Part shown: piece by piece, positions 1-64,000 of the stretch
How the letters are laid out: every line of letters begins with the position of its first letter
Position numbering within the stretch: position 1 is the first letter of the stretch
Assembly: GCF_005298075.1 (NCBI RefSeq)
Contig: NZ_SZZH01000001.1
Coordinates: 2,170,001-2,234,000 of the forward strand
Reading direction: 5' to 3'
Length of the DNA: 64,000 bases
DNA from: Nakamurella flava
GTDB lineage: Bacteria; Actinomycetota; Actinomycetes; Mycobacteriales; Nakamurellaceae
Notes under the pieces: generated by a model
What the model saw: only the letters and a program-made list of their open reading frames with translations
Databases searched by the model: none
What the model was told of the DNA's origin: nothing
Translations under genes and position numbers: made by a program

Positions 1-253
1 CGAACGACTGTCGGGCCCGTCGGGGGGTCAGCGCCGCCACGATGAACGCGGCGGCGCCCAGCAGGTTCGACTGGATCGTGAAGAAGCTGAAGAAGTTGCC
101 GACGCTGAAGTTCCTGGCCGCCGAGTTCGCGAACTGCGTCCCCACCGCGACCAGGACACCGGCGGCGACCAGCAGGCGGTAACCGGCCAGCAGTCGTGAC
201 CCCACGGTCGACGCGGCGCCCGAGTCCTGCACTGATCCGTCACGAAGAGCCAT
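1..253 (-). CDS. Pr6Pr-type integral membrane protein (5' part only)
   Basis: The first 84 codons of a leftward gene that runs off the window start. The ATG is at 253-251. After a short polar N-terminus come hydrophobic stretches around residues 22-40 and 60-75, with the segment NFFSFFTIQSN between them. That F-x-x-F/Y-F-T-x-Q-S-N pattern is typical of the Pr6Pr (FAR-17a/AIG1-like) membrane proteins of Actinobacteria, which have no established function. The motif is seen directly; the family name is from memory of the family pattern. No clear Shine-Dalgarno is seen before the ATG. The gene is divergent from the serine hydrolase at 395. Confidence 0.7.
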   Translation of the reverse strand, partial: MALRDGSVQDSGAASTVGSRLLAGYRLLVAAGVLVAVGTQFANSAARNFSVGNFFSFFTIQSNLLGAAAFIVAALTPRRARQSF

Positions 254-394
254 TCGCAGGATGCTAGATCCGAACCGGTCGGCGCGACCTGGCACACTCC
301 GGCGCGGGACGCCGACAGACGCGCGGCGAAATTCCCGCGCCTGCCGCCGGCCCTGCCGGGGCCGGCGGACAGTCGGACAGGATCGGGGCGACGA

Positions 395-1219
395 GTGGAT
401 CTGCAGGCGGCGACAGCGGACTGGGCGGTCGGGGCACGGGCGGTCGCCGTCATCGACCCGACCGGGGTGGTCGACCGGTTCGACAGCGCCGCCGACGGGA
501 CGACCGGCGCGCGGTACCGCTGGGCCTCGGTCACCAAGATCATCAGCGCCCTGACCGTGCTGGACGCCACGGTCGAGGGGGTGGTCTCGCTCGACGATCC
601 GGCCGGGCCCCCGGGGTCCACGCTGGCCCACCTGCTCAGCCACTCGTCGGGCCTGTCGATGGATTCCGATCGGGTACTGGCCGCGCCGGGCAGCCGGCGG
701 GTCTACTCCAACGCCGGCATCGACGCGGCGGCGCAGCACCTGGCCGATCGGACCGGCCGGCCGTTCGCCGCCGAACTGCAGGAGCGGGTGCTCGATCTGC
801 TGGAGATGTCCAGCACCGAACTCGACGGCCCACCGGCGCACGGCGCGGTCAGCGACCTCGACGACCTGGCCGCCCTGGCCGCCGAACTCCTGCACCCCCG
901 CCTGCTCATCCCCCAGGTGGTGCGGCTGGCGTCGACCATCGCCTTCCCCGGGCTGGCCGGAGTGCTGCCCGGCTACGGCCGGCAGACCCCGAACGACTGG
1001 GGTCTGGGCTGCGAGATCCGAGACGGCAAGGCCCCGCACTGGACGGCGGCGGAGAACTCGCCGCGAACCTTCGGGCATTTCGGCCAGTCGGGCAGCTTCC
1101 TGTGGGTCGACCCGGACGCCGAACTGGCCTGTGTCGGGCTGTCCGACACCGCCTTCGGACCGTGGGCGGTCGACGCCTGGCCGGTGTTCTCTTCGGCCGT
1201 CCTGCGCGAGTACGCCTGA
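395..1219 (+). CDS. Serine hydrolase, class C beta-lactamase / DD-peptidase-like
   Basis: A 274-residue protein of the penicillin-binding-protein/beta-lactamase class C superfamily. All three active-site elements are visible: S45-V-T-K48 (nucleophile and general base), Y104-S-N106, and H228-F-G-Q-S-G near the C-terminus, standing in for the usual KTG/HxG triad. The family includes esterases, DD-peptidases and amide hydrolases, so the substrate cannot be named. At 274 residues it is shorter than typical 350-400 aa members, and no signal peptide is visible, so a cytoplasmic esterase or peptidase role is likelier than cell-wall work. The GTG start at 395 is the first plausible one. It is followed by an independent VOC/regulator operon. 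Confidence 0.8.
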   Translation: MDLQAATADWAVGARAVAVIDPTGVVDRFDSAADGTTGARYRWASVTKIISALTVLDATVEGVVSLDDPAGPPGSTLAHLLSHSSGLSMDSDRVLAAPGSRRVYSNAGIDAAAQHLADRTGRPFAAELQERVLDLLEMSSTELDGPPAHGAVSDLDDLAALAAELLHPRLLIPQVVRLASTIAFPGLAGVLPGYGRQTPNDWGLGCEIRDGKAPHWTAAENSPRTFGHFGQSGSFLWVDPDAELACVGLSDTAFGPWAVDAWPVFSSAVLREYA

Positions 1220-1244
1220 CTCGCGACGGATCCTGGACGGCGGA

Positions 1245-1268
1245 ACAGGCAAGTAGTAACTTGCCTGT
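1245..1268. promoter_or_regulatory. Palindromic operator candidate upstream of the VOC/ArsR operon
   Basis: ACAGGCAAGT (1245-1254), a 4-nt spacer, then ACTTGCCTGT (1259-1268): a perfect 10-bp inverted repeat. It lies 30 bp before the VOC gene start and has no T-tract after it, so a repressor site is likelier than a terminator for the preceding gene. The obvious candidate ligand-responsive protein is the winged-helix regulator encoded second in this operon (inference). Confidence 0.6.
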
Positions 1269-1298
1269 GTTGACAGGACCGACGACAGGAGGACGGCC

Positions 1299-1685
1299 AT
1301 GCTGCGCATCGGAATCACCAGCGTCTTCGTCGACGATCAGGCCGAGGCCGAGCGGTTCTACACGGGCGTCCTGGGTTTCGAGATACGCCAGGACCTGCCC
1401 CTGGGGACCGATCGGTGGCTGACCGTGGCCCCGCCCGGACGACCGGAGATCGAGTTGCTGCTCGAACCGGCCCACCATCCGGCGGTCAAGCCGTACCGCG
1501 ACGCCCTCGCCGCCGACGGCATCCCGCTGCTCATGCTGTTCAGCGACGACGTGCGGGCCGAGGTCGATCGTCTGGAACGGGCCGGGGTGCACTTCACCCA
1601 GCCGCCGCAGGCCATGGGCGACGTCACCACCGCGGTCTTCGACGACACCTGCGGCAACCTGGTCGTCCTGGTGCAGCAGTCCTGA
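1299..1685 (+). CDS. VOC-superfamily protein (glyoxalase/bleomycin-resistance fold)
   Basis: A 128-residue protein of the vicinal-oxygen-chelate fold. It has two beta-alpha-beta-beta-beta halves: an N-terminal strand ending in VDDQAEAERFYTGVLGFE, and a C-terminal half ending in TAVFDDTCGNLVVLVQ, where family members usually carry a metal-binding Glu or Asp. Members isomerise glyoxals, bind or modify antibiotics, or act as dioxygenases; the substrate here is unknown. A strong AGGAGG Shine-Dalgarno sits 7-8 nt before the ATG. The ArsR-type regulator starts 41 bp downstream on the same strand, and a 24-bp palindrome precedes the gene. This is a typical small inducible detoxification unit (inference). 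Confidence 0.85.
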   Translation: MLRIGITSVFVDDQAEAERFYTGVLGFEIRQDLPLGTDRWLTVAPPGRPEIELLLEPAHHPAVKPYRDALAADGIPLLMLFSDDVRAEVDRLERAGVHFTQPPQAMGDVTTAVFDDTCGNLVVLVQQS

Positions 1686-1726
1686 GCGGTCGGCCCGGCC
1701 GCCCGTCGGCGACCGCACCACCGACC

Positions 1727-2023
1727 GTGTACGACGCGCTGGCCCACCGGGTGCGGCGGGCCGTCCTGGACGCGCTGGTCGAGCGGGACGGGCAGACGCT
1801 GTTCGAGCTGACGACGCGCCTGGTCACCGACGGGGTCACCACCGGCAGCCGTCAGGCCATCACCCAGCACCTCGACGTCCTGGAGCAGACCGGACTGCTC
1901 CGCATCGAGCGGGTCGGTCGGCAGCGGATCCACCGGGTGGATCTGACCGGACTACGGGACATCTGCGAACGCTGGCGGCTGCACCCCGGTCCGCCGGACG
2001 CCGACCAGGCCGGCTCACGCTGA
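1727..2023 (+). CDS. ArsR-type winged-helix transcriptional regulator
   Basis: About 98 residues from a GTG at 1727, giving the typical ArsR opening in which a hydrophobic stretch (YDALAHRVRRAVLDAL) precedes the helix-turn-helix. The recognition-helix region GSRQAITQHLDVLEQTGLL is the classic HTH_20/HTH_5 segment, followed by a wing (RIERVGRQRIHRVD). There is no ArsR-type CxC metal site, so it is not a canonical arsenic or cadmium sensor. It is the second gene of the VOC operon, and the palindrome at 1245-1268 is the probable operator, making it autoregulatory. The reading frame is open further upstream into the VOC gene, but that part does not look like protein. Confidence 0.8.
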   Translation: MYDALAHRVRRAVLDALVERDGQTLFELTTRLVTDGVTTGSRQAITQHLDVLEQTGLLRIERVGRQRIHRVDLTGLRDICERWRLHPGPPDADQAGSR

Positions 2024-2161
2024 TCTTCGGCGCCGACGACGGGGCGGGACGGCGTGTCACCGCATCATGACCAGCGTCGGCGGCGGTGATCGGCGTCAGC
2101 GGCTTCGGCGTTCCGAAGCTGACAGGCCCCGACTGTCGGTGGCGACCGCCAAGATGGCGGG

Positions 2162-3754
2162 ATGCAACTGCAGACCCTGGTGCAGACCTGGCGGGAGTTG
2201 TCCGCCACCCGGTCCCGGATCGCCAAGCGGGATCGGCTGGCCGCGGTCATCGGCGCGGCCGAACCGGCCGAGATCGCCCTGGTGGTGACCTACCTGTCCG
2301 GGACCCTGCGGCAACGCCGCACCGGGGTCGGCTGGGCGGCGCTCAGCGACGTGCCCGACCCGGCGGTCGAGCCGTCGCTGACGGTGGCCGAGGTGGATGC
2401 CGCGTTCGCGGCGATGGCCGAGCTGGCCGGCAGCGGTTCGGTCGCCCGGCGGGCGGCGGCGGTGGCGGAGCTCTGGGGGCGGGCCACCGCGGACGAGCAG
2501 GGTTTCCTGCGCGGCCTGGCGTTCGACGAGCTGCGCCAGGGTGCCCTGGTGGCGCTCGTGCAGGACGGTCTGGCGCAGGCGTTCACGGTGCCGGTGGCCG
2601 CGGTGCAGCGGGCGTCGATGCTGCTCGGCTCCACCCCGGCCGCCGCGGAACTGCTGGCCACGCAGGGGCTGCCGGGTCTGGAGTCGGTCCGGCTGACCGT
2701 GGGCATCCCGATCTCCCCCATGCTGGCCGCCGCGGCCCCCGACCCGGCCGCCGCGCTGGACAAGGTCGGCCGGCCGGCGTTCGCCGACGTCAAACTGGAC
2801 GGCATCCGGGTGCAGGTCCACCATGGCCCCCATGGGACCCGGGTGTTCTCCCGCAGCCTGGACGACATCACCGACCGGGTGCCCGGGATCGTCGCGGCGG
2901 TCGCCGGTCTCGGCGTCGACACCGCCGTGCTGGACGGCGAGGCCATCGCGTCGGGACCGGACGGCCGGCCCTTGGCCTTTCAGGAGATCTCGTCCCGAGC
3001 GGCCACCCGGGCCGCCGGCCGGGGTTCCCGGACGGCCGCCGCACCGGCCGTCGACGAAGTCGAGAACCATCTGCAGCTGCGGTGTTTCGACGTGCTGCAC
3101 CTCGACGGCCGGGACCTGCTGGACGAGCCGTTGACCGTCCGGGCTGAGATCGCCGAGCAGTTGCTACCGCCCGCCCTGCGGGTCGACCGGCACCTGCTGC
3201 CGGACGGTGTGGACGACGCGGAGTCGCTGGCCGAGTTGGAGCGGGTGTTCCGGGGGGCCGTGGCCGACGGCTTCGAGGGCCTGGTGGTCAAGAGGGCCGC
3301 GGCCGGCTACGCAGCCGGGCGGCGGGACGCCGGTTGGGTCAAGGTCAAGCCCCGGCACACCCTGGACCTCGCGGTGATCGCCGCCGAATGGGGCTACGGC
3401 CGGCGGCAGGGCTGGCTGTCCAACATCCACCTGGCCGCGCGCGACGCCGACACCGGCGAGCTCGTCATGCTGGGCAAGACGTTCAAGGGCATGACCGACG
3501 CGATGCTCGCCTGGCAGACCGAGCAGTTCCAGGCCCGGGAGGTGCGGCGCACCCGGTCGACGGTGTTCGTCGACCCGCCGCTGGTCGCCGAGATCGCGAT
3601 CGACGGCCTGCAGCGGTCCACCCGCTATCCCGGCGGGGTCGCCCTGCGATTCGCCCGGGTGCTGCGGTACCGGGACGACAAGACGCCCGACGAGGTCGAC
3701 ACCCTGCAGACGGTGCGCGCCATCGGCGGTCCGCTGCTGGCCGCGGACGGCTGA
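2162..3754 (+). CDS. ligB: ATP-dependent DNA ligase (LigB-like)
   Basis: A 530-residue ATP-dependent DNA ligase that seals nicks via a ligase-AMP intermediate. An N-terminal DNA-binding region (1-190) is followed by the nucleotidyltransferase core. Motif I is K211-L-D-G-I-R (adenylated lysine K211), motif III/IIIa is VLDGEAIA near 257, motif IV is F-E-G-L-V-V-K377, and motif V is W-V-K-V-K (about 392-396). A C-terminal OB domain ends at about 520. Length and architecture match the mycobacterial LigB family rather than LigD or LigC. No Ku or polymerase domain is nearby, so a nick-sealing or repair role is expected. The start may be leaderless (CAAGAT, 6 nt, ATG). Confidence 0.9.
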   Translation: MQLQTLVQTWRELSATRSRIAKRDRLAAVIGAAEPAEIALVVTYLSGTLRQRRTGVGWAALSDVPDPAVEPSLTVAEVDAAFAAMAELAGSGSVARRAAAVAELWGRATADEQGFLRGLAFDELRQGALVALVQDGLAQAFTVPVAAVQRASMLLGSTPAAAELLATQGLPGLESVRLTVGIPISPMLAAAAPDPAAALDKVGRPAFADVKLDGIRVQVHHGPHGTRVFSRSLDDITDRVPGIVAAVAGLGVDTAVLDGEAIASGPDGRPLAFQEISSRAATRAAGRGSRTAAAPAVDEVENHLQLRCFDVLHLDGRDLLDEPLTVRAEIAEQLLPPALRVDRHLLPDGVDDAESLAELERVFRGAVADGFEGLVVKRAAAGYAAGRRDAGWVKVKPRHTLDLAVIAAEWGYGRRQGWLSNIHLAARDADTGELVMLGKTFKGMTDAMLAWQTEQFQAREVRRTRSTVFVDPPLVAEIAIDGLQRSTRYPGGVALRFARVLRYRDDKTPDEVDTLQTVRAIGGPLLAADG

Positions 3755-3828
3755 CCGCCGTCCCCGGAGCGCTCGGGCACCCACCGATCGGCGGCATCCA
3801 CCGCCGACCGCAGCTGCCCGGGCGCCGC

Positions 3829-4866
3829 TCAGCCGGCAGGCCCCGGGAACGGCGGGGCGGTGGAACTCCGCACCACCAGGCGCGGGGCGACGACCTGCTC
3901 ACGGGGGCCGGGGCGAGCGCCGTCCGGATCACCGTCGAGTCGGTCGGCCAACCGGTCGACGGCCAGATCGGCCAACCGGTCGGTGTCCTGGGCCACGCTG
4001 CTCAGGTCGACCGCGGACAGCCGGGCCAGGCTGCTGTCGTCGAACCCGACGACGCTGATCTCCCCCGGAACATCGACCCCGGCCCGGCGCAGCGCATCCA
4101 GCAGACCGAACGCGCAGCGGTCGTTGAAGACGGCGACGGCGGTCGGCCGGGGCCGCAGCGCCAGCAGCGCCCGCCCGGCCTCTTCACCGTCCTGGGCTCC
4201 GAGACCGCCTGGCAGCAAAACCAAGTGATCGGTCAGCCCGTGCGCGGCCATCGCCTCGGCGTAACCGCGTCGGCGGTCGGCCGCACCGGCCGCCCGGCCC
4301 CCGTCGGCGTGCGCGATGCGCCGGTGACCGAGGGCAACCAGATGGTCGACCGCGTCCCGCAGTCCCTCGGCGTCCGCCGTGCGGACGACGTCGACCTCGG
4401 CGGAGCGGACGGCGCGGGCGACCGACACGAGGGGGATCTGAGCCCCCAGGTCGGCCAGTCGAGCGGTGGTGGCGCGGGAACCCAGCAGCACCAGCCCCTC
4501 GCAGCGGTCGCGGAGCAGATCGTCCACCGCCCGTTCCTCCGAACGGCGCCCGGTGACGGCGCTCAACGTCAGGTCGTAGCCCCGCCGCTCGGCCGCCTGG
4601 TACAGACCGCCCACCAGGTCGGCGTGGAACGGCTGCTCCACCTCGAAGACGACGCCCAGCAGCCGGGACCGGGCGCTGCGCAGCCGGCGCGCGCCGGCGT
4701 CCGGGCGGTAGCCGATCTCGTCGGCCACCCGGCGCACCCGCTCCCGGGTGGCGGCACCGGCGCCGGGCGCGTCCCGCATGACGATCGACACCAGGGCGAC
4801 CGACACCCCCGCCGCGGCCGCGACATCGGCCAGGGTGGGCCGGCGGCCGGCGGGCGGGACGGTCAT
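3829..4866 (-). CDS. LacI-family transcriptional repressor
   Basis: A 345-residue LacI/GalR regulator. The N-terminal HTH (TLADVAAAAGVSVALVSIV) and hinge helix are at about 10-62, then a periplasmic-binding-protein-like sugar domain containing LLGVVF, VLLGS and the late VVGFDDSSLA segment. It is divergent from the dehydrogenase/isomerase pair at 4993-6839. The shared intergenic region carries two copies of TAGAACGTTCTA, the expected symmetrical LacI-family operator. The obvious model is repression of the divergent pair, and of itself, relieved by a sugar or polyol linked to that pathway (inference). It ends facing the ligase gene; a small hairpin at 3789-3806 (CGGCGG/CCGCCG) lies between them. 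Confidence 0.9.
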   Translation of the reverse strand: MTVPPAGRRPTLADVAAAAGVSVALVSIVMRDAPGAGAATRERVRRVADEIGYRPDAGARRLRSARSRLLGVVFEVEQPFHADLVGGLYQAAERRGYDLTLSAVTGRRSEERAVDDLLRDRCEGLVLLGSRATTARLADLGAQIPLVSVARAVRSAEVDVVRTADAEGLRDAVDHLVALGHRRIAHADGGRAAGAADRRRGYAEAMAAHGLTDHLVLLPGGLGAQDGEEAGRALLALRPRPTAVAVFNDRCAFGLLDALRRAGVDVPGEISVVGFDDSSLARLSAVDLSSVAQDTDRLADLAVDRLADRLDGDPDGARPGPREQVVAPRLVVRSSTAPPFPGPAG

Positions 4867-4891
4867 GCGGCCGATGGTAGCGCGACGGAAC

Positions 4892-4903
4892 TAGAACGTT
4901 CTA
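4892..4903. promoter_or_regulatory. LacI-type operator O1
   Basis: TAGAACGTTCTA, a perfect 12-bp palindrome, 26 bp upstream of the LacI gene start. It is identical to O2 67 bp away. Its position suits repression of the leftward lacI-type gene and possible looping with O2. Confidence 0.8.
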
Positions 4904-4914
4904 TGCGAGACCGC

Positions 4915-4943
4915 TTGACGCGCCGGGCGACCCGGCCCATGCT
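4915..4943 (+). promoter_or_regulatory. Candidate promoter of the dehydrogenase/isomerase operon
   Basis: TTGACG at 4915-4920 and CATGCT at 4938-4943, spaced 17 bp. It lies between the two operators, so O2 would cover the start of transcription. The -35 is good and the -10 is weak. Confidence 0.5.
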
Positions 4944-4958
4944 GATGGTCGGACCGAC

Positions 4959-4970
4959 TAGAACGTTCTA
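4959..4970. promoter_or_regulatory. LacI-type operator O2
   Basis: A second exact copy of TAGAACGTTCTA, 22 bp before the ATG at 4993 and 67 bp (start to start) from O1. It lies downstream of the candidate promoter, where a bound repressor would block initiation or elongation. Confidence 0.8.
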
Positions 4971-4992
4971 CAAGTGACACACAGGAGTGGAC

Positions 4993-6057
4993 ATGACGAA
5001 CCCCGTACGGGTCGCGCTCATCGGATCCGGGCGCATGGGCTCCTTCCACGGACGCACCCTGGCCCAGCGGCTGCCCGGGGTGCACCTCGCGGTCATCGCC
5101 GACCCGGCCCCGGGCGCGGCCGGGAAGCTCGCCGCCGAGCTCGCCGTCGACCCGGCGCCCGCGGCCCGCGCCGTGACCGACCCGGCCGAGGTCTTCGCCG
5201 ACCCCGATGTCGACGCCGTCGTCATCGCCGCGCCGGCCCGCTTCCATACCGACCTCGTCGTCGCCGCCGCGGCGGCCGGCAAGGACACCTTCTGCGAGAA
5301 GCCCATGGCCCTGTCGCTGGCCGACGCCGACCGTGCGCTCGCCGCGGTCCGCGATGCCGGCACCCTGTTGCAGATCGGGTTCAACCGCCGCTTCGCCGCC
5401 GACTGGCACGCCGCCCGCGGCCTGCTGGACTCCGGAGACCTGGGCACGCCGCGCCAGATCCGTTCGCTGACCAGGGATCCCGGCGGGTTCGACCCGTCCC
5501 GGGTCGCCCCGGGCACCATCTTCAACGAGACCCTCATCCACGACTTCGACACGCTGCGGTACCTCAACCCCGGCGCCCGGGCGGTCCGCGTCTTCGCGAC
5601 CGCCACCGCCACGGTGGAACCGGACTGGCGCGACCGCGGCCTGCAGGACACCGCGACGGTGCTGGTCGAGTTCGACAACGGCGCCGTCGGCATCGCCGAG
5701 GCCTGCTTCGAGGCCGCCTACGGCTACGACGTCCGCGGGGAACTGTTCGCCGCCGGCGGCATGGCGACGATGGGCGACGGCCGGTCGACCGGTCTGGTGT
5801 TCTCGCACACCGGTGGCCGGTCCGTGTCCACCGCCCGCAGCGACCAGGAACTGCTCGACGCCGCCTACGTGGCCGAATTGGCCGCCTTCACCGCCGCCGT
5901 CCGCCGCCGGGCCGCCGCCCCCGGAGCCGAGCGCAATCCGGCGATCGCCGACGGCACCGACGCCCGGGCCGCGCTCGAGATCGCCCTGGCCGCCGCGGAA
6001 TCCGTCCGCACCGGCCGCGCGGTCCGCCTCGACGGAGTGACCGGAGCCGGCGCATGA
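4993..6057 (+). CDS. Gfo/Idh/MocA oxidoreductase, inositol 2-dehydrogenase-like
   Basis: A 354-residue NAD(P)-dependent sugar or polyol dehydrogenase. The Rossmann motif is G11-S-G-R-M-G, the family C-E-K-P motif (K103) follows, then G-F-N-R-R-F (129-134) and N-E-T-L-I-H183-D-F-D. The G-F-N-R-R-F and I-H-D-F-D segments are typical of IolG-type inositol 2-dehydrogenases. In those the residue four before the active-site His is usually Asp; here it is Glu179, so the exact substrate is uncertain. The start is ATG 4993 rather than GTG 4987, because AGGAG overlaps the GTG. The stop overlaps the next start (ATGA), so the two are co-translated under LacI control. Confidence 0.85.
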   Translation: MTNPVRVALIGSGRMGSFHGRTLAQRLPGVHLAVIADPAPGAAGKLAAELAVDPAPAARAVTDPAEVFADPDVDAVVIAAPARFHTDLVVAAAAAGKDTFCEKPMALSLADADRALAAVRDAGTLLQIGFNRRFAADWHAARGLLDSGDLGTPRQIRSLTRDPGGFDPSRVAPGTIFNETLIHDFDTLRYLNPGARAVRVFATATATVEPDWRDRGLQDTATVLVEFDNGAVGIAEACFEAAYGYDVRGELFAAGGMATMGDGRSTGLVFSHTGGRSVSTARSDQELLDAAYVAELAAFTAAVRRRAAAPGAERNPAIADGTDARAALEIALAAAESVRTGRAVRLDGVTGAGA

Positions 6058-6839
6058 GCGACTACCGGTTGGCCGTCTCGGCCGAGATGATCTACGTCGA
6101 CCTGCCCTTCGTCGAGCGGGTGCGCCGGCTGCACGAGCGCGGGTTCGAGGTCGAGATCTGGGACTGGACGGTCAGGGACGTCCCCGCCCTGGCGCGGCTG
6201 GCCGAGCAGGGCGTCGTGTTCTCCTCGATGACCGGGTACGTCACCGGTCGGCTCGCCGATCGGGAGGGGGCCGACGAGCTGCTGCGCACCGCCGAGCAGT
6301 CGCTGGCCGTGGCCGAGCAGCTGAACTGCCCCCGGCTGAACCTGCACGGCACCGGGCTGGACGACCGGGGACTGCCGGTCCGGCCCGCCAGCGCCGTGAC
6401 CCCGCAGATGTGGCTGACGGCCGCCCGGACCCTGGACCGGGTGGCCGCGCTGGGCGAACGCGCCGGACGGGTCTTCATGTTGGAGAACCTCAACACCGCG
6501 GTCGATCACCCGGGCACCCCGTTCGCCACCGCGGCGGACACCCTGGCGCTGGTGCAGCACGTCGACAACCCGCATCTGCGACTCAATCTCGACCTCTACC
6601 ACGCTCAGATCGGCGAGGGGAACCTGGTCGAGCTGACCGAGCGGGCTCTGCCGTGGGTCGGCGAGATCCAGGTGGCCGACGTCCCCGGGCGCTGCGAGCC
6701 GGGCACCGGCGAGATCCACTACCCGGCGGTCGCGGCCGCCCTGCGCCGACACGGCTACACCGGGGTGGTCGGGCTGGAGGGCTGGGCGTCCGGCGATCCG
6801 GACCTGGCCCTGGACCGCTTCCGGGCGGCCTTCGCCTGA
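6054..6839 (+). CDS. Hydroxypyruvate isomerase-family TIM-barrel protein
   Basis: A 261-residue AP-endonuclease-2-type TIM barrel. The Hyi-family signatures are clear: MLENLNTAVDHPG, LDLYHAQIGEGN, EIQVADVPGRCEPGTGEIHY and VGLEGW carry the metal ligands and catalytic glutamates. Known relatives isomerise hydroxypyruvate/tartronate semialdehyde or epimerise keto-sugars such as 2-keto-myo-inositol. Pairing with an inositol-dehydrogenase-like enzyme suggests the isomerase acts on the dehydrogenase's keto product (inference). Its ATG overlaps the upstream stop by four bases. No transporter or further catabolic enzyme is present in this operon. Confidence 0.85.
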   Translation: MSDYRLAVSAEMIYVDLPFVERVRRLHERGFEVEIWDWTVRDVPALARLAEQGVVFSSMTGYVTGRLADREGADELLRTAEQSLAVAEQLNCPRLNLHGTGLDDRGLPVRPASAVTPQMWLTAARTLDRVAALGERAGRVFMLENLNTAVDHPGTPFATAADTLALVQHVDNPHLRLNLDLYHAQIGEGNLVELTERALPWVGEIQVADVPGRCEPGTGEIHYPAVAAALRRHGYTGVVGLEGWASGDPDLALDRFRAAFA

Positions 6840-6840
6840 G

Positions 6841-6884
6841 CCGCCCGTCCTGGACGACCCGGCGCGGCGTCCGGGACGGGGCGG
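6841..6884. terminator. Hairpin between convergent genes
   Basis: An imperfect stem of about 15 bp (6841-6855 with 6869-6884; CCGCCC and GTCC-GGAC blocks) between the isomerase and the leftward response-regulator operon. There is no T-tract; it probably serves both directions. Confidence 0.55.
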
Positions 6885-6888
6885 TCGC

Positions 6889-7320
6889 TCAGACGGACCC
6901 GGGAACGCGACCGGTGCTCGCCTCGTCCAGCGCCTGGATGAGCGGGCGGAGCCGGCCGGTCTTGAGCACGAACCGGTCGGCGCCGGCGGCCAGCATGTCG
7001 TCCCGGACCTGGGGACGGCTCTGACCGGAATAGACCAGGATGAAGAGCCCGGGCCAGCGGGTCCGCAGGGTGCGCGTGATGTCGGGGCCGCCGCCGGGCA
7101 TGTTGACGTCCAGGATGAGCAGGTCGGGGCGGTGCCGGTCCACCTGCTGCAGGCAGCTCTCGGCGTCCTCGGCCTCGGCGACCAACCGGAACTGTGGGTG
7201 TCCCCGCAGGACCAGACCGATGGCGTCGCGGAGCTCCGCGCGGTCGTCGCAGATCACCACCCGGCACCGGGGCCGGGTTTCGTCGGGGTCGTGCTCACCG
7301 GCCGAACCCGCGCCGGACAT
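6889..7320 (-). CDS. Receiver-only response regulator
   Basis: A 143-residue CheY-type receiver with no output domain. It has the acidic pair C-D25-D26, the phosphoacceptor in LLIL-D71-VNMPGG, the Thr/Ser position in VYSG and the conserved lysine in VLKTG, so all phosphotransfer residues are present. It is the third gene of a leftward operon after the kinase and a LuxR-type regulator; its ATG overlaps the previous stop by one base. A receiver without output next to a full regulator usually acts as a phosphate sink, a competing acceptor or a protein-protein signalling partner (inference). Confidence 0.85.
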   Translation of the reverse strand: MSGAGSAGEHDPDETRPRCRVVICDDRAELRDAIGLVLRGHPQFRLVAEAEDAESCLQQVDRHRPDLLILDVNMPGGGPDITRTLRTRWPGLFILVYSGQSRPQVRDDMLAAGADRFVLKTGRLRPLIQALDEASTGRVPGSV

Positions 7321-8012
7321 CAGGTGCCGACCATGATCTTCTCGCGGGTCGCGATGGCGACGGCTTCCAGGCGGCTGTGGGCGCCCAACTTGGTCATGAT
7401 CGACTGCACGTGGTTGCGAGCGGTGGCCGGTGAGACCACCAGTGCGCGGGCCAGCGCCGCGGTGCTCTTGCCGTCGATCAGCAGTTGCAGGACCTCCCGC
7501 TCCCGGGCGGTGAGGTCGTCGCCCAGACGCTTCCCCCGCTGGGCCAGCCGCGGCATCAGGCGGCGCAGGGTGTCCGCGGTGATGACGGCCTCGTTGTTGG
7601 CCGCGGCCCGCACCGCCCGGACCAGGCTCGCGGCCCGGTCACCCTTGGGGATGAAGCCGGCGGCCCCGCCCTCGATGGCGCGGGTGAGGACCTCGTCGTT
7701 GTCGACGGCCGTCATCAACAGGACCTTGGTGCGCGGACTGAGGCTGAGCATGGCGGGCAGCACGTCGGTGCCCAGACCGTCGGGCAGGCGCTGGTCCAGG
7801 ACGAGGACGTCGGGACGATGGCGCTGCACGGCGGCGAAACCGTTGGCGCAGCTCCCGGCGATCTCCACGACCTCCATGTCGTCGTAGGCGTCGAGGGCCG
7901 CCGCCACCGAATCCGCGACCAGCAGATGGTCGTCGACGATGACCACCTTGATCGGCGACGTCCGCACCGTTTCCGTCGAGCCGGCGAGGATGCCGCCCGC
8001 GCGTTCAGTCAT
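7320..8012 (-). CDS. LuxR/NarL-type response regulator
   Basis: A 230-residue two-domain regulator. The receiver (about 20-140) has IVDDH, the phosphoacceptor in VLVL-D73-QRLPDG, and a T and K at the usual positions. The C-terminal HTH (about 160-225) has LTAREREVLQLLIDGKSTAALA and VSPATARNHVQSIMTKLGAHSR, a textbook LuxR domain that binds DNA as a dimer. It overlaps the kinase gene upstream by four bases (ATGA) and is its cognate partner. Target promoters are unknown; the nearest divergent promoter is that of the polysaccharide locus at 10,681. Confidence 0.9.
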   Translation of the reverse strand: MTERAGGILAGSTETVRTSPIKVVIVDDHLLVADSVAAALDAYDDMEVVEIAGSCANGFAAVQRHRPDVLVLDQRLPDGLGTDVLPAMLSLSPRTKVLLMTAVDNDEVLTRAIEGGAAGFIPKGDRAASLVRAVRAAANNEAVITADTLRRLMPRLAQRGKRLGDDLTAREREVLQLLIDGKSTAALARALVVSPATARNHVQSIMTKLGAHSRLEAVAIATREKIMVGT

Positions 8013-10234
8013 GAGTCGGACGCTCCGTCGGTGGGGGACGCGGGCCGTGCGTGCTGACCCGCCATGGTTCGTCGGTCGGTCGACGAGCTGTCGGCCCGTC
8101 TTCTCGGGAGCACCAGCACCACGTGTGTCCCCTCCCCTCTGGATCCGGACACCGTCAGTTCGCCACCCTCCGCATGCGCACGCGCACGCATCGTAATCAT
8201 TCCCAGGTGTCCCGGAGCTGAATCGAACGAATCCGCGCCGACCCCGTCGTCGGACAGCGAGACGCGGACCTCGTCGGCGGAGTCCTCCACCCGCAAGACC
8301 ACCTCGTCGGCGTCGGCGTGCTTGCGCGCATTGACGAGCGCCTCCCGGAAGATCCGGTAGACCGTTCCCTTGGCCCCCATGGACAGACCCACGTGCTGCC
8401 GACCCTCGAAGGTCACGCGGGTCCGGGTGCCGGTGAAGATGCCGCGGGCGAGGTTCAGCAGGGCCGGACCCAACCCTTCGGACAGGTCCGGCGGATTCAG
8501 CGCCACGATGAGGGTGCGCAGCCGGTCCACCGCCGACTCGAGCATGTCGACCAGGCGCTCCAACTCCGCCCCGGCCTCACCCGACATCGACATGGCCAGG
8601 GTGTCGATCCGCATGGCCGCGGCCACGATGGTCTGCATCGGATCGTCGTGGATGGCCTCGGCCAGCAGGATCCGCTCACGCTGTTCGACATCGCCGAGCT
8701 GATCGACGAGTTCGCGTTGTTCGGCGGACAGCTGGGTGATCCGGCCCAGGATGGCGGCTCTTTCCCGGCCCTGCTGCTCCACCCAGGCCCGGGTGCGTCC
8801 GTGGGCGATGACCGCGCCGACCCGGTCGGCCAGCACCTGGGTGAGGTCGTCGTCGCCCGGGTCGTACGGCCGGTCCGGATCGCGACGGATGACGCCCAGT
8901 ACCCCGAGCACCGCGCCGTCGTGACGGATCGGCGCGAACACGTAGTGCGGGATCTGGCCGTAGGGAGTCGTCAGTCCGTCCGGTCCGACGATGGTCGCCG
9001 CGTCACGATGCAGGCTGCTCACACAACGGCCCCGACCGTAGAGCCAGCGTTCGACGCCGGCCGACCGATCGAAGAACGGCGCACTCAGCGCGGCGAACTC
9101 GGCGAGGCGGGCCCGGGCCGCCGGGTCGCGATGGGCGACGAAATCGGCCTCCACCGTCCGGCCGCTGGGCTCGAGGATGCGCACCATGGCCCCGTCGCCC
9201 AAGCCGGCCGCGGCCAGTTCGGTCACCTTCTGTACCAGCTCCGGGACCGGTTTGCCGGAGTCGACCAACAGATCACTGGCCTGCCGCAACATCGCGGTGC
9301 GGGCGTTCGCCGACTCCGTACGCGCCGACTCGACCGACTGCATCGCCAGGACGGCCCCGGTGACGTCCGAGTGCGTGATCATCGCCTGCAGCAGCCGTCC
9401 CTGGTCGTCGACGAGGGCCTGACAGGTCCCCCGGACGTACTGCACGCCGCCCGTGTCCGAGCCACGCAGGCGGTAGTCGACGGTGACCTCACCCCCCTCG
9501 GCCAGCACCGTGCCGTAGGCGTGCTGCACGCGGGGGCGGTCCTCGGGCACGACCAGGTCGATCACCCAGGACGCGTCGGCGTGCGCCTGTCCTGGTCCAA
9601 GCCGGACGGCGGTATCGGACCCCGCGTCGGAGTCCACGTCGACGAGCCCCAGCAGCTCCCACAGCATGGGGTCGAACACCCAGCCGTGGCCCATCTCGTA
9701 CCGGACGCTGCCGACCCGGCTGGCCCGCTGCACCTGCTCGAGCTGCCGTTGCAGCAGACGCGGACCGGTCACGTCCTCGCTGAGCAACAACCCACCGACC
9801 ACGGTCCCCCGGGCGTCCCGCACGGGGCGGATCCGGATGACGTACTCCCAGCCGTTGACCGGACTGGTGAAGTGGGTGTCCACCGACGACCCCCGAAGCG
9901 CACGCTCCAGGTCAGGGACGAGCCGGCGACCGACCGGCTCGGAGACCGCCTCACCGAAAGGCAGCCCGACCATCTCGTCGGGGTCGTATCCGGCGCGGCG
10001 CAGCAGCGACCCCGCAGCCAACTGCACCACCAGCCCCGGCCCGAACACCAGCAGACTGAGGCTGGGAATGCTGTCCAGGACCTCGCGGTACCGCCGCTCG
10101 ACGGCGGCCAGGACGAACTCTTCGGCTCGGTGGGTCGCGCGTGACCGTCCGGTCGACCTCGATGGCTCCACCGGCCCGGGAACCGGGTCCGACACAGCGA
10201 TCGATGGGAGCGCGACAGAACCCCCGTCCTTCAC
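8009..10234 (-). CDS. PAS/GAF sensor histidine kinase, HisKA_3 (NarX-DegS) type
   Basis: A 741-residue soluble kinase with no membrane segment seen. Two PAS-like regions (about 45-155 and 160-290) are followed by a GAF domain (about 310-480). The dimerisation/phosphoacceptor helix carries E-A-I-H529-D-D-P-M-Q, and a HATPase_c domain (EALVNARKHADADEVVLRV, then DDGVGAD and GHLGMITMRARA) covers about 620-725. A short linker before the H-box (about 495-520) looks coiled-coil. The GTG start at 10,234 follows GGAGGTTGC. It is first in the operon with two response regulators, a one-kinase/two-receiver system. The ligand is unknown; PAS/GAF suggests a cytosolic redox, gas or small-molecule signal. 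Confidence 0.9.
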   Translation of the reverse strand: MKDGGSVALPSIAVSDPVPGPVEPSRSTGRSRATHRAEEFVLAAVERRYREVLDSIPSLSLLVFGPGLVVQLAAGSLLRRAGYDPDEMVGLPFGEAVSEPVGRRLVPDLERALRGSSVDTHFTSPVNGWEYVIRIRPVRDARGTVVGGLLLSEDVTGPRLLQRQLEQVQRASRVGSVRYEMGHGWVFDPMLWELLGLVDVDSDAGSDTAVRLGPGQAHADASWVIDLVVPEDRPRVQHAYGTVLAEGGEVTVDYRLRGSDTGGVQYVRGTCQALVDDQGRLLQAMITHSDVTGAVLAMQSVESARTESANARTAMLRQASDLLVDSGKPVPELVQKVTELAAAGLGDGAMVRILEPSGRTVEADFVAHRDPAARARLAEFAALSAPFFDRSAGVERWLYGRGRCVSSLHRDAATIVGPDGLTTPYGQIPHYVFAPIRHDGAVLGVLGVIRRDPDRPYDPGDDDLTQVLADRVGAVIAHGRTRAWVEQQGRERAAILGRITQLSAEQRELVDQLGDVEQRERILLAEAIHDDPMQTIVAAAMRIDTLAMSMSGEAGAELERLVDMLESAVDRLRTLIVALNPPDLSEGLGPALLNLARGIFTGTRTRVTFEGRQHVGLSMGAKGTVYRIFREALVNARKHADADEVVLRVEDSADEVRVSLSDDGVGADSFDSAPGHLGMITMRARAHAEGGELTVSGSRGEGTHVVLVLPRRRADSSSTDRRTMAGQHARPASPTDGASDS

Positions 10235-10680
10235 GCAACCTCCACGAACCCGCCTGCCGACTACCGATCGCTGTTGACCAACTCCACTATGTGTTCAACA
10301 GGGGCCCGTACTCAATTCCCGAAACGGCTGGTTCAGGGCGATTCACCGCCCCGCGCCGCCGCGCGTCGGTCGACCCGGACGGACGGCCGCCCCGGCTGCC
10401 CCCTCCCGCACCCGACCGGTGACCGCCCCCCCTGCACCCTGCCGGCACCCGCCGGCGTCCGGACACCCCTTTGGTGTGACCGGAACACGGTGCAGATGGT
10501 GCGGGGCGACCAGGCGGCCTGATGCAAACGACCCAGGCCATTTCTGATGCATCACCAATCATCTGGGCATTTGTGCCGGGGCGTAGTTGATCGCCCCGGA
10601 TGATGTGCGGAAAGTAGTCGCCCGATTACGGTTTGAGCACAGCAAGAAATCGTTGCAGCCCTCATATCCCGGAGGACGAC
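10235..10680. other. 446-bp divergent intergenic region, kinase operon / polysaccharide locus
   Basis: No gene is seen. The left half holds the leftward kinase promoter. The right half is lower in GC and contains a strong hairpin, CCGGGGCG (10576-10583) pairing with CGCCCCGG (10592-10599) around an 8-nt loop. A smaller GGCA-TTTG-TGCC element lies just before it. These could form leader RNA structure for the secreted protein gene at 10,681 or be protein-binding sites. No recognised riboswitch consensus was identified. Confidence 0.5.
10286..10315 (-). promoter_or_regulatory. Candidate promoter of the kinase operon
   Basis: Read leftward: TTGAGT (10315-10310), 18-bp spacer, CATAGT (10291-10286), about 50 bp before the kinase GTG. 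An imperfect inverted repeat (TGTTGA at 10272 to TCAACA at 10300) overlaps the -10 and could be a regulator site. Confidence 0.5.
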
Positions 10681-11985
10681 ATGACCGCCGCACGCCTGAC
10701 CCCCCACAGTCCCACCACCACCGCCGGACCGACCCGCCGCCTCGGGTTCCGGTTCCGCTCGGTGGTCGTCGGGCTCGCCGTGACCCTCACCGCCGGCCTG
10801 ACCACCGGCGCGGGCACTGCGTCGGCCGAGGTCACGGTGCCCGCTCCGCCGGCCGGCACGTCGTACCCCGAGATCTCCACCCTGGGCACCAGCCCGTTCA
10901 AGGCCGCCGAGGAATCGGCCGCCGGCATGAAGACCGCCATGATGGAAATCAGCTGGCGGAACTGGGAACCGCAGAACGGCGTGTTCAACGCGACCTACGA
11001 GAACGAGATGAAATGGCGTCTCGCTCAATTGCGCGCATCCGGAATGAAGGTGACGCTCGGACTGGGTCTGCATTTCACGCCGGAATGGGTTCGTTCCATG
11101 CCCAACGGTCGCCTCGTCGACCAGAACGGCAAGGTCAGCAACGAGGCCAACTTCATCTACAACGACAAGATCCGTAGCGAGGGGTGGCAGTTCCTGCAGC
11201 GCGTCGCCAAGGTCCTGGACATGAGCCAGATCGACGCCATCCGCATCACCTCGGGCGGCCGGGCCGAGCTCATCTACCCCGAGGGCACCACCTACTGGGC
11301 GTTCGACGCCAACGCCCAGAACGGTGACGACCTGCCGCGCACCGTCGGCCCGAACCCCTATCCGGGCTGGAAGCCGGGTACCCCCGGACTGCAGCCGGCC
11401 CAGACCCAGCAGTGGGCCCTCTGGTACGTCGACGCCCTCGCCGATGTCGGGGAATGGCAGATGCGGGCCATGCGCAAGCTGAACTTCACCGGCACCTTCG
11501 AGATCATGACCCCCGGGGTCGGCGTCTACGCCCGCAAGCTCGACGTCCTGGCCCGGCAGAACCTGCCCGCCAGCCCGCTGGCCGTCGGCGCCCTGTGGGA
11601 CCGGATCTACTTCGACATGTACCACGCCGACAAGAAGATCGCGGCGAACGTCAGCTCGATGGCCGACGGGTCCGGCGGCAACGACTCCTGCACCCCGGCC
11701 GACAAGAACGTCCCGCTGACCGACATGGCCGTCACCACCTGGGGCGGCGCCCGCTGGATCTCCCGCATCGCCGACGAGTACGGCATCCCCAAGGTCGGCG
11801 AGAACCCCGGGTTCAGCGAACCCAAGCGCGGCGTCTACTCCTCACGGAACCAGGACGGCTACATGGCCACCACCATGCGACAGGGCGCCACCTGCGGCTT
11901 CTCCACCGTCTACTGGGCCCACGACAATCAGTTCTGGAACGGCACCCTGGACTTCGCGACCTGGGCGGCCTACGCGCGGGCCTGA
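10681..11985 (+). CDS. Secreted glycoside-hydrolase-like TIM-barrel protein (paralogue 1)
   Basis: A 434-residue exported protein. The signal peptide has an Arg-rich n-region (TRRLGFRFR), a hydrophobic core at about 28-42 and cleavage near A-S-A/E at 48-50. The body resembles GH-A clan (GH42/GH14-like) barrels: MMEISWRNWEPQNG, then GMKVTLGLGLHFTPEWV. Two acidic residues stand out as catalytic candidates, E196 (GGRAE) and E374 (VGENPG). Both, plus two cysteines (NDSC, ATCGF), are conserved in the paralogue at 20,589. ATG 10,681 is chosen for the GGAGG eight bases before it. A role in trimming or modifying the locus's polysaccharide is inferred. Confidence 0.75.
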   Translation: MTAARLTPHSPTTTAGPTRRLGFRFRSVVVGLAVTLTAGLTTGAGTASAEVTVPAPPAGTSYPEISTLGTSPFKAAEESAAGMKTAMMEISWRNWEPQNGVFNATYENEMKWRLAQLRASGMKVTLGLGLHFTPEWVRSMPNGRLVDQNGKVSNEANFIYNDKIRSEGWQFLQRVAKVLDMSQIDAIRITSGGRAELIYPEGTTYWAFDANAQNGDDLPRTVGPNPYPGWKPGTPGLQPAQTQQWALWYVDALADVGEWQMRAMRKLNFTGTFEIMTPGVGVYARKLDVLARQNLPASPLAVGALWDRIYFDMYHADKKIAANVSSMADGSGGNDSCTPADKNVPLTDMAVTTWGGARWISRIADEYGIPKVGENPGFSEPKRGVYSSRNQDGYMATTMRQGATCGFSTVYWAHDNQFWNGTLDFATWAAYARA

Positions 11986-12012
11986 CCCGCCGGCCGCCCG
12001 GACGCGGCGAAC

Positions 12013-12059
12013 CGGAACTCCGACGGCATCCCACCCCCCGGGACGCCGCCGGAGTTCCG
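12013..12059. terminator. Hairpin between convergent genes
   Basis: Arms 12013-12027 and 12045-12059 pair at 14 of 15 positions (CGGAACTCC... with ...GGAGTTCCG) around a 17-nt loop. It sits between the secreted hydrolase-like gene and the leftward glycosyltransferase operon. Confidence 0.7.
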
Positions 12060-12070
12060 TCGTCTGCCGA

Positions 12071-13282
12071 TCAGCCGGCGGGCTGGCCCACCCGTCCGAC
12101 CGACCTCGCCGGGTCGGTCATCTCCCGGGCCTGGTCCAGGACCAGCGCCGCCCGGAACGACCAGTCCATCTCCCGGGCCGCGACCCGTCCGTCACCGGAC
12201 GGGGGCTCGGCGTGGGCGTGGGCGTAGGCGCGGCCGGCGGCGGCGGGCGTGTCCGGATCGGTGCTGGGCGACTCGCCCGCCCCGGCGACCGGGGGTCCGT
12301 AGAGCGCGACATCGGCCAGCGGGACGGCGGCCAGCGCCGGGGTCCGGCGGGCGACCACCCGCAGACCGGCCGCGAGGTACTCGTACAACTTCATCGGGCT
12401 GCGGCCCGCGTTCGTCGGGTGCTCGGACAGCGGGAGCACCCCGACCCGGTGGGCGGCGAAGACGGCCGGGACCTGCTCGTAGGGCACCGCACCGTGGATC
12501 GCCACGTTCGGCGGCAGGTCCGGCACCGGCCCGGTGACCGGACCGTGGACGTCGACCGGTTCCCCGGGCACCGCCAGCGCCATCTCCCGGACCGCGGCCC
12601 AGTCGAAGCGCTCGTCCAGCGCCCCGACGTACACGGCGCCCCGACGCTGCTCCCACGCGGGGCCGGCCACGTCGAAGGCCGCGATCTGCGCGCCGTTGGG
12701 CACCGCGACCACCGGCAGGTCCGGACGGCGGTCCGCGACCCGCTCGGCGATGGCCGCGGCCACCACCCCGGAGGTGGCGATCACGCCGGCGCAGCGGTCC
12801 AGGACGCGGTCCTCGGCGGCGATCTGCCCGGGCCGCACGTTCACGTCGGTGGGCCGGTAGACCACCGGGCCGACCGGCAGATCGTCCAACAGGTAGTCCA
12901 GCAGCGGCTGATCGATGAGGGTCAGGTCGAACGGACGCCGGGGATCCTGCCCGAGGGCCCGCCAGTGGGCGGCCAGCCGGCGACGCAGGACGGCTCCCGA
13001 CCCCAGTCGGAATGGACGCGGGAGCGGATCCGGCATCAGCGGGAACACGCTCCACGGCACGGCGAAGGCCGCACCCTCATGGGCGTGCAACCGCAGGGGC
13101 ACCGCCTGCCGGGCCCGTCGCCGGACCTCGGGGTCCCGCACGGCGGCCACGTGGCTGAGGGAGATCGGGTTGCTGACGTGCACGACGTCATGGCCGGCCG
13201 CGGACAGTTCCCGGGCCAGGTGGTGACTGCCGACGCGGAAGACACTCGACAGACCGGTGTGACTGAGCAGCAGGATGCGCAT
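12071..13282 (-). CDS. Glycosyltransferase, GT-B fold (GT4-like)
   Basis: A 403-residue GT-B glycosyltransferase. The N-terminal domain starts MRILLLSHTG...FRVGSHHLARELSAAGHDV, typical of acceptor-side domains. The segment VYRPTDVN...AEDRVLDRCAGVIATS and the donor-side stretch SPMKLYEYLAAGLRVV place it with polysaccharide-assembly enzymes of the GT4/GumK-TuaH type. The expected donor-binding Glu is in K-L-Y-E-Y. It starts five bases after the stop of the GT4-GAF gene, so the two form an operon. Transfer of a single sugar or uronic acid onto a lipid-linked repeat is the expected role (inference). Confidence 0.8.
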   Translation of the reverse strand: MRILLLSHTGLSSVFRVGSHHLARELSAAGHDVVHVSNPISLSHVAAVRDPEVRRRARQAVPLRLHAHEGAAFAVPWSVFPLMPDPLPRPFRLGSGAVLRRRLAAHWRALGQDPRRPFDLTLIDQPLLDYLLDDLPVGPVVYRPTDVNVRPGQIAAEDRVLDRCAGVIATSGVVAAAIAERVADRRPDLPVVAVPNGAQIAAFDVAGPAWEQRRGAVYVGALDERFDWAAVREMALAVPGEPVDVHGPVTGPVPDLPPNVAIHGAVPYEQVPAVFAAHRVGVLPLSEHPTNAGRSPMKLYEYLAAGLRVVARRTPALAAVPLADVALYGPPVAGAGESPSTDPDTPAAAGRAYAHAHAEPPSGDGRVAAREMDWSFRAALVLDQAREMTDPARSVGRVGQPAG

Positions 13283-13287
13283 GACGG

Positions 13288-15123
13288 TCAGGCCGACCGG
13301 GCCTCGTCGGCGGCATGACGCCCGCCCCGCTCGACGCGCCGGTCGATCACCGGCGAGTACCCGGGGACGGCGAGCAGCTCGCTGTCGTAGTGCAGGTCCA
13401 GGACCTGCAGGCAGGCCGCGAGATCGCGACGGTCCAGCACCCGCCCCGAACCCTCGTGGGTCATCACCTGCACCACCGAGACCACACCGCGGGCGCGGCG
13501 CAGCGGGACGAGCAGCGCCGAGGTGACCCCGGCCGGCAGTGCCGCGGCCAGCCGGGCGAGGGTGGGCTCCCCCGCCGTCGTGTCGGTCGCCCGGACCACC
13601 ACCGGCTCGGACAGCCCGCCGGCCAACCGGGCCAGCGGGGCGGCCTGCCGGCGCGACGACCCGTCGGCCGCCCAGGTCTGGCCGTGCTGTACCCGGCCGT
13701 CCCGGCAGAGCAGGGTCAGGGTGGCCTCGTCGGCGCCGATCCGGTCGAGCAGTTCGTCGAGCAGATGGGCCGGGGTGGACCAGCGGGCCGGCAGGGCGTG
13801 TCCGGCGCGCCGGCGACCGGCCGACTCCGCCGCGGTGACGAATTCGTGAGCGTAGGACTGGGCCATCGACCGGACCGAGAACCGGGCCGAGCGGTCCAGC
13901 GACCGCTGGGACAGCGTCGCGAGGCGGTGCCGGTCGTCCCGCAGCCCGGTGAAGGCACTCCGCAGTGCGGCCACGTCACCGGGCGGGCAGACGATGCCCG
14001 TCTCGGCGGCGACCTCGACCACTCCGGGCAGCGCCGAGGCGACAGGGACACACCCGGCGGCCATGCCCTCGGCCAGCACCAGGCCGTAGGCCTCGGCGGT
14101 GGTGAGGCTGGGCAGGACGATGACGTCGGCGCGCTGGTAGGCCTCTTCCAGGTCGTCGTCGGACAGTCGCCCGGCCAGGGTGACGTTCGTCAGCCCCTCC
14201 CGGCGGACCCGCTCGGTGACCTCGTCCTTCATCGGACCGCTGCCGACCATGGTCAGTTCGATGCCGTCCTGCCCGGCCACCGCGTCGAGCAGCACGTTGA
14301 TGCCCTTGTAGACGCGGAACTGCCCGACGAACAGCACCTTCAGCGGCCCCGCCTGCGCGGAGCGGGCCTGCCCGACCCGGCCCCGCAGATCGACCCCCCA
14401 GGGGATGAGCCGGACCGGGGCGCCGCCGTTGCGGTGCAGCTTGCGCTGGTAGGCCTGCGAACTGACGACGACCGCGTCGGCCCGGTGGGCCAGCGTCCGG
14501 GCGATGCCGTTGTAGACCCGGCACAGCGGTTGTACCGCGGCGATCGCCAGGTCGGAGTGATGGGTGTAGACGACGGTCGGCTGCTGTGCGCGGTGCAGCG
14601 TGGACCGGAGGAGGAAGACGACCTCGCTCATGGTCGGCACCGGGCCGTGCAGGTTGATGACGTCGTAGGCGGCGAACCGCCGGCGCAGGGTCGGCCAGAA
14701 CAGCCCGATGGACGAGAGCCGGACCTCCTGCCGGATGAAGGCCGGATAGTCGGCCCGGGACACGATGTCGACGTGGTGTCCGAGGTCGGTGAGCCCCTTC
14801 TGCAGGTGCTCGATGGTCCGGGAGATCCCGCTGACCACCGGGGGCGCCTCGGAGGTCACGATCAGGATGCGCAGGCCGCCGGCGTCCGCGGCCGGACCCG
14901 GGCGGGACGTCCGCTCCGCCACGTCGTGTCGACGGGGTTCGGAACCCCGTCCGTGGGACCGCCGCTGCAGCGGCAGTCGGCGATCGCCGACCAGCCCGGT
15001 GGCCGGGTCGACGGACCGCCCCGAGGGCAGTCCCGACACCATGGCCAGAGCCAGGCCCGTGGCGACCGTGCCCAGGAGGCGTCCGGCCCGACGACCCTGA
15101 CCGGATCGCGTTCGCTTCGTCAT
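13288..15123 (-). CDS. GT4 glycosyltransferase with C-terminal GAF-like domain
   Basis: 611 residues from ATG 15,123 (AGGTAGGGA upstream). A basic N-terminus and one hydrophobic segment (about 14-32) are followed by a variable linker and a complete GT4 domain (about 80-445): SEAPPVVSGISRTIEHLQKGL, VLFVGQFRVYKGINVLLDAV and TAEAYGLVLAEGMAAGCVPV. The last 150 residues are not part of GT4 enzymes. The segment from LLDRIGADEATLTLLCR to ALLVPLRRARGVVSVVQVM and DRRDLAACLQVLDL looks like a GAF domain. This suggests a membrane-tethered transferase regulated by a small ligand (inference). The unusual fusion is seen directly in one uninterrupted frame. Confidence 0.75.
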   Translation of the reverse strand: MTKRTRSGQGRRAGRLLGTVATGLALAMVSGLPSGRSVDPATGLVGDRRLPLQRRSHGRGSEPRRHDVAERTSRPGPAADAGGLRILIVTSEAPPVVSGISRTIEHLQKGLTDLGHHVDIVSRADYPAFIRQEVRLSSIGLFWPTLRRRFAAYDVINLHGPVPTMSEVVFLLRSTLHRAQQPTVVYTHHSDLAIAAVQPLCRVYNGIARTLAHRADAVVVSSQAYQRKLHRNGGAPVRLIPWGVDLRGRVGQARSAQAGPLKVLFVGQFRVYKGINVLLDAVAGQDGIELTMVGSGPMKDEVTERVRREGLTNVTLAGRLSDDDLEEAYQRADVIVLPSLTTAEAYGLVLAEGMAAGCVPVASALPGVVEVAAETGIVCPPGDVAALRSAFTGLRDDRHRLATLSQRSLDRSARFSVRSMAQSYAHEFVTAAESAGRRRAGHALPARWSTPAHLLDELLDRIGADEATLTLLCRDGRVQHGQTWAADGSSRRQAAPLARLAGGLSEPVVVRATDTTAGEPTLARLAAALPAGVTSALLVPLRRARGVVSVVQVMTHEGSGRVLDRRDLAACLQVLDLHYDSELLAVPGYSPVIDRRVERGGRHAADEARSA

Positions 15124-15519
15124 GTGTTCCCTACCTCGCCGTCGGCCGCTGATTGCCGGTCCGGACCGTGGGGTCCGGGACCGAGGGGCGGCGCTGCCCG
15201 GACTGTCGTGTGTCTTCGTCTGCGCACCCAGCACCGCGCGATCCTGCGTGCGGGTCGGGCTGGTGGAACGGGGACCGGTCGCGGTCGGTGCGCCGGTGGT
15301 CGATCACGAACTGCTGGCCGTCGCTGGCTGTAGGCCCCCACCCAGCCGGGAAGACCTCGAATGGTCCCTCGGGCCGGTCATGGACATCACGCAGACGATT
15401 CGCATGGTCACTCAGTGTCAATCGTGCGGGATGGACCAGCACGGAGTCAACGTCGACCTCGCGGGTGGGCGGTAAACAATGGGTGACTCCGACCACGTCC
15501 ACCCCTGACCCGACCGCGG
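15124..15519. other. 396-bp intergenic region
   Basis: No gene is supported here. It separates two leftward glycosyltransferase genes and holds the candidate promoter above. A long leader (about 260 nt) would follow from that promoter; no recognised RNA element was found in it. Confidence 0.5.
15393..15421 (-). promoter_or_regulatory. Candidate promoter for the two-gene glycosyltransferase operon
   Basis: Read leftward: a perfect TTGACA at 15421-15416, 17-bp spacer, TCGTCT at 15398-15393. The leader to the ATG at 15,123 would be about 260 nt. The -10 is weak. Confidence 0.4.
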
Positions 15520-16698
15520 TCACCGGGTCGCTCCCAGCGGTGCGGCGACCTCGTCGTACAACGCCTCCAGGTGGGCGGCGTGCCGATGCCGGTCGAACAG
15601 GTGGTTGACCCGCTGCTGCCCGGCCCGGCCCAGCCGTCGGCCCCACTCCGGGTCCGCCAGCACCCGGGCCAGCGCGTTGGACAGGGCCGCCACGTCCCCT
15701 TCCGGGACGGTCAGGCCGGTCTCGCCGTCGGCGACGACCTCCGGCACTCCGCCATGCCGGTAGGTGACCACCGGCAGACCGGCGTTCGACGCCTCGACGA
15801 ACACCATGCCCAGTCCCTCGGCGTCACCGTTGGCCGCCCGCTGCGAGGGACCGCAGAACACCGCGTGCTCCCGCAGGATCTCGGCCACCTCCGCCGAACT
15901 CCGCCGACCGGCGAACGTCACCCGCAGATCCAGGTCGGCCGCCTGACGCTCCAGCTCGTCCCGCAGCGGGCCGTACCCGACGACGGTCACCGGCACGGAG
16001 CGCAGGGGTTCGGGCAGTCGGGCCACCGCGGCCAGCAGGTCGGGCACGCCCTTCTTCTCGACCAGTCGCCCGACGAAGACGATCCCCACGGCGTCGCCGG
16101 CCGGGGCCGGACGGTGGTCGAGCCCGAGCGCCGGGTAGATCAGCCGTACCTTGGCCGGGTCGGCACCCAGTTCGACGGTGCGATCGGCCAGGAACTGCGA
16201 CACCGGGACGAGCGCGGACGCGTAGTCGAACAGCTCGGCCAGGCCCGCCCGGAAGCGGCGTCCGTCGGCCCCCCGCCGCCAGGGCAGCGACGTCACGTCC
16301 ATCCCGTAGATGGAGACGATCAGGGGCTTGCCGGCGGCCCGGGCCCACGGCAGCGCCGACAGGCCGTCCTGGCCGAAGTGGGCGTGCACCAGGCCGACCC
16401 GCGGATCGGCGACCGCGTCGCGCCAGCCGCGGCGGGCCCGGGGCCCGGCCGGCAACCGACTGGCCAGCCGGCCGGCGAACCGGTCGGAGTAGGGCGCGAC
16501 ATCCGCCGTCATCAGGGTGGTGTCGAACTGGCGGCGGCCGACCAGCACCGGCTCCCACCGGGTCAGGGCGGTCGTGGTCTCGCGGATGAACGTCTCCGAC
16601 GGGGCCAACCAGTAGTCCCGCCACATGACGACGCGTCGGCGGCCGTGCGGTCGGTCCGCGGCGGTGGACCCCGCCGTGGAGGTCGGATGGGTGGTCAT
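15520..16698 (-). CDS. GT4 glycosyltransferase (WcaL/colanic-acid type)
   Basis: A 392-residue GT4 enzyme. Family marks are SETFIRETT near the N-terminus, VHAHFGQDGLSALPWA, LIVSIYGMDV, a donor domain opening IVFVGRLVEKKGVPDLLAAV, and the C-terminal E-x7-E type block DAEGLGMVFVEASNAGLPVV. These are typical of retaining transferases that build extracellular polysaccharide repeats (WcaL, AmsK group). The ATG overlaps the flippase stop by four bases, so the two are translated together. The frame stays open far upstream, but that part is antisense-phase sequence of the flippase gene and not real protein. Confidence 0.85.
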   Translation of the reverse strand: MTTHPTSTAGSTAADRPHGRRRVVMWRDYWLAPSETFIRETTTALTRWEPVLVGRRQFDTTLMTADVAPYSDRFAGRLASRLPAGPRARRGWRDAVADPRVGLVHAHFGQDGLSALPWARAAGKPLIVSIYGMDVTSLPWRRGADGRRFRAGLAELFDYASALVPVSQFLADRTVELGADPAKVRLIYPALGLDHRPAPAGDAVGIVFVGRLVEKKGVPDLLAAVARLPEPLRSVPVTVVGYGPLRDELERQAADLDLRVTFAGRRSSAEVAEILREHAVFCGPSQRAANGDAEGLGMVFVEASNAGLPVVTYRHGGVPEVVADGETGLTVPEGDVAALSNALARVLADPEWGRRLGRAGQQRVNHLFDRHRHAAHLEALYDEVAAPLGATR

Positions 16699-18218
16699 CG
16701 GTGGCTCACCCGGCGCCTTGCACCGACCGACCGCACCAGGCCGGCCCCCTTGTCGACGATGATCCGCAGATCCGAACGCCGGACGCCGAGGAAGCGGCGC
16801 AGCGGGATACGGCTGGTCCGCGAGAGCAGCAGCAGGTTGCTGACCCCGCACACCAGGTTGCCGGCCAGGGTGGCGAGCGCCGCCCCGACCGCACCGAACG
16901 TGGGGACGAGCGCGAACAGCAGGCCGATATTGATGATGCAGGCCAGGGCCAGCGACAGGGTGCGCAGCTCCGGTCGGCCGCGCGCACTCAGACCGGCCCC
17001 GGCGATCGAGCCGGGGGTGATGAGGACGACGGCGGCGAGCAGGATCCAGCCGGGCGTCACCGCGGGCGCGAAATCGGCACCGAAGAGCAGCGGGAGCCCG
17101 AACGGCAGCAGCACGGCCAGGGCCCCACCAAGAATCAGCGAGAGGAGGAAGGAGATGCGGGCCGACGCCGACAGCCGGTCGTCGTCCCGATCCGCGGCAT
17201 CCGCGGTGGTGGTGACGTCCCGCATGGCGCTGTTGAGGACCAGGGCCACATCGCTGATGTTGACCGCCGCGACGTAGAGGCCCAGCTCGTAGGCGTTCGA
17301 CAGCGGCGTGACCATCACCTGGTCCAGGCGGGAGAGCAGCACGCCCGACAGCGACCCGAACCAGACCCGGGTCCCGAAACTGAGCAGGACCGGATAGGGC
17401 GCTTCCGACTCCGCCGGGCGATGACGTCCCCTGGCGGCGTCGGGGACCGACGGGTCGGCCGACCGCTGTTGCAGTGCGGCGACCAGTTCGCGGCGCCGGC
17501 GGATGAGCGGGAGGTAGACGATGCCGGAGACCACCGGGGCCAGGGCCATGACGATCGTGGCGGTCAACGGAGTGAGGACCCCGGCCACGGCGAGCCCCGC
17601 CACCCCGCCCAGGCGGGCGACGGCCACGACGACCTGTTCCATGGCGACCAACCGCCACTGGTGCAGACCCGCCGCCCCGGCGCGCAGCACCAGCACCAGC
17701 AGGGACGGCACCAACGCGAGCGAGGCCAGCACCACCAGGTGCTGGACCGAGGCACTGCCGCCCGAGAGGATGCCGGCGCAGCCGATGACGATGGCGGTCC
17801 CGATCAGGCCGGCCAGGGTGATCAGCAGGGCACCTCGCCGGATGGCGGCGACCAGCGCCGACGGCCGGCGGGCCACCAGGTTCATGATCGCCTCGGGCAG
17901 GCCGAAGGTGGAGGCGGTGACCCCCAGCAGCAGTGGCGCGGTCGCCGCCGCCAGCTCACCGCGACCGGTCACGCCGAGCGCATACGACAGGATCGGCGTG
18001 GTGGCCAGGGCGGCGATCGGGGCGACCGCGTTGCCGAGCGCGGTCAACGTCATGTTCCGCGCCAGGTCGGGTGTCGCCGCCGCCACGGTCCGCGGCGACG
18101 TGGTGGACGCCGAGCGCGCCGCACCCGCGGCGGGCTGCGGATGCGGCGATACACCGACATCCGGGCGCTGCTCCGGTCCGGCCACGTCGTCGACGGGACC
18201 GTGCGAACGGAGTGACAC
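16695..18218 (-). CDS. Polysaccharide flippase (Wzx / MOP superfamily)
   Basis: About 507 residues with 12-14 hydrophobic segments. The first follows a 60-residue polar Ala/Pro-rich N-terminus and reads NMTLTALGNAVAPIAALATTPIL, typical of MOP-superfamily oligosaccharide flippases. These move undecaprenyl-linked repeat units across the membrane. A polar loop rich in charged residues sits near the middle (LIRRRRELVAALQQRSADPS). The GTG at 18,218 is chosen because AAAGGA lies about nine bases before it; a start 30 codons further up is possible. It is first in the leftward flippase-GT4 pair. Confidence 0.85.
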   Translation of the reverse strand: MSLRSHGPVDDVAGPEQRPDVGVSPHPQPAAGAARSASTTSPRTVAAATPDLARNMTLTALGNAVAPIAALATTPILSYALGVTGRGELAAATAPLLLGVTASTFGLPEAIMNLVARRPSALVAAIRRGALLITLAGLIGTAIVIGCAGILSGGSASVQHLVVLASLALVPSLLVLVLRAGAAGLHQWRLVAMEQVVVAVARLGGVAGLAVAGVLTPLTATIVMALAPVVSGIVYLPLIRRRRELVAALQQRSADPSVPDAARGRHRPAESEAPYPVLLSFGTRVWFGSLSGVLLSRLDQVMVTPLSNAYELGLYVAAVNISDVALVLNSAMRDVTTTADAADRDDDRLSASARISFLLSLILGGALAVLLPFGLPLLFGADFAPAVTPGWILLAAVVLITPGSIAGAGLSARGRPELRTLSLALACIINIGLLFALVPTFGAVGAALATLAGNLVCGVSNLLLLSRTSRIPLRRFLGVRRSDLRIIVDKGAGLVRSVGARRRVSHR

Positions 18219-19156
18219 GCGGGAAGGTCCTTTCGCGTCGAATAACGAACCGGGTCCACTGGAAGGAGAACGAGCGGCCGTTGCCCGTCGCGACGGCACA
18301 ATCGTCAAAGACGTGGCCGACGTACTAAACCGTAGAGCCTTCAGGTGTCCGGCACATCAACGGAATGAGTCCGAACACTCCCCGGAGGGCACCGCGCAGA
18401 GCATAACGACACGATCACGGGGGTCACGCCATGCGCATCGCGCAGTACGTTCGGTGGATTTTTCACCCGAATGCCGGTTCGGCGAATGGCGTGATCGCCG
18501 TCACCACCGGGCCCGGTCCGCCTCCTACGACACGTCATCGGGCCGCCGAGTTGGCCTGCGGTGCAGCCCATATGGCCGCCGTCGGCCGTCTGAGACGACC
18601 GGCCCGAACCACCCACTCGGTGTCCGAAATTACCGAATGACGGGAATTGCCTCCGCAATACCCTGATGGACTCTGCGTATTGGCCATCGGTACGCGATTG
18701 GGCCGAACGAGGGAAAACGACACAGCCACGGTCGGCAATCGAATCCCGTACCCGCGGATCGGGCACCGCCCTCCGGGCTGTGACTTTATCGGGCGGACGG
18801 AACAGTCGACGGACACCTCGTCGGCCGTTACGATCGATCTGCTCGACGACTTCCCGGGCGAATTGTGTTCACCAACCCTCGGCTGCCGAGGAGTCGACGG
18901 TGGCCAATTCCCAGGACCATTTCCCGCGGCCCTCCACCACGGTGGCCCGCCCGGAGGCGGGCCGTCGTGTCCGTCCGTCGATCAGCGTTGATCCCACAGC
19001 TCGACCGCGCCCTGCCCGTCCGACCGGGCCGCAGTGCGCCTCCGACCGGGGAGGACCAATGCCCGCACTCTGCGTCACACCCTCCGCGTCGCCCGCTGCC
19101 GCCGGCCCGCCGGCCACCGCGGCGACCGGAGCGGCCTCGGCCGCCGGGACCCGGCG
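18219..19156. other. 938-bp intergenic region between divergent halves of the polysaccharide locus
   Basis: The longest gene-free stretch of the window. GC is visibly lower between about 18,420 and 18,880. It must hold the promoters of the leftward flippase operon and the rightward SDR operon. A perfect hairpin lies at 18944-18963 (GGCCCGCC-CGGA-GGCGGGCC). A short frame from ATG 18,431 opens MRIAQYVRWIFHPNAG, resembling a GT4 N-terminus, but degenerates after about 22 residues and may be a relict. No credible complete gene is seen. Confidence 0.5.
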
Positions 19157-20599
19157 ATGAGCGAGTCCGCCTGTCCGACCCAGCTGATCGACCGCCTCCA
19201 GCGGACCGTCGCCCCGGGCCGGGCCACCCTGACCCCGGCCGAACAGGACTCCCTGCGCGAGGTGACGGCCAGACTGGTCGGTGCACTCGGACCGCAGGCG
19301 CACGCCGAGCTGGCCACCTTCCGCAGCATCGTCGACCGGCGCATCACGGTGGACGACGAGGCCGTGGACCAGGTACTCACCGGCGCCGTCGTCCTGGTCA
19401 CCGGCGGCACCGGGACCATCGGATCCGCGTTGTTGCGGCGCCTGGCCGAGTTCCGTCCGGCCCGGGTCGTCAGCATCAGCCGAGGGATCACCGCCCCGGT
19501 CCGGGTCTGCCCCGACGTCGAGTACCGCACCGTCGACATCCGCGACCTGCGGGCACTGTCGACCCTGGCCCGCGAGATCCGCCCGACGGTGATCTTCCAC
19601 CTGGCCGCCCAGCACGATCCGAGCCTGGCCGAGGTCGACGTCGCCGGAACCCTGTCGACCAACGTCGGTGGCACCACCAACGTGCTCGCCGTGTGCCGGG
19701 AGCTCCCGGGGGTGCGCCTGGTACACGCCTCCACGGGCAAGGCGCTGCGGCCGTTCAGCCCGGACGTCTACGCCGGGTCCAAGAAGATGGCCGAGTGGCT
19801 GCTCGGTCGACACACGTCCGCGCACCACCTGCTGACGTCGGCGGTCCGCTTCACGCACGTCGTCGACAACTCGATCATCGCCCGCCGGCTGGCCCGCTGG
19901 ACAGCCCGCGACGAGCCGATCCGGCTGCACGGCGCCGACACCATGTTCTACGTCCAGTCCGCGCGGGAGGCCGCCGACCTGCTGACCAGCGCCCTGGTCG
20001 GCGGGCGCCCCGGGGTCGCCACCGTGCACACGATCCGCGACCTCGGCTGGCCGGTGGCCCTGCTCGACCTGTCGCTCGGGTGGATCGCCGACACCGGGTC
20101 CCGCGCGCCGGTCTACATCTGCGGGTACGAGGCCGGTTACGAGAGCTCGCCCTACCCCGGTCTCTACGACCCCCGGGTGTCGGTGGAACGCAGCCCGCTG
20201 GTGAACGCGCTGGAGGCCTTCTCCACCGTCGACGCCACCGGATCGGTCGACGTCGACAGCTACGACGTCCCGGCCCCGACCGACCTGCGGCCCCTGGTGG
20301 AGATCGACGGTCTGACCGCCGAGGCGACCGTCGCGGTGGCCACGGCCGGCGAGACCGGCGCCGTCGACGCGCGCACCACCGCGCGGCTCCGCCGGCAGGT
20401 GGAGTCGGTCGGATGGACGATGCTGACCGGCAGCCTCGGCTCGCTCCCCGACGCCCCCCTGCGACGGCACCTCGACCTGCTCGCCGGCCTCCCCGAGGCC
20501 CAGTTCGGTGCCGACAACGGCACCGTCCGCCGCCTCGTCCTGCGGGAGGCCACCCGGCGGGGCTTCGCCGGCCCGACGATGGACACCGTTGCGTCGTGA
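19157..20599 (+). CDS. SDR-type nucleotide-sugar dehydratase/epimerase (CapD-like)
   Basis: A 480-residue extended short-chain dehydrogenase/reductase. An N-terminal helical region of about 75 residues precedes the Rossmann motif V-T-G-G-T-G-T-I-G (81-89). The catalytic pair is Y205-x3-K209 (VYAGSKKMAEW), with S192/T193 in HASTGK. The layout resembles the Polysacc_synt_2 (CapD/FlaA1) group, which makes 4-keto-6-deoxy or epimerised UDP-sugars. The last 100 residues have no known match to me. It probably supplies the locus with an activated sugar (inference). It is first gene of the rightward set; the next gene starts inside its last codons. Confidence 0.75.
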   Translation: MSESACPTQLIDRLQRTVAPGRATLTPAEQDSLREVTARLVGALGPQAHAELATFRSIVDRRITVDDEAVDQVLTGAVVLVTGGTGTIGSALLRRLAEFRPARVVSISRGITAPVRVCPDVEYRTVDIRDLRALSTLAREIRPTVIFHLAAQHDPSLAEVDVAGTLSTNVGGTTNVLAVCRELPGVRLVHASTGKALRPFSPDVYAGSKKMAEWLLGRHTSAHHLLTSAVRFTHVVDNSIIARRLARWTARDEPIRLHGADTMFYVQSAREAADLLTSALVGGRPGVATVHTIRDLGWPVALLDLSLGWIADTGSRAPVYICGYEAGYESSPYPGLYDPRVSVERSPLVNALEAFSTVDATGSVDVDSYDVPAPTDLRPLVEIDGLTAEATVAVATAGETGAVDARTTARLRRQVESVGWTMLTGSLGSLPDAPLRRHLDLLAGLPEAQFGADNGTVRRLVLREATRRGFAGPTMDTVAS

Positions 20600-21908
20600 C
20601 ACACCCCCGGGCCGACCGGGGACCGGGGCGCGCCGGCGACGGCTCGTGGTGCTCCTGGTCCTCGCCCTGGCCGTCGGCGCCGCGGCCGTCACCGGACTGT
20701 TCGCGTCGATGACGCCCACCGACACCGCCGTCCATGCCCCCGACGCGCGGACCCCCGGCACGCCGCTGGTCGGCACCCTCGGCACCCGGCCGTCCACCGC
20801 CGACCGGGAGGCCGACAACGGCGTGGCCCTCGGCATGGTCGAGCTGCGCTGGGCGGACTGGGAGACCTCCCCGGGCGCGTGGAACGAGTCGTACCAGCGA
20901 CAGATCACCGACCAGATCGACGCGCTGCACCGGGCGGGTCTGCGGGTGACCCTCGGACTCGGCCTCCACTACACGCCGTCCTGGGTCCGGGACCGACCGT
21001 TCGTCGACGACCACGGCAACCGTTCCGAGCAGGCCGACTTCGTCTTCGACGCCCGCAACCGGGCCGCCGCCGAGGCGTTCATCGGCCACGCCGCCACGGT
21101 CATCGACTTCTCGCGCCTGTGGGCGGTGCGCATCTCCAGCGGGTCCCGGTCGGAACTGATGTACCCGCAGGGCGGGACCTGGTGGGCGTTCTCCCCCGGC
21201 GCCCTGGGCACGGCCGCCCGGCCGGACACGGTGCGGGCCAACCCGTTCCCGGACTGGCGACCGGGCGACGGCGACGGACTGTCGGAACCGGACCGCAGAC
21301 GCTGGTACCAGTGGTACCTCGCGTCCCTGGCCGACACCGCCCGCTGGCAGATGCGGATGGCGCAGGCCCACGGTTTCCAGGGCTGGTTCCAGGTCCTCAC
21401 CCCCGGTTCGGGGATCCGTCCCTCGGTGCGGGAACGGATCATCGAGCAGGGGCTGCCCGACGGCCTGGGCGGCGAGGGCGTCGACTGGCCGGAGATCTAC
21501 CGGCTGGTCGCCGGGTTCGGGCCGCCCGGCCGGGTGGTCGCCTACGTGACCTCGGTGGGCGACGACTCCGGCGGCAACAGCGGATGTCAGCCCGGCGACC
21601 GGGCCGTCCCCCTGGACGCCGACCGCGCCGACGGCTGGTCCTCGACCCGCTGGATCGCCCGGATCGCCGCCGAGCACGGGTTCCCGGTGGCCGGTGAGAA
21701 CCCCGGGTACACGGCCTCGCCCGAGTACCAGCGCCAGTACCGCGACGACAGCGACGACGGCCTGCTGGCCACGACGTTCCGGCTGGCCCAGGAGTGTTCC
21801 TTCCAGTCCGTCTACTGGGCCCACGACGATCAGCTGTGGAACGGCACCGTCGACCGGGGGCAGTTCTTCGACCTGGTCCGCGCGCTGCCCCCGGAGCCGA
21901 CGTCGTGA
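20589..21908 (+). CDS. Secreted/anchored glycoside-hydrolase-like protein (paralogue 2)
   Basis: About 439 residues from TTG 20,589, which overlaps the SDR stop by 11 bases. A basic cluster (ARRRR) and a hydrophobic helix (about 19-39) form a signal anchor or signal peptide. The rest aligns along its length with the protein at 10,681: ELRWADWETSPGAWNESY, LRVTLGLGLHYTPSWV, the acidic SGSRSELMYP, a Gly-rich DDSGGNSGC, and VAGENPGY, ending SVYWAHDDQLWNGT. The shared Glu residues are the likely catalytic pair. Start choice is uncertain because no strong Shine-Dalgarno is seen. Extracytoplasmic processing of the polysaccharide is inferred. Confidence 0.75.
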   Translation: MRRDTPPGRPGTGARRRRLVVLLVLALAVGAAAVTGLFASMTPTDTAVHAPDARTPGTPLVGTLGTRPSTADREADNGVALGMVELRWADWETSPGAWNESYQRQITDQIDALHRAGLRVTLGLGLHYTPSWVRDRPFVDDHGNRSEQADFVFDARNRAAAEAFIGHAATVIDFSRLWAVRISSGSRSELMYPQGGTWWAFSPGALGTAARPDTVRANPFPDWRPGDGDGLSEPDRRRWYQWYLASLADTARWQMRMAQAHGFQGWFQVLTPGSGIRPSVRERIIEQGLPDGLGGEGVDWPEIYRLVAGFGPPGRVVAYVTSVGDDSGGNSGCQPGDRAVPLDADRADGWSSTRWIARIAAEHGFPVAGENPGYTASPEYQRQYRDDSDDGLLATTFRLAQECSFQSVYWAHDDQLWNGTVDRGQFFDLVRALPPEPTS

Positions 21909-21952
21909 TCGCCCGCCACCCGTCGCCCCACCCCACACCGGAGGAATCCCCG

Positions 21953-23197
21953 ATGACGTCCCGCCCCCCGTCCGCGACGCCGGGCCCCGGCCTGCGCATC
22001 GGGGTCGACGCCCGCGTCCTCGACGAGCGCTACCACGGCATCGGCCGCAGCACCTACGAGCTGCTGGCCGCGGCCACGACGGCGCATCCGGACTGGGAAT
22101 TCGTGCTGTTCACCAACCGCACCCAGCGCACCGACCGGTTCGATCTCGACGCCCTGACGAGCCGTCCCGGGGTGCGCACCGCGTCCTTCGACCACGAGCT
22201 CACCGCCGTCAGCCAGTACCTGCGCTGGCCGGCGGCCCTGCGGGCGGCCCGGGTCGATGTCGCGCTCTTCCCGTACCACCTGGGCGCGGCCCTGTCCGGC
22301 CGGGCCCGGCGGTTCGCGATCGTCCACGACTGCATCCTCGAGGCCGACCCGCGGTTCGCCCCGGACCGCCGGACCCGCCTGCTCTACATGCTGCTGACGG
22401 CGGCCGTCGTCCGGCGGACCCGGGTGCTGACGCCGAGCCGCGCCTCGGCCGACGACATCGCCCGCATCTACCGGCTGGGGCGGGCCCGCGCGACGGTGGG
22501 TGTCGTGCGCTGGGGCGTCGGTGACGCGTTCGCCGCCGAGGTACCGGCGCCGACCGAGGTCAACGGACTGCCCATCGACGGGCCGTATCTCCTGCACGTG
22601 GGGGCCCGTCGGCCGCACAAGAACGTCGGGCACCTCGTCCGCGTCCTCGACCGGCTGCCGGCCGAGTACCGGCTGGTGCTCGTCGGGTCCCCCGACCCCC
22701 GCTGGCCGGACGACGTCGACGACCTCGTCGCCGAGCACGACCTGGGCGATCGGGTGCTGCAGCCCGGCAAGGTCAGCGAGTCCGACCTCATCGGCCTCTA
22801 CGCCGGCGCGGCGGCCTTCGTCTACCCCTCGCTCATCGAAGGTTTCGGGCTGCCGCTGCTCGAGGCGTTCGCGGCGGGCACGCCCGTGGTGGCCAGTGAC
22901 ATCCCCGTGTTCCGGGAGGTCGCCGAGGGCGCGGCGTTGCTGTGCGCACCGGACGACCCGGACGCCTGGGCCGCGGCGGTGACCTCCCTGGTGGCCGGTC
23001 CGTCGACCGGAGCGCAGGTCGCCCGCCGCCGTCAGAAACTCGTCGCCGCCGGCCGGGACCGCGCCGCCGGCGCCACCTGGGACCGCGCGGTGCAGGACCT
23101 GGCCGGCGCCCTCGACCCCTCCGGGCCCCGGACGGCCGCGGCCGCCGCGCCGCCCGCCCCGACGAGCAGCACGACCGCAGAGAAGGTGTCCCGATGA
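21953..23197 (+). CDS. GT4 glycosyltransferase
   Basis: A 414-residue GT4 enzyme. It opens LRIGVDARVLDERYHGIGRSTYEL, the mannosyltransferase-like pattern with the G-I-G-R/T acceptor loop. The donor half starts YLLHVGARRPHKNVGHLVR and contains FVYPSLIEGFGLPLLEAFAAGTPVV with the E-x7-E motif. A low-complexity Ala/Pro/Thr tail closes the protein. ATG 21,953 has GGAGGA about eight bases upstream. Its stop overlaps the start of the membrane glycosyltransferase (ATGA). It is probably a retaining hexosyltransferase (mannose or glucose donor) in repeat-unit assembly; the donor cannot be read from sequence. Confidence 0.9.
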   Translation: MTSRPPSATPGPGLRIGVDARVLDERYHGIGRSTYELLAAATTAHPDWEFVLFTNRTQRTDRFDLDALTSRPGVRTASFDHELTAVSQYLRWPAALRAARVDVALFPYHLGAALSGRARRFAIVHDCILEADPRFAPDRRTRLLYMLLTAAVVRRTRVLTPSRASADDIARIYRLGRARATVGVVRWGVGDAFAAEVPAPTEVNGLPIDGPYLLHVGARRPHKNVGHLVRVLDRLPAEYRLVLVGSPDPRWPDDVDDLVAEHDLGDRVLQPGKVSESDLIGLYAGAAAFVYPSLIEGFGLPLLEAFAAGTPVVASDIPVFREVAEGAALLCAPDDPDAWAAAVTSLVAGPSTGAQVARRRQKLVAAGRDRAAGATWDRAVQDLAGALDPSGPRTAAAAAPPAPTSSTTAEKVSR

Positions 23198-25008
23198 CCA
23201 TGACCAGACCCGAGGACGCCACCGCCGTCCGGTCGGCCGACCGCCGCCCCGCGGCCTGGGAGCGTCTGCTGAGCCGATGGGACGCGCGCCCGGTGTGGGT
23301 GTTCGCCGCCCTGACCGTGCTCACCGGGGCGATGCTGCTGCTCAACCTGCACCGGTCGCCGGACTACCTGGTCGACGAGACCTACTACACCGCCCTCGGC
23401 CAGCACATCGTCGACGAGAACGCGATCTCGATCGGCGGTGGCGCGCTCACCGTCCACCCCCCGCTGTACTTCATGGCCATCGGGGCCTGGGAATGGTTGA
23501 CCGGCCACTCGACCGCGCCGATCCTGGACGCGTTGTGGGCCAACCGCTACCTCGGGGCGCTGCTGTGCACCCTGGCCGCCGTCCTCACCGGGATCACCGC
23601 CCGGGAACTCGCCTCCCGGGCCCGCCCGGCCGTGCGGATGGCCGCGGCGATCGTCGCCACACTGCTGGTCGCCTCGAACGGGTTCCTGCTCGCCTTCGGC
23701 CGCACCGTGCTGATGGAGCCCGGCGCCATCGCCATCGGTGCCGCATTCATCCTCACCGCGATCAAGCTGCGCCACGCCTCCCGAGTCACCCAGGTCGTGG
23801 TGCTCGGCGCGCTCATCGGGACCGGGGTGCTGGTCAAGGCGACCGTCGCGTTCATCGTGCTGGCCCCGCTCGTCGCGGCGCTGCTGCAGCGTGAGCGGCG
23901 GGCCATCGTCACCCAGGCGCTGGCCGTGCTGACCGGCGCGCTGGTGTGGACGGCGTTCCCGCTGTGGGCCGCGGTCACCGGCAACGGGGCCCGGTTCTGG
24001 GACACCCAGACGCTCAGCATCCGCCGGCTGTTCGGCCTGGTGCACACCACCGGGGTCAACCTGCCGTCCGGGAATCCGGTCTCGCAGTTCCTGCGCACCC
24101 TGCCGCTGTACGTCAGCGGATACGGCGCGGTGCTGCTCGGCGGCATCGCCGGCCTCGTGCTGATCTGGCGGTCGGGCCTGCTGCGCAAGGGTCTCTGGCG
24201 CGCCGATCCGGACAGCGCGCTGCTGCTCGGCTACGGCGGGCTGACCTACCTGTTCTTCAGCTACTCGTTCCTGTTCGGGGCGGGCAACCAGCACCTCACC
24301 GCCTACGCGGCGGCGCCGGCGGCCCTGCTGTGCGTCAGCCTGTTCTCGATGCGTCCGGTCGACGGCCCCGTCGGCGAGCACCCCGAGGTGCCGGCCGGTC
24401 GGGCCGACGGGCCGCGACTGGTGTCGCGCGTCGTCGCCGGCGCGGTCGGTCTGCTGCTGGCCGTCGGGATCGTCGGGTGGGGCGCGTTCTACGCGGTCCA
24501 GCGGGACGACGGCACCACCCAGATGTCACAGTGGATCTCCGCCAACGTCCCGGCCTGCGTACCGGTGAACGGCACCGGGTCCGGTTTCCGCTGGCAGGTC
24601 GCGCTGCCCGACCGCGAGGTCACCATCGGCCGCGACGGCCCCACCACGCTGGCCCGCGGGGTGCACCTGTACCTGGTCTCCCCCAAGGACACCCGGTACG
24701 CCTACGCCCCCAGCAGCCCCGCGCTCACCGCCTGGATCCAGGCCAACGGCACGATGATCCACGAGACCGACAGCCGTTCGTCGGAGTCGCTGCAGCTGTG
24801 GCAGGTCGGCCAGTACCCGGCGCCGCCCCAGACGTCGGACTGTGCGTTGTCGCTGCGTCCGCCGACCGGGGACGCGTCCGCGCTGGCCTTCCTCGCGCTG
24901 TTCGCCACGACGGTGGTGCTGGCCCCGGCGCTCGTCGGGGGTGCCACCTGGCTGGTCGGGCGTCGGCGCCGCGCCGGCTCGTCGGACGAGGTCGGCACCC
25001 GATCCTGA
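23194..25008 (+). CDS. ArnT/PMT-like membrane glycosyltransferase (GT39/GT83 type)
   Basis: A 604-residue polytopic protein with about 11-12 transmembrane helices. The first extracytoplasmic loop carries the acidic pair D-E in YLVDETYYTALG, the hallmark of PMT/ArnT-type GT-C enzymes, which use polyprenyl-phosphate sugars outside the membrane. A soluble extracytoplasmic part (about 450-550) precedes the last helix. It overlaps the GT4 gene by four bases and ends the rightward operon. Since no Wzy-type polymerase is recognisable in the locus, this GT-C protein may add a terminal or branch sugar, or glycosylate a surface protein (inference). Confidence 0.8.
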   Translation: MTMTRPEDATAVRSADRRPAAWERLLSRWDARPVWVFAALTVLTGAMLLLNLHRSPDYLVDETYYTALGQHIVDENAISIGGGALTVHPPLYFMAIGAWEWLTGHSTAPILDALWANRYLGALLCTLAAVLTGITARELASRARPAVRMAAAIVATLLVASNGFLLAFGRTVLMEPGAIAIGAAFILTAIKLRHASRVTQVVVLGALIGTGVLVKATVAFIVLAPLVAALLQRERRAIVTQALAVLTGALVWTAFPLWAAVTGNGARFWDTQTLSIRRLFGLVHTTGVNLPSGNPVSQFLRTLPLYVSGYGAVLLGGIAGLVLIWRSGLLRKGLWRADPDSALLLGYGGLTYLFFSYSFLFGAGNQHLTAYAAAPAALLCVSLFSMRPVDGPVGEHPEVPAGRADGPRLVSRVVAGAVGLLLAVGIVGWGAFYAVQRDDGTTQMSQWISANVPACVPVNGTGSGFRWQVALPDREVTIGRDGPTTLARGVHLYLVSPKDTRYAYAPSSPALTAWIQANGTMIHETDSRSSESLQLWQVGQYPAPPQTSDCALSLRPPTGDASALAFLALFATTVVLAPALVGGATWLVGRRRRAGSSDEVGTRS

Positions 25009-25026
25009 TCGGGCCGTCCCCCACCC

Positions 25027-25087
25027 CGCGACTGGGTAAAGACGGTCGCTGAATCCGGATGGAGACGGCGTGTTGTGCCCAGTCGCG
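25027..25087. terminator. Long-loop inverted repeat between convergent genes
   Basis: CGCGACTGGG (25027-25036) and CCCAGTCGCG (25078-25087) form a perfect 10-bp stem around a 41-nt loop. It lies between the polysaccharide operon end and the leftward LLM oxidoreductase. Confidence 0.5.
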
Positions 25088-25100
25088 CCGGGGCGGCCGA

Positions 25101-26006
25101 TCAGCGCGGGACGAGCCGGTCGTAGGCGGCGATGATCTGGCCCATCTCCTCGAGATTGGCGTGGTGGGTGACGACGTCGTCGAAGCCGTAGACCTGCTGC
25201 CGGCGCAGCAGTTCCTCGGCCGCGGCCTCGGCGGTGGGGGCGAAGAGGGCGAACGGGGTGTCGAGCAGATCGTCGGCGGTCAGACCGGGCATCTCGGCTG
25301 CGACCCGGGTGGCGGCGGCCCGCGGGTCCGGGTCCAGGTCGATCATCTGCACCAGATGGTCGAAGCGGCAGGGACGGTCGCCCCGGGCGGCGCGGACGTC
25401 GGCGACGCGCGCGGCGGTGTCCGCGGACGAGACGAAGGTCAACTGGGCCCCGTTGGTCCCCGGCACCGACCGCAGCCCGGAGAACGCGACGATGTCGGCG
25501 TGCTCGGCGGCGATCCGCAGCCCCTCGGCCGACATCGCGCCGACCATGATCGGGACCGGTGTCTGCAGCGAACGGGGACTGTGATCGGGATCGGCCAGCC
25601 GGGCCCGCAGGTCCACGACGAGCCGCTCCAGGTCAGCCAGGCGTGCGGCGAACGGACGACGCTCGATACCGGCGGCCCGGAACTCGGCGGGCGCCCACCC
25701 GGTGCCGATGCCGACCTCGACCCGCCCGTCGGACAGGGCGTCGACGGTGGCGACATCGCGGGCGAGCAGCGCCGCCGTCCGGGTGCCGCCGCCGTGGAAG
25801 GCCGCGTTCAGCACGTACGGGCGCAGCCGCAGTCGTGGGCTGACGGTGGCCGCGGCGGCGAGCAGCGGGAACGGTGACGGGGTGCCCAGGTGGTCGGGGA
25901 CGGCGAGGATGTCGAACCCGAGTTCGTCGACCCGGCGAACGTCGGCCGCGAACTCGGCCGCGGATGTCGCCGACCGCAGGTTCACGCCGAAACGCATGCG
26001 CATCAT
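25101..26006 (-). CDS. LLM-class F420-dependent oxidoreductase (TIGR03621-like)
   Basis: A 301-residue luciferase-like monooxygenase-fold protein. It opens MRFGVNLRSATSAAEFAADVRRVDELGFD and has DHLGTPSPFPLLAAAA, VEVGIGTGWAPAEF and PIMVGAMSAEGLRIAAEHADIV, matching the actinobacterial F420 subgroup TIGR03621 as I know it. Such enzymes use F420 rather than FMN for hydride transfer; the substrate is unknown. It lies 61 bp after the XRE-cupin regulator on the same strand and may be co-transcribed with it. Confidence 0.85.
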   Translation of the reverse strand: MMRMRFGVNLRSATSAAEFAADVRRVDELGFDILAVPDHLGTPSPFPLLAAAATVSPRLRLRPYVLNAAFHGGGTRTAALLARDVATVDALSDGRVEVGIGTGWAPAEFRAAGIERRPFAARLADLERLVVDLRARLADPDHSPRSLQTPVPIMVGAMSAEGLRIAAEHADIVAFSGLRSVPGTNGAQLTFVSSADTAARVADVRAARGDRPCRFDHLVQMIDLDPDPRAAATRVAAEMPGLTADDLLDTPFALFAPTAEAAAEELLRRQQVYGFDDVVTHHANLEEMGQIIAAYDRLVPR

Positions 26007-26067
26007 GGCGACGATCCTGCCCGGTCACCCCGCGCGCCGAGTCGATCTTCGACCTCCGGCACGCCGA

Positions 26068-26655
26068 TCAGGGGGTCGGCGGGTGATCGACGGTCGCGGG
26101 CCAGCGGATGACCAGGACGACGTCGGCCGGCCGTCCGTCGAGCGCGCGGTAGGTGTGGGTGTCGTCGCTGACCCAGGTGGTCGACGCTCCGGTGTCGACG
26201 TCGACCTCGGCGCCCCGCACCCCGGCGGACACCCGTCCGTCGACGACCAGCAGGTGCTCGACGACCCCGGGACCGTGGGCACCGGAGACGTGCCGCTCCC
26301 CGGGGGACAACGCGATGGCGTACACCTCGACGGTCGCGTCGGCCACCGTGGACGTGTCGAGCAGGCGGGCCGTGATGCCGGGTGAGCTGACCTGCGCCCC
26401 GGCCCGTTCGGCCAGCAGCCACGACAGCGGCAGCCCCAGGGTGTTGGCCAGCGCGTAGAGCGTGCCGAGAGTCGGATTGCGGGTGCCGTTCTCGATCTCC
26501 GACAGCGAGCCCTTGCCGACCCCGGCCGCCGTGGCCAGGGCGCCGACGGACCAGCCGCGGGCGGTCCGGGCTGACCGCAACCGCTCACCGATCACCCCGG
26601 CCAGCGGCTGGGCCTCCCCGGCCGGGGCGGGGTCTGCACGTCGCGGCCCGGTCAC
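26068..26655 (-). CDS. XRE-cupin transcriptional regulator
   Basis: 195 residues: an HTH_3 domain (about 24-78: RLRSARTARGWSVGALATAAGVGKGSLSEIENG) followed by a cupin-like beta-barrel (about 105-190: SPGERHVSGAHGPGVVEHLLVVDG) that would bind the effector. This architecture is common in regulators of transport or catabolism of small acids. The GTG start has no Shine-Dalgarno; a TAGGGT box ends six bases upstream, so the mRNA is probably leaderless. It is divergent from the BenE-type transporter across a 59-bp region with one palindrome, so it very likely controls both. Confidence 0.85.
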   Translation of the reverse strand: MTGPRRADPAPAGEAQPLAGVIGERLRSARTARGWSVGALATAAGVGKGSLSEIENGTRNPTLGTLYALANTLGLPLSWLLAERAGAQVSSPGITARLLDTSTVADATVEVYAIALSPGERHVSGAHGPGVVEHLLVVDGRVSAGVRGAEVDVDTGASTTWVSDDTHTYRALDGRPADVVLVIRWPATVDHPPTP

Positions 26656-26661
26656 CCCTGC

Positions 26662-26708
26662 ACCCTACGACGCGATGTTCTGTTTGCAGAACAGCAACTG
26701 CTACCGTT
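26662..26708. promoter_or_regulatory. Back-to-back leaderless promoters with shared operator
   Basis: The leftward -10 TAGGGT (26667-26662) ends six bases before the regulator GTG; the rightward -10 TACCGT (26703-26708) ends six bases before the transporter ATG. Between them, TGTTCTG (26676-26682), 4 nt, CAGAACA (26687-26693) form a perfect palindrome covering both -35 positions. One bound regulator dimer would shut both genes. Confidence 0.7.
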
Positions 26709-26714
26709 CTGTAC

Positions 26715-27923
26715 ATGGAACGCGAGACCGAGGCCGCTCTGGCGGTTGGCGTCGTCACGTCGATCGTCGGGTTCACCAGTTCGTTCGCCGTGGTCGTCGC
26801 CGGCCTGCAGGCGGTCGGCGCCTCGACCGCCCAGGCGGCGTGCGGGCTGGCCGTGCTCTGCGTCCTGCAGGGCGCCGGGTCGATCTGGCTGAGCCGCCGG
26901 CACCGTATGCCGCTGACCCTGGCCTGGTCGACTCCCGGCGCGGCCCTCCTGGTCTCGGCCGCCGGGCTGAGCATCGGCTGGTCGGCGGCCATCGGCGCGT
27001 TCCTGGTCACCGGCGCGCTGCTGGCCCTCACCGGCCTGTGGCCATGGCTCGGGCGGACGGTCGCGGCGATCCCCCCACCGCTCGGCCAGGCCATGCTGGC
27101 CGGCGTGCTGGTCCCGCTGTGCCTGGAACCGGTGACCGCGATGTCGGTGTCCCCCGCCCTGGTCATCCCGGTCGTCGTGGTGTGGCTGGTGCTGCAACGG
27201 TGGGCGCCGCGGTGGGCCGCCCCGGCCGCATTCGCGCTGGCCGTGGTGCTGGTGGTGGTCTCGGTCCTGCACTCGACGGGCAGCATCCCGCTGCGCGTCC
27301 CGACCCTGGAACTGACCGCCCCCACCTTCGACTGGGCGGCGATGATCGGCATCGCCGTCCCGCTCTACCTGGTCACGATGGCCGCCCAGAACGTGCCCGG
27401 GGTGGCCGTCCTCGGCGCGGCCGGGTACCAGGTGCCGTGGCGCGAGTCGCTGCTGCTCACCGGGTTCGGCACGGTGGCGGGGGCGGCCGCCGGAACCCAC
27501 GCCGTCAACCTGGCCGCCATCACCGCCGCGCTGCCGGCCTCGGCCCAGGCCCACCCGGACCCGGCCAAGCGGTGGATCGCCTCCGCCGCCGGCGGCGGCT
27601 TCTACATCCTGCTGGCCCCGGCCGTGCCGTCGCTCACGATGCTCCTGGCCGCGGCACCACCCGGCGTCCTGGAATCCGTGGCCGGTCTGGCCCTGCTCGG
27701 CACCCTGGCCGCCTCGCTGACCTCCGCCCTGACCACCGTGTCGGACGAGACCGGTGGCCGACTCCCGGCGGTGGTCACCTTCCTGGTCGCGGCCAGCGGG
27801 ACGACGGCCCTCGGCATCGGCGCCGCCTTCTGGGCGCTGCTGGCTGGGCTGCTGCTGCGGTTCGTTCTCCGCACCCCGAAGGCCGCCCGGCATGCGGCCG
27901 GCCGGACGACTACCGGACGCTGA
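26715..27923 (+). CDS. BenE-family benzoate/H+ symporter-like transporter
   Basis: A 402-residue inner-membrane protein with about 12 hydrophobic helices. It opens ALAVGVVTSIVGFTSSFAVVVAGLQAVGAS, contains PLTLAWSTPGAALL and VPLYLVTMAAQNVPGVAVL, and LNPLTT-type regions are replaced by AGTHAVNLAAITAAL. These are the family marks of BenE. BenE proteins import benzoate or related aromatic acids with protons; no aromatic catabolic gene is nearby, so the true substrate is open. It is leaderless by position (TACCGT, 6 nt, ATG) and divergently controlled by the XRE-cupin regulator. Confidence 0.85.
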   Translation: MERETEAALAVGVVTSIVGFTSSFAVVVAGLQAVGASTAQAACGLAVLCVLQGAGSIWLSRRHRMPLTLAWSTPGAALLVSAAGLSIGWSAAIGAFLVTGALLALTGLWPWLGRTVAAIPPPLGQAMLAGVLVPLCLEPVTAMSVSPALVIPVVVVWLVLQRWAPRWAAPAAFALAVVLVVVSVLHSTGSIPLRVPTLELTAPTFDWAAMIGIAVPLYLVTMAAQNVPGVAVLGAAGYQVPWRESLLLTGFGTVAGAAAGTHAVNLAAITAALPASAQAHPDPAKRWIASAAGGGFYILLAPAVPSLTMLLAAAPPGVLESVAGLALLGTLAASLTSALTTVSDETGGRLPAVVTFLVAASGTTALGIGAAFWALLAGLLLRFVLRTPKAARHAAGRTTTGR

Positions 27924-28048
27924 CCACCCGCTGCGGAGCCTCTTCGGGTGATCCTCGGCCGGCCCCGGGCCGGGCCCGGGCTCCCCACCCCATGCTGGGT
28001 TCGACTGCGCGGCCCGCACGGCTCGCGGCGGATCCCCGGAGGCGCACC

Positions 28049-28261
28049 ATGGCGCAGAACCTGGCCAGGCATCGCCAGCTGCTTCTCGTGGTCGGCGGGG
28101 GGCTCATCGCCCTGGCCGGCGTGCTGTTCCTGATCGCCGGCCAGCATGTGCGCGGATGGCCGTTCCTGGCGGTCGGCGTAGTCCTCATCGTCGTGGCCGT
28201 GTTGACCGGCCGCCGCACCAGCTCGGCGGCCCGCCCGTCGACGCGGCCGGGGGGCCGCTGA
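28049..28261 (+). CDS. Small two-helix membrane protein, uncharacterised
   Basis: 70 residues with GGAGG eight bases before the ATG. There are two hydrophobic segments: about 10-31 (QLLLVVGGGLIALAGVLFLIA) and about 36-53 (WPFLAVGVVLIVVAVL). A short loop HVRG lies between them, and the tail is basic and Pro/Arg-rich. No known family is recognised. It stands alone after the BenE gene, before the tRNA-Ala. Confidence 0.6.
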   Translation: MAQNLARHRQLLLVVGGGLIALAGVLFLIAGQHVRGWPFLAVGVVLIVVAVLTGRRTSSAARPSTRPGGR

Positions 28262-28335
28262 TCCGGATCCGACGTCGATCGACGAACCGCAGACCCCGGG
28301 TCGCCTGAGGCTCTGATCCCCGGTGGACGAACGAC

Positions 28336-28365
28336 GAAGGGCCCGGTCATCAGACCGGGCCCTTC
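28336..28365. terminator. Strong hairpin downstream of tRNA-Ala
   Basis: A perfect 13-bp stem (GAAGGGCCCGGTC at 28336-28348 and its complement at 28353-28365) with the 4-nt loop ATCA. It lies between the small membrane gene and the leftward tRNA, and probably terminates both. Confidence 0.8.
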
Positions 28366-28375
28366 GACGTGCGGG

Positions 28376-28448
28376 TGGAGCTGCGGGGAATCGAACCCCG
28401 GACCTCTTCGATGCGAACGAAGCGCGCTACCAACTGCGCTACAGCCCC
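28376..28448 (-). tRNA. tRNA-Ala (anticodon CGC)
   Basis: 73 nt on the minus strand: acceptor GGGGCTG/CAGCTCC with the G3-U70 wobble that is the alanine identity element, D-arm with AGTTGGTA, anticodon stem CTTCG/CGAAG with loop TTCGCAT (CGC at 34-36), T-arm with TTCGATT. Discriminator is A and CCA is not encoded. It reads GCG. A TAGAGT box at 28487-28482 could be its -10. Confidence 0.95.
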
Positions 28449-28583
28449 GCGACCTGCGGATCTTTCCGTAAGCCGTCGACCACTCTAGCAGCCCCGAGAG
28501 GGCTGTGACGCCACCGGATCCAGGACGGAGCGGTGGCGGCGGGACACCTCCGGCGGGTCGACCACCGGAGGCGTCCCGGGGCT

Positions 28584-29681
28584 TTATTCGCCGACCGCGC
28601 GGCGGTACTGCTGCACCTCGTGGTACTCGAGGTGCTCGAACACCGGGTCGTCGTCCTCGACGTCCACGACGCGGCGGTTGCGGTACAGCGTCGCCTCCCG
28701 CTCGCTCCGGGCACGGGCCAGCTCGACGGCCGGGCGGACCTGGCGGGCCTGCTGCAGCTTCTCCATGCGCCGACGCCGGATCTGCGCCTCGATGGTGACC
28801 TGCCGGCGCAGGTAGCCCAGGTAGGCGACCAGCAGCAGGGCGCAGACGGTCGCGGGCCACCACAGCACCGACGACGCGAGGGCCCCACCCAGGGCGAACA
28901 CCACGGTGGCGATCAGCAGGGCCAGGGTCACCCGGCGCCGCTGCTGGTAGCGGTAGGCGCGGGTGGCCTCGGCCGCGTCCGGGTCGAAGCCACCGCGACC
29001 CGCACGCCGCGGGACCGGACGGAGCTCCTCGTCGTTGTGCTCGGTGACCCGGTCGTAGTCCGACGGGCCGGTCGCGCCGCCACGGGAGGACTCCCAGTCG
29101 GCCTCGTCCCACTCGTCCTGCAGCGGGGCCGCCGGGGCGGGCGGCTCGGCGACGGCCTGCAGATGGGACGGCCGTTCGACGGTGGGGATCTCGTCCGTGT
29201 CGAACTCGGCGAGGGGTTCGGCGGTCACAGGGGCCTGCTCGTCGACCTGGTCGTCGGCGGCCGCCACGGCCTCGGGCTCGTACCGGGTCGAGCCGTGGTA
29301 GCGCGGGATCTCGTCCTCGTCGACCTCGGCCAGCCGATCGGTCTCCGGACGCTGCTCCTCCCGCCCCGAGGTCACGACGCGGGGGCGCCGCTGCGCCTGC
29401 TCGGCCGCCCACTCCTCCGCGGCATCCACCGGCGCGTGCTCCTGCGGTCCGGTCCCGACGCTCACGGCCTGCTCCTCGCGGATCTCGATGGGGTGATGCG
29501 ACACACCGCCGCGCCGATGCGGACGGCGCAGCGTGCCCGACGCCCGCCGCAGCACCCGCAACCCGGCTCCGGCCGCCGGCGAACGATGGACCTTCTCCCG
29601 TCGGCGGGCCACCATCGGCACCAGCACCACGAGCCAGGCCACCGCCAGCAGCACCAGAATGATCGACGTCGGAACGTTCAC
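28584..29681 (-). CDS. glpR: Divisome-associated membrane protein GlpR/SepX
   Basis: 365 residues. An N-terminal helix (about 5-24: TSIILVLLAVAWLVVLVPMV) is followed by a basic stretch, a long acidic low-complexity cytosolic region (about 60-250), two adjacent helices (about 265-305), and a basic/coiled tail (RRQVTIEAQIRRRRMEKLQQA). This layout, and the position next to a RimJ-type acetyltransferase and a MoeA-like gene, matches SepX of Streptomyces and the gephyrin-like-protein receptor GlpR of Corynebacterium, which link the MoeA-like Glp to FtsZ and cell division. GTG start with GGGAGG upstream. The assignment rests on layout and synteny rather than a catalytic motif. Confidence 0.8.
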   Translation of the reverse strand: MNVPTSIILVLLAVAWLVVLVPMVARRREKVHRSPAAGAGLRVLRRASGTLRRPHRRGGVSHHPIEIREEQAVSVGTGPQEHAPVDAAEEWAAEQAQRRPRVVTSGREEQRPETDRLAEVDEDEIPRYHGSTRYEPEAVAAADDQVDEQAPVTAEPLAEFDTDEIPTVERPSHLQAVAEPPAPAAPLQDEWDEADWESSRGGATGPSDYDRVTEHNDEELRPVPRRAGRGGFDPDAAEATRAYRYQQRRRVTLALLIATVVFALGGALASSVLWWPATVCALLLVAYLGYLRRQVTIEAQIRRRRMEKLQQARQVRPAVELARARSEREATLYRNRRVVDVEDDDPVFEHLEYHEVQQYRRAVGE

Positions 29682-29808
29682 GGGACCTCCCCCTCACCAC
29701 AGCGCCGCACAGCAGGACGACAGACGCGTGCGCCCACGCTAATCAGGGCGAACGACCGGATCGGGGAGGACACGCGGACCCGCGACACACCCGGCCCCAA
29801 AGACTTTT

Positions 29809-30483
29809 TCAGCCGGTCTGCTCGGGCCCCCGCCAACGGCTCAGCAACTGGGTGAGACCCCCTGGCAGCTCCTCCACCGTGAGGCCGAACAGCAGGTGGT
29901 CCCGCCACGCCCCGTCGATGTCCAGGTACCGCTCCAGACGCCCCTCGCGCCGGAATCCGAGGTGCGCGACCACGGCTCGGGAGGCCCGGTTCGCCGGGGC
30001 GATGGTGGCCTCCACGCGGTGCAGACCGACCGGCCCGAACGCATGGGCCACCAGCAGGGCCACCGCGGCCGTCGCGACACCCTGGCCGTGGAACCGGGAG
30101 TCGGTCCAGTAGCCGATCCATCCCGATCGCAGGGCCCCCCGCTGGATGCCGCCGAGCGTCACCTGCCCGGCGAACTCACCGCCCACGGTGATCGCCAACG
30201 GGACGATCTCGCCGCGGCGGGCCCCCGAGGCGAGCAGCGACCGGTGGCCGTGCCACATCGGCCGGGTGTGCCGGGCCGCCCAGGTCAGCTCACTGGTCGC
30301 GTCCCACGGGGCGATGATCCGTTCGTCCCGCAGCCGGGAGGTGCGCCAGGCGTCGCCGTCGGACCGACGCAGTGGGCGGGCGTGCACCATCCCGGCGCGG
30401 GTCGACACCGGACCGAGGACGCAGGGCCAGCCCGGGTGTCGGCCCCCCGACCCGCCGCCCAGAAAGCCCGTCGAGAAGGACAT
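29809..30483 (-). CDS. GNAT acetyltransferase, RimJ-like
   Basis: 224 residues of GNAT fold. The acetyl-CoA-binding turn is in GYWTDSRFHGQGVATAAVALL (R/Q-x-x-G-x-G/A), followed by HRVEATIAPANRASRAVVAHLGF, the RimJ/RimL pattern. The N-terminal HPGWPCVLGPV segment is also present in the actinobacterial orthologues next to moeA/glp, so the ATG at 30,483 is kept. RimJ acetylates ribosomal protein S5 in E. coli; the actinobacterial substrate is not known. It lies between glpR and glp on the same strand, 15 bp after glp. Confidence 0.85.
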   Translation of the reverse strand: MSFSTGFLGGGSGGRHPGWPCVLGPVSTRAGMVHARPLRRSDGDAWRTSRLRDERIIAPWDATSELTWAARHTRPMWHGHRSLLASGARRGEIVPLAITVGGEFAGQVTLGGIQRGALRSGWIGYWTDSRFHGQGVATAAVALLVAHAFGPVGLHRVEATIAPANRASRAVVAHLGFRREGRLERYLDIDGAWRDHLLFGLTVEELPGGLTQLLSRWRGPEQTG

Positions 30484-30498
30484 GACGGCGTCGCGGGG

Positions 30499-31722
30499 CT
30501 AGGCCCGCTGGGCCAGGAACGACACCGGGACGTCACTGCCCACGGGAAGGTCGGTGGTCGCCTCGTCGACGATGACTAGGCAGTTGGCCTCCGCGAGAGA
30601 GGCCAGCAGGTGGGTGCTGCCGCCCGACAGGACGTGCACCACGTACGAGTCGTCCTCGTCGCGCATCAGCTGACCGCGCAGGAACTGGCGCCGGCCCGCC
30701 GGGGACGTCAACGGTTCCAGGGTGCGGGCGGTGATCGTCCGACGGTATGGGTTCCGGCGACCCAGCATGATCCGCAGCAGCGGCCGGACCATGACCTCGA
30801 AGACCACCAGGGCCGAGACCGGGTTCGCCGGCAGCAGGAAGGTGGGCACCCGGTCGCGGCCGAGCAGGCCGTATCCCTGGGCCGACCCCGGCTGCATGGC
30901 GACGCGGTCCAGCTCCAGCGGACCGAGGTCGCCCAACGCCTCGACGACCAGCTCGGCGCTGCGGCCGCCGGCCGCCCCGGCGATGACGAGCACCTCGGAG
31001 ACCAGCAGGCGCGCCTCGATCAGTTCGCGCAGCTTGCGCGGGTCCGCCGGCGCGATGCCCACCCGGGTCGCCTCGGCACCGGCGTCCCGGGCCGCGGCGG
31101 CCAGGGCGAACGAGTTCACGTCGTAGACCTGCCCCGGCCCGGGGTTGCGCTGCACGTCGACGAGTTCGTCACCGACCGATACCACCGAGACCCGGGGGCG
31201 CGGGTGGACCAGCACCTTGTCCCGCCCCACCGCGGCGAGCAGACCCACCTGGGCCGCGCCGATGAACGCCCCCGAGCGGACGGCCAGGTCACCGGGTTGG
31301 ACGTCCTCGCCGGCGCGGCGGACGAACTGACCGGACACCACCGGCCGGGAGATGGACACCCGGGCCGCCGTGCCCTGGGTCTGCGACAACGGCACCACCG
31401 CGTCGGCCACCGTCGGCATGGGCGCACCGGTGGCCACGTAGACCGCCTGCTGCGGCTGCAACCGGTGCGGCGTGCGCATGCCGGCCTCGATGTCACCCAC
31501 GACCGGGAGCACCACCGGATGACCTTCGGACGCGACCGTCAGATCGACCGACCGCACCGCATACCCGTCCACGGCGGCCTGGTCGAACGCCGGCAGGGAG
31601 GTCGAGGCGATGACCTCCTCGGCGCACAGCAGGCCCTGGGCCTCGGTGATGGCGACCCGGACGGAGGCGGGGACGACCGCCGTCGACAGCACCCGATCGA
31701 GGGCGGATGCGACCGGCCTCAT
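30499..31722 (-). CDS. glp: MoeA/gephyrin-like molybdotransferase Glp
   Basis: 407 residues from ATG 31,722 (GGAGG seven bases upstream). MoeA fold: N-terminal FDQAAVDGYAVRS (the P-x-x-x-x-S-A-M/V-D-G-Y-A element), molybdopterin-binding-like VSVVSVGDELVD...GQVYDVN, then LPANPVSALVVFEVMV and a C-terminal small domain. Where canonical MoeA has a T-x-G-G-x-S-x-G-D loop, this protein reads VIAGAAGGRSAEL, lacking the Asp. That fits Glp, the non-canonical paralogue that binds FtsZ and the membrane receptor GlpR in Corynebacterium. Its neighbours rimJ and glpR support this. A true cofactor role cannot be excluded. Confidence 0.8.
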   Translation of the reverse strand: MRPVASALDRVLSTAVVPASVRVAITEAQGLLCAEEVIASTSLPAFDQAAVDGYAVRSVDLTVASEGHPVVLPVVGDIEAGMRTPHRLQPQQAVYVATGAPMPTVADAVVPLSQTQGTAARVSISRPVVSGQFVRRAGEDVQPGDLAVRSGAFIGAAQVGLLAAVGRDKVLVHPRPRVSVVSVGDELVDVQRNPGPGQVYDVNSFALAAAARDAGAEATRVGIAPADPRKLRELIEARLLVSEVLVIAGAAGGRSAELVVEALGDLGPLELDRVAMQPGSAQGYGLLGRDRVPTFLLPANPVSALVVFEVMVRPLLRIMLGRRNPYRRTITARTLEPLTSPAGRRQFLRGQLMRDEDDSYVVHVLSGGSTHLLASLAEANCLVIVDEATTDLPVGSDVPVSFLAQRA

Positions 31723-31954
31723 GCCGACACCTCCGCGCGAGGCCGGACGGACGCAGTGCGGTCGGGACGCCGCGGCGCGGCAGGCACGGCGCGGGCGCGC
31801 GCCGGCGGACGCGGGGCAGCGTTCATGGTGCCCCAACCTAGTCGCTGAATCCGGTCACACCCTCCCGCCACGGCGGTGACGGAGCGTCAGTTCGTCGTGA
31901 TCGGCGTTGCCTCGACCACAACGGCATCACCCCGACGATGCGTACCCTCGCCCG

Positions 31955-32602
31955 GTGCACACCGGCTCGCCTCCGACCCCGTCCGCGGACGGCGGACCCA
32001 CCCCGACGCCCGGGGACGACGTGGCCGACGCCAAGACGCAGGTCCGGCGGCGGCTGGCCGCCGGCCGCCGGGAGCGCCCGGCCGCCGAACGGGACGCCGC
32101 CCGGGCGGCCATCGCCGGCCACCTGACGTCTGCGCTGTCGCCCTGTCGCCGGGTCGCGGCCTACCTACCCCTGTCGACCGAGCCGCTACCCCCGACCTTC
32201 GCCGCCGACCTCGCCGCAGTCGGGGTCACCGTTCTGCTGCCGATCGTGACCGGTGCGTCACCCCTGGACTGGGCCCTGGCCGACGGCCCGGTGACGACCG
32301 GCAGCCGCGGCATCAGCGAACCCACCGGACCCCGGCTCGGGCCGGACGCCGTCGCCACCTGCGACGTCGTCCTCGTCCCGGCCCTCGCCGTCGACCACGC
32401 CGGTGGCCGCCTCGGCCGGGGCGGCGGTCACTACGACCGCACCCTGGCGCCCCTCCCGACCCGCCGGGCGGACGGCCGCCCCTGGCTCGTGGCCGTCGTG
32501 TTCGACGACGAGTTCCTCGACCGGGTGCCCACCGATGCCCTCGACCGTCCGGTGGACGCAGTGGTCACGCCGAGTGGGGGGCTCCGGGAGTTGCCCACCT
32601 GA
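31955..32602 (+). CDS. 5-formyltetrahydrofolate cyclo-ligase
   Basis: About 215 residues. The enzyme makes 5,10-methenyl-THF from 5-formyl-THF with ATP. The diagnostic motif is G-R-L-G-R-G-G-G-H-Y-D-R near the C-terminus, with KTQVRRRLAAGRRER at the N-terminus and YLPLSTEPLP as folate-binding part. Start: GTG 31,955 sits exactly six bases after TACCCT (31943-31948), a leaderless arrangement. A second GTG at 32,021 gives the more usual length (193 aa) and is the alternative. It is divergent from glp, as in mycobacteria, but no galU lies between them here. Confidence 0.85.
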   Translation: MHTGSPPTPSADGGPTPTPGDDVADAKTQVRRRLAAGRRERPAAERDAARAAIAGHLTSALSPCRRVAAYLPLSTEPLPPTFAADLAAVGVTVLLPIVTGASPLDWALADGPVTTGSRGISEPTGPRLGPDAVATCDVVLVPALAVDHAGGRLGRGGGHYDRTLAPLPTRRADGRPWLVAVVFDDEFLDRVPTDALDRPVDAVVTPSGGLRELPT

Positions 32603-32790
32603 CCGACGGTCGGTCGACCCGAGCGGACGCGAACGACGTTTGCGCGGGCGGGCGTCGCTGGCGCATCATCGTTTCTGGCAGTCTCCCCGCCCGAGTGCCA
32701 ATCGGGTGCGGGCGCTGCCCGCCATCCCCCCGTCCGGCGACCGGTGCCGTCGCACCGGTCCCACCGGGCCCGGATTCGAAGAAGGACCAC

Positions 32791-33141
32791 GTGCCCACCT
32801 ACCAGTACGCCTGCACCGACTGCGACCACCGCTTCGAGGCCGTCCAGTCGTTCAGTGACGCGTCGCTGACCACCTGCCCCGAGTGCTCTGGCCAGCTGCG
32901 CAAGGTCTACGGCTCGGTGGGTGTGGTCTTCAAGGGCAGCGGCTTCTACCGCACCGATTCCCGGTCCGGCGGCAAGGGCACCAGCTCGACCACCGCGGAG
33001 AAGCCGGCCGAGAAGAAGTCGGGCGACGCGAAGTCCGACTCCGGCTCGTCGTCCTCCGCCGCGAGCAAGCCCGCGGCCACCTCGGGATCGTCCACCGGCG
33101 GTTCCGGGTCCTCGAGCAGCAGCTCCGCCAGCTCGTCCTGA
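32791..33141 (+). CDS. FmdB-family zinc ribbon protein
   Basis: 116 residues. The first 50 form a zinc ribbon: PTYQYACTDCDHRFE (CxxC), TTCPECSGQLRKVYG (CxxC), then VVFKGSGFYRTDSR, the standard FmdB pattern. The remaining half is a Ser/Lys/Ala low-complexity tail typical of actinobacterial members. Function is unproven; an RNA- or protein-binding regulator role is usually supposed. GTG start with GAAGGA about eight bases upstream. It follows the cyclo-ligase on the same strand. Confidence 0.85.
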   Translation: MPTYQYACTDCDHRFEAVQSFSDASLTTCPECSGQLRKVYGSVGVVFKGSGFYRTDSRSGGKGTSSTTAEKPAEKKSGDAKSDSGSSSSAASKPAATSGSSTGGSGSSSSSSASSS

Positions 33142-33187
33142 CCCGGGGCGGCGTTCGCCCGCCGCCGGCGCGGGCACAGTGGAGAGG

Positions 33188-34450
33188 GTGACCGCCTCGG
33201 CCCCCGCTCCCATGCCCGCCACCTCGGCGTCCGGTCGGACCGCCGGCCGGACCGGCTCCCGGCCCGGCCGGACCCTTCGCGCGCTGCGGTCGGTGTCCAC
33301 CGCGGTCGCGGCCACCGTCCTGCTGACGGCCTGCTCCGACGACCGATCGACGCCGGAACCGACGCCCGGTTCGTCGAGCACGCTGGCCGCGACGTCCGCA
33401 CCGCCGGCGGCGACCGGCGCCCCTGGTTTCAGCGGCCCGTCCGGCGCCGCGGCGTCGCTCGATCCGGACGTCCGCGAGGTCGTGACCGGCCTGGCCGCCC
33501 CGTGGGGGCTGGGTTTCCTGCCGGACGGCGCCGCCGTGCTGACTCAACGCGACGACGCCCGCGTGCTCGTGATCCGCGACGGCGGAGCCATCCCGGTCGG
33601 ACAGGTGGACGGGGTGGTCGCCGCGGGCGAGGGCGGCCTGCTCGGGCTGGCGGTCTCCCCCACCTTCGCGCAGGACCGTGCTCTGTTCGTCTACTACACC
33701 GCCGCCGACGACAACCGCATCGACCGGGTCACCCTGGCCGGTGACCCGGGCGGCGAGACCCTCACCGATCAGCGCACCGTCGTGTCCGGCATCCCCAAGG
33801 CCGGCGTCCACAACGGCGGCCGGCTGCGATTCGGGCCGGACGGCTATCTGTACGTCGGGACCGGCGACGCCTCCGACCGGCCGGCCGCCCAGGACCTCAA
33901 GTCACTGGGCGGCAAGATCCTGCGCGTCACCGCCGACGGCACCGGCGCGCCGGGCAACCCATTCCCCGAGGCCCCTCTGGTCTACTCGCTCGGCCACCGC
34001 AACGTGCAGGGTCTGGACTTCGACGCCCAGGGCCGGCTGAGGGCGGCCGAGTTCGGCCAGAACACGTGGGACGAACTCAACCTCGTCGAGGCCGGCGGCA
34101 ACTACGGGTGGCCCGACGTGGAAGGGCCGGCCGCCGAGGGCGCCGCGACGTCCGCCGACCAGCGCTCCCCGGCTCGTGCCTGGCCGACGGACGACGCCTC
34201 GCCCAGCGGCCTGGCCGTGGCCGACGGTTCGGTCTGGATGGCCGGGCTGAGGGGCGAGCGCCTGTGGCAGATTCCGCTGACCGCGGACGGCACCGGAGAG
34301 CCGATCGCGCACCTGACCGGCGAGTGGGGGCGACTGCGCACCGTGGAACCGGCCCCGGACGGCACGCTGTGGGTGACCACCTCCAACACCGACGGACGGG
34401 GCGACGTCCGGGACGGCGACGACCGCATTCTCGCCCTGACCCTGTCCTGA
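33188..34450 (+). CDS. PQQ-dependent sugar dehydrogenase-type lipoprotein
   Basis: 420 residues. A signal peptide ends in the lipobox L-L-T-A-C, then a Ser/Pro/Thr linker, then a six-bladed propeller of the soluble glucose dehydrogenase/sorbosone dehydrogenase family: LAAPWGLGFLPDGAAVLTQRD, GEGGLLGLAVSP, HNGGRLRFGPDGYLYVGTGD (catalytic-base His) and YSLGHRNVQGLDF. It is expected to oxidise aldoses or related sugars outside the membrane with PQQ, although many actinobacterial members have not been shown to bind it. The GTG start may be leaderless (CACAGT, 7 nt) or use GGAGAGG. No PQQ biosynthesis gene is in view. Confidence 0.85.
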   Translation: MTASAPAPMPATSASGRTAGRTGSRPGRTLRALRSVSTAVAATVLLTACSDDRSTPEPTPGSSSTLAATSAPPAATGAPGFSGPSGAAASLDPDVREVVTGLAAPWGLGFLPDGAAVLTQRDDARVLVIRDGGAIPVGQVDGVVAAGEGGLLGLAVSPTFAQDRALFVYYTAADDNRIDRVTLAGDPGGETLTDQRTVVSGIPKAGVHNGGRLRFGPDGYLYVGTGDASDRPAAQDLKSLGGKILRVTADGTGAPGNPFPEAPLVYSLGHRNVQGLDFDAQGRLRAAEFGQNTWDELNLVEAGGNYGWPDVEGPAAEGAATSADQRSPARAWPTDDASPSGLAVADGSVWMAGLRGERLWQIPLTADGTGEPIAHLTGEWGRLRTVEPAPDGTLWVTTSNTDGRGDVRDGDDRILALTLS

Positions 34451-34549
34451 GCCGGCCGCAGCACCCGGAACTGTCCACATCCCCGGCGGGGCCGCGGAGC
34501 TGTCCACAGGGCTGTCCGTCCCGGGTCGGGCCGTTCTAGCGTCCGCCGC

Positions 34550-35254
34550 ATGCGTACTCCTGGTCCCGACGATCCCGCGGGTCTCGCCGCCCGCGGCTGG
34601 CAACGGTGGTGGTCGCGGTGGGCCGACCGCCGCCGGGGCGGCCCGGCTCCCCGTCAGGTTCGGCGGGCCCTCGCCGCCGTCCTGGTCGTGGTCGGCGGGG
34701 TCCTCGCCGTGCTGCCGGCCCGGGCCACCGGCGGAGTGGCCGTGGCCGTGACCACCGACGATCTCCCCGTCGGCAGCGTGCTGGACGAAGCCCGGGTTCG
34801 CACGGAATCCGTGGTGGCGATCCCGGACGGTGCGCTGACCCCGGAACAGGTGGCCGGCCGGGTTCTGGCGGCGCCGGTCCGGCGCGGCGAGATCCTCACC
34901 GACGCCCGGCTGGTCACGGCGGACGGCCCGGACCCGGGTTCCGGGCGGGTGGCGGTACCGGTCAACCTGCCCGACCCCGGCGTCGTGGCGCTGCTGCGCC
35001 CCGGTCTGCACGTGGCGGTGCTGGCCGTCGGGGACGGGACGAGCGGCGCAGACGCGGCGACGGGCGTGGAGACGGCCGTGGTGACCGTGCTCGCCGAGGA
35101 CGCGGTGGTGCTGACGGTGCCGGCGCCCCGGGAGTCGGGCGCGGCCCGCCTGGGCTCCGGGGCGGGGACGATCCTGCTCGCCGTCCCGGCGGCGGCCGCG
35201 GACGCCATCGCGGCGCACGCAGTCCTCGGTTCGCTGACCGTCCGGTTCACATGA
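34550..35254 (+). CDS. SAF-domain (RcpC/CpaB-like) membrane-anchored protein
   Basis: 234 residues. A polar basic N-terminus is followed by one transmembrane helix (about 38-56), then a SAF domain (about 62-135: VAVTTDDLPVGSVLDEARVRTE...VAGRVLAAPVRRGEILTDARLV) and a beta-rich C-terminal part as in CpaB. CpaB proteins assemble Flp/Tad pili, but no other tad gene is present and many actinobacteria carry this orphan SAF protein, so the role is unknown. ATG 34,550 has TAGCGT seven bases before it and no Shine-Dalgarno, hence probably leaderless. Alternative: a general cell-envelope protein. Confidence 0.75.
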   Translation: MRTPGPDDPAGLAARGWQRWWSRWADRRRGGPAPRQVRRALAAVLVVVGGVLAVLPARATGGVAVAVTTDDLPVGSVLDEARVRTESVVAIPDGALTPEQVAGRVLAAPVRRGEILTDARLVTADGPDPGSGRVAVPVNLPDPGVVALLRPGLHVAVLAVGDGTSGADAATGVETAVVTVLAEDAVVLTVPAPRESGAARLGSGAGTILLAVPAAAADAIAAHAVLGSLTVRFT

Positions 35255-35347
35255 TCGCCGCGGGGTCTGGGTAGGGTGTCCCCGCCCGGACCGATATGTC
35301 CTGATCGGTGCGGGCCGTCACCCATCCCCCAGCCACGAGGAACGCAC

Positions 35348-35791
35348 ATGCTCAAGGGTTTCAAGGACTTCATCCTGCGCGGCAACGTCATCGACCTCGC
35401 CGTGGCGGTCGTGATCGGCGCCGCCTTCACCGCCGTGGTCACCGCCATCACGACCAACCTCATCCAGCCGTTCATCAACGCCATCGGTTCGGTCGATGCC
35501 GGTGGGCTCGGCTTCTACGTCAACTCCAGCAAGCCCGAGTCGTTCGTCAACATCGGGGCGATCGTCACCGCGGCGATCACGTTCCTCATCACCGCCGCCG
35601 TCGTCTACTTCGTGTTCGTCGCCCCGATGAAGCACGTCAACGACCGGCTGAACGCCCGTAAGACCCCGGTCAAGGCCGACCCCACCGAGGTGCAGCTGCT
35701 CATCGAGATCCGCGACCTGCTGCGGGCCGGGCGGGTCGACGCCGCCGCGGAGGCCGCCGACCGGCCCTCCGGTCCGACCGGCACCGTCTGA
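35348..35791 (+). CDS. mscL: Large-conductance mechanosensitive channel MscL
   Basis: 147 residues. It opens MLKGFKDFILRGNVIDLAVAVVIG, the MscL signature at the first pore helix; a periplasmic loop is followed by the second helix (about 60-95) and a cytoplasmic helix bundle (EVQLLIEIRDLLRAG). The pentamer opens under membrane tension to release solutes on hypo-osmotic shock. ATG 35,348 is chosen by homology to the conserved N-terminus; AGGAA lies about eight bases upstream. A perfect hairpin follows at 35,801. Confidence 0.95.
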   Translation: MLKGFKDFILRGNVIDLAVAVVIGAAFTAVVTAITTNLIQPFINAIGSVDAGGLGFYVNSSKPESFVNIGAIVTAAITFLITAAVVYFVFVAPMKHVNDRLNARKTPVKADPTEVQLLIEIRDLLRAGRVDAAAEAADRPSGPTGTV

Positions 35792-35800
35792 TCGGACGGT

Positions 35801-35834
35801 CCCCGCACCACGGCGGATCAGCCGTGGTGCGGGG
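35801..35834. terminator. Bidirectional hairpin, 14-bp stem
   Basis: Arms 35801-35814 and 35821-35834 are exact complements (CCCCGCACCACGGC and its reverse complement) around a 6-nt loop. The right arm also encodes the last residues (P-P-H-H-G) and the stop overlaps the loop of the leftward small gene. Confidence 0.8.
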
Positions 35835-36048
35835 GGCGGTTCTCCGAATACCAGCGATCGCGGTCGGAAGGGCCGTTCGCTCGGCCGTCCGGGCCGCTCT
35901 CGTCCCGGGTGGTCTCGGGCAGCACCTCGCCGAACATCTGGTCGAGCTCCCGGCGGCGACGGGCCTGCCTACGCCGTTCCGCCGCCGCCCTGTCCGGCTC
36001 GGCGGCGTGACCGGGATCGGCGTCGACCGGTTCGTTGACCTCCACCAC
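35818..36048 (-). CDS. Small conserved actinobacterial protein ending RPPHHG
   Basis: 76 residues, highly charged. A basic helix (about 24-38: AAERRRQARRRRELDQMFGE) is followed by an acidic/polar linker and a C-terminal WYSENRPPHHG. Similar short proteins with a terminal W-x-x-x-x-R/V-P-P-H motif sit beside mogA/moaB2 and mscL in other Actinobacteria (family knowledge). No function is known. It follows the MogA gene by seven bases, so it is co-transcribed. The transcription terminator forms inside its last codons. Confidence 0.75.
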   Translation of the reverse strand: MVEVNEPVDADPGHAAEPDRAAAERRRQARRRRELDQMFGEVLPETTRDESGPDGRANGPSDRDRWYSENRPPHHG

Positions 36049-36055
36049 CGCCGTC

Positions 36056-36547
36056 CTAGATCTCCGGATCGGAGAGCTCCTGGATGACGTGCACCGCGAG
36101 CGGGTTCAGCGTGGCCATCCCATCGCGGATGGCCGCCCGGGACCCGGCGATGTTGGCCACCAGGGTGGATCCCGAGACGCCGACCAGACCCCGGGAGACC
36201 ACCGCGTCGGTGACGCCCGCCGCCATCCCCGACCAGCGCAACGCCTGGGCGATACCGGGCAGTTCGCGGTCGATGACCTCGGCGGTGACGTCCGGGGTGA
36301 CATCACGGGGGGACACCCCGGTGCCGCCGACCGTGACGACCAGGTCGACTCCCCCGATGACCGCGGTGTTGAGTGCGGTCCGGATCGCGACGGTGTCGGA
36401 CGGCACCGCGACCGATCCGTCGACCACGAAACCGGCCTCGCTCAGCAGCTCCGTGACCAGCGCCCCCGCGCCCTCGTCGTCCTCACCGTGCAGCGTGTGA
36501 TCGGTGATCGACACGATCAACGCGCGTCCCGCGTGGATGGATGACAT
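36056..36547 (-). CDS. MogA/MoaB-family molybdopterin adenylyltransferase-like protein
   Basis: 163 residues of the MoCF-binding fold: RALIVSITDHTLHGEDDEGAGALVTELL, DLVVTVGGTGVSPRDVTPDVT (the conserved T-G-G-T-G-x-x-x-R-D loop with the catalytic Asp) and SRGLVGVSGSTLVANIAGS. The enzyme adenylylates molybdopterin before molybdate insertion. AGGAA lies just before ATG 36,547. It is first of a two-gene leftward unit with the small charged protein. mscL and this gene are also neighbours in mycobacteria (mscL-moaB2). No other Moco biosynthesis gene is in the window apart from the non-canonical glp. Confidence 0.9.
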   Translation of the reverse strand: MSSIHAGRALIVSITDHTLHGEDDEGAGALVTELLSEAGFVVDGSVAVPSDTVAIRTALNTAVIGGVDLVVTVGGTGVSPRDVTPDVTAEVIDRELPGIAQALRWSGMAAGVTDAVVSRGLVGVSGSTLVANIAGSRAAIRDGMATLNPLAVHVIQELSDPEI

Positions 36548-36739
36548 GGTTCCTGGTCCTCCCGATGACCGCCCCGACGCCGACCGGTCGGTGGCGTACA
36601 CCCGGCTTCTCGAGCGACCGGGGCCAAAGCAGCCTATCGACCGCCCCGCCCCGCGCATTTCGGGCCCCGCCGGTGGATGCGAAACTCAGCTGCCCCGCTC
36701 GGACGCCACCGTCCGCCCCACCCGTCCTCAGGAGTTGCC

Positions 36740-37330
36740 GTGCCGTCCCGTCGCACCACCGCGCGCGATCTCGCGCAGATCGCCATCTTCGCGGCACTCA
36801 TCGCCGCCCTGGGGCTGCCCGGGGCGATCTCGGTCGGCGGCCTCGGGGTGCCGATCACCCTGCAGACCCTCGGCGTCATCCTGGCCGGCGGCATCCTCGG
36901 CGCCCGCAAGGGCGGGCTGGCGATCGTCGTCTTCCTGGTGCTGACCACCGCCGGTCTGCCGTTGCTGGCCGGCGGCCGGGGCGGTCTCGGAGTGTGGACC
37001 GGCCCCACCGCCGGCTACCTCATCGGCTGGCTCCCGGCGGTCCTGCTCATCGGTTTCCTCACCGCCCGGCTGCTGCCGAGCTATCCGTTCTGGTCCGGGT
37101 TGATCGCGAACCTCATCGGCGGGGTGCTCGTCATCCACGCGTTCGGGGTGGCGGTGCTGACGCTGCGGGTCGGGCTCGGTCCCGCCCTGACCGGTGACCT
37201 CCCGTTCCTGCCCGGCGACGCCGTGAAGGCGCTGGTCGCGACGGTGGTCATCAAGCAGGTCCACCGGGCCTACCCGGGCCTCATCCCGCTCCCGGCCACC
37301 GCCCGGTCCGGCCGCGGCCCCGCCGCCTGA
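36740..37330 (+). CDS. bioY: Biotin transporter S component BioY
   Basis: A 196-residue polytopic protein with about six helices. The BioY signature segments are present: AQIAIFAALIAALGLPGAISVGG, VPITLQTLGVILAGGILG, PLLAGGRGGLGVWTGPTAGYLIGW, and PFLPGDAVKALVATVV. It binds biotin with high affinity and, with the EcfA/EcfT-type proteins BioM and BioN encoded at 39,938 and 40,615, forms an ECF importer. GTG 36,740 follows AGGAG. It is first of a five-gene rightward cluster. Confidence 0.92.
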   Translation: MPSRRTTARDLAQIAIFAALIAALGLPGAISVGGLGVPITLQTLGVILAGGILGARKGGLAIVVFLVLTTAGLPLLAGGRGGLGVWTGPTAGYLIGWLPAVLLIGFLTARLLPSYPFWSGLIANLIGGVLVIHAFGVAVLTLRVGLGPALTGDLPFLPGDAVKALVATVVIKQVHRAYPGLIPLPATARSGRGPAA

Positions 37331-37346
37331 CCGGGGCGACCCGACG

Positions 37347-38678
37347 GTGCCGGTGGCTCCTGACCTGCGACTGGGCGGCCACCCCGCGGCGACCGCCCTG
37401 CACCTGGACGGCCACACCGTCACCTACGGTGACCTGGGCGCTCTCGTCGCCGATCGCTCGGCCGCCCGGTCCGCGGAACCGGCCGACGCGGTCCTGGACC
37501 TGACCGGCCGACCGGTGACCGAGGTCCTGGTCGAGGTGTTCGCCGCCGCGGCGGCCCGGTGCCGGATCCGGCTGGCCGATCCCGCCGCCCCGGCCCCGGC
37601 CGCCGCGGGACCGCCGGACGAGACGCACGGCGGGCCGGGTGACGCCGCGGACCCGCACTGGCTGACGGTCGTCACCTCGGGCAGCTCCGGGTCCCCGCGG
37701 GCCGTGCGCCGGTCCGTGGGCTCGTGGACCGCGTCGTTCGCGGCGTTGTCGACGCTCATCGGCTTCTCCGGCGCCGACCGGGTGCTGCTCACCGGGCCGC
37801 TGCACGCGACGCTGCACCTGTTCGCCGCCGTCCACGCCCTCGCCGGGGGCGGGGAAGTCACCGACGCCCCGGAGCGGGCGACCATCGCCCACGCCGTGCC
37901 GGCGGTCCTGGGGGACCTCGTCTCCGACCCGCGGACGAGCGGCCTGCGCACCGTCGTCGTGGCGGGTGCCGCCGTCGACCCGGACCTGATCGACGCCGCG
38001 GCACACCGGGGCCTGTCCACCGTCGAGTACTACGGCGCGGCCGAGCTGTCGTTCGTGTCCGCCGGGGTCCGGCGGCCCGGCGGGTCACCCGGCCTGCGGC
38101 CGTTCCCCGGCGTCACCGTCGACGTCCGCGACGGGGAGATCTGGGTCCGGTCGCCCTATCTGTCCAGTGGGTATCCGACCGGCGTCACGGGCCCGTTCCG
38201 CCAGGACGACGCCGGGTTCGCCACGGTGGGCGACCGGGGGGTGCTGACGGCCGACGGCCACCTGCTGGTGCGGGGCCGGGGGTCGTCGGCGATCACCGTC
38301 GGCGGCGCCACGGTGCTGGCCGAGGACGTGGAGGCCGCTCTGGTTCCGCTGGTGACCCGGGCCCGTCGTTCCGTTGCCGGTCGTCCCGCCCACGCGGCGA
38401 CGGTCGCGGTGGTCGGGGCACCGGTCCCTCGCCTGGCCGCCGTGGTGGTCGCCGTGATCGCCGACGACGACGGGCCCCTGGACGTGGCCGCCCTCCGCGC
38501 GGCCGCCCGCCGATCGCTGACCGGGGCGTCACTACCCCGTCGCTGGCTCGCCGCCGACCGGCTCCCCCGCACCCCGGGCGGCAAGCTGGCCCGGGGTGCC
38601 CTGCAGGACGCCGTGCGCCGGTACCTGGCCGGTCGACCGCCCGCACCGGGCGACCCTCGGCTGCGCCCGTTGTCCTGA
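37347..38678 (+). CDS. AMP-binding acyl-CoA ligase-like enzyme (YhfT-type context)
   Basis: A 443-residue member of the acyl-adenylate superfamily. The phosphate loop is VVTSGSSGSPRAVRR (T-S-G-S-S-G), the adenine motif is YYGAAELSF, the hinge block is GRGSSAI, and the catalytic lysine lies in RTPGGKLARG. The N-terminal part is shortened relative to FadD proteins (about 500+ aa). It begins 17 bp after bioY. In Bacillus subtilis the bioY paralogue yhfU is followed by an acyl-CoA ligase (yhfT) and a thiolase (yhfS) in the biotin regulon, so the same trio appears here. The acid activated is unknown. Confidence 0.8.
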   Translation: MPVAPDLRLGGHPAATALHLDGHTVTYGDLGALVADRSAARSAEPADAVLDLTGRPVTEVLVEVFAAAAARCRIRLADPAAPAPAAAGPPDETHGGPGDAADPHWLTVVTSGSSGSPRAVRRSVGSWTASFAALSTLIGFSGADRVLLTGPLHATLHLFAAVHALAGGGEVTDAPERATIAHAVPAVLGDLVSDPRTSGLRTVVVAGAAVDPDLIDAAAHRGLSTVEYYGAAELSFVSAGVRRPGGSPGLRPFPGVTVDVRDGEIWVRSPYLSSGYPTGVTGPFRQDDAGFATVGDRGVLTADGHLLVRGRGSSAITVGGATVLAEDVEAALVPLVTRARRSVAGRPAHAATVAVVGAPVPRLAAVVVAVIADDDGPLDVAALRAAARRSLTGASLPRRWLAADRLPRTPGGKLARGALQDAVRRYLAGRPPAPGDPRLRPLS

Positions 38679-38738
38679 CCGCCCTCGGTCACCACGGTGG
38701 GCGGGGCGGCCCCCGCCGCGCCGGTTACCGTGACCGGC

Positions 38739-39941
38739 GTGCCCGCCCCCGCCCGCGATCCACGCGCCGTCGTCCTCACGGCCGGTCGCCGCACACCGGT
38801 CGGCACGGCCGGGCACTCGTTGGCCGCCGTCGACGTGGTCGGGCTGGCCGCTCCGGTGCTGGCGGCCGTCGCCACCGCAGTGGCCCCGGCGGGGCGAGGG
38901 GTCGACGAGGTCCTGCTCGGCAACTGCCTCGGCCCGGGCGGTGACGTGGCCCGGGTCTCGGCGCTGGCCGCCGGTCTGGGCGCGGAGGTTCCCGGCGTGA
39001 CCGTGGACCGGCAGTGCGGGTCGGGCCTGGAGGCGATCCGGCTGGCCGCCGCCCTCGTCCGGGCCGGCGATGCGGACCTCGTCCTGGCCGGCGGTGTCGA
39101 GTCGGCGAGCACGGCGCCGTGGCGGTTCTGGCCGCCGGACCGGACGGCCGCCGGACCAACCGCCATGGACCCGGCGCACCGCTATACCCGGGCTCCGTTC
39201 GCCCCGCCCGGTTTCGCCGACCCGGACATGGGGATGGCCGCCGACGACCTCGCCGCCGCCCGGGGCATCGACCGGGACCGGCAGGACGCCTACGCCGCCC
39301 GCTCGCACGCGCGAACGGTGGCCGCCGTGCGGGACGGGGTGTTCGACGCCGAGCTGGTCCCGGTCGCCGGGGTGCGACGGGACGACCGGCCCCGGCCGGG
39401 GCTCGACGAGACGCGGCTCGCCCGGCTGCGCCCCGCTTTCCCGGCCCGGACCGACGGCGTCCGCCCGACGGCTACGGCCGGTAATTCCTGCGGCATCTCC
39501 GACGGCGCGGCGGCGGTCGCGGTCACCACGGCCGCGGTGGCCCGCGCCTCCGGGTCGCCGTACCTGGAGGTGATGGGCGGGGCGGTGGCCGCCGCGGATC
39601 CGGCCCTGCCGGGGGCGGTCCCGGCGTTGGCGGTGCGGCGGCTGCTGGACCGCCACGGCCTGACGGTCGACGACGTCGACGCCGTGGAGCTGACCGAGGC
39701 GTTCGCCTCGGTGGTGCTGGCCGCGGTGGACGAGCTGGCCATCGATCCGGATCGGGTCTGCACCGAGGGCGGAGCGATCGGTCTGGGGCATCCGTGGGGT
39801 GCGTCGGGGGCCCTGCTCGTCCTACGGCTGCTGTCCCGGCTCGGTCGTGCGGACGTCCGGCCGGGGGCCCACGGGGTGGCGGTCTGTGCGATCGGTGGCG
39901 GGCAGGCTGTGGCCCTGCTGGTCCGGGCGGGCGGGCGATGA
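38739..39941 (+). CDS. Thiolase / acetyl-CoA C-acyltransferase (YhfS-type context)
   Basis: 400 residues. The nucleophilic cysteine is in VDRQCGSGLEAI, the active-site His in GGAIGLGHPWGASGA and the second cysteine in VAVCAIGGGQA, so all catalytic residues are intact. It degrades or makes 3-ketoacyl-CoA. TACCGT at 38726-38731 lies seven bases before the GTG, suggesting an additional internal leaderless promoter. The stop overlaps bioM by four bases. Its place between an acyl-CoA ligase and the biotin importer ATPase suggests a link with uptake or salvage of biotin or its acyl precursors (inference). Confidence 0.85.
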   Translation: MPAPARDPRAVVLTAGRRTPVGTAGHSLAAVDVVGLAAPVLAAVATAVAPAGRGVDEVLLGNCLGPGGDVARVSALAAGLGAEVPGVTVDRQCGSGLEAIRLAAALVRAGDADLVLAGGVESASTAPWRFWPPDRTAAGPTAMDPAHRYTRAPFAPPGFADPDMGMAADDLAAARGIDRDRQDAYAARSHARTVAAVRDGVFDAELVPVAGVRRDDRPRPGLDETRLARLRPAFPARTDGVRPTATAGNSCGISDGAAAVAVTTAAVARASGSPYLEVMGGAVAAADPALPGAVPALAVRRLLDRHGLTVDDVDAVELTEAFASVVLAAVDELAIDPDRVCTEGGAIGLGHPWGASGALLVLRLLSRLGRADVRPGAHGVAVCAIGGGQAVALLVRAGGR

Positions 39942-40618
39942 GCGAGATCGTCCTGAGCGGGGTGTCCCACCACTACGGGGAACGCGCGGTGCTGCACGGC
40001 GTGGACCTGCGACTCACCGAGCACCGCATCGGCATCGTCGGGGCAAACGGGTCGGGCAAGTCGACCCTGGCCCGCATGATCAACGGCCTGGTCTCGCCCA
40101 GCCGGGGCACGGTGTCGGTCGACGGGTTCGACGCGACGCGTCAGGGCCGGGAGGTGCGGCGGCGGGTCGGCTTCGTGTTCACCGACCCCGACAACCAGAT
40201 CGTGATGCCGACCGTCGCCGAGGATCTGGCGTTCTCGTTGCGACGTCGAGGGCTGTCCAGAGCCGAGGTCGCGGAACGGGTGTCGACGGCGCTGGAGCGG
40301 TTCGGCCTGGCCGGCCACGCCGACCACCCGACCCATCTGCTGTCCGGGGGTCAGAAGCAGTTGCTGGCCCTGGCGGCCGTGATGATCACCGAACCCGCGG
40401 TGGTGGTGGCCGACGAGCCGACGACGCTCCTCGATCTGCGCAACGGCCGTCTGGTGCACGGCCTGCTCAGCGCCCTGCCGGCCCAGGTGGTGCTGGTGAC
40501 CCACCACCTGGACCTGCTGGCCGGATGGGATCGGGCCATCCTGATCGATGCGGGGCGGGTCGTCGCGGACGACGTACCGGAGCGGACGGTCGCCGTCTAC
40601 CGGGAGCTGATGGCGTGA
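39938..40618 (+). CDS. bioM: ECF transporter ATPase BioM
   Basis: 226 residues. Walker A is GANGSGKST, the Q-loop is in TDPDNQIVMPTVAEDLAF (the N-Q typical of CbiO/BioM), the signature is LLSGGQKQLLALA, Walker B is AVVVADEPTTLLD, and the switch His is in LVTHHLD. It is the energising ATPase of the biotin ECF importer with BioN and BioY. ATG overlaps the thiolase stop (ATGA) and its own stop overlaps bioN (GTGA), so expression is coupled. Confidence 0.92.
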   Translation: MSEIVLSGVSHHYGERAVLHGVDLRLTEHRIGIVGANGSGKSTLARMINGLVSPSRGTVSVDGFDATRQGREVRRRVGFVFTDPDNQIVMPTVAEDLAFSLRRRGLSRAEVAERVSTALERFGLAGHADHPTHLLSGGQKQLLALAAVMITEPAVVVADEPTTLLDLRNGRLVHGLLSALPAQVVLVTHHLDLLAGWDRAILIDAGRVVADDVPERTVAVYRELMA

Positions 40619-41208
40619 TCGGTCTCTACCGTCCCGGTTCGTCCCCGCTGCACCGGGCGCCCGCGGGCCTGAAGCTGTTCGGACTGCTCGTGGTCGTCAC
40701 CGTGATCGTGCTGCTGCAGTCCCCCTGGCAGCTCGCGGTGGCCGCGGTACTGGTGGCCGCCGGGTTCGCGGTCGCCCGGATCCCGGCGCGGGTGGCCGTC
40801 GCGCAGCTCTGGCCGATGCGGTGGCTGCTGCTCGTCACGGCGGTCTTCCAGGTGGTCTTCACCGGCCCGGAACGGGCCGTCATGGTGTGCGGCACCCTGC
40901 TGCTGACGGTGGCGGCGGCCGCGTTGGTCACCCTCACCACCCGCGTCACGGCCATGCTCGATCTGTGCCGTCGGCTGCTGCATCCGTTGCGGCGCTGGGT
41001 CGATGCCGACCGGGTGGGGCTGCTGCTGGCCCTGACCATCCGGTGCGTCCCCCTGCTCGCGACGGTGGTGTCGGAGGTATCGGCGGCGAGAAAAGCCCGA
41101 GGGCAGTCGTTCTCCCTGCGGGCCATCGCCGCTCCGGTCGTCGTGCGGGCCCTGCGTACCGCGGACGAGATGGGGGCCGCGCTGATGGCGCGCGGTGTCG
41201 ATGACTGA
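40615..41208 (+). CDS. bioN: ECF transporter transmembrane protein BioN
   Basis: 197 residues of CbiQ/EcfT family: four to five helices (SPLHRAPAGLKLFGLLVVVTVIVLL near the start), then a cytoplasmic coupling region with RCVPLLATVVSEVSAARKARG, containing the A-R-x-A-R-G motif that contacts the ATPase. The last part, TADEMGAALMARGVDD, is the second A-R-G-type motif. It couples ATP hydrolysis by BioM to toppling of BioY. It is last gene of the biotin cluster. Confidence 0.92.
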   Translation: MIGLYRPGSSPLHRAPAGLKLFGLLVVVTVIVLLQSPWQLAVAAVLVAAGFAVARIPARVAVAQLWPMRWLLLVTAVFQVVFTGPERAVMVCGTLLLTVAAAALVTLTTRVTAMLDLCRRLLHPLRRWVDADRVGLLLALTIRCVPLLATVVSEVSAARKARGQSFSLRAIAAPVVVRALRTADEMGAALMARGVDD

Positions 41209-41306
41209 TCGGGACGGCGCGGCAACCGGCTGACACGGCACCCCGCCGGCCGATCCCGGCCGGCGGCAACCGAGCGATCGGCGGTGACCCGGCCTACCGT
41301 CGAGGG

Positions 41307-41864
41307 ATGAGCGGAACTACCGGACCGACCGCCGGAGATCGACCGACGTCGGGCGAAGATCGTTTCCACCTCGGGCGTTTCGTGACGGCCCAGGACGAGG
41401 GGGCCGTCTTCGAGCGTGCGCTCGCCGAGGTGGCGGCGGGGTCCAAACGCAGCCACTGGATGTGGTTCGTCTATCCCCAGATCGCGGGGCTGGGCGGGAG
41501 CCCGATGGCCCGGCGGTACGCCGTGTCCGGCCTGACCGAGGCCCGCGCCTACCTGGCTCACCCAGTGCTCGGCCCCCGGTTGCTCGCGGCGGCCCGGGCC
41601 GCGGCGACCACCCCCGGGCGAACGGCGGAATCCGTCTTCGGCGGGATCGACGCGATGAAACTGCTTTCCAGCATGACGCTTTTCGCGATGGCTGCCGAGG
41701 CCGACGACGGCGAGGGCAATGCTGGGCCGGATGACCCGGATGACGCCTGGCGACGCACGACCGCGCAGGCCTGCCGCGACGTGCTGGCCCGGTTCTTCGC
41801 CGGTGAACCGGATCCGGCCACCGTTCGACTGGTGGAGGTCGATGCGTCGGCAACGGAAAACTGA
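41307..41864 (+). CDS. DUF1810-family protein
   Basis: 185 residues. The conserved core FVTAQDEGAVFERALAEVAAG-KRSHWMWFVYPQIAGLG and ESVFGGIDAMKLLSSMTLFA is diagnostic of DUF1810, small alpha-helical proteins found across bacteria with no settled function. Trp/Tyr/His-rich WMWFVYPQ is its hallmark. ATG 41,307 lies six bases after TACCGT (41295-41300) without a Shine-Dalgarno, so it is probably leaderless. It stands alone. Confidence 0.85.
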   Translation: MSGTTGPTAGDRPTSGEDRFHLGRFVTAQDEGAVFERALAEVAAGSKRSHWMWFVYPQIAGLGGSPMARRYAVSGLTEARAYLAHPVLGPRLLAAARAAATTPGRTAESVFGGIDAMKLLSSMTLFAMAAEADDGEGNAGPDDPDDAWRRTTAQACRDVLARFFAGEPDPATVRLVEVDASATEN

Positions 41865-42079
41865 ATCGTTCCACCATTTCTCGGAAAGAAACGGTACCCC
41901 AGAACAGGCGGGTCCAAACACGTCTTTTCGGCGGAAAGCCTCCCGCCACATGCGTTGTGCAGCAGGCGTTTTCACCACGGCGCAGATTCTTCGGGACAAT
42001 CAACGAAAAGATGCATCCGCCCTGTGAGGTACCTGGGTAATGCCAGTCACGGACACCCGGTCCCGAGCAAGGAGGAGCC

Positions 42080-42886
42080 ATGAAACGAGTTCTCGCCGCT
42101 ACCGCAGTGGGCGGCCTGGCCCTGGCCACGGCATTCCTGGGCGCCGCGTCGGCATCCGCCGCCGACACGGCGACCGTGTACGTCGTGCACGGCATCCCGG
42201 ACACCCCCGTCGACGTCTACGTCAACGGGGAGCGCACGCTCGACGACTTCCAGCCCGAGACCGTGGCCGGCCCACTGGATCTCCCGGCCGGTTCGTACAA
42301 GGTCGACATCACCGCGGCCGACGCCGCGGACGACTCGTCGCCCCTGCTGAGCACCACCGCCGACCTCAAGGGCGGGGACAACGTCTCGCTGGTCGCCAAC
42401 CTCGACACCTCCGGCAACCCGACCGTCAACGCCTTCGTCAACGACGTCTCGAGCGTCGGCGCCGGTGAGAGCCGCGTCGTCGTCCGACATGTCGCGGCTG
42501 CTCCGGCGGTCGACGTGCGCGCCGGCGGCAAGGTCGTGCTGTCGGACGTGACCAACCCGAACGAGGGCTCCCTGACCGTGCCGGCCGGCACCGTCTCGGC
42601 GGACGTCACCCTCGCCGGTACCGACACCGTGGTCATCGGGCCGGCCGACCTGAAGCTGGCCGAAGGCACCGCGACCTTCGTGCACGCCGTCGGCAGCGCC
42701 GACAAGGGCACCCTGGGTCTGGTTTCCTTCACCGTCAGCGGCCTGCACTCGGCGCCGGGCGGCGTTCCCGCCGGCACCGGCCCGGCCGACAACGCCTGGG
42801 CCCTGCCGCTCGCCGGTGTCGTCCTGGTCGGCGGCGTCGCCCTGCTGCTGACCAGCGGTCGCCGTCTGCGGGCCGACAAGTCCTGA
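42080..42886 (+). CDS. DUF4397 cell-surface protein with C-terminal anchor
   Basis: 268 residues. The signal peptide (KRVLAATAVGGLALATAFLGAASASA, cleavage near residue 27) is followed by a DUF4397 domain (VYVVHGIPDTPVDVYVNGE...FQPETVAGPLDLPAGSYKVDIT, then VRHVAAAPAVDVRAGG). The C-terminal end is tripartite: V-P-A-G-T-G (about 229-234), a hydrophobic helix (about 241-259) and the basic tail GRRLRADKS. It resembles a sorting signal without a canonical LPXTG. The next gene encodes a class F sortase. Strong Shine-Dalgarno AAGGAGGAG. A sortase-attached wall protein is inferred; simple membrane anchoring is the alternative. Confidence 0.85.
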   Translation: MKRVLAATAVGGLALATAFLGAASASAADTATVYVVHGIPDTPVDVYVNGERTLDDFQPETVAGPLDLPAGSYKVDITAADAADDSSPLLSTTADLKGGDNVSLVANLDTSGNPTVNAFVNDVSSVGAGESRVVVRHVAAAPAVDVRAGGKVVLSDVTNPNEGSLTVPAGTVSADVTLAGTDTVVIGPADLKLAEGTATFVHAVGSADKGTLGLVSFTVSGLHSAPGGVPAGTGPADNAWALPLAGVVLVGGVALLLTSGRRLRADKS

Positions 42887-42915
42887 TCACCGGGATCTGA
42901 AGGTCTGTTCACCGC

Positions 42916-43704
42916 ATGAGCACCGATGAGCGCCGGTCCCGCCGCCCCGCCCTGCTGGGTGTGGCAGCGGGACTGGCGCTCATTCTTCTCGCCCCCCTGG
43001 TCTGGTGGGGGCTGCAGCCCAGTGCAGCCGGGCAGCAGGTGAGCACCGTCAATGTGGCCGCAGCCGAGCAGTTGGCCGGCTCGCAAGCCGTCACACCGTT
43101 CTCGGCACCCCCGTCGACCGTGCTCGATCCGAGCATGCCGCCGGCTCCGGCTGCCGATTCGCCGCCCTCGGCCGAGCTCTCCGCCGGCACGGGATCCGCC
43201 GCCGAGCCCGCTCCGCCGTCGGAGACAGCCACCGCGGCATCGGTATCCCCCCCGCTCGCCGACCCCGTCTCACTGTCGTTGCCGACCCTGGGCGTCGACG
43301 CCACCGTCGTCCCCGTCGGGGTCACCACCAACGGGGAGATGGAGGTCCCTCGTGACGTCGGCACGGTCGGCTGGTACCGGTTCGGTCCGGCCCCCGGCGC
43401 TTCGGCCGGTTCCGCCGTCATCACCGGCCACGTCGACGACGTGAACCAGGGCACCGGCGCGTTCGCCCGCCTGGGCGACCTGCAGCCGGGCGATCCGCTG
43501 TCGGTCGTCGACGTCGACGGCCGCACGTTGTCCTACACCGTGCTGGCCCGGGAACAGTGGCCCAAGTCGCAGGTCCCGCTGGAGCGGCTGTTCGACCGCG
43601 GCGGCGAACCGCGACTGGTCCTCATCACCTGCGGCGGGGCGTTCGACGACAACGTCCTGGGCTACGACGACAACATCGCGATCACGGCGGTTCGGGTCGG
43701 CTGA
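42916..43704 (+). CDS. Class F sortase
   Basis: 262 residues. An N-terminal transmembrane helix (about 12-32) and a Pro/Ser/Ala linker are followed by the sortase domain (about 115-262). Catalytic His is H172 (ITGHVDD) and catalytic Cys is C239 (LITCGG), in the class F spacing, with the segment VGWYRFGPAPGASAGSAVITGHVD typical for the class. Sortases cleave surface proteins at a C-terminal motif and link them to peptidoglycan. Its likely client is the DUF4397 protein 29 bp upstream; the ECF sigma gene follows by 80 bp. Confidence 0.9.
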   Translation: MSTDERRSRRPALLGVAAGLALILLAPLVWWGLQPSAAGQQVSTVNVAAAEQLAGSQAVTPFSAPPSTVLDPSMPPAPAADSPPSAELSAGTGSAAEPAPPSETATAASVSPPLADPVSLSLPTLGVDATVVPVGVTTNGEMEVPRDVGTVGWYRFGPAPGASAGSAVITGHVDDVNQGTGAFARLGDLQPGDPLSVVDVDGRTLSYTVLAREQWPKSQVPLERLFDRGGEPRLVLITCGGAFDDNVLGYDDNIAITAVRVG

Positions 43705-43784
43705 ATGCCGCCACCCGGTCGAATTCTTCGCCTCACGGCCCCCCGCGCACGCGAAGTGGCCCGGATTCCCTTTAGGCTCGGGTG

Positions 43785-44474
43785 GTGTCCGATCCCCACG
43801 TCGTCGCTGCGGGGGTCTCACCCGATCCCGAGGACGGAGACGGACGCACCCAGCAGGACGCTCCTCCCGATCGCCCGTGCCCGGACGGCCAGCGGCCGAC
43901 GGACGCGGAGCGGGAAGCAGCGGAGGCCCAGCGGGCCGCGGACACCGAGTGGGCGGTGCGTTTCCGGGACGGGGACGAGACCGCGTTGCGGTGGGCGTTC
44001 GACCGCTACGGCGGGATGGTGCTGCGGCTGGCCCGCCTCCGTCTCGGAGACCCGTTCGACGCCGAGGAACTGGTCCAGCAGGTGTACGTGCGGGCCTGGC
44101 GCGGCCGTCAGGGCTTCGACCCCGAACGCGGCACCCTGGCCTCCTGGTTGATGGGGATCGCCCGCCGTCAGGTGGCCGATCGGTATGCCGCACTGGACCG
44201 GGACCGAAAGATCCTGGCCGCTGCGCAACAAGTTGCCCCACCCGCGACGAACCCGAGAGCAACCGAAGACGTCGTTGACCGGGTAGTCATCACCGATGAG
44301 ATAGCTCGGTTACCGGAGCAGCAGCGTCTGGTGCTGCAATTGGCGTTCTACGGGAGATTGACCCACTCGGAGATCGCCGACCGAACCGGACTACCGATCG
44401 GCACCGTGAAGAGCCACATCCGGCGGGCTCTGCTTCGACTCCGCGCAGCGTGGGGGGTGGACGGCCTTGGCTGA
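43785..44474 (+). CDS. ECF-type RNA polymerase sigma factor
   Basis: 229 residues. Region 2 (about 55-125) includes ALRWAFDRYGGMVLRLARLRLGDPFDAEELVQQVYVRAW; region 4 (about 165-225) has LPEQQRLVLQLAFYGRLTHSEIADRTGLPIGTVKSHIRRALLRLR. The first 45 residues are polar and low-complexity. GTG 43,785 is six bases after TAGGCT (43773-43778), so leaderless; a GTG one codon earlier exists. The anti-sigma starts inside its last codons. SigK-like by partner (RskA domain downstream). It presumably drives its own operon and perhaps surface-protein genes. Confidence 0.9.
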   Translation: MSDPHVVAAGVSPDPEDGDGRTQQDAPPDRPCPDGQRPTDAEREAAEAQRAADTEWAVRFRDGDETALRWAFDRYGGMVLRLARLRLGDPFDAEELVQQVYVRAWRGRQGFDPERGTLASWLMGIARRQVADRYAALDRDRKILAAAQQVAPPATNPRATEDVVDRVVITDEIARLPEQQRLVLQLAFYGRLTHSEIADRTGLPIGTVKSHIRRALLRLRAAWGVDGLG

Positions 44475-45360
44475 CGACGCCTGGGACGAGCGTCTTCCCA
44501 GCGACCCCTCGGTCTGGTCGACGCTCTTCCCCGAGTGCACCAGCGAGCACCACCCGCTGGTCGACGACCTCGCGCTCGTCGCGGTCGGTGAGCGTCTGAC
44601 TCCCGACCTGGAACAGCACATCCTGGACTGCCCGCCCTGTCTGCACGCCGCGTCGGCCTGGGTGGAACTGGCCGACCTGGCCGCCTTCGGCAATTCCACG
44701 GCCGACGTGCCCCCACCCGGTGGCGGGGTGTGGGCGGCGATCGGCTCCGAGCTCGACCTCACTCCCTCCGGGCCGGGACCCGGCGGTCCGGCACTGGGAT
44801 CGGGCTCCCGGACGGACCCGGTGGGCGTGGGCCGGCCCGCCACGGGTCGCACTGCCCCCCCGGAGCCGGTATCCGGCGCGTCGGTCGCCGGGGCCGAGGC
44901 GACCGTGGTGCCGCTGTCCTCCCGCCGTCCGGCTCGGCGCTGGCTGGTGCCGGCGGCCGCCGCCGCGGCGGGTGTCGCGCTGGCCATCGGGGCGGCCGTG
45001 GTGGGGCAGCAACCCGACGCCGGCGAACTGCGGGCCGTGGCCGATCTGACGATCGTCCCCGGTGGCCCGGCGACCAGCGGCAGTCGCGGTGCGGCCGAGC
45101 TGATGGCGACACCGCAGGCGCAGATGGTGCGGGTCTCCGTCGACGACCTCCCGGCGGGCGCCAACTCCTACGAGGTGTGGTTGTTCGACGGCACGGGCGC
45201 CATGGTCTCGCTCGGTTTCCTGCGCGACGGTCAGGGCGTCTTCGCCGTGCCGGCCGGGGTGGACGTGAGCACGTTCAACACCGTCGACGTCTCGGACGAG
45301 CCCGGGGACGGCAACCCGGCGCACTCCGGCGTCAGCGTCGTGCGCGGCACCTTTGTCTGA
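44467..45360 (+). CDS. RskA-type zinc anti-sigma factor
   Basis: 297 residues from TTG 44,467, overlapping the sigma stop by 8 bases. The N-terminal zinc anti-sigma (ZAS) motif is H51-x3-C55-x2-C58 (HILDCPPC), a linker rich in Pro/Gly/Ser is followed by one transmembrane helix (about 158-180), and an extracytoplasmic RskA domain (about 200-297: YEVWLFDGTGAMVSLGFL and TVDVSDEPGDGNPAHSG). The protein binds the sigma in the cytosol and senses a signal outside, usually released by regulated proteolysis. This is the expected regulator of the preceding ECF sigma. Confidence 0.88.
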   Translation: MADDAWDERLPSDPSVWSTLFPECTSEHHPLVDDLALVAVGERLTPDLEQHILDCPPCLHAASAWVELADLAAFGNSTADVPPPGGGVWAAIGSELDLTPSGPGPGGPALGSGSRTDPVGVGRPATGRTAPPEPVSGASVAGAEATVVPLSSRRPARRWLVPAAAAAAGVALAIGAAVVGQQPDAGELRAVADLTIVPGGPATSGSRGAAELMATPQAQMVRVSVDDLPAGANSYEVWLFDGTGAMVSLGFLRDGQGVFAVPAGVDVSTFNTVDVSDEPGDGNPAHSGVSVVRGTFV

Positions 45361-45378
45361 GCCGGGCGGCTGCTCCGG

Positions 45379-45900
45379 TCACGGTGTCCCGGCGGCGACC
45401 CGCTCGGCGATCGCGAGGGTCGCCGCATCGAACAGGACCAGGACGGCCCGTTCCACCGCCGTGTCGCTCGATCGCAGCACGGACAGCGCCTGGCGCACCG
45501 CATCGTCCTTGGGCCACCGGTAGACCCCGGCCGAGACGAGTGGGAACGCGACCGTTCGGGCGCCGAGCTGGTCGGCGACGGCCAGGCTGCGCTGGTAGCA
45601 GGACCGCAGCAGCGGCGACTTGTCCTTCGTCTTCGCCCACGTGGGGCCCACGGTGTGGATCACCCAACGGGCGGGGAGCCGCCCCGCGGTCGTGGCCACC
45701 GCCTCGCCGGTCGGCAGCCCGTCCGGGTACTGCTCGGACCGGATGCGTCGGCATTCGGCCAGGATGTCCGGCCCGCCGCGGCGGTGAATGGCACCATCCA
45801 CTCCCCCGCCACCGAGCAGGGAATGGTTGGCCGCGTTCACGATCGCGTCGACCCGCTGCCCGGTGATGTCGCCCTGGACGAGTTCGGTGGTCGCGGCCAT
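45379..45900 (-). CDS. Macro-domain O-acetyl-ADP-ribose deacetylase (YmdB-like)
   Basis: 173 residues of macro fold. ELVQGDITGQRVDAIVNAANHSLLGGGGVDGAIHRRGG is the ADP-ribose binding start with N, N and D/GGG catalytic-loop residues; VSAGVYRWP is the second loop. Such enzymes hydrolyse O-acetyl-ADP-ribose or ADP-ribosylated side chains. It is convergent with the anti-sigma gene (18 bp between stops). No ADP-ribosyltransferase partner is nearby. Confidence 0.9.
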   Translation of the reverse strand: MAATTELVQGDITGQRVDAIVNAANHSLLGGGGVDGAIHRRGGPDILAECRRIRSEQYPDGLPTGEAVATTAGRLPARWVIHTVGPTWAKTKDKSPLLRSCYQRSLAVADQLGARTVAFPLVSAGVYRWPKDDAVRQALSVLRSSDTAVERAVLVLFDAATLAIAERVAAGTP

Positions 45901-45941
45901 GAGTGCTTGCGTACCGTGCCCGGGCCCGGATCAAACCCCGG

Positions 45942-46418
45942 TCAGCCGCGGGCCGCGGCCTCCAGGTCGGCGACGATCAGCTTGCGCATCCGGAGCATCG
46001 CCTGCATCACCCGGGCCACCACCTGCGGATCCGGATCGGCCTGCAGCCGGACCAGTTCGACCGGGACGATCTGCCAGGACACCCCGAACCGGTCCTTGAG
46101 CCAGCCGCACTGACTGGGCGAACCGCCCTCGGCCAGCAACGCCTCCCACAGCCGGTCGACCTCGGCCTGGCCGCCGTCCACCGTGACCGACAGGGAGAAC
46201 GCCTCGTCGAGACGGAAGTGCGGGCCGCCGTTGAGCAGTTGCAGCGGCAGCCCGGCGACCACCAGGTCGGCGGTCATCGCCATGCCAGCGGGCAGTGGCG
46301 ACCCCTCCGGGTAGTGGGTGACGGCGACGATCCGCGAGTCCGGGAACAGGCCGACGTAGAACTCGGCGGCCTCGGTGATGCGGCCGTCGAACCACAGGCA
46401 CGGGGTGATGGTGCTCAT
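45942..46418 (-). CDS. PhnB-like VOC protein (3-demethylubiquinone methyltransferase-like domain)
   Basis: 158 residues. TPCLWFDGRITEAAEFYVGLFPDSRI, AMTADLVVAGLPLQLLNGGPHF and RLWEALLAEGGSPSQCGWLKDRFGVSWQIVP are the PhnB/3-dmu-9_3-mt patterns. The fold is VOC; members lack methyltransferase activity and have unclear substrates. A good GAGGAG is about eight bases before the ATG. It lies upstream of and on the same strand as the macro-domain gene. Confidence 0.88.
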   Translation of the reverse strand: MSTITPCLWFDGRITEAAEFYVGLFPDSRIVAVTHYPEGSPLPAGMAMTADLVVAGLPLQLLNGGPHFRLDEAFSLSVTVDGGQAEVDRLWEALLAEGGSPSQCGWLKDRFGVSWQIVPVELVRLQADPDPQVVARVMQAMLRMRKLIVADLEAAARG

Positions 46419-46491
46419 CGCTGACTCCTCGCTGGCGGAACATCTGTCATCGGGGCAGACCGTGCGCGGCCGGGGAAGTCATCGGGTGGGG

Positions 46492-47526
46492 TCAGTCCGG
46501 CCGGCGGCGCAGCCCCCGAAAGCCGAGCCACCCGACCACCCCGGCCAGGCTCAGCACGATCGCCCCTTCGGTGGCCTGGAACCGCAGCCACTGTCCACCG
46601 GCGTGGAAGACGGTGACCTCGTCGACGTAACCGTCGGACACCAGGCAGCGCTCCCAGAAGGTGTCGAACGGTTCCTCCGGCACGTCGCCGGCGCAGCGGA
46701 TGGCCGAGGAATCCATGGATCGCCCGTCCGGAGCCACGTAGCTGACGTCGAGCTCCCACGCCGAGCCGTTCGTTTCAGCCGTGGGCGACGTCCCGTCCGC
46801 ACGGATGTCCGTCAGCGGTCGGACGACCGTCGTCGGTTCGGCGTAGTGGGAGCGCACCGAGGCCAGGCCGACGAGCACCAGCAGGGCACACCCGACGACC
46901 GACCCCACGAGGGCGACGATGGTGGCGCGGCGCCAGGCCCCCAGAGCCGCGCTCACCACGAACGCGAGCAGGAAGAAGGCGCCCAGGACCGGGCCGCTGG
47001 TCTCGAAGAACGGGGTGGTCATGGCGCTGCGCAGGAACGGCTGTACCGGCTCGAATGCCCAGCGGGCGAGCAGGCCGACACCGGCCCAGGCGAGGGCCAA
47101 CGGCCCGGCGAGCAGGGCCAGCGTCGTCAGCCACCACCGCCTGGTCGTCACCCCCTGGGTCAGGGCCAGCGCGAGAGTCCCCCGCTCGGCCTCCCGGGCC
47201 ACGCCCAACGCACCCAGGAGCGCACCCGTCGCCGTGGGCAGCACCAGCAGGACGAGCGTCACCATCGGGATCAGGTCACCGATGCGCAGGCCGGCCACGA
47301 TCAGTCCCGCGCACCCGCTGACATCGGAACACCATCGGCCGTCCGCGACGTCGCCGACAGCGGAACGGAATGCGAGAAGCCCGGCCGTCAACAGCAGGAC
47401 GGTTCCAGCCACCGCGAGCAGGGCGAAGCGATGAACCCGCCAGACCATCCACACCGCTGACGGTGGGCGCGTCACCGAACCGTCCGGCGGGGCATCGCAC
47501 TCGCTCGCCGCGAAGTGGTGGCTCAT
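46492..47526 (-). CDS. ABC-exporter permease paralogue A
   Basis: 344 residues with six predicted helices: one near residue 35, several between about 90 and 235, and the last near 325. A soluble loop of about 100 residues between helices 5 and 6 contains a cysteine pair (AIRCAG...WERCLV) and ends GGQWLRFQATE. The same plan is repeated in the two genes upstream, so it is the third of three tandem paralogues. Starts ATG 47,526 (GGGAGG) and overlaps paralogue B by four bases. With the ATPase at 49,561 it should form an exporter of unknown substrate. Confidence 0.8.
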   Translation of the reverse strand: MSHHFAASECDAPPDGSVTRPPSAVWMVWRVHRFALLAVAGTVLLLTAGLLAFRSAVGDVADGRWCSDVSGCAGLIVAGLRIGDLIPMVTLVLLVLPTATGALLGALGVAREAERGTLALALTQGVTTRRWWLTTLALLAGPLALAWAGVGLLARWAFEPVQPFLRSAMTTPFFETSGPVLGAFFLLAFVVSAALGAWRRATIVALVGSVVGCALLVLVGLASVRSHYAEPTTVVRPLTDIRADGTSPTAETNGSAWELDVSYVAPDGRSMDSSAIRCAGDVPEEPFDTFWERCLVSDGYVDEVTVFHAGGQWLRFQATEGAIVLSLAGVVGWLGFRGLRRRPD

Positions 47527-48551
47527 CGCGACAACCTCCCGAGGCGCCACAACCCGCCGACGGCCGCGGCCAGACCGAGGATGGACACCAGCACCGTCTC
47601 GATGAGCTGGAACACTCTCCAACGTTCGACCGGTTGGAACGCGACGCTCTGAGCGACGACACCGAGCTCGCGCTGGCAGGAGAGCGTGTCCTGTTCGGTC
47701 CACGACGGGTCGGCTGTCGCCGGCCTCATACAGTGCTCGACCAGTACCTGCTCCTCGACCACGGAACCATCCGCACGGACATGCCAGTAGCCCAGGGTGA
47801 AGTCGGGGCTCACCGGCATGTCCGGAGTCGGGCGGATGTCGGTGCCCAGCAGCTCGATGGGAATGGTGGTGACGACCGGCGGCAGGTAGGAGGGTCGCAA
47901 CCACAGGCCCACCGCCGACCCGGCCACCACCTGCAGGGCCAGCGTGACCACGATCGTCGCGGCGACGTTGCGCAGGAGAACGCCGATCAGGACGGCGATC
48001 CCGAAGGCCAGGAAGTAGTAGCCGCCCAGGACCGGCCCGCTGCCGAGGAAACTGGGCTGGCTCAGCGTCCATCCCGGCCCGGTGCTTGAGTCGGCCGGTA
48101 GCTGGTGGACCAGCAGTCCCAGCAGGCCGAACAGCACCGCCGGCCCGACGCCGAGGATGACCAGGCTGGCCGTCCACCATTGCGTCCGCTGCACTCCTTG
48201 CCCGAAAAGAGTCAGAGCGGTCCCGGTCTCGAGCTCGTGGGCCCAGGCCCGTGCGCCCATCACGGCCCCGGCCAGGGTCGGCGCCAGGAGCAGCACCAAC
48301 AGCAGAACTCCTGCCGCGAAAGCGGTGAAGTGGTAGTCACCACCCACCGGTTCCGATGACCTGGCACGGGCGGCGTCAGCGTTCCAACGGCTCGCCCCTT
48401 CGATCCACACCGCCACGACAGCCAGCGTCACGACGCCGGCCGTCGTGACTCCCACAGCCCCCCGCTGCCGCCGCCACACCGTCCACCAGGCCGAGGGGGA
48501 CGAGCACGGACGGGCGCCGCGACTGGAGCGGGTGGGCAGCTGGCTGGTCAC
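47523..48551 (-). CDS. ABC-exporter permease paralogue B
   Basis: 342 residues. First helix is near 35-52; five more follow, including VLLLVLLLAPTLAGAVMGARAWAHELETGTALTLFGQGVQRTQWW, whose cytoplasmic E-x-G-T-x-x-x-L loop is the ABC-2 type coupling segment. The extracytoplasmic loop again has two cysteines (VEHCMRP, LSCQREL) and ends QPVERWRVFQLIE. GTG 48,551 overlaps paralogue C by four bases, with GGGGAG upstream. Middle gene of the permease triplet. Confidence 0.8.
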   Translation of the reverse strand: MTSQLPTRSSRGARPCSSPSAWWTVWRRQRGAVGVTTAGVVTLAVVAVWIEGASRWNADAARARSSEPVGGDYHFTAFAAGVLLLVLLLAPTLAGAVMGARAWAHELETGTALTLFGQGVQRTQWWTASLVILGVGPAVLFGLLGLLVHQLPADSSTGPGWTLSQPSFLGSGPVLGGYYFLAFGIAVLIGVLLRNVAATIVVTLALQVVAGSAVGLWLRPSYLPPVVTTIPIELLGTDIRPTPDMPVSPDFTLGYWHVRADGSVVEEQVLVEHCMRPATADPSWTEQDTLSCQRELGVVAQSVAFQPVERWRVFQLIETVLVSILGLAAAVGGLWRLGRLSR

Positions 48552-49564
48552 CGTGCTCCCCGTGAACGCCGGAACCCGAGCACCGCGGCCCCCAGGCCGA
48601 TCACTGTCGTCAGCGCCAGCTCGGTCAGCTGGAACCGCAGCCAGCGGTCGGCCGGCTGGTACACCAGTCGCTGCGCGACCACCTGCTCGGAGAAGCACCG
48701 CTGCCAGTCGGCGGACGTCTGGCCGTCGCAGGTGATCTGGCTGGCGGTCACCAAACCTCCCCGGGGGTCGACGTACACGTCGTCGAGGATCCAGTCGGGT
48801 GGCATCGGCCGGTCCGCGGACCACGTCTCGGCCGCAGTGATCGGCACCGTGGTCGTCAGGGGCGCCTGGTAGTGCGGGCGGACCCAGGTGCCGACGGCCA
48901 GCACGACCGCGACCGCCCCGACGAGGCCCAGGGTGATGGCCGCCGGAGTGTGGTGGGTCCACGCTCCGGCGGCCGCGGTGAGCCCGAGGGCGAGCAGGAA
49001 GTAGCCGGCCAGGACCGGCCCGGTGATCTCGAAGCCGGGGGTGCGCATCGGCTCGGACATCGACTCGAACGCGGCGTCGAACGTGGACCGGGCCAGTGCG
49101 CCGAGCGCGGCGAAGAGCAGCGCGACCGGGGCGGCGATCACCAGCATCCGGGCGACCCACCAGCGCCGAGCGGACAGACCCTGGGTCTGCAAGAGGATGT
49201 CGGTGCCGCGCTCCTGATCGCGGGCGAAGACCGCTGCTCCCACGAGGCAGCCGGTCACGGTCGGCAGCGCGAGGAGCGCAATGGTCAGCCCGGGCAGCAC
49301 CTGACCCCGCTCCCACCACCACATGCCGTTCTCCACGCAGAATCCCGCCCACCCCGGGCACACCTCCTCCAACGGAGCGCCCTGAAGGGCCGCGGACGCC
49401 AGGTGACGCAGGATGGCCAGCACTCCGGCGAAAGCCCCGACGGTCAGCACCGTTCCGGTGATCGCGGCCCGATGCATTCGAAAGATCATCGGCACCGGCG
49501 ACGGTCGCCTTCGGATGGACGGCGACGGACGGTGATCCCGGTCGGTCGGGCCAAGGGTGGTCAC
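48548..49564 (-). CDS. ABC-exporter permease paralogue C
   Basis: 338 residues, the first permease after the ATPase gene (4-base overlap). Helices include AAITGTVLTVGAFAGVLAILRHL and GLTIALLALPTVTGCLVGAAVFARDQERGTDILLQTQGLSARRWW, with the same cytoplasmic coupling loop as paralogue B. The outer loop has the cysteine pair (ITCDGQ, QRCFSE) and ends QPADRWLRFQLTE. A strongly shared VRPHY/VRSHY/LRPSY motif starts the outer loop in all three. Confidence 0.8.
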   Translation of the reverse strand: MTTLGPTDRDHRPSPSIRRRPSPVPMIFRMHRAAITGTVLTVGAFAGVLAILRHLASAALQGAPLEEVCPGWAGFCVENGMWWWERGQVLPGLTIALLALPTVTGCLVGAAVFARDQERGTDILLQTQGLSARRWWVARMLVIAAPVALLFAALGALARSTFDAAFESMSEPMRTPGFEITGPVLAGYFLLALGLTAAAGAWTHHTPAAITLGLVGAVAVVLAVGTWVRPHYQAPLTTTVPITAAETWSADRPMPPDWILDDVYVDPRGGLVTASQITCDGQTSADWQRCFSEQVVAQRLVYQPADRWLRFQLTELALTTVIGLGAAVLGFRRSRGAR

Positions 49565-50475
49565 GCGCGCACCTCCCAGTCGTCGCGGTCCCGCTGGGCG
49601 TTGTCCTCGTCCTGGCGGAGGTAGGCCAGGACGACCTCGTCGAGAGTGGGCACACCGATGCCCCAGCGGTCCGAGGCCACCGACCGCGCATCTTCGCCGG
49701 CGGCACCCGCCAGCAGAGCGGTCGTCTGCCGGCCGACCGTGGTGGCGTGCACGACGCGACCCCTCAGCGCGTCCTGCTCGGCACTCGGCCCGGTGACCAC
49801 CCGATGCCGGTCCAGCAGCTCGTCGATCGGCCCGGACAACCTGACCCGCCCACCCGTGAGCAGCACGAGATGGTCGCAGAGGTCGTCGATCTCGCTGATC
49901 ACATGGGACGACAGCACCGTCGTCATCCCGGTGGCGGCGGCTTCCCGCAGCACGGTCGTCATGACGTGGGAGCGGGCCAGCGGGTCCAGCGCCGCGAACG
50001 GTTCGTCCAGGACCAGCAGGGCCGGCCGTCGGGCCAGCACCAGGGTGAGCGCCACCCGGGCCCGCTGCCCCACCGAGAGCCGGCCGACCCGATCGTCAAG
50101 CCCCAAACCGGCCTGGGCGATGAGCTCCTGCGCGTACTCCTGGTCCCAGCGGAGGTTGGTGGTCCGGCCGAACCGCAGGGTTTCCGCGATCGAGAAGTGG
50201 GGGAACAGCGGTCGCTGCTGGGACAGGAAGGCCAGGTCAGGCTGTGGTCGTCCCGGTTCGACGGTGCGGCCGAAGATGCGGATCGACCCGGCTGTGGGGG
50301 CGATCAACCCGGCGGCCAGCATCATCAGGGTGCTTTTGCCCGCTCCGTTGGGGCCGACCAGGGCACAGGTGACTCCGGCGGGAATGCGGAGGTCGCAGTC
50401 GCGCAGCGCCCAGGTTCGCCGGAAACGTCTGGCCAGACCGGCGGTCTCGAGGGCGACACCTTCGCGGTCGGTCAT
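49561..50475 (-). CDS. ABC-transporter ATP-binding protein
   Basis: 304 residues. Walker A is GPNGAGKST, Q-loop FLSQQ, signature LSVGQRARVALTLVLA, Walker B LLVLDEPFAALDP, H-loop VLSSHVISE. The signature LSVGQ rather than LSGGQ is common in CcmA/YtrB-type exporters. The C-terminal 80 residues form an accessory domain. ATG overlaps the GntR stop (4 bases). It energises the three downstream permeases. It may confer export of a lipid, peptide or antibiotic; the substrate is not readable. Confidence 0.9.
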   Translation of the reverse strand: MTDREGVALETAGLARRFRRTWALRDCDLRIPAGVTCALVGPNGAGKSTLMMLAAGLIAPTAGSIRIFGRTVEPGRPQPDLAFLSQQRPLFPHFSIAETLRFGRTTNLRWDQEYAQELIAQAGLGLDDRVGRLSVGQRARVALTLVLARRPALLVLDEPFAALDPLARSHVMTTVLREAAATGMTTVLSSHVISEIDDLCDHLVLLTGGRVRLSGPIDELLDRHRVVTGPSAEQDALRGRVVHATTVGRQTTALLAGAAGEDARSVASDRWGIGVPTLDEVVLAYLRQDEDNAQRDRDDWEVRA

Positions 50476-50870
50476 GACGTCCCACTTCCGTCGTCGTCCA
50501 GCACGGCTTTGATCAGCGCCTCGATGTCGGCCCGTTGCAACCCGGCGTCGTGAGCCTGGTCCACCCAGACCCGCAGCTCCCGGGCCAGCGGACTGTCCGG
50601 ACCGACGTCCGGATGGTGCAGGGATTGGGTGACGTAGGTGCCGGACCCGGCCCGCCCCTGGACGAGTCCCTCGGCCTCCAGTTGGCGATACGCCTTGAGG
50701 ACGGTGTTCGGGTTGATCTGCGTCATCCCGACGACTTCCCTACTGGTGGGCAACTTGTCGCCCGGGACCAGCAATCCCGTCCGGAGCGCCTGTCTGGTCT
50801 GGTGAACGATCTGCATGTACGTCGACACCCCTGACCGTCGATCGATGCGGTACTGGATCAAGCTCCCCAC
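50472..50870 (-). CDS. GntR-family regulator, YtrA subfamily
   Basis: 132 residues. N-terminal winged helix (about 10-75: GVSTYMQIVHQTRQALRTGLLVPGDKLPTSREVV, NPNTVLKAYRQLEAEGLVQGRAGSGTYV) and a short helical C-terminus, the YtrA layout. These proteins repress their own operon, usually an ABC exporter, and are relieved by cell-wall antibiotics or related signals. Start could be GTG 50,870 or TTG 50,861. A palindrome occupies the 20 bases immediately upstream. First gene of the exporter operon. Confidence 0.88.
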   Translation of the reverse strand: MGSLIQYRIDRRSGVSTYMQIVHQTRQALRTGLLVPGDKLPTSREVVGMTQINPNTVLKAYRQLEAEGLVQGRAGSGTYVTQSLHHPDVGPDSPLARELRVWVDQAHDAGLQRADIEALIKAVLDDDGSGTS

Positions 50871-50890
50871 CTCACTAACTAAGTAGTGAG
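50871..50890. promoter_or_regulatory. GntR (YtrA-type) operator
   Basis: CTCACTA (50871-50877), 6 nt, TAGTGAG (50884-50890): perfect 7-bp arms directly before the regulator start codon, in a TA-rich stretch that probably also holds the -10. Expected autoregulatory site. Confidence 0.75.
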
Positions 50891-50935
50891 GTTAGGGCGA
50901 GGCGAGCTCCATCGCAAGACCCTGGAAACGACAAA

Positions 50936-50966
50936 GGGTGGGGGCCGCAGCCGCGACCACCCACCC
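50936..50966. terminator. Hairpin after the HAD gene
   Basis: GGGTGGG (50936-50942) pairs with CCCACCC (50960-50966) around a 17-nt loop, in the gap between the HAD stop and the exporter promoter. No T-tract. Confidence 0.5.
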
Positions 50967-51003
50967 CTCGTTCTGAAGCTCCGACCGCAGGCCGGTGGCC
51001 CGG

Positions 51004-51660
51004 TCAGTCCGGGATGGTCACCTCGATGCCACCCGCTCCCCCGTCGATGGGTCGGAAGGTGATCTGGTCGAAGGAGGTCACGGTCGGCGCGTCCAGTTCC
51101 CGGTGGGTGGTGAGGACCCCGACGACGATGCACCCGGCGGTGCGGGCGGAGACCACGCCGGCCGGCGCGTCCTCGACGGCCAGGCAGCGTTCGGGCGCGA
51201 ACCCGAGCCGCTGCGCGCCGAGACGGAACAGTGCCGGATCGGGCTTGCCCAGCTCGACCTCGTCGGCGGTGACGACGACGTCCGGGCGTTCCAGTCCGGC
51301 TGCGGCGATCCGGGCGGACGACAGGCGCACGCTGCCGCTGGTGACGATGGCGACCCGGTCCCGGGGCAGCGTGGCGAGGGCGGCGACGGCACCGGGCTGG
51401 GCGGTGACCCCGTCGATGTCGGTGGCCTCGACGTCGGACATGAACGCGTGATGGTCGGCGACCTCCTCGGGCGTCAGCTCGGGCGCGAGGTCGGCCAGCA
51501 CCTGCGGCACCGGGGTGCCGTGGATCCGCGGTTCGATCTTCTCCCACGGCATCCCGATGCGGTCGGCCAGCGCCCGCCAGCTGCGGTGCACGCTGCCGGA
51601 CGAATCGACGAGCGTGCCGTCCAGGTCGAAGAGGATGGCGTCCACGGTCCACGAACTCAT
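51004..51660 (-). CDS. HAD-superfamily phosphatase/phosphoglucomutase-like
   Basis: 218 residues. Motif I is F-D12-L-D14-G-T-L-V-D-S, motif II VTSGS, motif III K in GKPDPALF, motif IV VEDAPAGV. Helical cap (about 20-90) makes it a subfamily IA member, like sugar phosphatases (GPP, YfbT) or beta-phosphoglucomutase. ATG 51,660 is chosen from the motif position. Divergent from the phosphoesterase gene across 80 bp. Confidence 0.88.
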   Translation of the reverse strand: MSSWTVDAILFDLDGTLVDSSGSVHRSWRALADRIGMPWEKIEPRIHGTPVPQVLADLAPELTPEEVADHHAFMSDVEATDIDGVTAQPGAVAALATLPRDRVAIVTSGSVRLSSARIAAAGLERPDVVVTADEVELGKPDPALFRLGAQRLGFAPERCLAVEDAPAGVVSARTAGCIVVGVLTTHRELDAPTVTSFDQITFRPIDGGAGGIEVTIPD

Positions 51661-51740
51661 GCGCACACCCTGACACGTCCCGGGACGAGGCCGGTCCATG
51701 GGTGCGGCCGATACCGACGACCACGTCGCAGACTGGGTCC

Positions 51741-52277
51741 ATGCACGTGCTGCTGCTGTCCGACACCCATGTGCCGAAGCGGGCCCGCGAATTGCCGGGC
51801 GGGCTGTGGGCCGACATCGAGGCGGCCGACGTCGTCGTGCATGCCGGGGACTGGGTGGTCCCCGCCCTGCTCGACGAGATCCAGGAACGGTCCCGGCGGC
51901 TGATCGGGGTGGCCGGGAACAACGACGGCACCGAGCTGCACGAACGTCTGGGTGAGGTCGCCACCATGACGTTGGGCGGTCTGCGGTTCGCGGTGGTGCA
52001 CGAGACCGGGGCGAAGCAGGGCCGGGAGGCGCGGATGGACCGGGCGTTCCCGGATGCCGACGTCGTCGTCTTCGGCCACAGCCACATCCCGTGGGACACC
52101 CGGACCCCGCAGGGCCGCCGGCTGCTCAACCCCGGGTCGCCGACCGATCGCCGCCGCCAGCCGGTCGGCACCTACCTGACCCTCACCGTGGCCGACGGGC
52201 GGATCGAGGACCTGGTTTGGCACGAGATCCCGCCCCGCCCGGCGGCCGGCGACCCGACCGGCACGGGACCGGGGTGA
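51741..52277 (+). CDS. YfcE-type metallophosphoesterase
   Basis: 178 residues. Metal-binding motifs: LLSDTHVP (D-x-H), VVHAGDWV (G-D), GNND, and VFGHSHIPW (G-H-x-H). Small single-domain phosphodiesterases of the YfcE/MJ0936 group hydrolyse phosphodiester or phosphate bonds in vitro; the natural substrate is unclear. Probably leaderless: CAGACT lies six bases before the ATG. The stop codon overlaps the large inverted repeat that follows. Confidence 0.85.
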   Translation: MHVLLLSDTHVPKRARELPGGLWADIEAADVVVHAGDWVVPALLDEIQERSRRLIGVAGNNDGTELHERLGEVATMTLGGLRFAVVHETGAKQGREARMDRAFPDADVVVFGHSHIPWDTRTPQGRRLLNPGSPTDRRRQPVGTYLTLTVADGRIEDLVWHEIPPRPAAGDPTGTGPG

Positions 52278-52337
52278 TCGACATGCCACTTCCGACCGTG
52301 CGGGCGTCATCGGACCGGTCGAAAGTGGCATGTCGAT
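52277..52337. repeat. 22-bp-arm inverted repeat
   Basis: Arms 52277-52298 and 52316-52337 pair at 21 of 22 positions (left ATCGACATGCCACTT..., right ...AAAGTGGCATGTCGAT) around a 17-nt loop. Starts at the last base of the phosphoesterase stop. It could be a terminator, but the long near-perfect arms resemble a REP-like dispersed element. Confidence 0.75.
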
Positions 52338-52413
52338 GGGCCACGTCCGCAACCGGCCGAACTCAGCAGCCCCCGGACGTTTTCAGCCCCTCCTCGGCGG
52401 ACACCTGGCAGGC

Positions 52414-53400
52414 ATGCAGAACATCGGCTACACCCTGATGACCGAGCAGACCGGTCCGCGTCAGCTCGTCGAGGATGCCGTCACCGCCGAGCGGGTCGGC
52501 TTCGACTTCGCCGTCTCCAGCGACCACTACTTCCCGTGGCTGGACGAGATGGGCCATTCCCCCAACGCCTGGGTCACCCTGGGTGCGGTCGCCCGGGCGA
52601 CGGAGCGGATGGGCCTGATGACGTACGTGACCTGCCCGACGTTCCGCTACCACCCGGCGGTCGTCGCGCAGCAGGCCGCGACCCTACAGATCCTCTCGGA
52701 CAACCGGTTCACCCTCGGCGTGGGCTCAGGCGAGAACCTCAACGAGCACATCATCGGGGCCGGCTGGCCCGGCGCGAACGAGCGGCAGGAGCGGCTGGTC
52801 GAGGCGCTCACCATCATCAACGCGCTGTTCGACGGTGGGTACGTGAACCTGCGGGGCGACTACTACCGGGTCGATTCGGCCAAGCTGTGGGACCTGCCCG
52901 ACGTGCGGGTGCCGATCGGCGCGGCCGTGTCCGGCAAGCAGTCCTGCTCGATCTTCGCCCCGCTCGCCCAGGTGATGGTGGCCATCGACCCGGAGCCCGA
53001 GCTCGGCCAGTGGTGGGACGAAGCCCGGCAGGCCGTCGACAAGGACGCTCCGGCGAAGTCCCGCAAGGTCGGGCAGCTGCCGATCTCCTGGGGTGCGGAC
53101 AAGGACGAGGCCACGCAGCGGGCGCACACACTGTTCCGCTGGAGCGTCGGCGGGTGGAAGGTCAACGCCGAACTGCCGAGTACGGCCGGCTTCGACCAGG
53201 CCGCGCAGACCACCCGCCCCGAGGACGTCGCCGAGCAGATCCCCTGCGGCAACGATGTCGACGCGGTCGTCGAGGCGGCGAAGAAGTTCGCCGACGCCGG
53301 CTACACCGACCTCGCCCTGGTGCAGATCGGAGCCGATCATCAGGACGAGTTCTTCCGGGCGGCCGAGAGCGAGATCATCCCGGCACTGCGGGCGTTGTGA
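52414..53400 (+). CDS. F420-dependent LLM oxidoreductase, G6PDH-type (TIGR03557-like)
   Basis: 328 residues. It opens MQNIGYTLMTEQTGPRQLVEDAVTAERVGFDFAVSSDHYFPW, the standard start of the TIGR03557 group (close to F420-dependent glucose-6-phosphate dehydrogenase), followed by FTLGVGSGENLNEHI, GAAVSGKQS and WGADKDEATQRAH. ATG 52,414 is chosen by that N-terminus; the frame extends to 52,330 inside the inverted repeat. The enzyme would reduce F420 or use it on an unknown substrate. Confidence 0.88.
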   Translation: MQNIGYTLMTEQTGPRQLVEDAVTAERVGFDFAVSSDHYFPWLDEMGHSPNAWVTLGAVARATERMGLMTYVTCPTFRYHPAVVAQQAATLQILSDNRFTLGVGSGENLNEHIIGAGWPGANERQERLVEALTIINALFDGGYVNLRGDYYRVDSAKLWDLPDVRVPIGAAVSGKQSCSIFAPLAQVMVAIDPEPELGQWWDEARQAVDKDAPAKSRKVGQLPISWGADKDEATQRAHTLFRWSVGGWKVNAELPSTAGFDQAAQTTRPEDVAEQIPCGNDVDAVVEAAKKFADAGYTDLALVQIGADHQDEFFRAAESEIIPALRAL

Positions 53401-53407
53401 CTCAGGC

Positions 53408-53438
53408 CCGACCGGGGGTCGTCACCACCCCCGGTCGG
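53408..53438. terminator. Hairpin between convergent genes
   Basis: A perfect 12-bp stem (CCGACCGGGGGT, 53408-53419; complement 53427-53438) with a 7-nt loop, eight bases after the oxidoreductase stop. Confidence 0.8.
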
Positions 53439-53521
53439 ACCGACCTACCCCGCCACCACCCCGCCGAATGCGCGGGTGCAGAAACTCGACCAGGAAGGTC
53501 GAACCGCGTCCTCGGAACGGG

Positions 53522-53893
53522 TCAACCGCGTTCGGCCGCGCTGCGCAGGACACAGAACTCGTTGCCCTCGGGATCGGCCAGCACCCACCACCCGGCGCCA
53601 CCGCTGGTCCGGCGATCGTGCCGGACGGTCGCCCCCAGGCCCACCAGCCGCTCGACCTCCACGTCGCGGCCGTCCTCCGGTTCCAGACACAGGTGCATGC
53701 GGTTCTTCACCGTCTTGGCTTCCGGGACGGCCAGGAAGAGCAGTTCCCCGCCCCCGGCCAGCGGGATGCCGACCTCGTCATCGGTCGGCTCGTTGTCCGG
53801 GTCGACCGGACGACCCAGCGCGGCACTCCAGAAGTGCGCCAGATCCCAGGGGTGGGCGCAGTCGACGGTGGTGTTGAGGATGCGGGAAGCCAT
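53522..53893 (-). CDS. VOC-family protein (glyoxalase-like)
   Basis: 123 residues. VDCAHPWDLAHFWSAALGRPV and the C-terminal WWVLADPEGNEFCVL are the actinobacterial Glyoxalase_6-type pattern; H and E residues for metal lie in MHLCLEPEDG and DPEGNE. Function is unknown, perhaps small-molecule detoxification. Divergent from the PPOX gene. Confidence 0.85.
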   Translation of the reverse strand: MASRILNTTVDCAHPWDLAHFWSAALGRPVDPDNEPTDDEVGIPLAGGGELLFLAVPEAKTVKNRMHLCLEPEDGRDVEVERLVGLGATVRHDRRTSGGAGWWVLADPEGNEFCVLRSAAERG

Positions 53894-53931
53894 GGCCCCA
53901 TGCTTCCAGTCGTCTCCGTACCGTCGGCGGT

Positions 53932-54327
53932 ATGACCTCGTTGTCCGATGACCTGATCGCCCTGCTGCGTGGCCGCGCCACCTGCCACATCACGACCCTG
54001 ATGCCGGACGGCTCTCCCCAGTTGACGCTGACCTGGGTCGACACCGACGGCGAGCAGGTCGTCGTCAACAGCGTGCTGACCCATCAGAAGGTGCGGAACG
54101 TCCAGCGTGATCCGCGGGTCGCGCTGGCCATCGGGGATCCGGCCCAGCCGTGGTCGTACACGCAGATCCGCGGCGAGGTCGTCGACATCACCACCGACGG
54201 TGCCGTCGACCACATCGAGGCCCTGTCCCGGCGGTACACCGGCCAGCCCTACCCCTGGTACGGGGGCCGGGACCAGACCCGGGTCCGGCTCCTCATCCGC
54301 GCGGATCGCATCAGCGCACCCTTCTGA
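53932..54327 (+). CDS. PPOX-class F420-dependent oxidoreductase
   Basis: 131 residues, split beta-barrel. [54 protein letters not shown] is the signature of the F420-binding PPOX (Rv1155-like) group; [13 protein letters not shown] is near the C-terminus. Members bind F420 and may reduce biliverdin or unsaturated compounds. ATG 53,932 follows TACCGT by seven bases: leaderless. Confidence 0.9.
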
Positions 54328-54363
54328 GTCGAGCGGCGCCGGTCACCCCCACCTTGCGACAGG

Positions 54364-54405
54364 TACCCCCCAGGGGTATACCTGGAGGTACCCCCAGGGG
54401 GTACC
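54364..54405. promoter_or_regulatory. Two tandem CsoR-type copper operators
   Basis: Site 1: TACCCC (54364-54369), 3 nt, GGGGTA (54373-54378). Site 2: GGTACCCCC-A-GGGGGTACC (54387-54405), a perfect 9-bp-arm palindrome. Both match the G/C-tract-flanked-by-TA pattern of CsoR sites and lie 27 bp or more before copZ. Confidence 0.85.
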
Positions 54406-54431
54406 GAGCGGTGAACGACGGAGGGTGCGAG

Positions 54432-54671
54432 ATGACCACGCAGAACGCGACCACGGTGACCTACACGGTGACCGGGATGACATGCGGACACTGCGAGAAC
54501 GCGGTCCGCGAGGAGGTCGGCGCCATTCCCGGCGTCGTCGGCGTGGACGTCAGTGCGACCACCGGGCAGCTGGTGATCAGCGTCGGAGACGGCGTGACCG
54601 TCAGCGATCAGGCCGTCCTGGACGCGGTCGACGAAGCCGGATACACCGCCACCCCAGGGCAGCCGGCATGA
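54432..54671 (+). CDS. copZ: Copper chaperone CopZ
   Basis: 79 residues, a single heavy-metal-associated domain. The metal site is G-M-T-C-G-H-C near residues 15-21, with the C-terminal VDEAGYTA. Delivers Cu(I) to CopA. GGAGGG about seven bases before the ATG. Overlaps copA by four bases (ATGA). Controlled by the CsoR-type sites upstream. Confidence 0.92.
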
Positions 54672-56956
54672 CCACGCCTACCCCGCTGTCCCCCGCACTG
54701 GCCGACCAGCTCGCCCAGCCGTCCGCCACCATCATCGAGCTGTCGCTCACCGGCATGACCTGCGCCTCCTGCGCGGCCCGGATCGAGAAGAAGCTCAACC
54801 GCATGGACGGCATCACCGCGACCGTCAACTACGCCACCGAGACCGCGCACGTGGTCGGCCCGGCCGGCCAGCACGCACCGGACCTGGCCGCCGCGGCCAT
54901 CGCCACGGTCGAACGCACCGGCTACGGCGCCACCCTGGTGCCGGACGAGCCGCCGACCACGTCGAACGACGCGGACCCTGAGCTCGACAGCCTCCGCCGG
55001 CGACTGATCCTCGCCGTCGTCCTGGCCGTCCCCACCATCGCCCTGGCCATGGTCCCGGCCCTGCAGTTCGACTACTGGGGGTGGGTGTCGCTGGCCCTGA
55101 CCCTGCCCGTCGTGCTGTGGTCCGGATGGCCGTTCCACCGGGCCGCGCTGGTCAACCTGCGGCACGGCACGGCCACGATGGACACGTTGATCTCGTTGGG
55201 CACGCTCGCCGCCCTGGGCTGGTCGGTCTACGCCCTGGTCGTCGGCACGGCCGGGATGCCCGGCATGCGGCACGGTTTCGACTGGACCACGGAGAACACC
55301 GCCGGCGGGGCCCCTTCCACAATCTACCTCGAGGTGGCCGCCGGGGTCACGGCTTTCGTCCTCGCCGGGCGCTTCTTCGAGAAGCGGTCCAAGCGGCGGG
55401 CCGGTGCGGCGCTGCGCGCGCTGCTCGACCTCGGCGCCCGGGACGTCGCCGTCCGCAAGGACGGTCACGAGATCCGGCTGCCCATCGGCGCACTGCGGGT
55501 CGGCGACGAATTCGTCGTCCGTCCCGGCGAGAAGATCGCCACCGACGGCGTCGTCGTCTCCGGCACCTCCGCGGTCGACTCGTCGATGATCACCGGCGAG
55601 TCCATCCCCGTCGAGGTCGGACCGGGTACCGCCGTGGTCGGAGCGACCGTGAACTCCGGTGGCCGGCTCGTCGTGCGGGCGACCGGGGTCGGGGCCGACA
55701 CCCAACTGGCCCGGATGGCCCGTCTGGTGCAGGACGCCCAGTCCGGCAAGGCCGAGATCCAGCGACTGGCCGACCGCATTTCCGCCGTGTTCGTCCCGGT
55801 CGTGCTGGCCATCGCCGCATCGACCCTGGCCGGCTGGCTGCTGACCGGACACTCCGCCACCGCGGCGTTCACCGCCGCCGTGGCCGTGTTGATCATCGCC
55901 TGCCCCTGCGCGCTGGGCCTGGCCACCCCGACGGCGCTGCTGGTCGGCACCGGCCGCGGCGCACAGCTCGGCCTGCTCATCAAGGGGCCCGAGGTGCTGG
56001 AGTCGACCCGCCGGGTCGACACCGTGCTGCTGGACAAGACCGGCACCGTGACCAGCGGCGACTTGGCCGTCACGGACGTCGTCCCGGCCGCCGGAGTCGA
56101 CGCCGACGACCTGCTGCGCCGGGCCGGCGCGGTCGAATCCGGCTCCGAGCACCCCATCGGCCGGGCCATCGCCCGGGCCGCCGATCAGCGGACCGGCGAG
56201 CACCCTGCGGTGACGGGATTCGCCGCCCTGGCCGGGCTCGGCGTCCGCGGAACGGTGGACGGAGACCAGCTGGTCGTCGGCCGGCCCGCCCTGCTCGCCG
56301 ACCTCGGCCTACCGATGCCCACCGGGCTGAGCGGCCCACTGGCCGACATCCAGCAGCAGGGGCGTTCGGTCGTGGCCGTCGGCTGGGCCGGTCGGGTCCA
56401 GGGGCTGATCGCGGTGGCCGACACGGTCAAACCCACCAGCGCCCGAGCCGTCGCCCGTTTGCAGGCGCTCGGCCTGCGGACCGTGCTGCTGACCGGTGAC
56501 CAGCGCCCGGTGGCCGAACAGGTGGCCGCCGCCGTCGGCATCGACGACGTCATCGCCGAGGTCCTCCCGGAGGGCAAGGTGGCCGCGGTCGTCGAGCTCC
56601 AGGCCCAGGGTCGGGTGGTCGCGATGATCGGGGACGGCGTCAACGACGCCCCGGCCCTGGCCCGGGCCGACCTCGGCGTGGCCATGGGGACGGGCACTGA
56701 CGCCGCCATCGAGGCCGCCGACATCACCGTGGTCGGCGGCGATCCCGCCGGTGCCGCCGACGCCATCCGGCTCGCCCGGCGTACCCTCGGCACCATCCGG
56801 ACGAACCTGTTCTGGGCGTTCGCCTACAACATCGCCGCGATCCCGCTCGCCGCCGCCGGGCTGCTCAACCCGATGCTCGCCGGCGCCGCAATGGCGCTGT
56901 CCAGCGTGTTCGTCGTCGGCAACAGCCTGCGACTGCGGCGGTTCACCGCCGCCTGA
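54668..56956 (+). CDS. copA: Copper-exporting P-type ATPase CopA
   Basis: 762 residues, P1B-1 ATPase. N-terminal HMA domain (C32-A-S-C35), eight helices, transport motif C412-P-C414 ([13 protein letters not shown]), actuator T-G-E-S, phosphorylation D456-K-T-G-T, the S-E-H-P-I-G motif in the nucleotide domain, and hinge G-D656-G-V-N-D-A-P. Helix with N-P-M near the C-terminus. Exports Cu(I) at the cost of ATP. A 12-bp-stem hairpin follows it before csoR. Confidence 0.95.
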
Positions 56957-56959
56957 TCG

Positions 56960-56995
56960 GCCGGTCGCGGGTCCACCCGTCGTCCCGCGACCGGC
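56960..56995. terminator. Hairpin between copA and csoR
   Basis: A perfect 12-bp stem (56960-56971 with 56984-56995) and 12-nt loop right after the copA stop. It may reduce read-through into csoR. A short palindrome GGCAC-TAAG-GTGCC (56993-57006) follows and could be part of a csoR promoter. Confidence 0.75.
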
Positions 56996-57048
56996 ACTAA
57001 GGTGCCAATCGTCCCGGCCCCGGACCGGCCGACGCCGAAGGAGATCCG

Positions 57049-57378
57049 ATGTCCGAGACCACCGCCGACCCCGACTGCCACGACGGACACGCACCCGGCC
57101 ACGGGTACATCCAGGACAAGGACAAGTACCTGGCCCGCCTCAAGCGGATCGAGGGCCAGGCCCGCGGCATCCACCGCATGGTCGATGAGAATCAGTACTG
57201 CATCGACATCCTCACGCAGATCTCGGCCCTGACCAGCGCCCTGCAGAACGTCGCCATCGGCCTGCTGGACGACCACCTGCGGCACTGCGTCGTCGACGCC
57301 GCCAAGTCCGGCGGACCCGCCGCCGACGCGAAAATGGCCGAGGCCTCCGCCGCCATCGCCCGCCTGGTCAAGTCCTGA
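57049..57378 (+). CDS. csoR: CsoR copper-sensing repressor
   Basis: 109 residues, DUF156/CsoR helical fold. The Cu(I) ligands are C51, H76 and C80, the same relative spacing as C36/H61/C65 of M. tuberculosis CsoR. LKRIEGQARGIHRMV is the conserved helix 1. Releases DNA on Cu(I) binding, derepressing copZ-copA. A His-rich N-terminus (HDGHAPGHGY) may add metal contacts. Starts 92 bp after copA. Confidence 0.92.
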   Translation: MSETTADPDCHDGHAPGHGYIQDKDKYLARLKRIEGQARGIHRMVDENQYCIDILTQISALTSALQNVAIGLLDDHLRHCVVDAAKSGGPAADAKMAEASAAIARLVKS

Positions 57379-57443
57379 ACGCACGGCTCCGCCGCCCGAC
57401 CGCCGACGACTAGACTCTCCCGGGGTTCGGTCCGCCGACCCCC

Positions 57444-57516
57444 GCCCTCATAGCTCAGGGGATAGAGCATCGGTTTCCTAAACCGTGTGTCGCAGGTTCG
57501 AATCCTGCTGGGGGCA
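57444..57516 (+). tRNA. tRNA-Arg (anticodon CCT)
   Basis: 73 nt: acceptor GCCCTCA/TGGGGGC (one T-G pair), D-loop with CAGGGGATA, anticodon loop TTCCTAA with CCT at 57477-57479, T-arm CAGG-TTCGAAT-CCTG. Discriminator A, no CCA encoded. TAGACT at 57411-57416 may be its -10. Its 3' half serves as the integration site of the element that follows (inference). Confidence 0.93.
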
Positions 57517-57828
57517 CAGAAGTTCGGGTAGACGCCGTCGCAGAGCGTCAGGATCGAACGCGCCGGGAACTGCCGTGACTGGGATACCCCAGTCTTCCGG
57601 GTCTTCTCTGAGGGCAGCGAGCAGGAGCCACGCTCGAAAGAGGTCCCGTTCGTCGAGCTCGGCCGGATCGGTGATCCGGTAGAGCTTAGAGAAGGTGTTT
57701 CGCACTCCGATCTGCGAGCCCACCTCAGTACGGATGACATCGACAATTCGCCTCAGTCCACCTTCGGTTCCAAAGGTCTGCGCCAAGAGAGCACTTCCCC
57801 AGGGAACCGGTCGAGTAACGACGGCCAT
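57478..57828 (-). CDS. Uncharacterised element-borne protein whose 3' end lies inside the tRNA
   Basis: 116 residues from ATG 57,828 (AGGAG nine bases upstream). Helical, charged: RRIVDVIRTEVGSQIGVRNTFSKLYRITDPAELDERDLFRAWLLLAALREDPEDWG. The last 12 residues (CPQQDSNLRHTV) and the TAG stop are read from the opposite strand of tRNA-Arg, the stop overlapping the anticodon. No family is recognised. It follows the next gene by one base and shares its promoter. Position between attachment site and repressor suggests lysogeny-expressed cargo (inference). Confidence 0.65.
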   Translation of the reverse strand: MAVVTRPVPWGSALLAQTFGTEGGLRRIVDVIRTEVGSQIGVRNTFSKLYRITDPAELDERDLFRAWLLLAALREDPEDWGIPVTAVPGAFDPDALRRRLPELLCPQQDSNLRHTV

Positions 57829-57829
57829 T

Positions 57830-58159
57830 TCAGTTCTCCTCGTTCTTCGGGCTGGCGAGTAGGTATCGGTAGTCCGGCCGTTTGACTTCTTCGAGTAGGT
57901 CATCCAGGTCGAGCAAGAACACCCAGCGGGTGGTTCGGAGCTGTTCAACTGCGTCCTCAGGATCCGGAGGATCGACGGCCCGCTCCCCCATGACTAGGGC
58001 TCTAGCCTCGGCGGTCACGACGTCTAAGGCCATCAAGCACGCCCCGCACATCGGCACCGAGCGATCCTCGATCGGGGTCGGGGTGCCCTCGGCCATCGAA
58101 CGCTGGTCGCAGAGCGAACGACGGTCCGTGAGCCAGAGATGGTGACGCTTTTGCGACAT
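57830..58159 (-). CDS. Uncharacterised Cys/His-containing element-borne protein
   Basis: 109 residues from ATG 58,159. H-H-L-W-L near the start, a lone C in RRSLCDQR, then P-M-C-G-A-C, a possible zinc site (H/C...CxxC), followed by an acidic helix-rich half (EDAVEQLRTTRWVFLLDLDDLLEEVKR). No Shine-Dalgarno; TAGCAT lies seven bases before the ATG with TTGACG 17 bp further up, so leaderless and strongly promoted. First of the leftward pair. Family not recognised. Confidence 0.65.
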   Translation of the reverse strand: MSQKRHHLWLTDRRSLCDQRSMAEGTPTPIEDRSVPMCGACLMALDVVTAEARALVMGERAVDPPDPEDAVEQLRTTRWVFLLDLDDLLEEVKRPDYRYLLASPKNEEN

Positions 58160-58218
58160 GGCAAAGATGCTATGTCGGTCGTATTGACACGTCAATCACT
58201 CGATGGCATGGTTGCCAT
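58160..58218. promoter_or_regulatory. Divergent promoters with overlapping palindromes (lysogeny-switch-like)
   Basis: Leftward: TTGACG (58195-58190), 17 bp, TAGCAT (58172-58167), 7 nt to the ATG. Rightward: TTGACA (58184-58189), 17 bp, CATGGT (58207-58212), 6 nt to the XRE ATG. The two -35 boxes overlap inside TTGAC-AC-GTCAA (58184-58195). A second palindrome, ATGGCA-TGGT-TGCCAT (58203-58218), covers the rightward -10 and ends at the XRE start codon. Both transcripts would be leaderless. Confidence 0.75.
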
Positions 58219-58488
58219 ATGGCAGAACTGACCCCGGGTCAGACAGTTCGTCGGGCCCGCGAGCAGCTCGGGCACACCCGCGACCACCTGGCCGTACTGG
58301 CTGACGTTTCCTCGAGCATGGTCGCCCGCTTGGAGCTGCGCGACCACATCCCGAATGTCCTTGCGCTGGGCCGGATCGTCCGTGTCCTGAACCTCGACAT
58401 CTCCGACGTCGTCGCCGCGGTCGCGGCCGACGAGGCCGAGCGTCCCGACCGGCGACGAGGTGCCCGTCGCACACCCATCTCGGCGTAG
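58219..58488 (+). CDS. Small XRE-family repressor-like regulator
   Basis: 89 residues. HTH_3 domain (about 5-65: PGQTVRRAREQLGHTRDHLAVLADVSSSMVARLELRDHIPNVLALGRIVRVLNL) and an Ala/Asp/Arg tail. There is no peptidase or oligomerisation domain, so no RecA-type cleavage is expected. Leaderless, with a palindrome directly over its -10, so autoregulation is likely. It is the natural candidate for the element's immunity or switch protein. A hairpin follows its stop. Confidence 0.8.
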   Translation: MAELTPGQTVRRAREQLGHTRDHLAVLADVSSSMVARLELRDHIPNVLALGRIVRVLNLDISDVVAAVAADEAERPDRRRGARRTPISA

Positions 58489-58504
58489 AGCCGACCCCCC
58501 TGCT

Positions 58505-58551
58505 CCCCGGCGGTCTCGCTCCCTTGTCGGGGGGCGGGCGAGCCGTCGGGG
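58505..58551 (+). terminator. Hairpin after the XRE gene
   Basis: Arms 58505-58519 and 58538-58551 pair with one bulge and one G-T (CCCCG...CTCGC with GCGAG...CGGGG) around an 18-nt loop. It separates the regulator from the following gene train. Confidence 0.5.
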
Positions 58552-58586
58552 CCTCCCACTTCCCCACTCACCCCGTTGGAGGGGTC

Positions 58587-58856
58587 ATGTCGCACACCCA
58601 GGGCTGCATGCGGCCGGCGCTCGGCGCCGCGGTTCAGCACGCGCAGCTGGCGCTCGGGACCGGGCTGTTCGCCTCGGTTCCGAAGCGGACCGGCACCGTA
58701 TTGGAGGACATCGAGCGCCTGGCCGAGAAGCTGCTGGCCGAGGGCAAGGTGTCCTGCCGTTGCGAGGTGGCGGTCGAGGTCTGGCAGCGAGATCAAGCGG
58801 CCGTCCGCCGGCTGTCGGCCGAGCGTCGCCGGCACCTGACGGCGGTGGCCCGATGA
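58587..58856 (+). CDS. Small helical element-borne protein, unknown
   Basis: 89 residues with GGAGGGG just before ATG 58,587. Mostly helical; a heptad-like stretch (VLEDIERLAEKLLAEGKVSCRCEVAVEVWQRDQAAVRRL) suggests a coiled coil or dimer; two cysteines (C-R-C). No family recognised. First of a rightward train in which nearly all genes overlap by four bases. Confidence 0.65.
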   Translation: MSHTQGCMRPALGAAVQHAQLALGTGLFASVPKRTGTVLEDIERLAEKLLAEGKVSCRCEVAVEVWQRDQAAVRRLSAERRRHLTAVAR

Positions 58857-59119
58857 CCCGCTCAGTGACGGTGCTGGCCGATCGCGGGCCGGTCTACCCG
58901 CGGTGGTCGATGCGCAAGCGGGTGGCCCTGATGACGGTCGCGTCGGCGTGGGCGATCTTCCTGGTCTATGCGGCGCTCGTGTGGGCGGTGCCGGCCGTGC
59001 TGTGGGCCGCGGTCGCGGTTCCACCGGCGATCCGCTGGTGGCTGCTGGGCATCGCTGTCGGTGTCGCCCTGGTCCTCTCTGTGCGCGCCGAGCGCCGGCA
59101 GCTCCGGGGTCGGCGATGA
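58853..59119 (+). CDS. Small two-helix membrane protein
   Basis: 88 residues. Two hydrophobic helices (about 25-43: VALMTVASAWAIFLVYAAL; about 58-78: AIRWWLLGIAVGVALVLSV), basic tail ERRQLRGRR. Overlaps the neighbours by four bases each side. Unknown role; small membrane proteins are frequent in phage early regions. Confidence 0.65.
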   Translation: MTRSVTVLADRGPVYPRWSMRKRVALMTVASAWAIFLVYAALVWAVPAVLWAAVAVPPAIRWWLLGIAVGVALVLSVRAERRQLRGRR

Positions 59120-59466
59120 CGGCCGGGGTAGGCGTCCCGTTCGGGGTGTACCGGCTGTGCCGCGCCCTGCCGGCCCTCCGCCGCGTGCCGTCGCATGACG
59201 AGCACTTCATCGACCGGGCTGCCCGTGAGGTGGCAGTGCGGACGGGTGAGCGGCGGCTGGCCGCCGAGGTGGCGGCGTGGCGGGCGGAGGACCCGGCCGG
59301 GTTCGAGGCGGTGATGGCCGACCTGCGGCTGCGGGACTTGCTCGAGCGGACAGCCGCGGTTGTTGTCCCCGACGCCGTTCGTCGACCGTGGCCCATTCGG
59401 CCGCAGGTGTCGATCGCGAAGGAACCGGAAGACTTCGGTCCGTTCGAGATCGAGGAAGACCTGTGA
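59116..59466 (+). CDS. Uncharacterised element-borne protein
   Basis: 116 residues, helical. REVAVRTGERRLAAEVAAWRAEDPAGFEAVMADLRLRDLL is strongly amphipathic; an acidic end (EPEDFGPFEIEEDL). No motif recognised. Four-base overlaps on both sides (ATGA, GTGA). Confidence 0.6.
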   Translation: MTAGVGVPFGVYRLCRALPALRRVPSHDEHFIDRAAREVAVRTGERRLAAEVAAWRAEDPAGFEAVMADLRLRDLLERTAAVVVPDAVRRPWPIRPQVSIAKEPEDFGPFEIEEDL

Positions 59467-59819
59467 GCGGGGACCCGCGGGTGCCGGTGGTCGTCGCGGC
59501 GATCGACAAGCTCTGGGCGCCCTGGGTGGAGGACAGCTCGTCTGATCGCCCAGTCCCGCCGTCGGACGAAGACGAGGCAGTGGCGGTCCTGGCCGCGCTG
59601 GACGCCTGGGTATCGGCGCAGCTGTCCGCGTCCGGGATGCCGTCACCGCGGTTCGTGGTGCTGGCCCTGGTGGCGAAGTTGTCCCGTACGCAGGCGGCTT
59701 TGCACGCCGCGTTGCTCGCTGTGCAGACGGGAGCCGAGGTACCCGCTGACGTTGTCGCGTCGTGGGAGCGGATCGTGGCGGGCGAGATCGTGCCGGTTTC
59801 TGACGGGCTCAGCGGATGA
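59463..59819 (+). CDS. Uncharacterised element-borne protein
   Basis: 118 residues, Ala/Val-rich helical. DEAVAVLAALDAWVSAQL and FVVLALVAKLSRTQAALHAALLAV could pack as a small helical bundle. No family recognised. Starts GTG 59,463 over the preceding stop. Confidence 0.6.
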   Translation: MSGDPRVPVVVAAIDKLWAPWVEDSSSDRPVPPSDEDEAVAVLAALDAWVSAQLSASGMPSPRFVVLALVAKLSRTQAALHAALLAVQTGAEVPADVVASWERIVAGEIVPVSDGLSG

Positions 59820-60139
59820 CCGCCCCGGCTCGCCCCCCGCGGGTACTGGTGCGGCCGGCCTCGGCTGAGTGGGACTGCGGCGGCTGCGGTGCATGGAAGG
59901 TGGGGGTCGACTGGATCGGCCCGGTCGAGGACCTGTTCGCCGTCGCGATCGGGCACGCGCAGAACTGCAAGGCGCTGCACCTGGCTCGCCTGCGATACGA
60001 CGTCAGCGATCAGGCGAGCTTCCTCCGGCTGCGGGCGACGCACCTGGAGTCGACGTCGCGGGAGACGGGTGAGTTGCCGTTCCCGTGGGTTGAGCTGCGG
60101 GCAGCGGCCCGCCAGCTGGACGAGCTGGTGACGTGGTGA
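59816..60139 (+). CDS. Uncharacterised element-borne protein with a Cys/His site
   Basis: 107 residues. W-D-C-G-G-C-G near the start and H-A-Q-N-C further on could bind zinc; the C-terminal half is helical (ELRAAARQLDELVTW). Unknown function. Overlaps both neighbours by four bases. Confidence 0.6.
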   Translation: MTAPARPPRVLVRPASAEWDCGGCGAWKVGVDWIGPVEDLFAVAIGHAQNCKALHLARLRYDVSDQASFLRLRATHLESTSRETGELPFPWVELRAAARQLDELVTW

Positions 60140-60552
60140 CGCGGGCGGCAGAGGTGCGGGCCGAGGTCGCCGAGCTGGACGCTCAGGGCCTCACCGCGGC
60201 CGACATCGCGGACAAGGTGGGTGTCCCGCAGGCCCGTGTCGAGCGGGTGCTGGCCGACCTCGACGGGCCCCCGTGGGATGACCGTGAGGATGCCCCGGTG
60301 TTGGAGCCTCTGGGGCGGTTCGCGCCGGACCCGGCGCCGGCCTCGCCGCCGTTCGGTCAGGGCGGTGGCCGCCGTCCGTACACCGACGTCGCGGTGCTGG
60401 CCCGCCCAAAGGTTGCCGTATGCGGGACCCCCAGCGGCTACCAGCGTCACGTCCGGGCGAAGGAGCCGACGTGCGCGCGGTGCCGGGCGGCTGAGGCTCA
60501 GAGCCGTCGTGACCGGACCGCGCGTCGGCGGGCTGAGGGTGAAGCGTCGTGA
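60136..60552 (+). CDS. HTH protein with C-terminal Cys-His-Cys-Cys motif
   Basis: 138 residues from GTG 60,136. N-terminal HTH-like helix (VAELDAQGLTAADIADKVGVPQARVERVLADL), a Pro-rich linker, and a C-terminal C-G-T-P-S-G-Y-x-R-H-V-R-A-K-E-P-T-C-A-R-C block followed by an Arg-rich helix. That G-Y-x-R-H...C-x-x-C block recurs in small actinophage proteins (family knowledge) and probably binds zinc. DNA-binding role is inferred. Confidence 0.65.
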   Translation: MTRAAEVRAEVAELDAQGLTAADIADKVGVPQARVERVLADLDGPPWDDREDAPVLEPLGRFAPDPAPASPPFGQGGGRRPYTDVAVLARPKVAVCGTPSGYQRHVRAKEPTCARCRAAEAQSRRDRTARRRAEGEAS

Positions 60553-60998
60553 AGCGCTCACCGATGCCGCCGCGGCGGTCTCCGTTGCGGTCGTGGGTGG
60601 TGCTGCCCCGCAGCCGGGCGCCGCGGTGGCGTCCGGCTCGTGCGGAGCTGGTGGCGTCGAGCCAGGCGCGAATGCTGATCGTCGCGCGCGATACCCGCTG
60701 CGTGTTCGGCCGGTGTGACGGCGCGATCGAGGAGGTGCACCACCGGTTGCCGCGCGGCATGGGCGGCGCGGGCCGGGACGAGACCCGCTGGTCGTACTCG
60801 CGTCTGGTTGGCCTGTGCGCTGTGCATCACCGCTGGGTGGAATTGAACCGGCGGCGGGCGTACGAGCTGGGTCTGCTGGTCCGGCATGGCCGGGCGGCGT
60901 GCTCGCTGGTGCCGGTGCTGCATCACGGCCGGTGGGTGCTGCTGGACGACGGGGGCTGCGTACTGCCGTGCGAGGCGCCGGCGGGGTGGTCTGAGTGA
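60549..60998 (+). CDS. HNH endonuclease
   Basis: 149 residues. HNH core: CVFGRCDGAIEEVHHRLPRGMGG...LCAVHHRWVE, with the H-H pair, Asn-replaced middle loop and a final H-H. A basic N-terminus (RSPMPPRRSPLRSW) is typical. HNH proteins are common beside phage terminases and packaging genes. Could be a homing or packaging nuclease; no terminase is in view. Confidence 0.85.
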   Translation: MKRSPMPPRRSPLRSWVVLPRSRAPRWRPARAELVASSQARMLIVARDTRCVFGRCDGAIEEVHHRLPRGMGGAGRDETRWSYSRLVGLCAVHHRWVELNRRRAYELGLLVRHGRAACSLVPVLHHGRWVLLDDGGCVLPCEAPAGWSE

Positions 60999-61567
60999 AA
61001 CACCCGCTGGAACCGTTCGAGGCGGCGCTGATCACGATGTGGGCGCGTACCCATCACGAGCTGGCGTGGTCGCTGCGGGCCGGGTCGCCGCATCTCCCCG
61101 AGCTGCACGGCGGTTCGATCTGCCGTGAGTTCACGGACGTCCTTGTCCCTGCCGACGACGAGGAGGGGCCCTGGTGGGAGGCGACCAAGAAGGGCCTGAC
61201 GGCGTGCAGTCGGTACGCGTACAGCGGCAAGACCGGCATGCGGTGCAGCGCCGCGCATCGGTACGAGGTGCGGCCACCTCGGATCCGCGAGTGGTTGGCG
61301 TCCTGGCCGTCCGAGTCGGCCGCTCAGTTCCGCGACCTGCACGCCCGGTACATGGCGGTCTACGCCCCGCCGGGTGAGCTGGAGTTCGATCCTCGACGGA
61401 CCATCGCTCAGGTTCAGGCTGACAACCGCGCTCGTCAGGCACGCCTGGAGGACGGTGGGTACGCCGAGCTGCGAGCCCTGACCTGGCGGATGGACGCGAT
61501 GGTGGACGAGCGCGTCGCGGCCGCGTCGGCCGGCGCCGAGCTGTCGCTGTTCGAGGTGCCGGCGTGA
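60995..61567 (+). CDS. Uncharacterised element-borne protein
   Basis: 190 residues. Mixed alpha/beta; SPHLPELHGGSICREFTDVLVPADDEEGPWWEATKKGLTACSRYAYSGKTGMRCS then a helical tail (RRTIAQVQADNRARQARLE). C-terminal helix VDERVAAASAGAELSLFEVPA. No family recognised. Four-base overlaps both sides. Confidence 0.6.
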   Translation: MKHPLEPFEAALITMWARTHHELAWSLRAGSPHLPELHGGSICREFTDVLVPADDEEGPWWEATKKGLTACSRYAYSGKTGMRCSAAHRYEVRPPRIREWLASWPSESAAQFRDLHARYMAVYAPPGELEFDPRRTIAQVQADNRARQARLEDGGYAELRALTWRMDAMVDERVAAASAGAELSLFEVPA

Positions 61568-62001
61568 CGGCCCCGTCCGCGAGGGAGCGGCTGGCCATCG
61601 AGCAGGGCGTGGCTCGGGGTTGGTCGGCGTCGGTGATCGCCGGCCGGGTGGGTGTGTCGCTCGACGTGGTCCACGCGGTCTGGGATGACCTGGACGCCGC
61701 GGTGGCCGCCGCGGACCCGCCGCGACGGCCGGTCGCGGTCGACCAGGATCCGGTGGTGCTGCCGCCCCGCGGGGCCAACGCCGTGCCCCCGGAGTGGTTC
61801 GTGGATTTCCGGGCGTCGGTGCTGTGCATGGGCTCGATCGAACTGGCTTGCCTGGACATGGGTGTGTCGGTGTCGGCGGCCGAGAAGCGTTGGGCGCGTC
61901 ACCATCCGACGGACCCGGTTCGGCTGCGCCTGATCAAGGAGGCGGCCCGGCAGACGCGGCTGCTCCGCGCGCTGGCGGCTGCCCGTGGGGTGGCGGCGTG
62001 A
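61564..62001 (+). CDS. HTH-domain element-borne protein
   Basis: 145 residues. Two HTH-like stretches: LAIEQGVARGWSASVIAGRVGVSLDVVHAVWDDL (about 11-44) and SIELACLDMGVSVSAAEKRWARH (about 92-114). The ends are basic. Resembles small terminase-like or regulatory phage proteins but no specific family is claimed. Confidence 0.6.
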   Translation: MTAPSARERLAIEQGVARGWSASVIAGRVGVSLDVVHAVWDDLDAAVAAADPPRRPVAVDQDPVVLPPRGANAVPPEWFVDFRASVLCMGSIELACLDMGVSVSAAEKRWARHHPTDPVRLRLIKEAARQTRLLRALAAARGVAA

Positions 62002-62408
62002 TCGCGGGGACGGCGGCCGAGCGCGGCTCGGCGCTGGCCGAGCTGAAGCGGCAGTTCGCTGTCGACCTGGGCGCCGCGCCCGATCCGCAGGCTGCGGTCG
62101 CGGTGGTCCTGCGGTTCATCGACGACCGGTCGGAGCAGCTGCTCCGGAGAGGAGGGGCAGCGCAGGCGTTCCTGCAGAACTCGGCGGACGGCATGGCCCG
62201 AATCGGAACGGAGCTGGATGAGGCGTCGCGGGCGGCGTGGGGCGAGCTGGCCCCGCATGTCCCGCAGCCGCCGCGGCCGGTGTCGTTCGACGACACCGAC
62301 TTGGACGCGCACGAACTCGCTGACGCCCGCCGCGAGGCGGAGGCCCGCGCAGTCGCTCGGACAGCGGCGGCCGCCGCGGCGAGGAAGTCGGGTCGACGTC
62401 GTGGGTGA
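61998..62408 (+). CDS. Uncharacterised element-borne protein
   Basis: 136 residues from GTG 61,998 (GTGA overlap). Helical throughout: ALAELKRQFAVDLGAAPDPQAAVAVVLRFIDDRSEQLLRRGG, then an Ala/Arg-rich basic helix (ADARREAEARAVARTAAAAAARKSGRRRG) that could touch DNA. No family recognised. Confidence 0.6.
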   Translation: MIAGTAAERGSALAELKRQFAVDLGAAPDPQAAVAVVLRFIDDRSEQLLRRGGAAQAFLQNSADGMARIGTELDEASRAAWGELAPHVPQPPRPVSFDDTDLDAHELADARREAEARAVARTAAAAAARKSGRRRG

Positions 62409-62502
62409 CGCGCTGGTGCAGGTGGTGCTGCTGGTCGGCGTGTTGGCCGGCTGGGTGGCGTGGGAGCGGAACAGGAACGGACGAGGAGGTGGGACGGCAT
62501 GA
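62401..62502 (+). CDS. 33-residue single-helix membrane peptide
   Basis: From GTG 62,401, overlapping the previous stop by eight bases and the next ATG by four. A single helix (VQVVLLVGVLAGWVAWE) and a basic/Gly tail (RNRNGRGGGTA). GAGGAGG in its 3' end serves the clamp-like gene. Reality depends on this tight packing; short coding length makes it uncertain. Confidence 0.5.
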   Translation: MGDALVQVVLLVGVLAGWVAWERNRNGRGGGTA

Positions 62503-63257
62503 CTGAGTTCGACGTGACGGTGTCGACGGGGTCTCTGCGGGCGGCTCTGACTGCGGTGCTGCCGCACGCGGCGACGGACCCGGACGAGAGCGTCTACTAC
62601 CGGCTGCGGTTGACGGTCGGCGTTGACGGTGTGACGGTCGGGGCGACCGACGGATGGACCACCGCGCTCGCCCTGGTGACTGCGAACGAGACCCGCGGCG
62701 AGGTCGGCTGTTTCGATCTGAGCCCGCAGGACGCGAAAGACCTGCTGACCCTGTTCCGGGTGGCCAAGGACGCCCCGGTGGCGCATCAGCTGCAGCTCGT
62801 CCACGACGGGAAGACTCTGGTGGCCACGGACGTCTCCGGACTGTTCGAGGGCCGGCAGGTGCGGTTCGAGGCCGTGCCCCTGGCCGACGACTACCCCGAC
62901 CTGGGCCGCGCCGTCGGCGCAGCAGTCCGCGCTGCCGGCCACCTGCCGTACCGCATTCCGGTGCCGGCGGTCTCCCTCGGCCGGTTCGTGGTGGCCGGCA
63001 AGGCGTACGGCGCGGTGCTGTCCATCGAACCGACCGCGGTGTCGGATGCCCTGCTGGTCCTGTGCGGTGACGACTTCGTCGGCCTCATGGTCCCGATGCC
63101 CGGCGAGTCCGACGTGTACCTGCAGGGCATCCGCGAGTCCTGGGAGCCGGTGACGCACGACATCTCGCTGAGCCACCCGACCCCGCCGGGCGCCCTGGTT
63201 ACCGACCTGACTGACCTGGCCGCGGCGCTCCGCCCGCCGGCCACCAAGGAGGACTGA
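62499..63257 (+). CDS. Sliding-clamp-like (DnaN-type) protein, two-domain
   Basis: 252 residues from ATG 62,499. Clamp-type repeats: VSTGSLRAALTAVLPHA, LTVGVDGVTVGATDGWTTALALV and DLSPQDAKDLLTLF in the first domain; then FEAVPLADDYPDLGR, VPAVSLGRFVVAG and LLVLCGDDFVGLMVPM, the clamp-like C-terminal strand. Host DnaN has three domains (about 370 aa); this is about two. A phage processivity factor is the likely role, replacing or competing with the host clamp (inference). Confidence 0.7.
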   Translation: MTEFDVTVSTGSLRAALTAVLPHAATDPDESVYYRLRLTVGVDGVTVGATDGWTTALALVTANETRGEVGCFDLSPQDAKDLLTLFRVAKDAPVAHQLQLVHDGKTLVATDVSGLFEGRQVRFEAVPLADDYPDLGRAVGAAVRAAGHLPYRIPVPAVSLGRFVVAGKAYGAVLSIEPTAVSDALLVLCGDDFVGLMVPMPGESDVYLQGIRESWEPVTHDISLSHPTPPGALVTDLTDLAAALRPPATKED

Positions 63258-63260
63258 CTC

Positions 63261-63449
63261 ATGGCGCGGAACCAGGCCCCGGCCCGCCGGGACGTGCGAC
63301 ACCCTGACGGCGCGGCCGCGCCCGCCCCTGTGCCGCCGTGCGAGGACTGCACCTACGGCGATCACACCCGCCACCGTGCGGCTCTGGGTGGGATCTGCGT
63401 CGGCTGCCCGTGCCCGGAGGTGATCAGCGATGAGCGGCCTGCCGGCTGA
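63261..63449 (+). CDS. Small Cys/His-rich element-borne protein
   Basis: 62 residues. C-E-D-C-x-x-G-D-H near 27 and C-V-G-C-P-C near 46 could make a zinc knuckle; Pro/Ala-rich N-terminus. Three bases after the clamp-like gene. The end overlaps the leftward gene by 26 bases. Confidence 0.55.
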   Translation: MARNQAPARRDVRHPDGAAAPAPVPPCEDCTYGDHTRHRAALGGICVGCPCPEVISDERPAG

Positions 63450-63657
63450 GCTCGGCAGTCAAGTCCGTCAGTTCCTTGATCGCGGCGGTATTCAGCCGCG
63501 ACCAGTCCGTCAGATGGGAGATCGCTCTCAACAGGGCCGAGTCACCGCTCCGAGCTTCGTCACCCCGGTCCTGCACGTTGCTCAGCAGGTCCCGCAGGTC
63601 GTCGCCAATTCTGCTGCTCAGGGATTCGATGCGCTGCGCCAAGTCTTGATCAGTCAT
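63424..63657 (-). CDS. Small coiled-coil protein on the opposite strand
   Basis: 77 residues. Strong heptad pattern (LAQRIESLSSRIGDDLRDLLSNVQDR) and helix (TDWSRLNTAAIKELTDLTAELSRQ). Promoter-like TAGATT six bases before the ATG gives a leaderless start, matching the style of real genes here. It runs against the surrounding train, so it may be an anti-regulatory or excision-type gene. Function unknown. Confidence 0.55.
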   Translation of the reverse strand: MTDQDLAQRIESLSSRIGDDLRDLLSNVQDRGDEARSGDSALLRAISHLTDWSRLNTAAIKELTDLTAELSRQAAHR

Positions 63658-63754
63658 CGACGCAATCTAGGTATCGAGCTGGTCGCGCCGCGGGTCGATT
63701 CGCTCCTTTTGCCCCAATCGTGTCCGGCCACGACTGTCATCCCGGGCGCCGGCC

Positions 63755-63937
63755 GTGGCTGAGGTGTTCGTGGTGGGCGACGACGGCCCTGATGATCCGG
63801 TGCATGCCCTGGCCGCTCTGGCCGCGGCGGCGGTCGCCGACTTCATCATCGAGCGCCCGACGCAGTGCCCTACATGTCGTTCGTGGCTGGCTGCGGGTGA
63901 CCGGTGGGGCGATCACCGCTGCGACGGCGCGCGATGA
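63755..63937 (+). CDS. Small zinc-ribbon-like protein
   Basis: 60 residues. A helical N-half (VHALAALAAAAVADFIIE) and C-P-T-C...H-R-C at the end, a CxxC/HxC knuckle. Overlaps the following start by four bases. No Shine-Dalgarno is obvious at GTG 63,755. Confidence 0.5.
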   Translation: MAEVFVVGDDGPDDPVHALAALAAAAVADFIIERPTQCPTCRSWLAAGDRWGDHRCDGAR

Positions 63938-64000
63938 CGGAGTCGCGCGAGGCCGCGCGGAAGCGTGCGTTCCGGGACCGTCAGCGCTCCGTGGCCGCGG
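63934..64000 (+). CDS. Element-borne gene, 5' end only
   Basis: Starts ATG 63,934 over the previous stop (ATGA) and runs off the window. The 22 visible residues are basic (TESREAARKRAFRDRQ). Nothing more can be said. Confidence 0.5.
   Translation, partial: MTESREAARKRAFRDRQRSVAA

Follow-up and report, generated by a model that had tools for sequence, protein, structure and literature searches.

A gene for an XRE-type helix-turn-helix (HTH) protein in Nakamurella flava lies back to back with two small leftward genes, here called A and B, at the left end of a 43.5-kb prophage (the element) integrated in a tRNA-Arg(CCT) gene. What does the short region between them control, and which of the three products holds the decision? 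The original prediction described a compact lysogeny-type switch in which the XRE protein would act as repressor, block its own synthesis and favor cargo genes on the left. Here, we describe an analysis of the 64,000-nucleotide stretch of DNA containing the locus (the window, whose positions are used unless stated otherwise), of the whole element and of related loci in other genomes. We consider it likely, from the arrangement of the DNA, that the divergent region is a lysis–lysogeny switch of the integration-dependent kind, with B stabilized on integration.

The divergent control region

The ATG codons of A and XRE are separated by 59 bp (58160–58218), just as predicted, and the genes, promoter elements and repeats of the region are as follows:

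57478–57828, minus strand: ORF-B in its prophage form, 116 aa, with its TAG stop at 57480–57478
57830–58159, minus strand: ORF-A, 109 aa, first of the leftward pair, from the sequence and relatives
58150–58165, no strand: O_L, operator-like repeat TTTGCGACATGGCAAA spanning the start of ORF-A, the top site of the element (11/12), with column conservation
58167–58172, minus strand: leftward −10 TAGCAT, from the promoter scan
58184–58189, plus strand: rightward −35 TTGACA, perfect
58184–58195, no strand: O_C, palindrome TTGAC-AC-GTCAA with both −35 boxes; TTGACATGTCAA in the related locus G412
58190–58195, minus strand: leftward −35 TTGACG, from the promoter scan
58203–58218, no strand: ATGGCA-TGGT-TGCCAT, the second palindrome of the original prediction, present in the window and absent from the stretches retrieved from the relatives
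58207–58212, plus strand: rightward −10 CATGGT, weak (3/6)
58211–58226, no strand: O_R, operator-like repeat GTTGCCATATGGCAGA with the XRE ATG at its center (10/12); similar sites in G412 and L040
58219–58488, plus strand: XRE-type HTH gene, 89 aa, from Pfam, heading the rightward run (the Cro position)

Two consensus-like promoters had been claimed. The leftward one stands: TTGACG-17-TAGCAT is the only promoter-like site that the scan detected in 57400–59000, where shuffled sequences gave a mean of 0.1. The rightward one is consensus-like in its −35 box and not in its −10. The palindrome shared by the −35 boxes is present, TTGACACGTCAA at 58184–58195 containing both the rightward TTGACA and the leftward TTGACG, and so is the second palindrome, ATGGCA-N4-TGCCAT, directly adjoining the XRE ATG at 58219. 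The distances from −10 box to ATG, 7 and 6 bp, and the lack of a Shine–Dalgarno-like motif in all four loci compared below are compatible with the suggestion that both genes are leaderless.

Of 5000 dinucleotide shuffles of the 81-bp stretch 58150–58230, 0.06% produced the TTGAC-N2-GTCAA palindrome, and the five overlapping inverted repeats with arms of at least 5 found in this stretch are also unusual (P = 0.002). The longest arm (6) is by itself not significant in the same shuffles (P = 0.11). Comparison with relatives speaks more strongly for the region.

The module, with B and A leftward and XRE rightward, is present in three other loci: G412, from a genome of the same order and another family, L040, an IMG/VR contig, and G468. 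Identity to the window proteins is 50%, 46% and 43% for B, 42%, 41% and 41% for XRE, and 38%, 30% and 30% for A (G412, L040 and G468, respectively), and the intergenic lengths are 59, 60 and 66 bp, against 59 bp in the window. Aligned without gaps, the intergenic regions of the window and G412 are identical at 33 of 59 positions (mean 16.5 and maximum 28 in 5000 shuffles), and the identities cluster in three blocks, with GACATGNCNAA at the leftward start, GTTGCCATATGNCA at the rightward start and TTGACANGTCAA between them. The leftward promoter keeps one geometry in all four loci, namely a −35-like hexamer (4 to 6 of 6 matches), 17 bp, TANNNT, 7 bp and ATG, which, without a Shine–Dalgarno-like motif, supports leaderless translation of A. 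Abutting −35 boxes occur in three of the four; G468 is the exception, lacking the overlap, and no good rightward promoter was found there. The 59-bp region is real and, judged by these comparisons, looks functional.

The repeat over the leftward start, O_L, was overlooked in the original prediction and is a third operator-like repeat. A half-site TGNCAAA with its complement fits all three conserved blocks; no site of the element scores higher than O_L (11/12) and O_R (10). O_C reaches 9, a cut-off at which the element has 12 partly overlapping matches (O_C included) and an equally long host stretch has none. As the consensus was drawn from the very sites it scored, this scoring is a description and not an independent test. 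Codon choice gives a line of evidence independent of the consensus. The second codon of XRE is GCA or TCA in all four loci, two rare choices in the element, whose called genes use GCA for 75 of 1729 alanines and TCA for 19 of 767 serines; this suggests selection on the DNA spanning the start codon. Over the stretches retrieved from the three relatives, ATGGCA-N4-TGCCAT is missing, and in G412 and L040 the ATG-centered repeat recurs instead. No further copies of the two palindromes turned up: the 64-kb window has a single TTGAC-N2-GTCAA and a single ATGGCA-N4-TGCCAT, and the counts are the same for the 43,458-bp element.

Searches for further members covered phage records, genomes and contigs. 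With tblastn, 50,697 phage records gave no match for XRE or B (E ≤ 1e-3), for A (E ≤ 1e-2) or for the B protein of L040 (E ≤ 1e-2); the XRE protein of G412 matched 11 records, of which six carry no annotation and five are labeled regulators or repressors. Among 61 relatives, XRE had matches in 22 genomes, mostly weak and taken as generic HTH proteins, and A and B were each found in 2 of the 61, own genome counted. A profile of B matched 3 of 397 genomes of the order and 1 of 394 of the class, own genome counted in both, as well as 2 of 24 from the family to which G412 belongs. Searched against 396 genomes of the phylum, B gave six matches at E ≤ 1e-3, one of them its own; the remaining five (2.5e-4 to 9.0e-4), four of which contain internal stops, were discarded as chance matches. 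Single window proteins as queries gave no confirmed match in viral contigs, where two profile searches returned the same single contig, and none in genome contigs, where one of these profiles found one locus, on a Jatrophihabitans metagenome-assembled genome (MAG) contig, which appears to be the G468 locus. A DNA pattern of the control region matched two viral contigs at the same AT-rich site; this was judged to be chance, and the nearby ORFs are, by eye, unlike XRE, A and B. A looser pattern run against 394 genomes of the class found its own genome only, with 0 for the backward control among the matches listed.

The prophage and its attachment site

The 3′ end of the tRNA-Arg(CCT) gene is repeated exactly over 40 bp at G000:C1:2227479 and G000:C1:2270897, and the two copies bound the 43,458-bp element. 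The features at its left end are as follows:

57444–57517, plus strand: tRNA-Arg(CCT), integration target, whose 3′ half is the att core (ARAGORN)
57479–57518, no strand: attL common core, 40 bp, with an identical copy at G000:C1:2270897–2270936, outside the window

Genes of the element match Pfam families for portal, Clp-like protease, capsid, phage tail and integrase, and four of the nine genes scanned, the likely terminase included, have no Pfam match. Our own script, with which the genes were called, overlooked XRE and B and picked up A only in part. The portal gene is followed by one (L003:14994–16226) that carries a Clp-protease-like domain (CLP_protease, 5.5e-26) and presumably encodes the capsid maturation protease. 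XRE heads a rightward run that continues into the portal, capsid and tail genes. The integrase is encoded at the opposite end of the element, on the minus strand (2269916–2270779; Phage_integrase, 1.1e-20), so that the minus strand of the circular phage reads A, B, attP and int, with the integrase 83 bp past viral B in the reconstructed attP.

The reading frame of B runs through the 40-bp core. In the prophage it ends ...CPQQDSNLRHTV (SNLRHTV), the last base of its TAG being the first bacterial base. In the reconstructed attP, it reads on as ...HTVYNSVRSLSVAA to 127 aa, instead of 116, and ends -SVAA. The same overlap of B and att is found in G412, with another tRNA, tRNA-Asn(GTT), and another core of 39 bp: the attL form ends ...SNQEHSD, its TAA completed by the first bacterial base, and is 22 residues shorter than the attP form, which reads ...SDYRFDPSTAPWARAAADAAVRAA and ends -VRAA. 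With the core lying in the B frame and A–B running towards the integrase in the circular phage, the pair stands where integration-dependent systems have their repressor gene and does not look like the cargo that had been supposed; on the same grounds of position and att overlap, we set aside A–B as cargo or as a toxin–antitoxin pair.

An ssrA-like -AA tail is thus present in both attP forms that are readable, those of the window and G412, and the argument from tails is confined to these two, since the L040 record lacks the other end and the integrase. The integrases of the window and G412 also end in -AA (PGAAA and VIAAA, respectively). By chance, random frames end -AA in 250 of 16,000 cases in the element (1.6%) and 319 of 16,000 in the host (2.0%), and random tails of 5–40 aa in 57 of 5381 (1.1%) and 52 of 4332 (1.2%), respectively; of the 58 called genes of the element, two end this way, the integrase and one unrelated gene. 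G468 departs from the arrangement: no att core was recognized in B, B and int are contiguous and end ...SVPA and ...GDVA, neither of them -AA, no tRNA was found in 15 kb, and the B–int junction has no strong second copy in that genome.

Several further observations concern the attachment sites and their surroundings. The att core occurs twice at the right end of the window element, at G000:C1:2270897–2270936 and 2270998–2271034, in register and 99 bp (33 codons) apart, and viral B would end -SVAA whichever copy is attR. In G412, of whose element about half was covered, TTGACGGGTCAA forms a further TTGAC-N2-GTCAA palindrome on the phage side of attR (L051:1887–1898); it adjoins the att core within the viral 3′ end of B and may be an extra candidate operator for the integrase. 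In other members of the genus, the same tRNA seems to be occupied by different elements (G408:C1:239488–279150 and G396:C1:764418–768477) of ∼39.6 and ∼4 kb, respectively, as estimated from the spacing of partial copies, with left-end frames that do not look B-like by eye; the flanks 3′ of this tRNA differ among genus members, and an empty attB was not fixed from them. The neighbors of the prophage at 54600–57378 read, by eye, like genes for a copper-type P-ATPase and a CsoR-type regulator.

Roles of A, B and the XRE protein

XRE is a clear HTH protein (HTH_31, 8.8e-7; HTH_3, 1.1e-6, with 29.0 bits against a cut-off of 23). For B, Pfam gave no match and PHROG no significant one (best 0.061, obtained with one of the four members, function unknown), and no similarity to XRE, or with its profile in hhalign to the repressor of mycobacteriophage Brujita, could be detected. 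Its AlphaFold model is helical and poor (pLDDT 60), and a structure search with it gave no convincing PDB match (best VIA Z 3.5; no Foldseek E below 2.9). Given these results, DNA binding by B is a prediction from gene position, and the statement that the locus works like integration-dependent immunity is better supported than the statement that B is the repressor. ORF-A, whose model has a pLDDT of 51, keeps a CGxC motif and an upstream Cys among relatives. GAGGAG (57836–57841) lies 7 bp upstream of the B ATG, and the TGA of A comes one base before that ATG (57826–57832), so that B, unlike leaderless A, is probably translated by coupling to A.

In the mechanism that we propose, P_L, leftward and leaderless with a good −10, would transcribe A–B and probably, when the phage is circular, the integrase as well, while P_R would transcribe XRE and then the lytic genes. 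Before integration, the longer B ending -SVAA would be degraded in the manner of ssrA-tagged proteins. On integration, the core becomes joined to the chromosome, where the first bacterial base completes a stop; B, having lost its last 11 residues, would become stable, and the integrase would be cut off from P_L. Stable B, perhaps together with A, could then keep P_R off through the operator-like repeats at both starts and the shared −35 boxes, and XRE would act in a Cro-like manner on the same sites. The anatomy being that of integration-dependent immunity, with B at the repressor position, XRE is probably Cro-like rather than the lysogeny repressor, which reverses the roles originally assigned. 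The wider claim of a compact lysogeny-type switch is borne out by the prophage, the divergent promoters, the conserved operator-like repeats and the integrase. The narrower one, of a repressor blocking itself in favor of cargo, does not fit XRE at the Cro position, nor O_L over the leftward start, a matching repeat that makes the layout near-symmetric.

The reading in which XRE is the lysogeny repressor, shutting its own promoter while A and B run as cargo and B overlaps the tRNA for reasons of tight space only, draws on the fact that XRE is the only recognizable DNA-binding protein of the module, with an operator-like repeat over its start and ATGGCA-N4-TGCCAT over its −10. As XRE comes first in the run into the structural genes, however, a lysogen should need it off, O_L covers the leftward start as well, and this reading leaves unexplained that both readable attP forms and both integrases end in -AA and that the window integrase resembles that of Brujita; we regard it as improbable. 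The overlap of B and att might instead be incidental, a phage ORF running into a tRNA site with two lucky tails in alanine-rich DNA. A chance of 1–2% per tail, the unrelated element gene with the same ending and the lack of the arrangement in G468 leave some room for this, yet two different tRNAs are involved, both with a stop completed by the first bacterial base, both integrases end in -AA, and one is 45% identical to the integrase of a known system. We hold coincidence, too, to be improbable.

A closer alternative shares the integration switch with our preferred explanation and differs in the role of B, which would be a partner, as co-repressor or through antirepressor control, of XRE or A, to which DNA binding would fall. 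That no DNA-binding family or fold was found for B speaks for it, as do the clear HTH of XRE, whose first codons belong to O_R, and the CGxC motif kept in A. A family or fold missing from four sequences is, however, weak evidence, and in the described systems, as far as the excerpted accounts go, the repressor is encoded by the very gene that contains att (PMC4557955, PMC9934374); on balance, we think B as partner possible but unlikely. A bolder form, which we put forward as a doubtful speculation, has B as an HTH-free partner switched by its stability which, together with A, sets XRE as lytic regulator or lysogenic repressor on three operators in 59 bp, placed at start codons and −35 boxes. 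If true, it would found a separate class of integration-controlled regulator.

Comparison with known switches

The cI–cro region of phage lambda has divergent promoters and operators common to the repressor and the Cro-like protein, and the window resembles it in both respects. Lambda is governed by CII and by RecA-dependent cleavage, whereas control in the window would be exerted by integration; unlike in lambda, no second distant operator region for these repeats was found in the element.

Closer parallels come from integration-dependent systems. Their layout, in the sections of the literature consulted, has attP inside the repressor gene, a prophage product that is shorter and stable, a viral product that is longer and ends in an ssrA-like tag, int downstream, which may carry its own signal, and a divergent cro-like gene (PMC4557955, PMC9934374, PMC8092301). 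In Brujita (NC_011291, genes 33–35), as in the window, repressor and int run leftward and a regulator diverges rightward; the window integrase is 45% identical to that of Brujita over 267 aa, and that of G412 28% over 250 aa. The annotated Brujita repressor ends NEHAA and its integrase LSAA, in keeping with viral B and the integrase of the window, and the tail of the repressor, from an antisense tRNA T-arm-like stretch, reads ESNP, where B reads DSN. Brujita differs in having one repressor gene in place of A and B, and 154 bp of intergenic DNA in place of 59 bp.

The BPs switch (genes 32–34) likewise has attP in the repressor gene, a short prophage form, a tagged viral form and divergent P_rep and P_R with palindromic operators (PMC4557955), and in the same account a stabilized viral repressor raises the frequency of lysogeny. 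Its operator CGACATATGTCG matches O_R at 8 of 12 positions in the window and 9 of 12 in both G412 and L040, with the start codon inside the match. The BPs repressor is described as binding five genome regions (PMC4557955), whereas the window palindromes each occur once in the element.

Among Mycobacterium abscessus prophages, the attL stop of MabC, MabK, MabN and MabO is formed by the first bacterial base, as in the window, and some repressors and integrases end in -AA, a likeness by description; in MabB and MabK, also as in the window, transcription of the tRNA runs in the direction of the truncated repressor (PMC8092301, PMC9934374). MabC, MabN and MabO have this kind of stop without an -AA tag, unlike the window, so, on the account given there, the bacterial-base stop and the tag need not co-occur (PMC8092301).

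Such systems are also known in Bifidobacterium prophages and Gordonia phages (PMC6109161, PMC5559632); none is described in the titles and abstract openings listed for papers on Nakamurella and prophages. The present locus would bring integration-dependent immunity, as described in parts of the literature on phages of Mycobacterium, Gordonia and Bifidobacterium, to additional actinobacterial hosts, and would add a regulator for which no relatives are recognized beyond four loci. With 59 bp, three small proteins and one att site, it would offer a minimal system for testing how integration is coupled to repressor stability, and it suggests that switches of this kind can be recognized in genomes from an open frame read across a reconstructed attP, whatever the family of the repressor.
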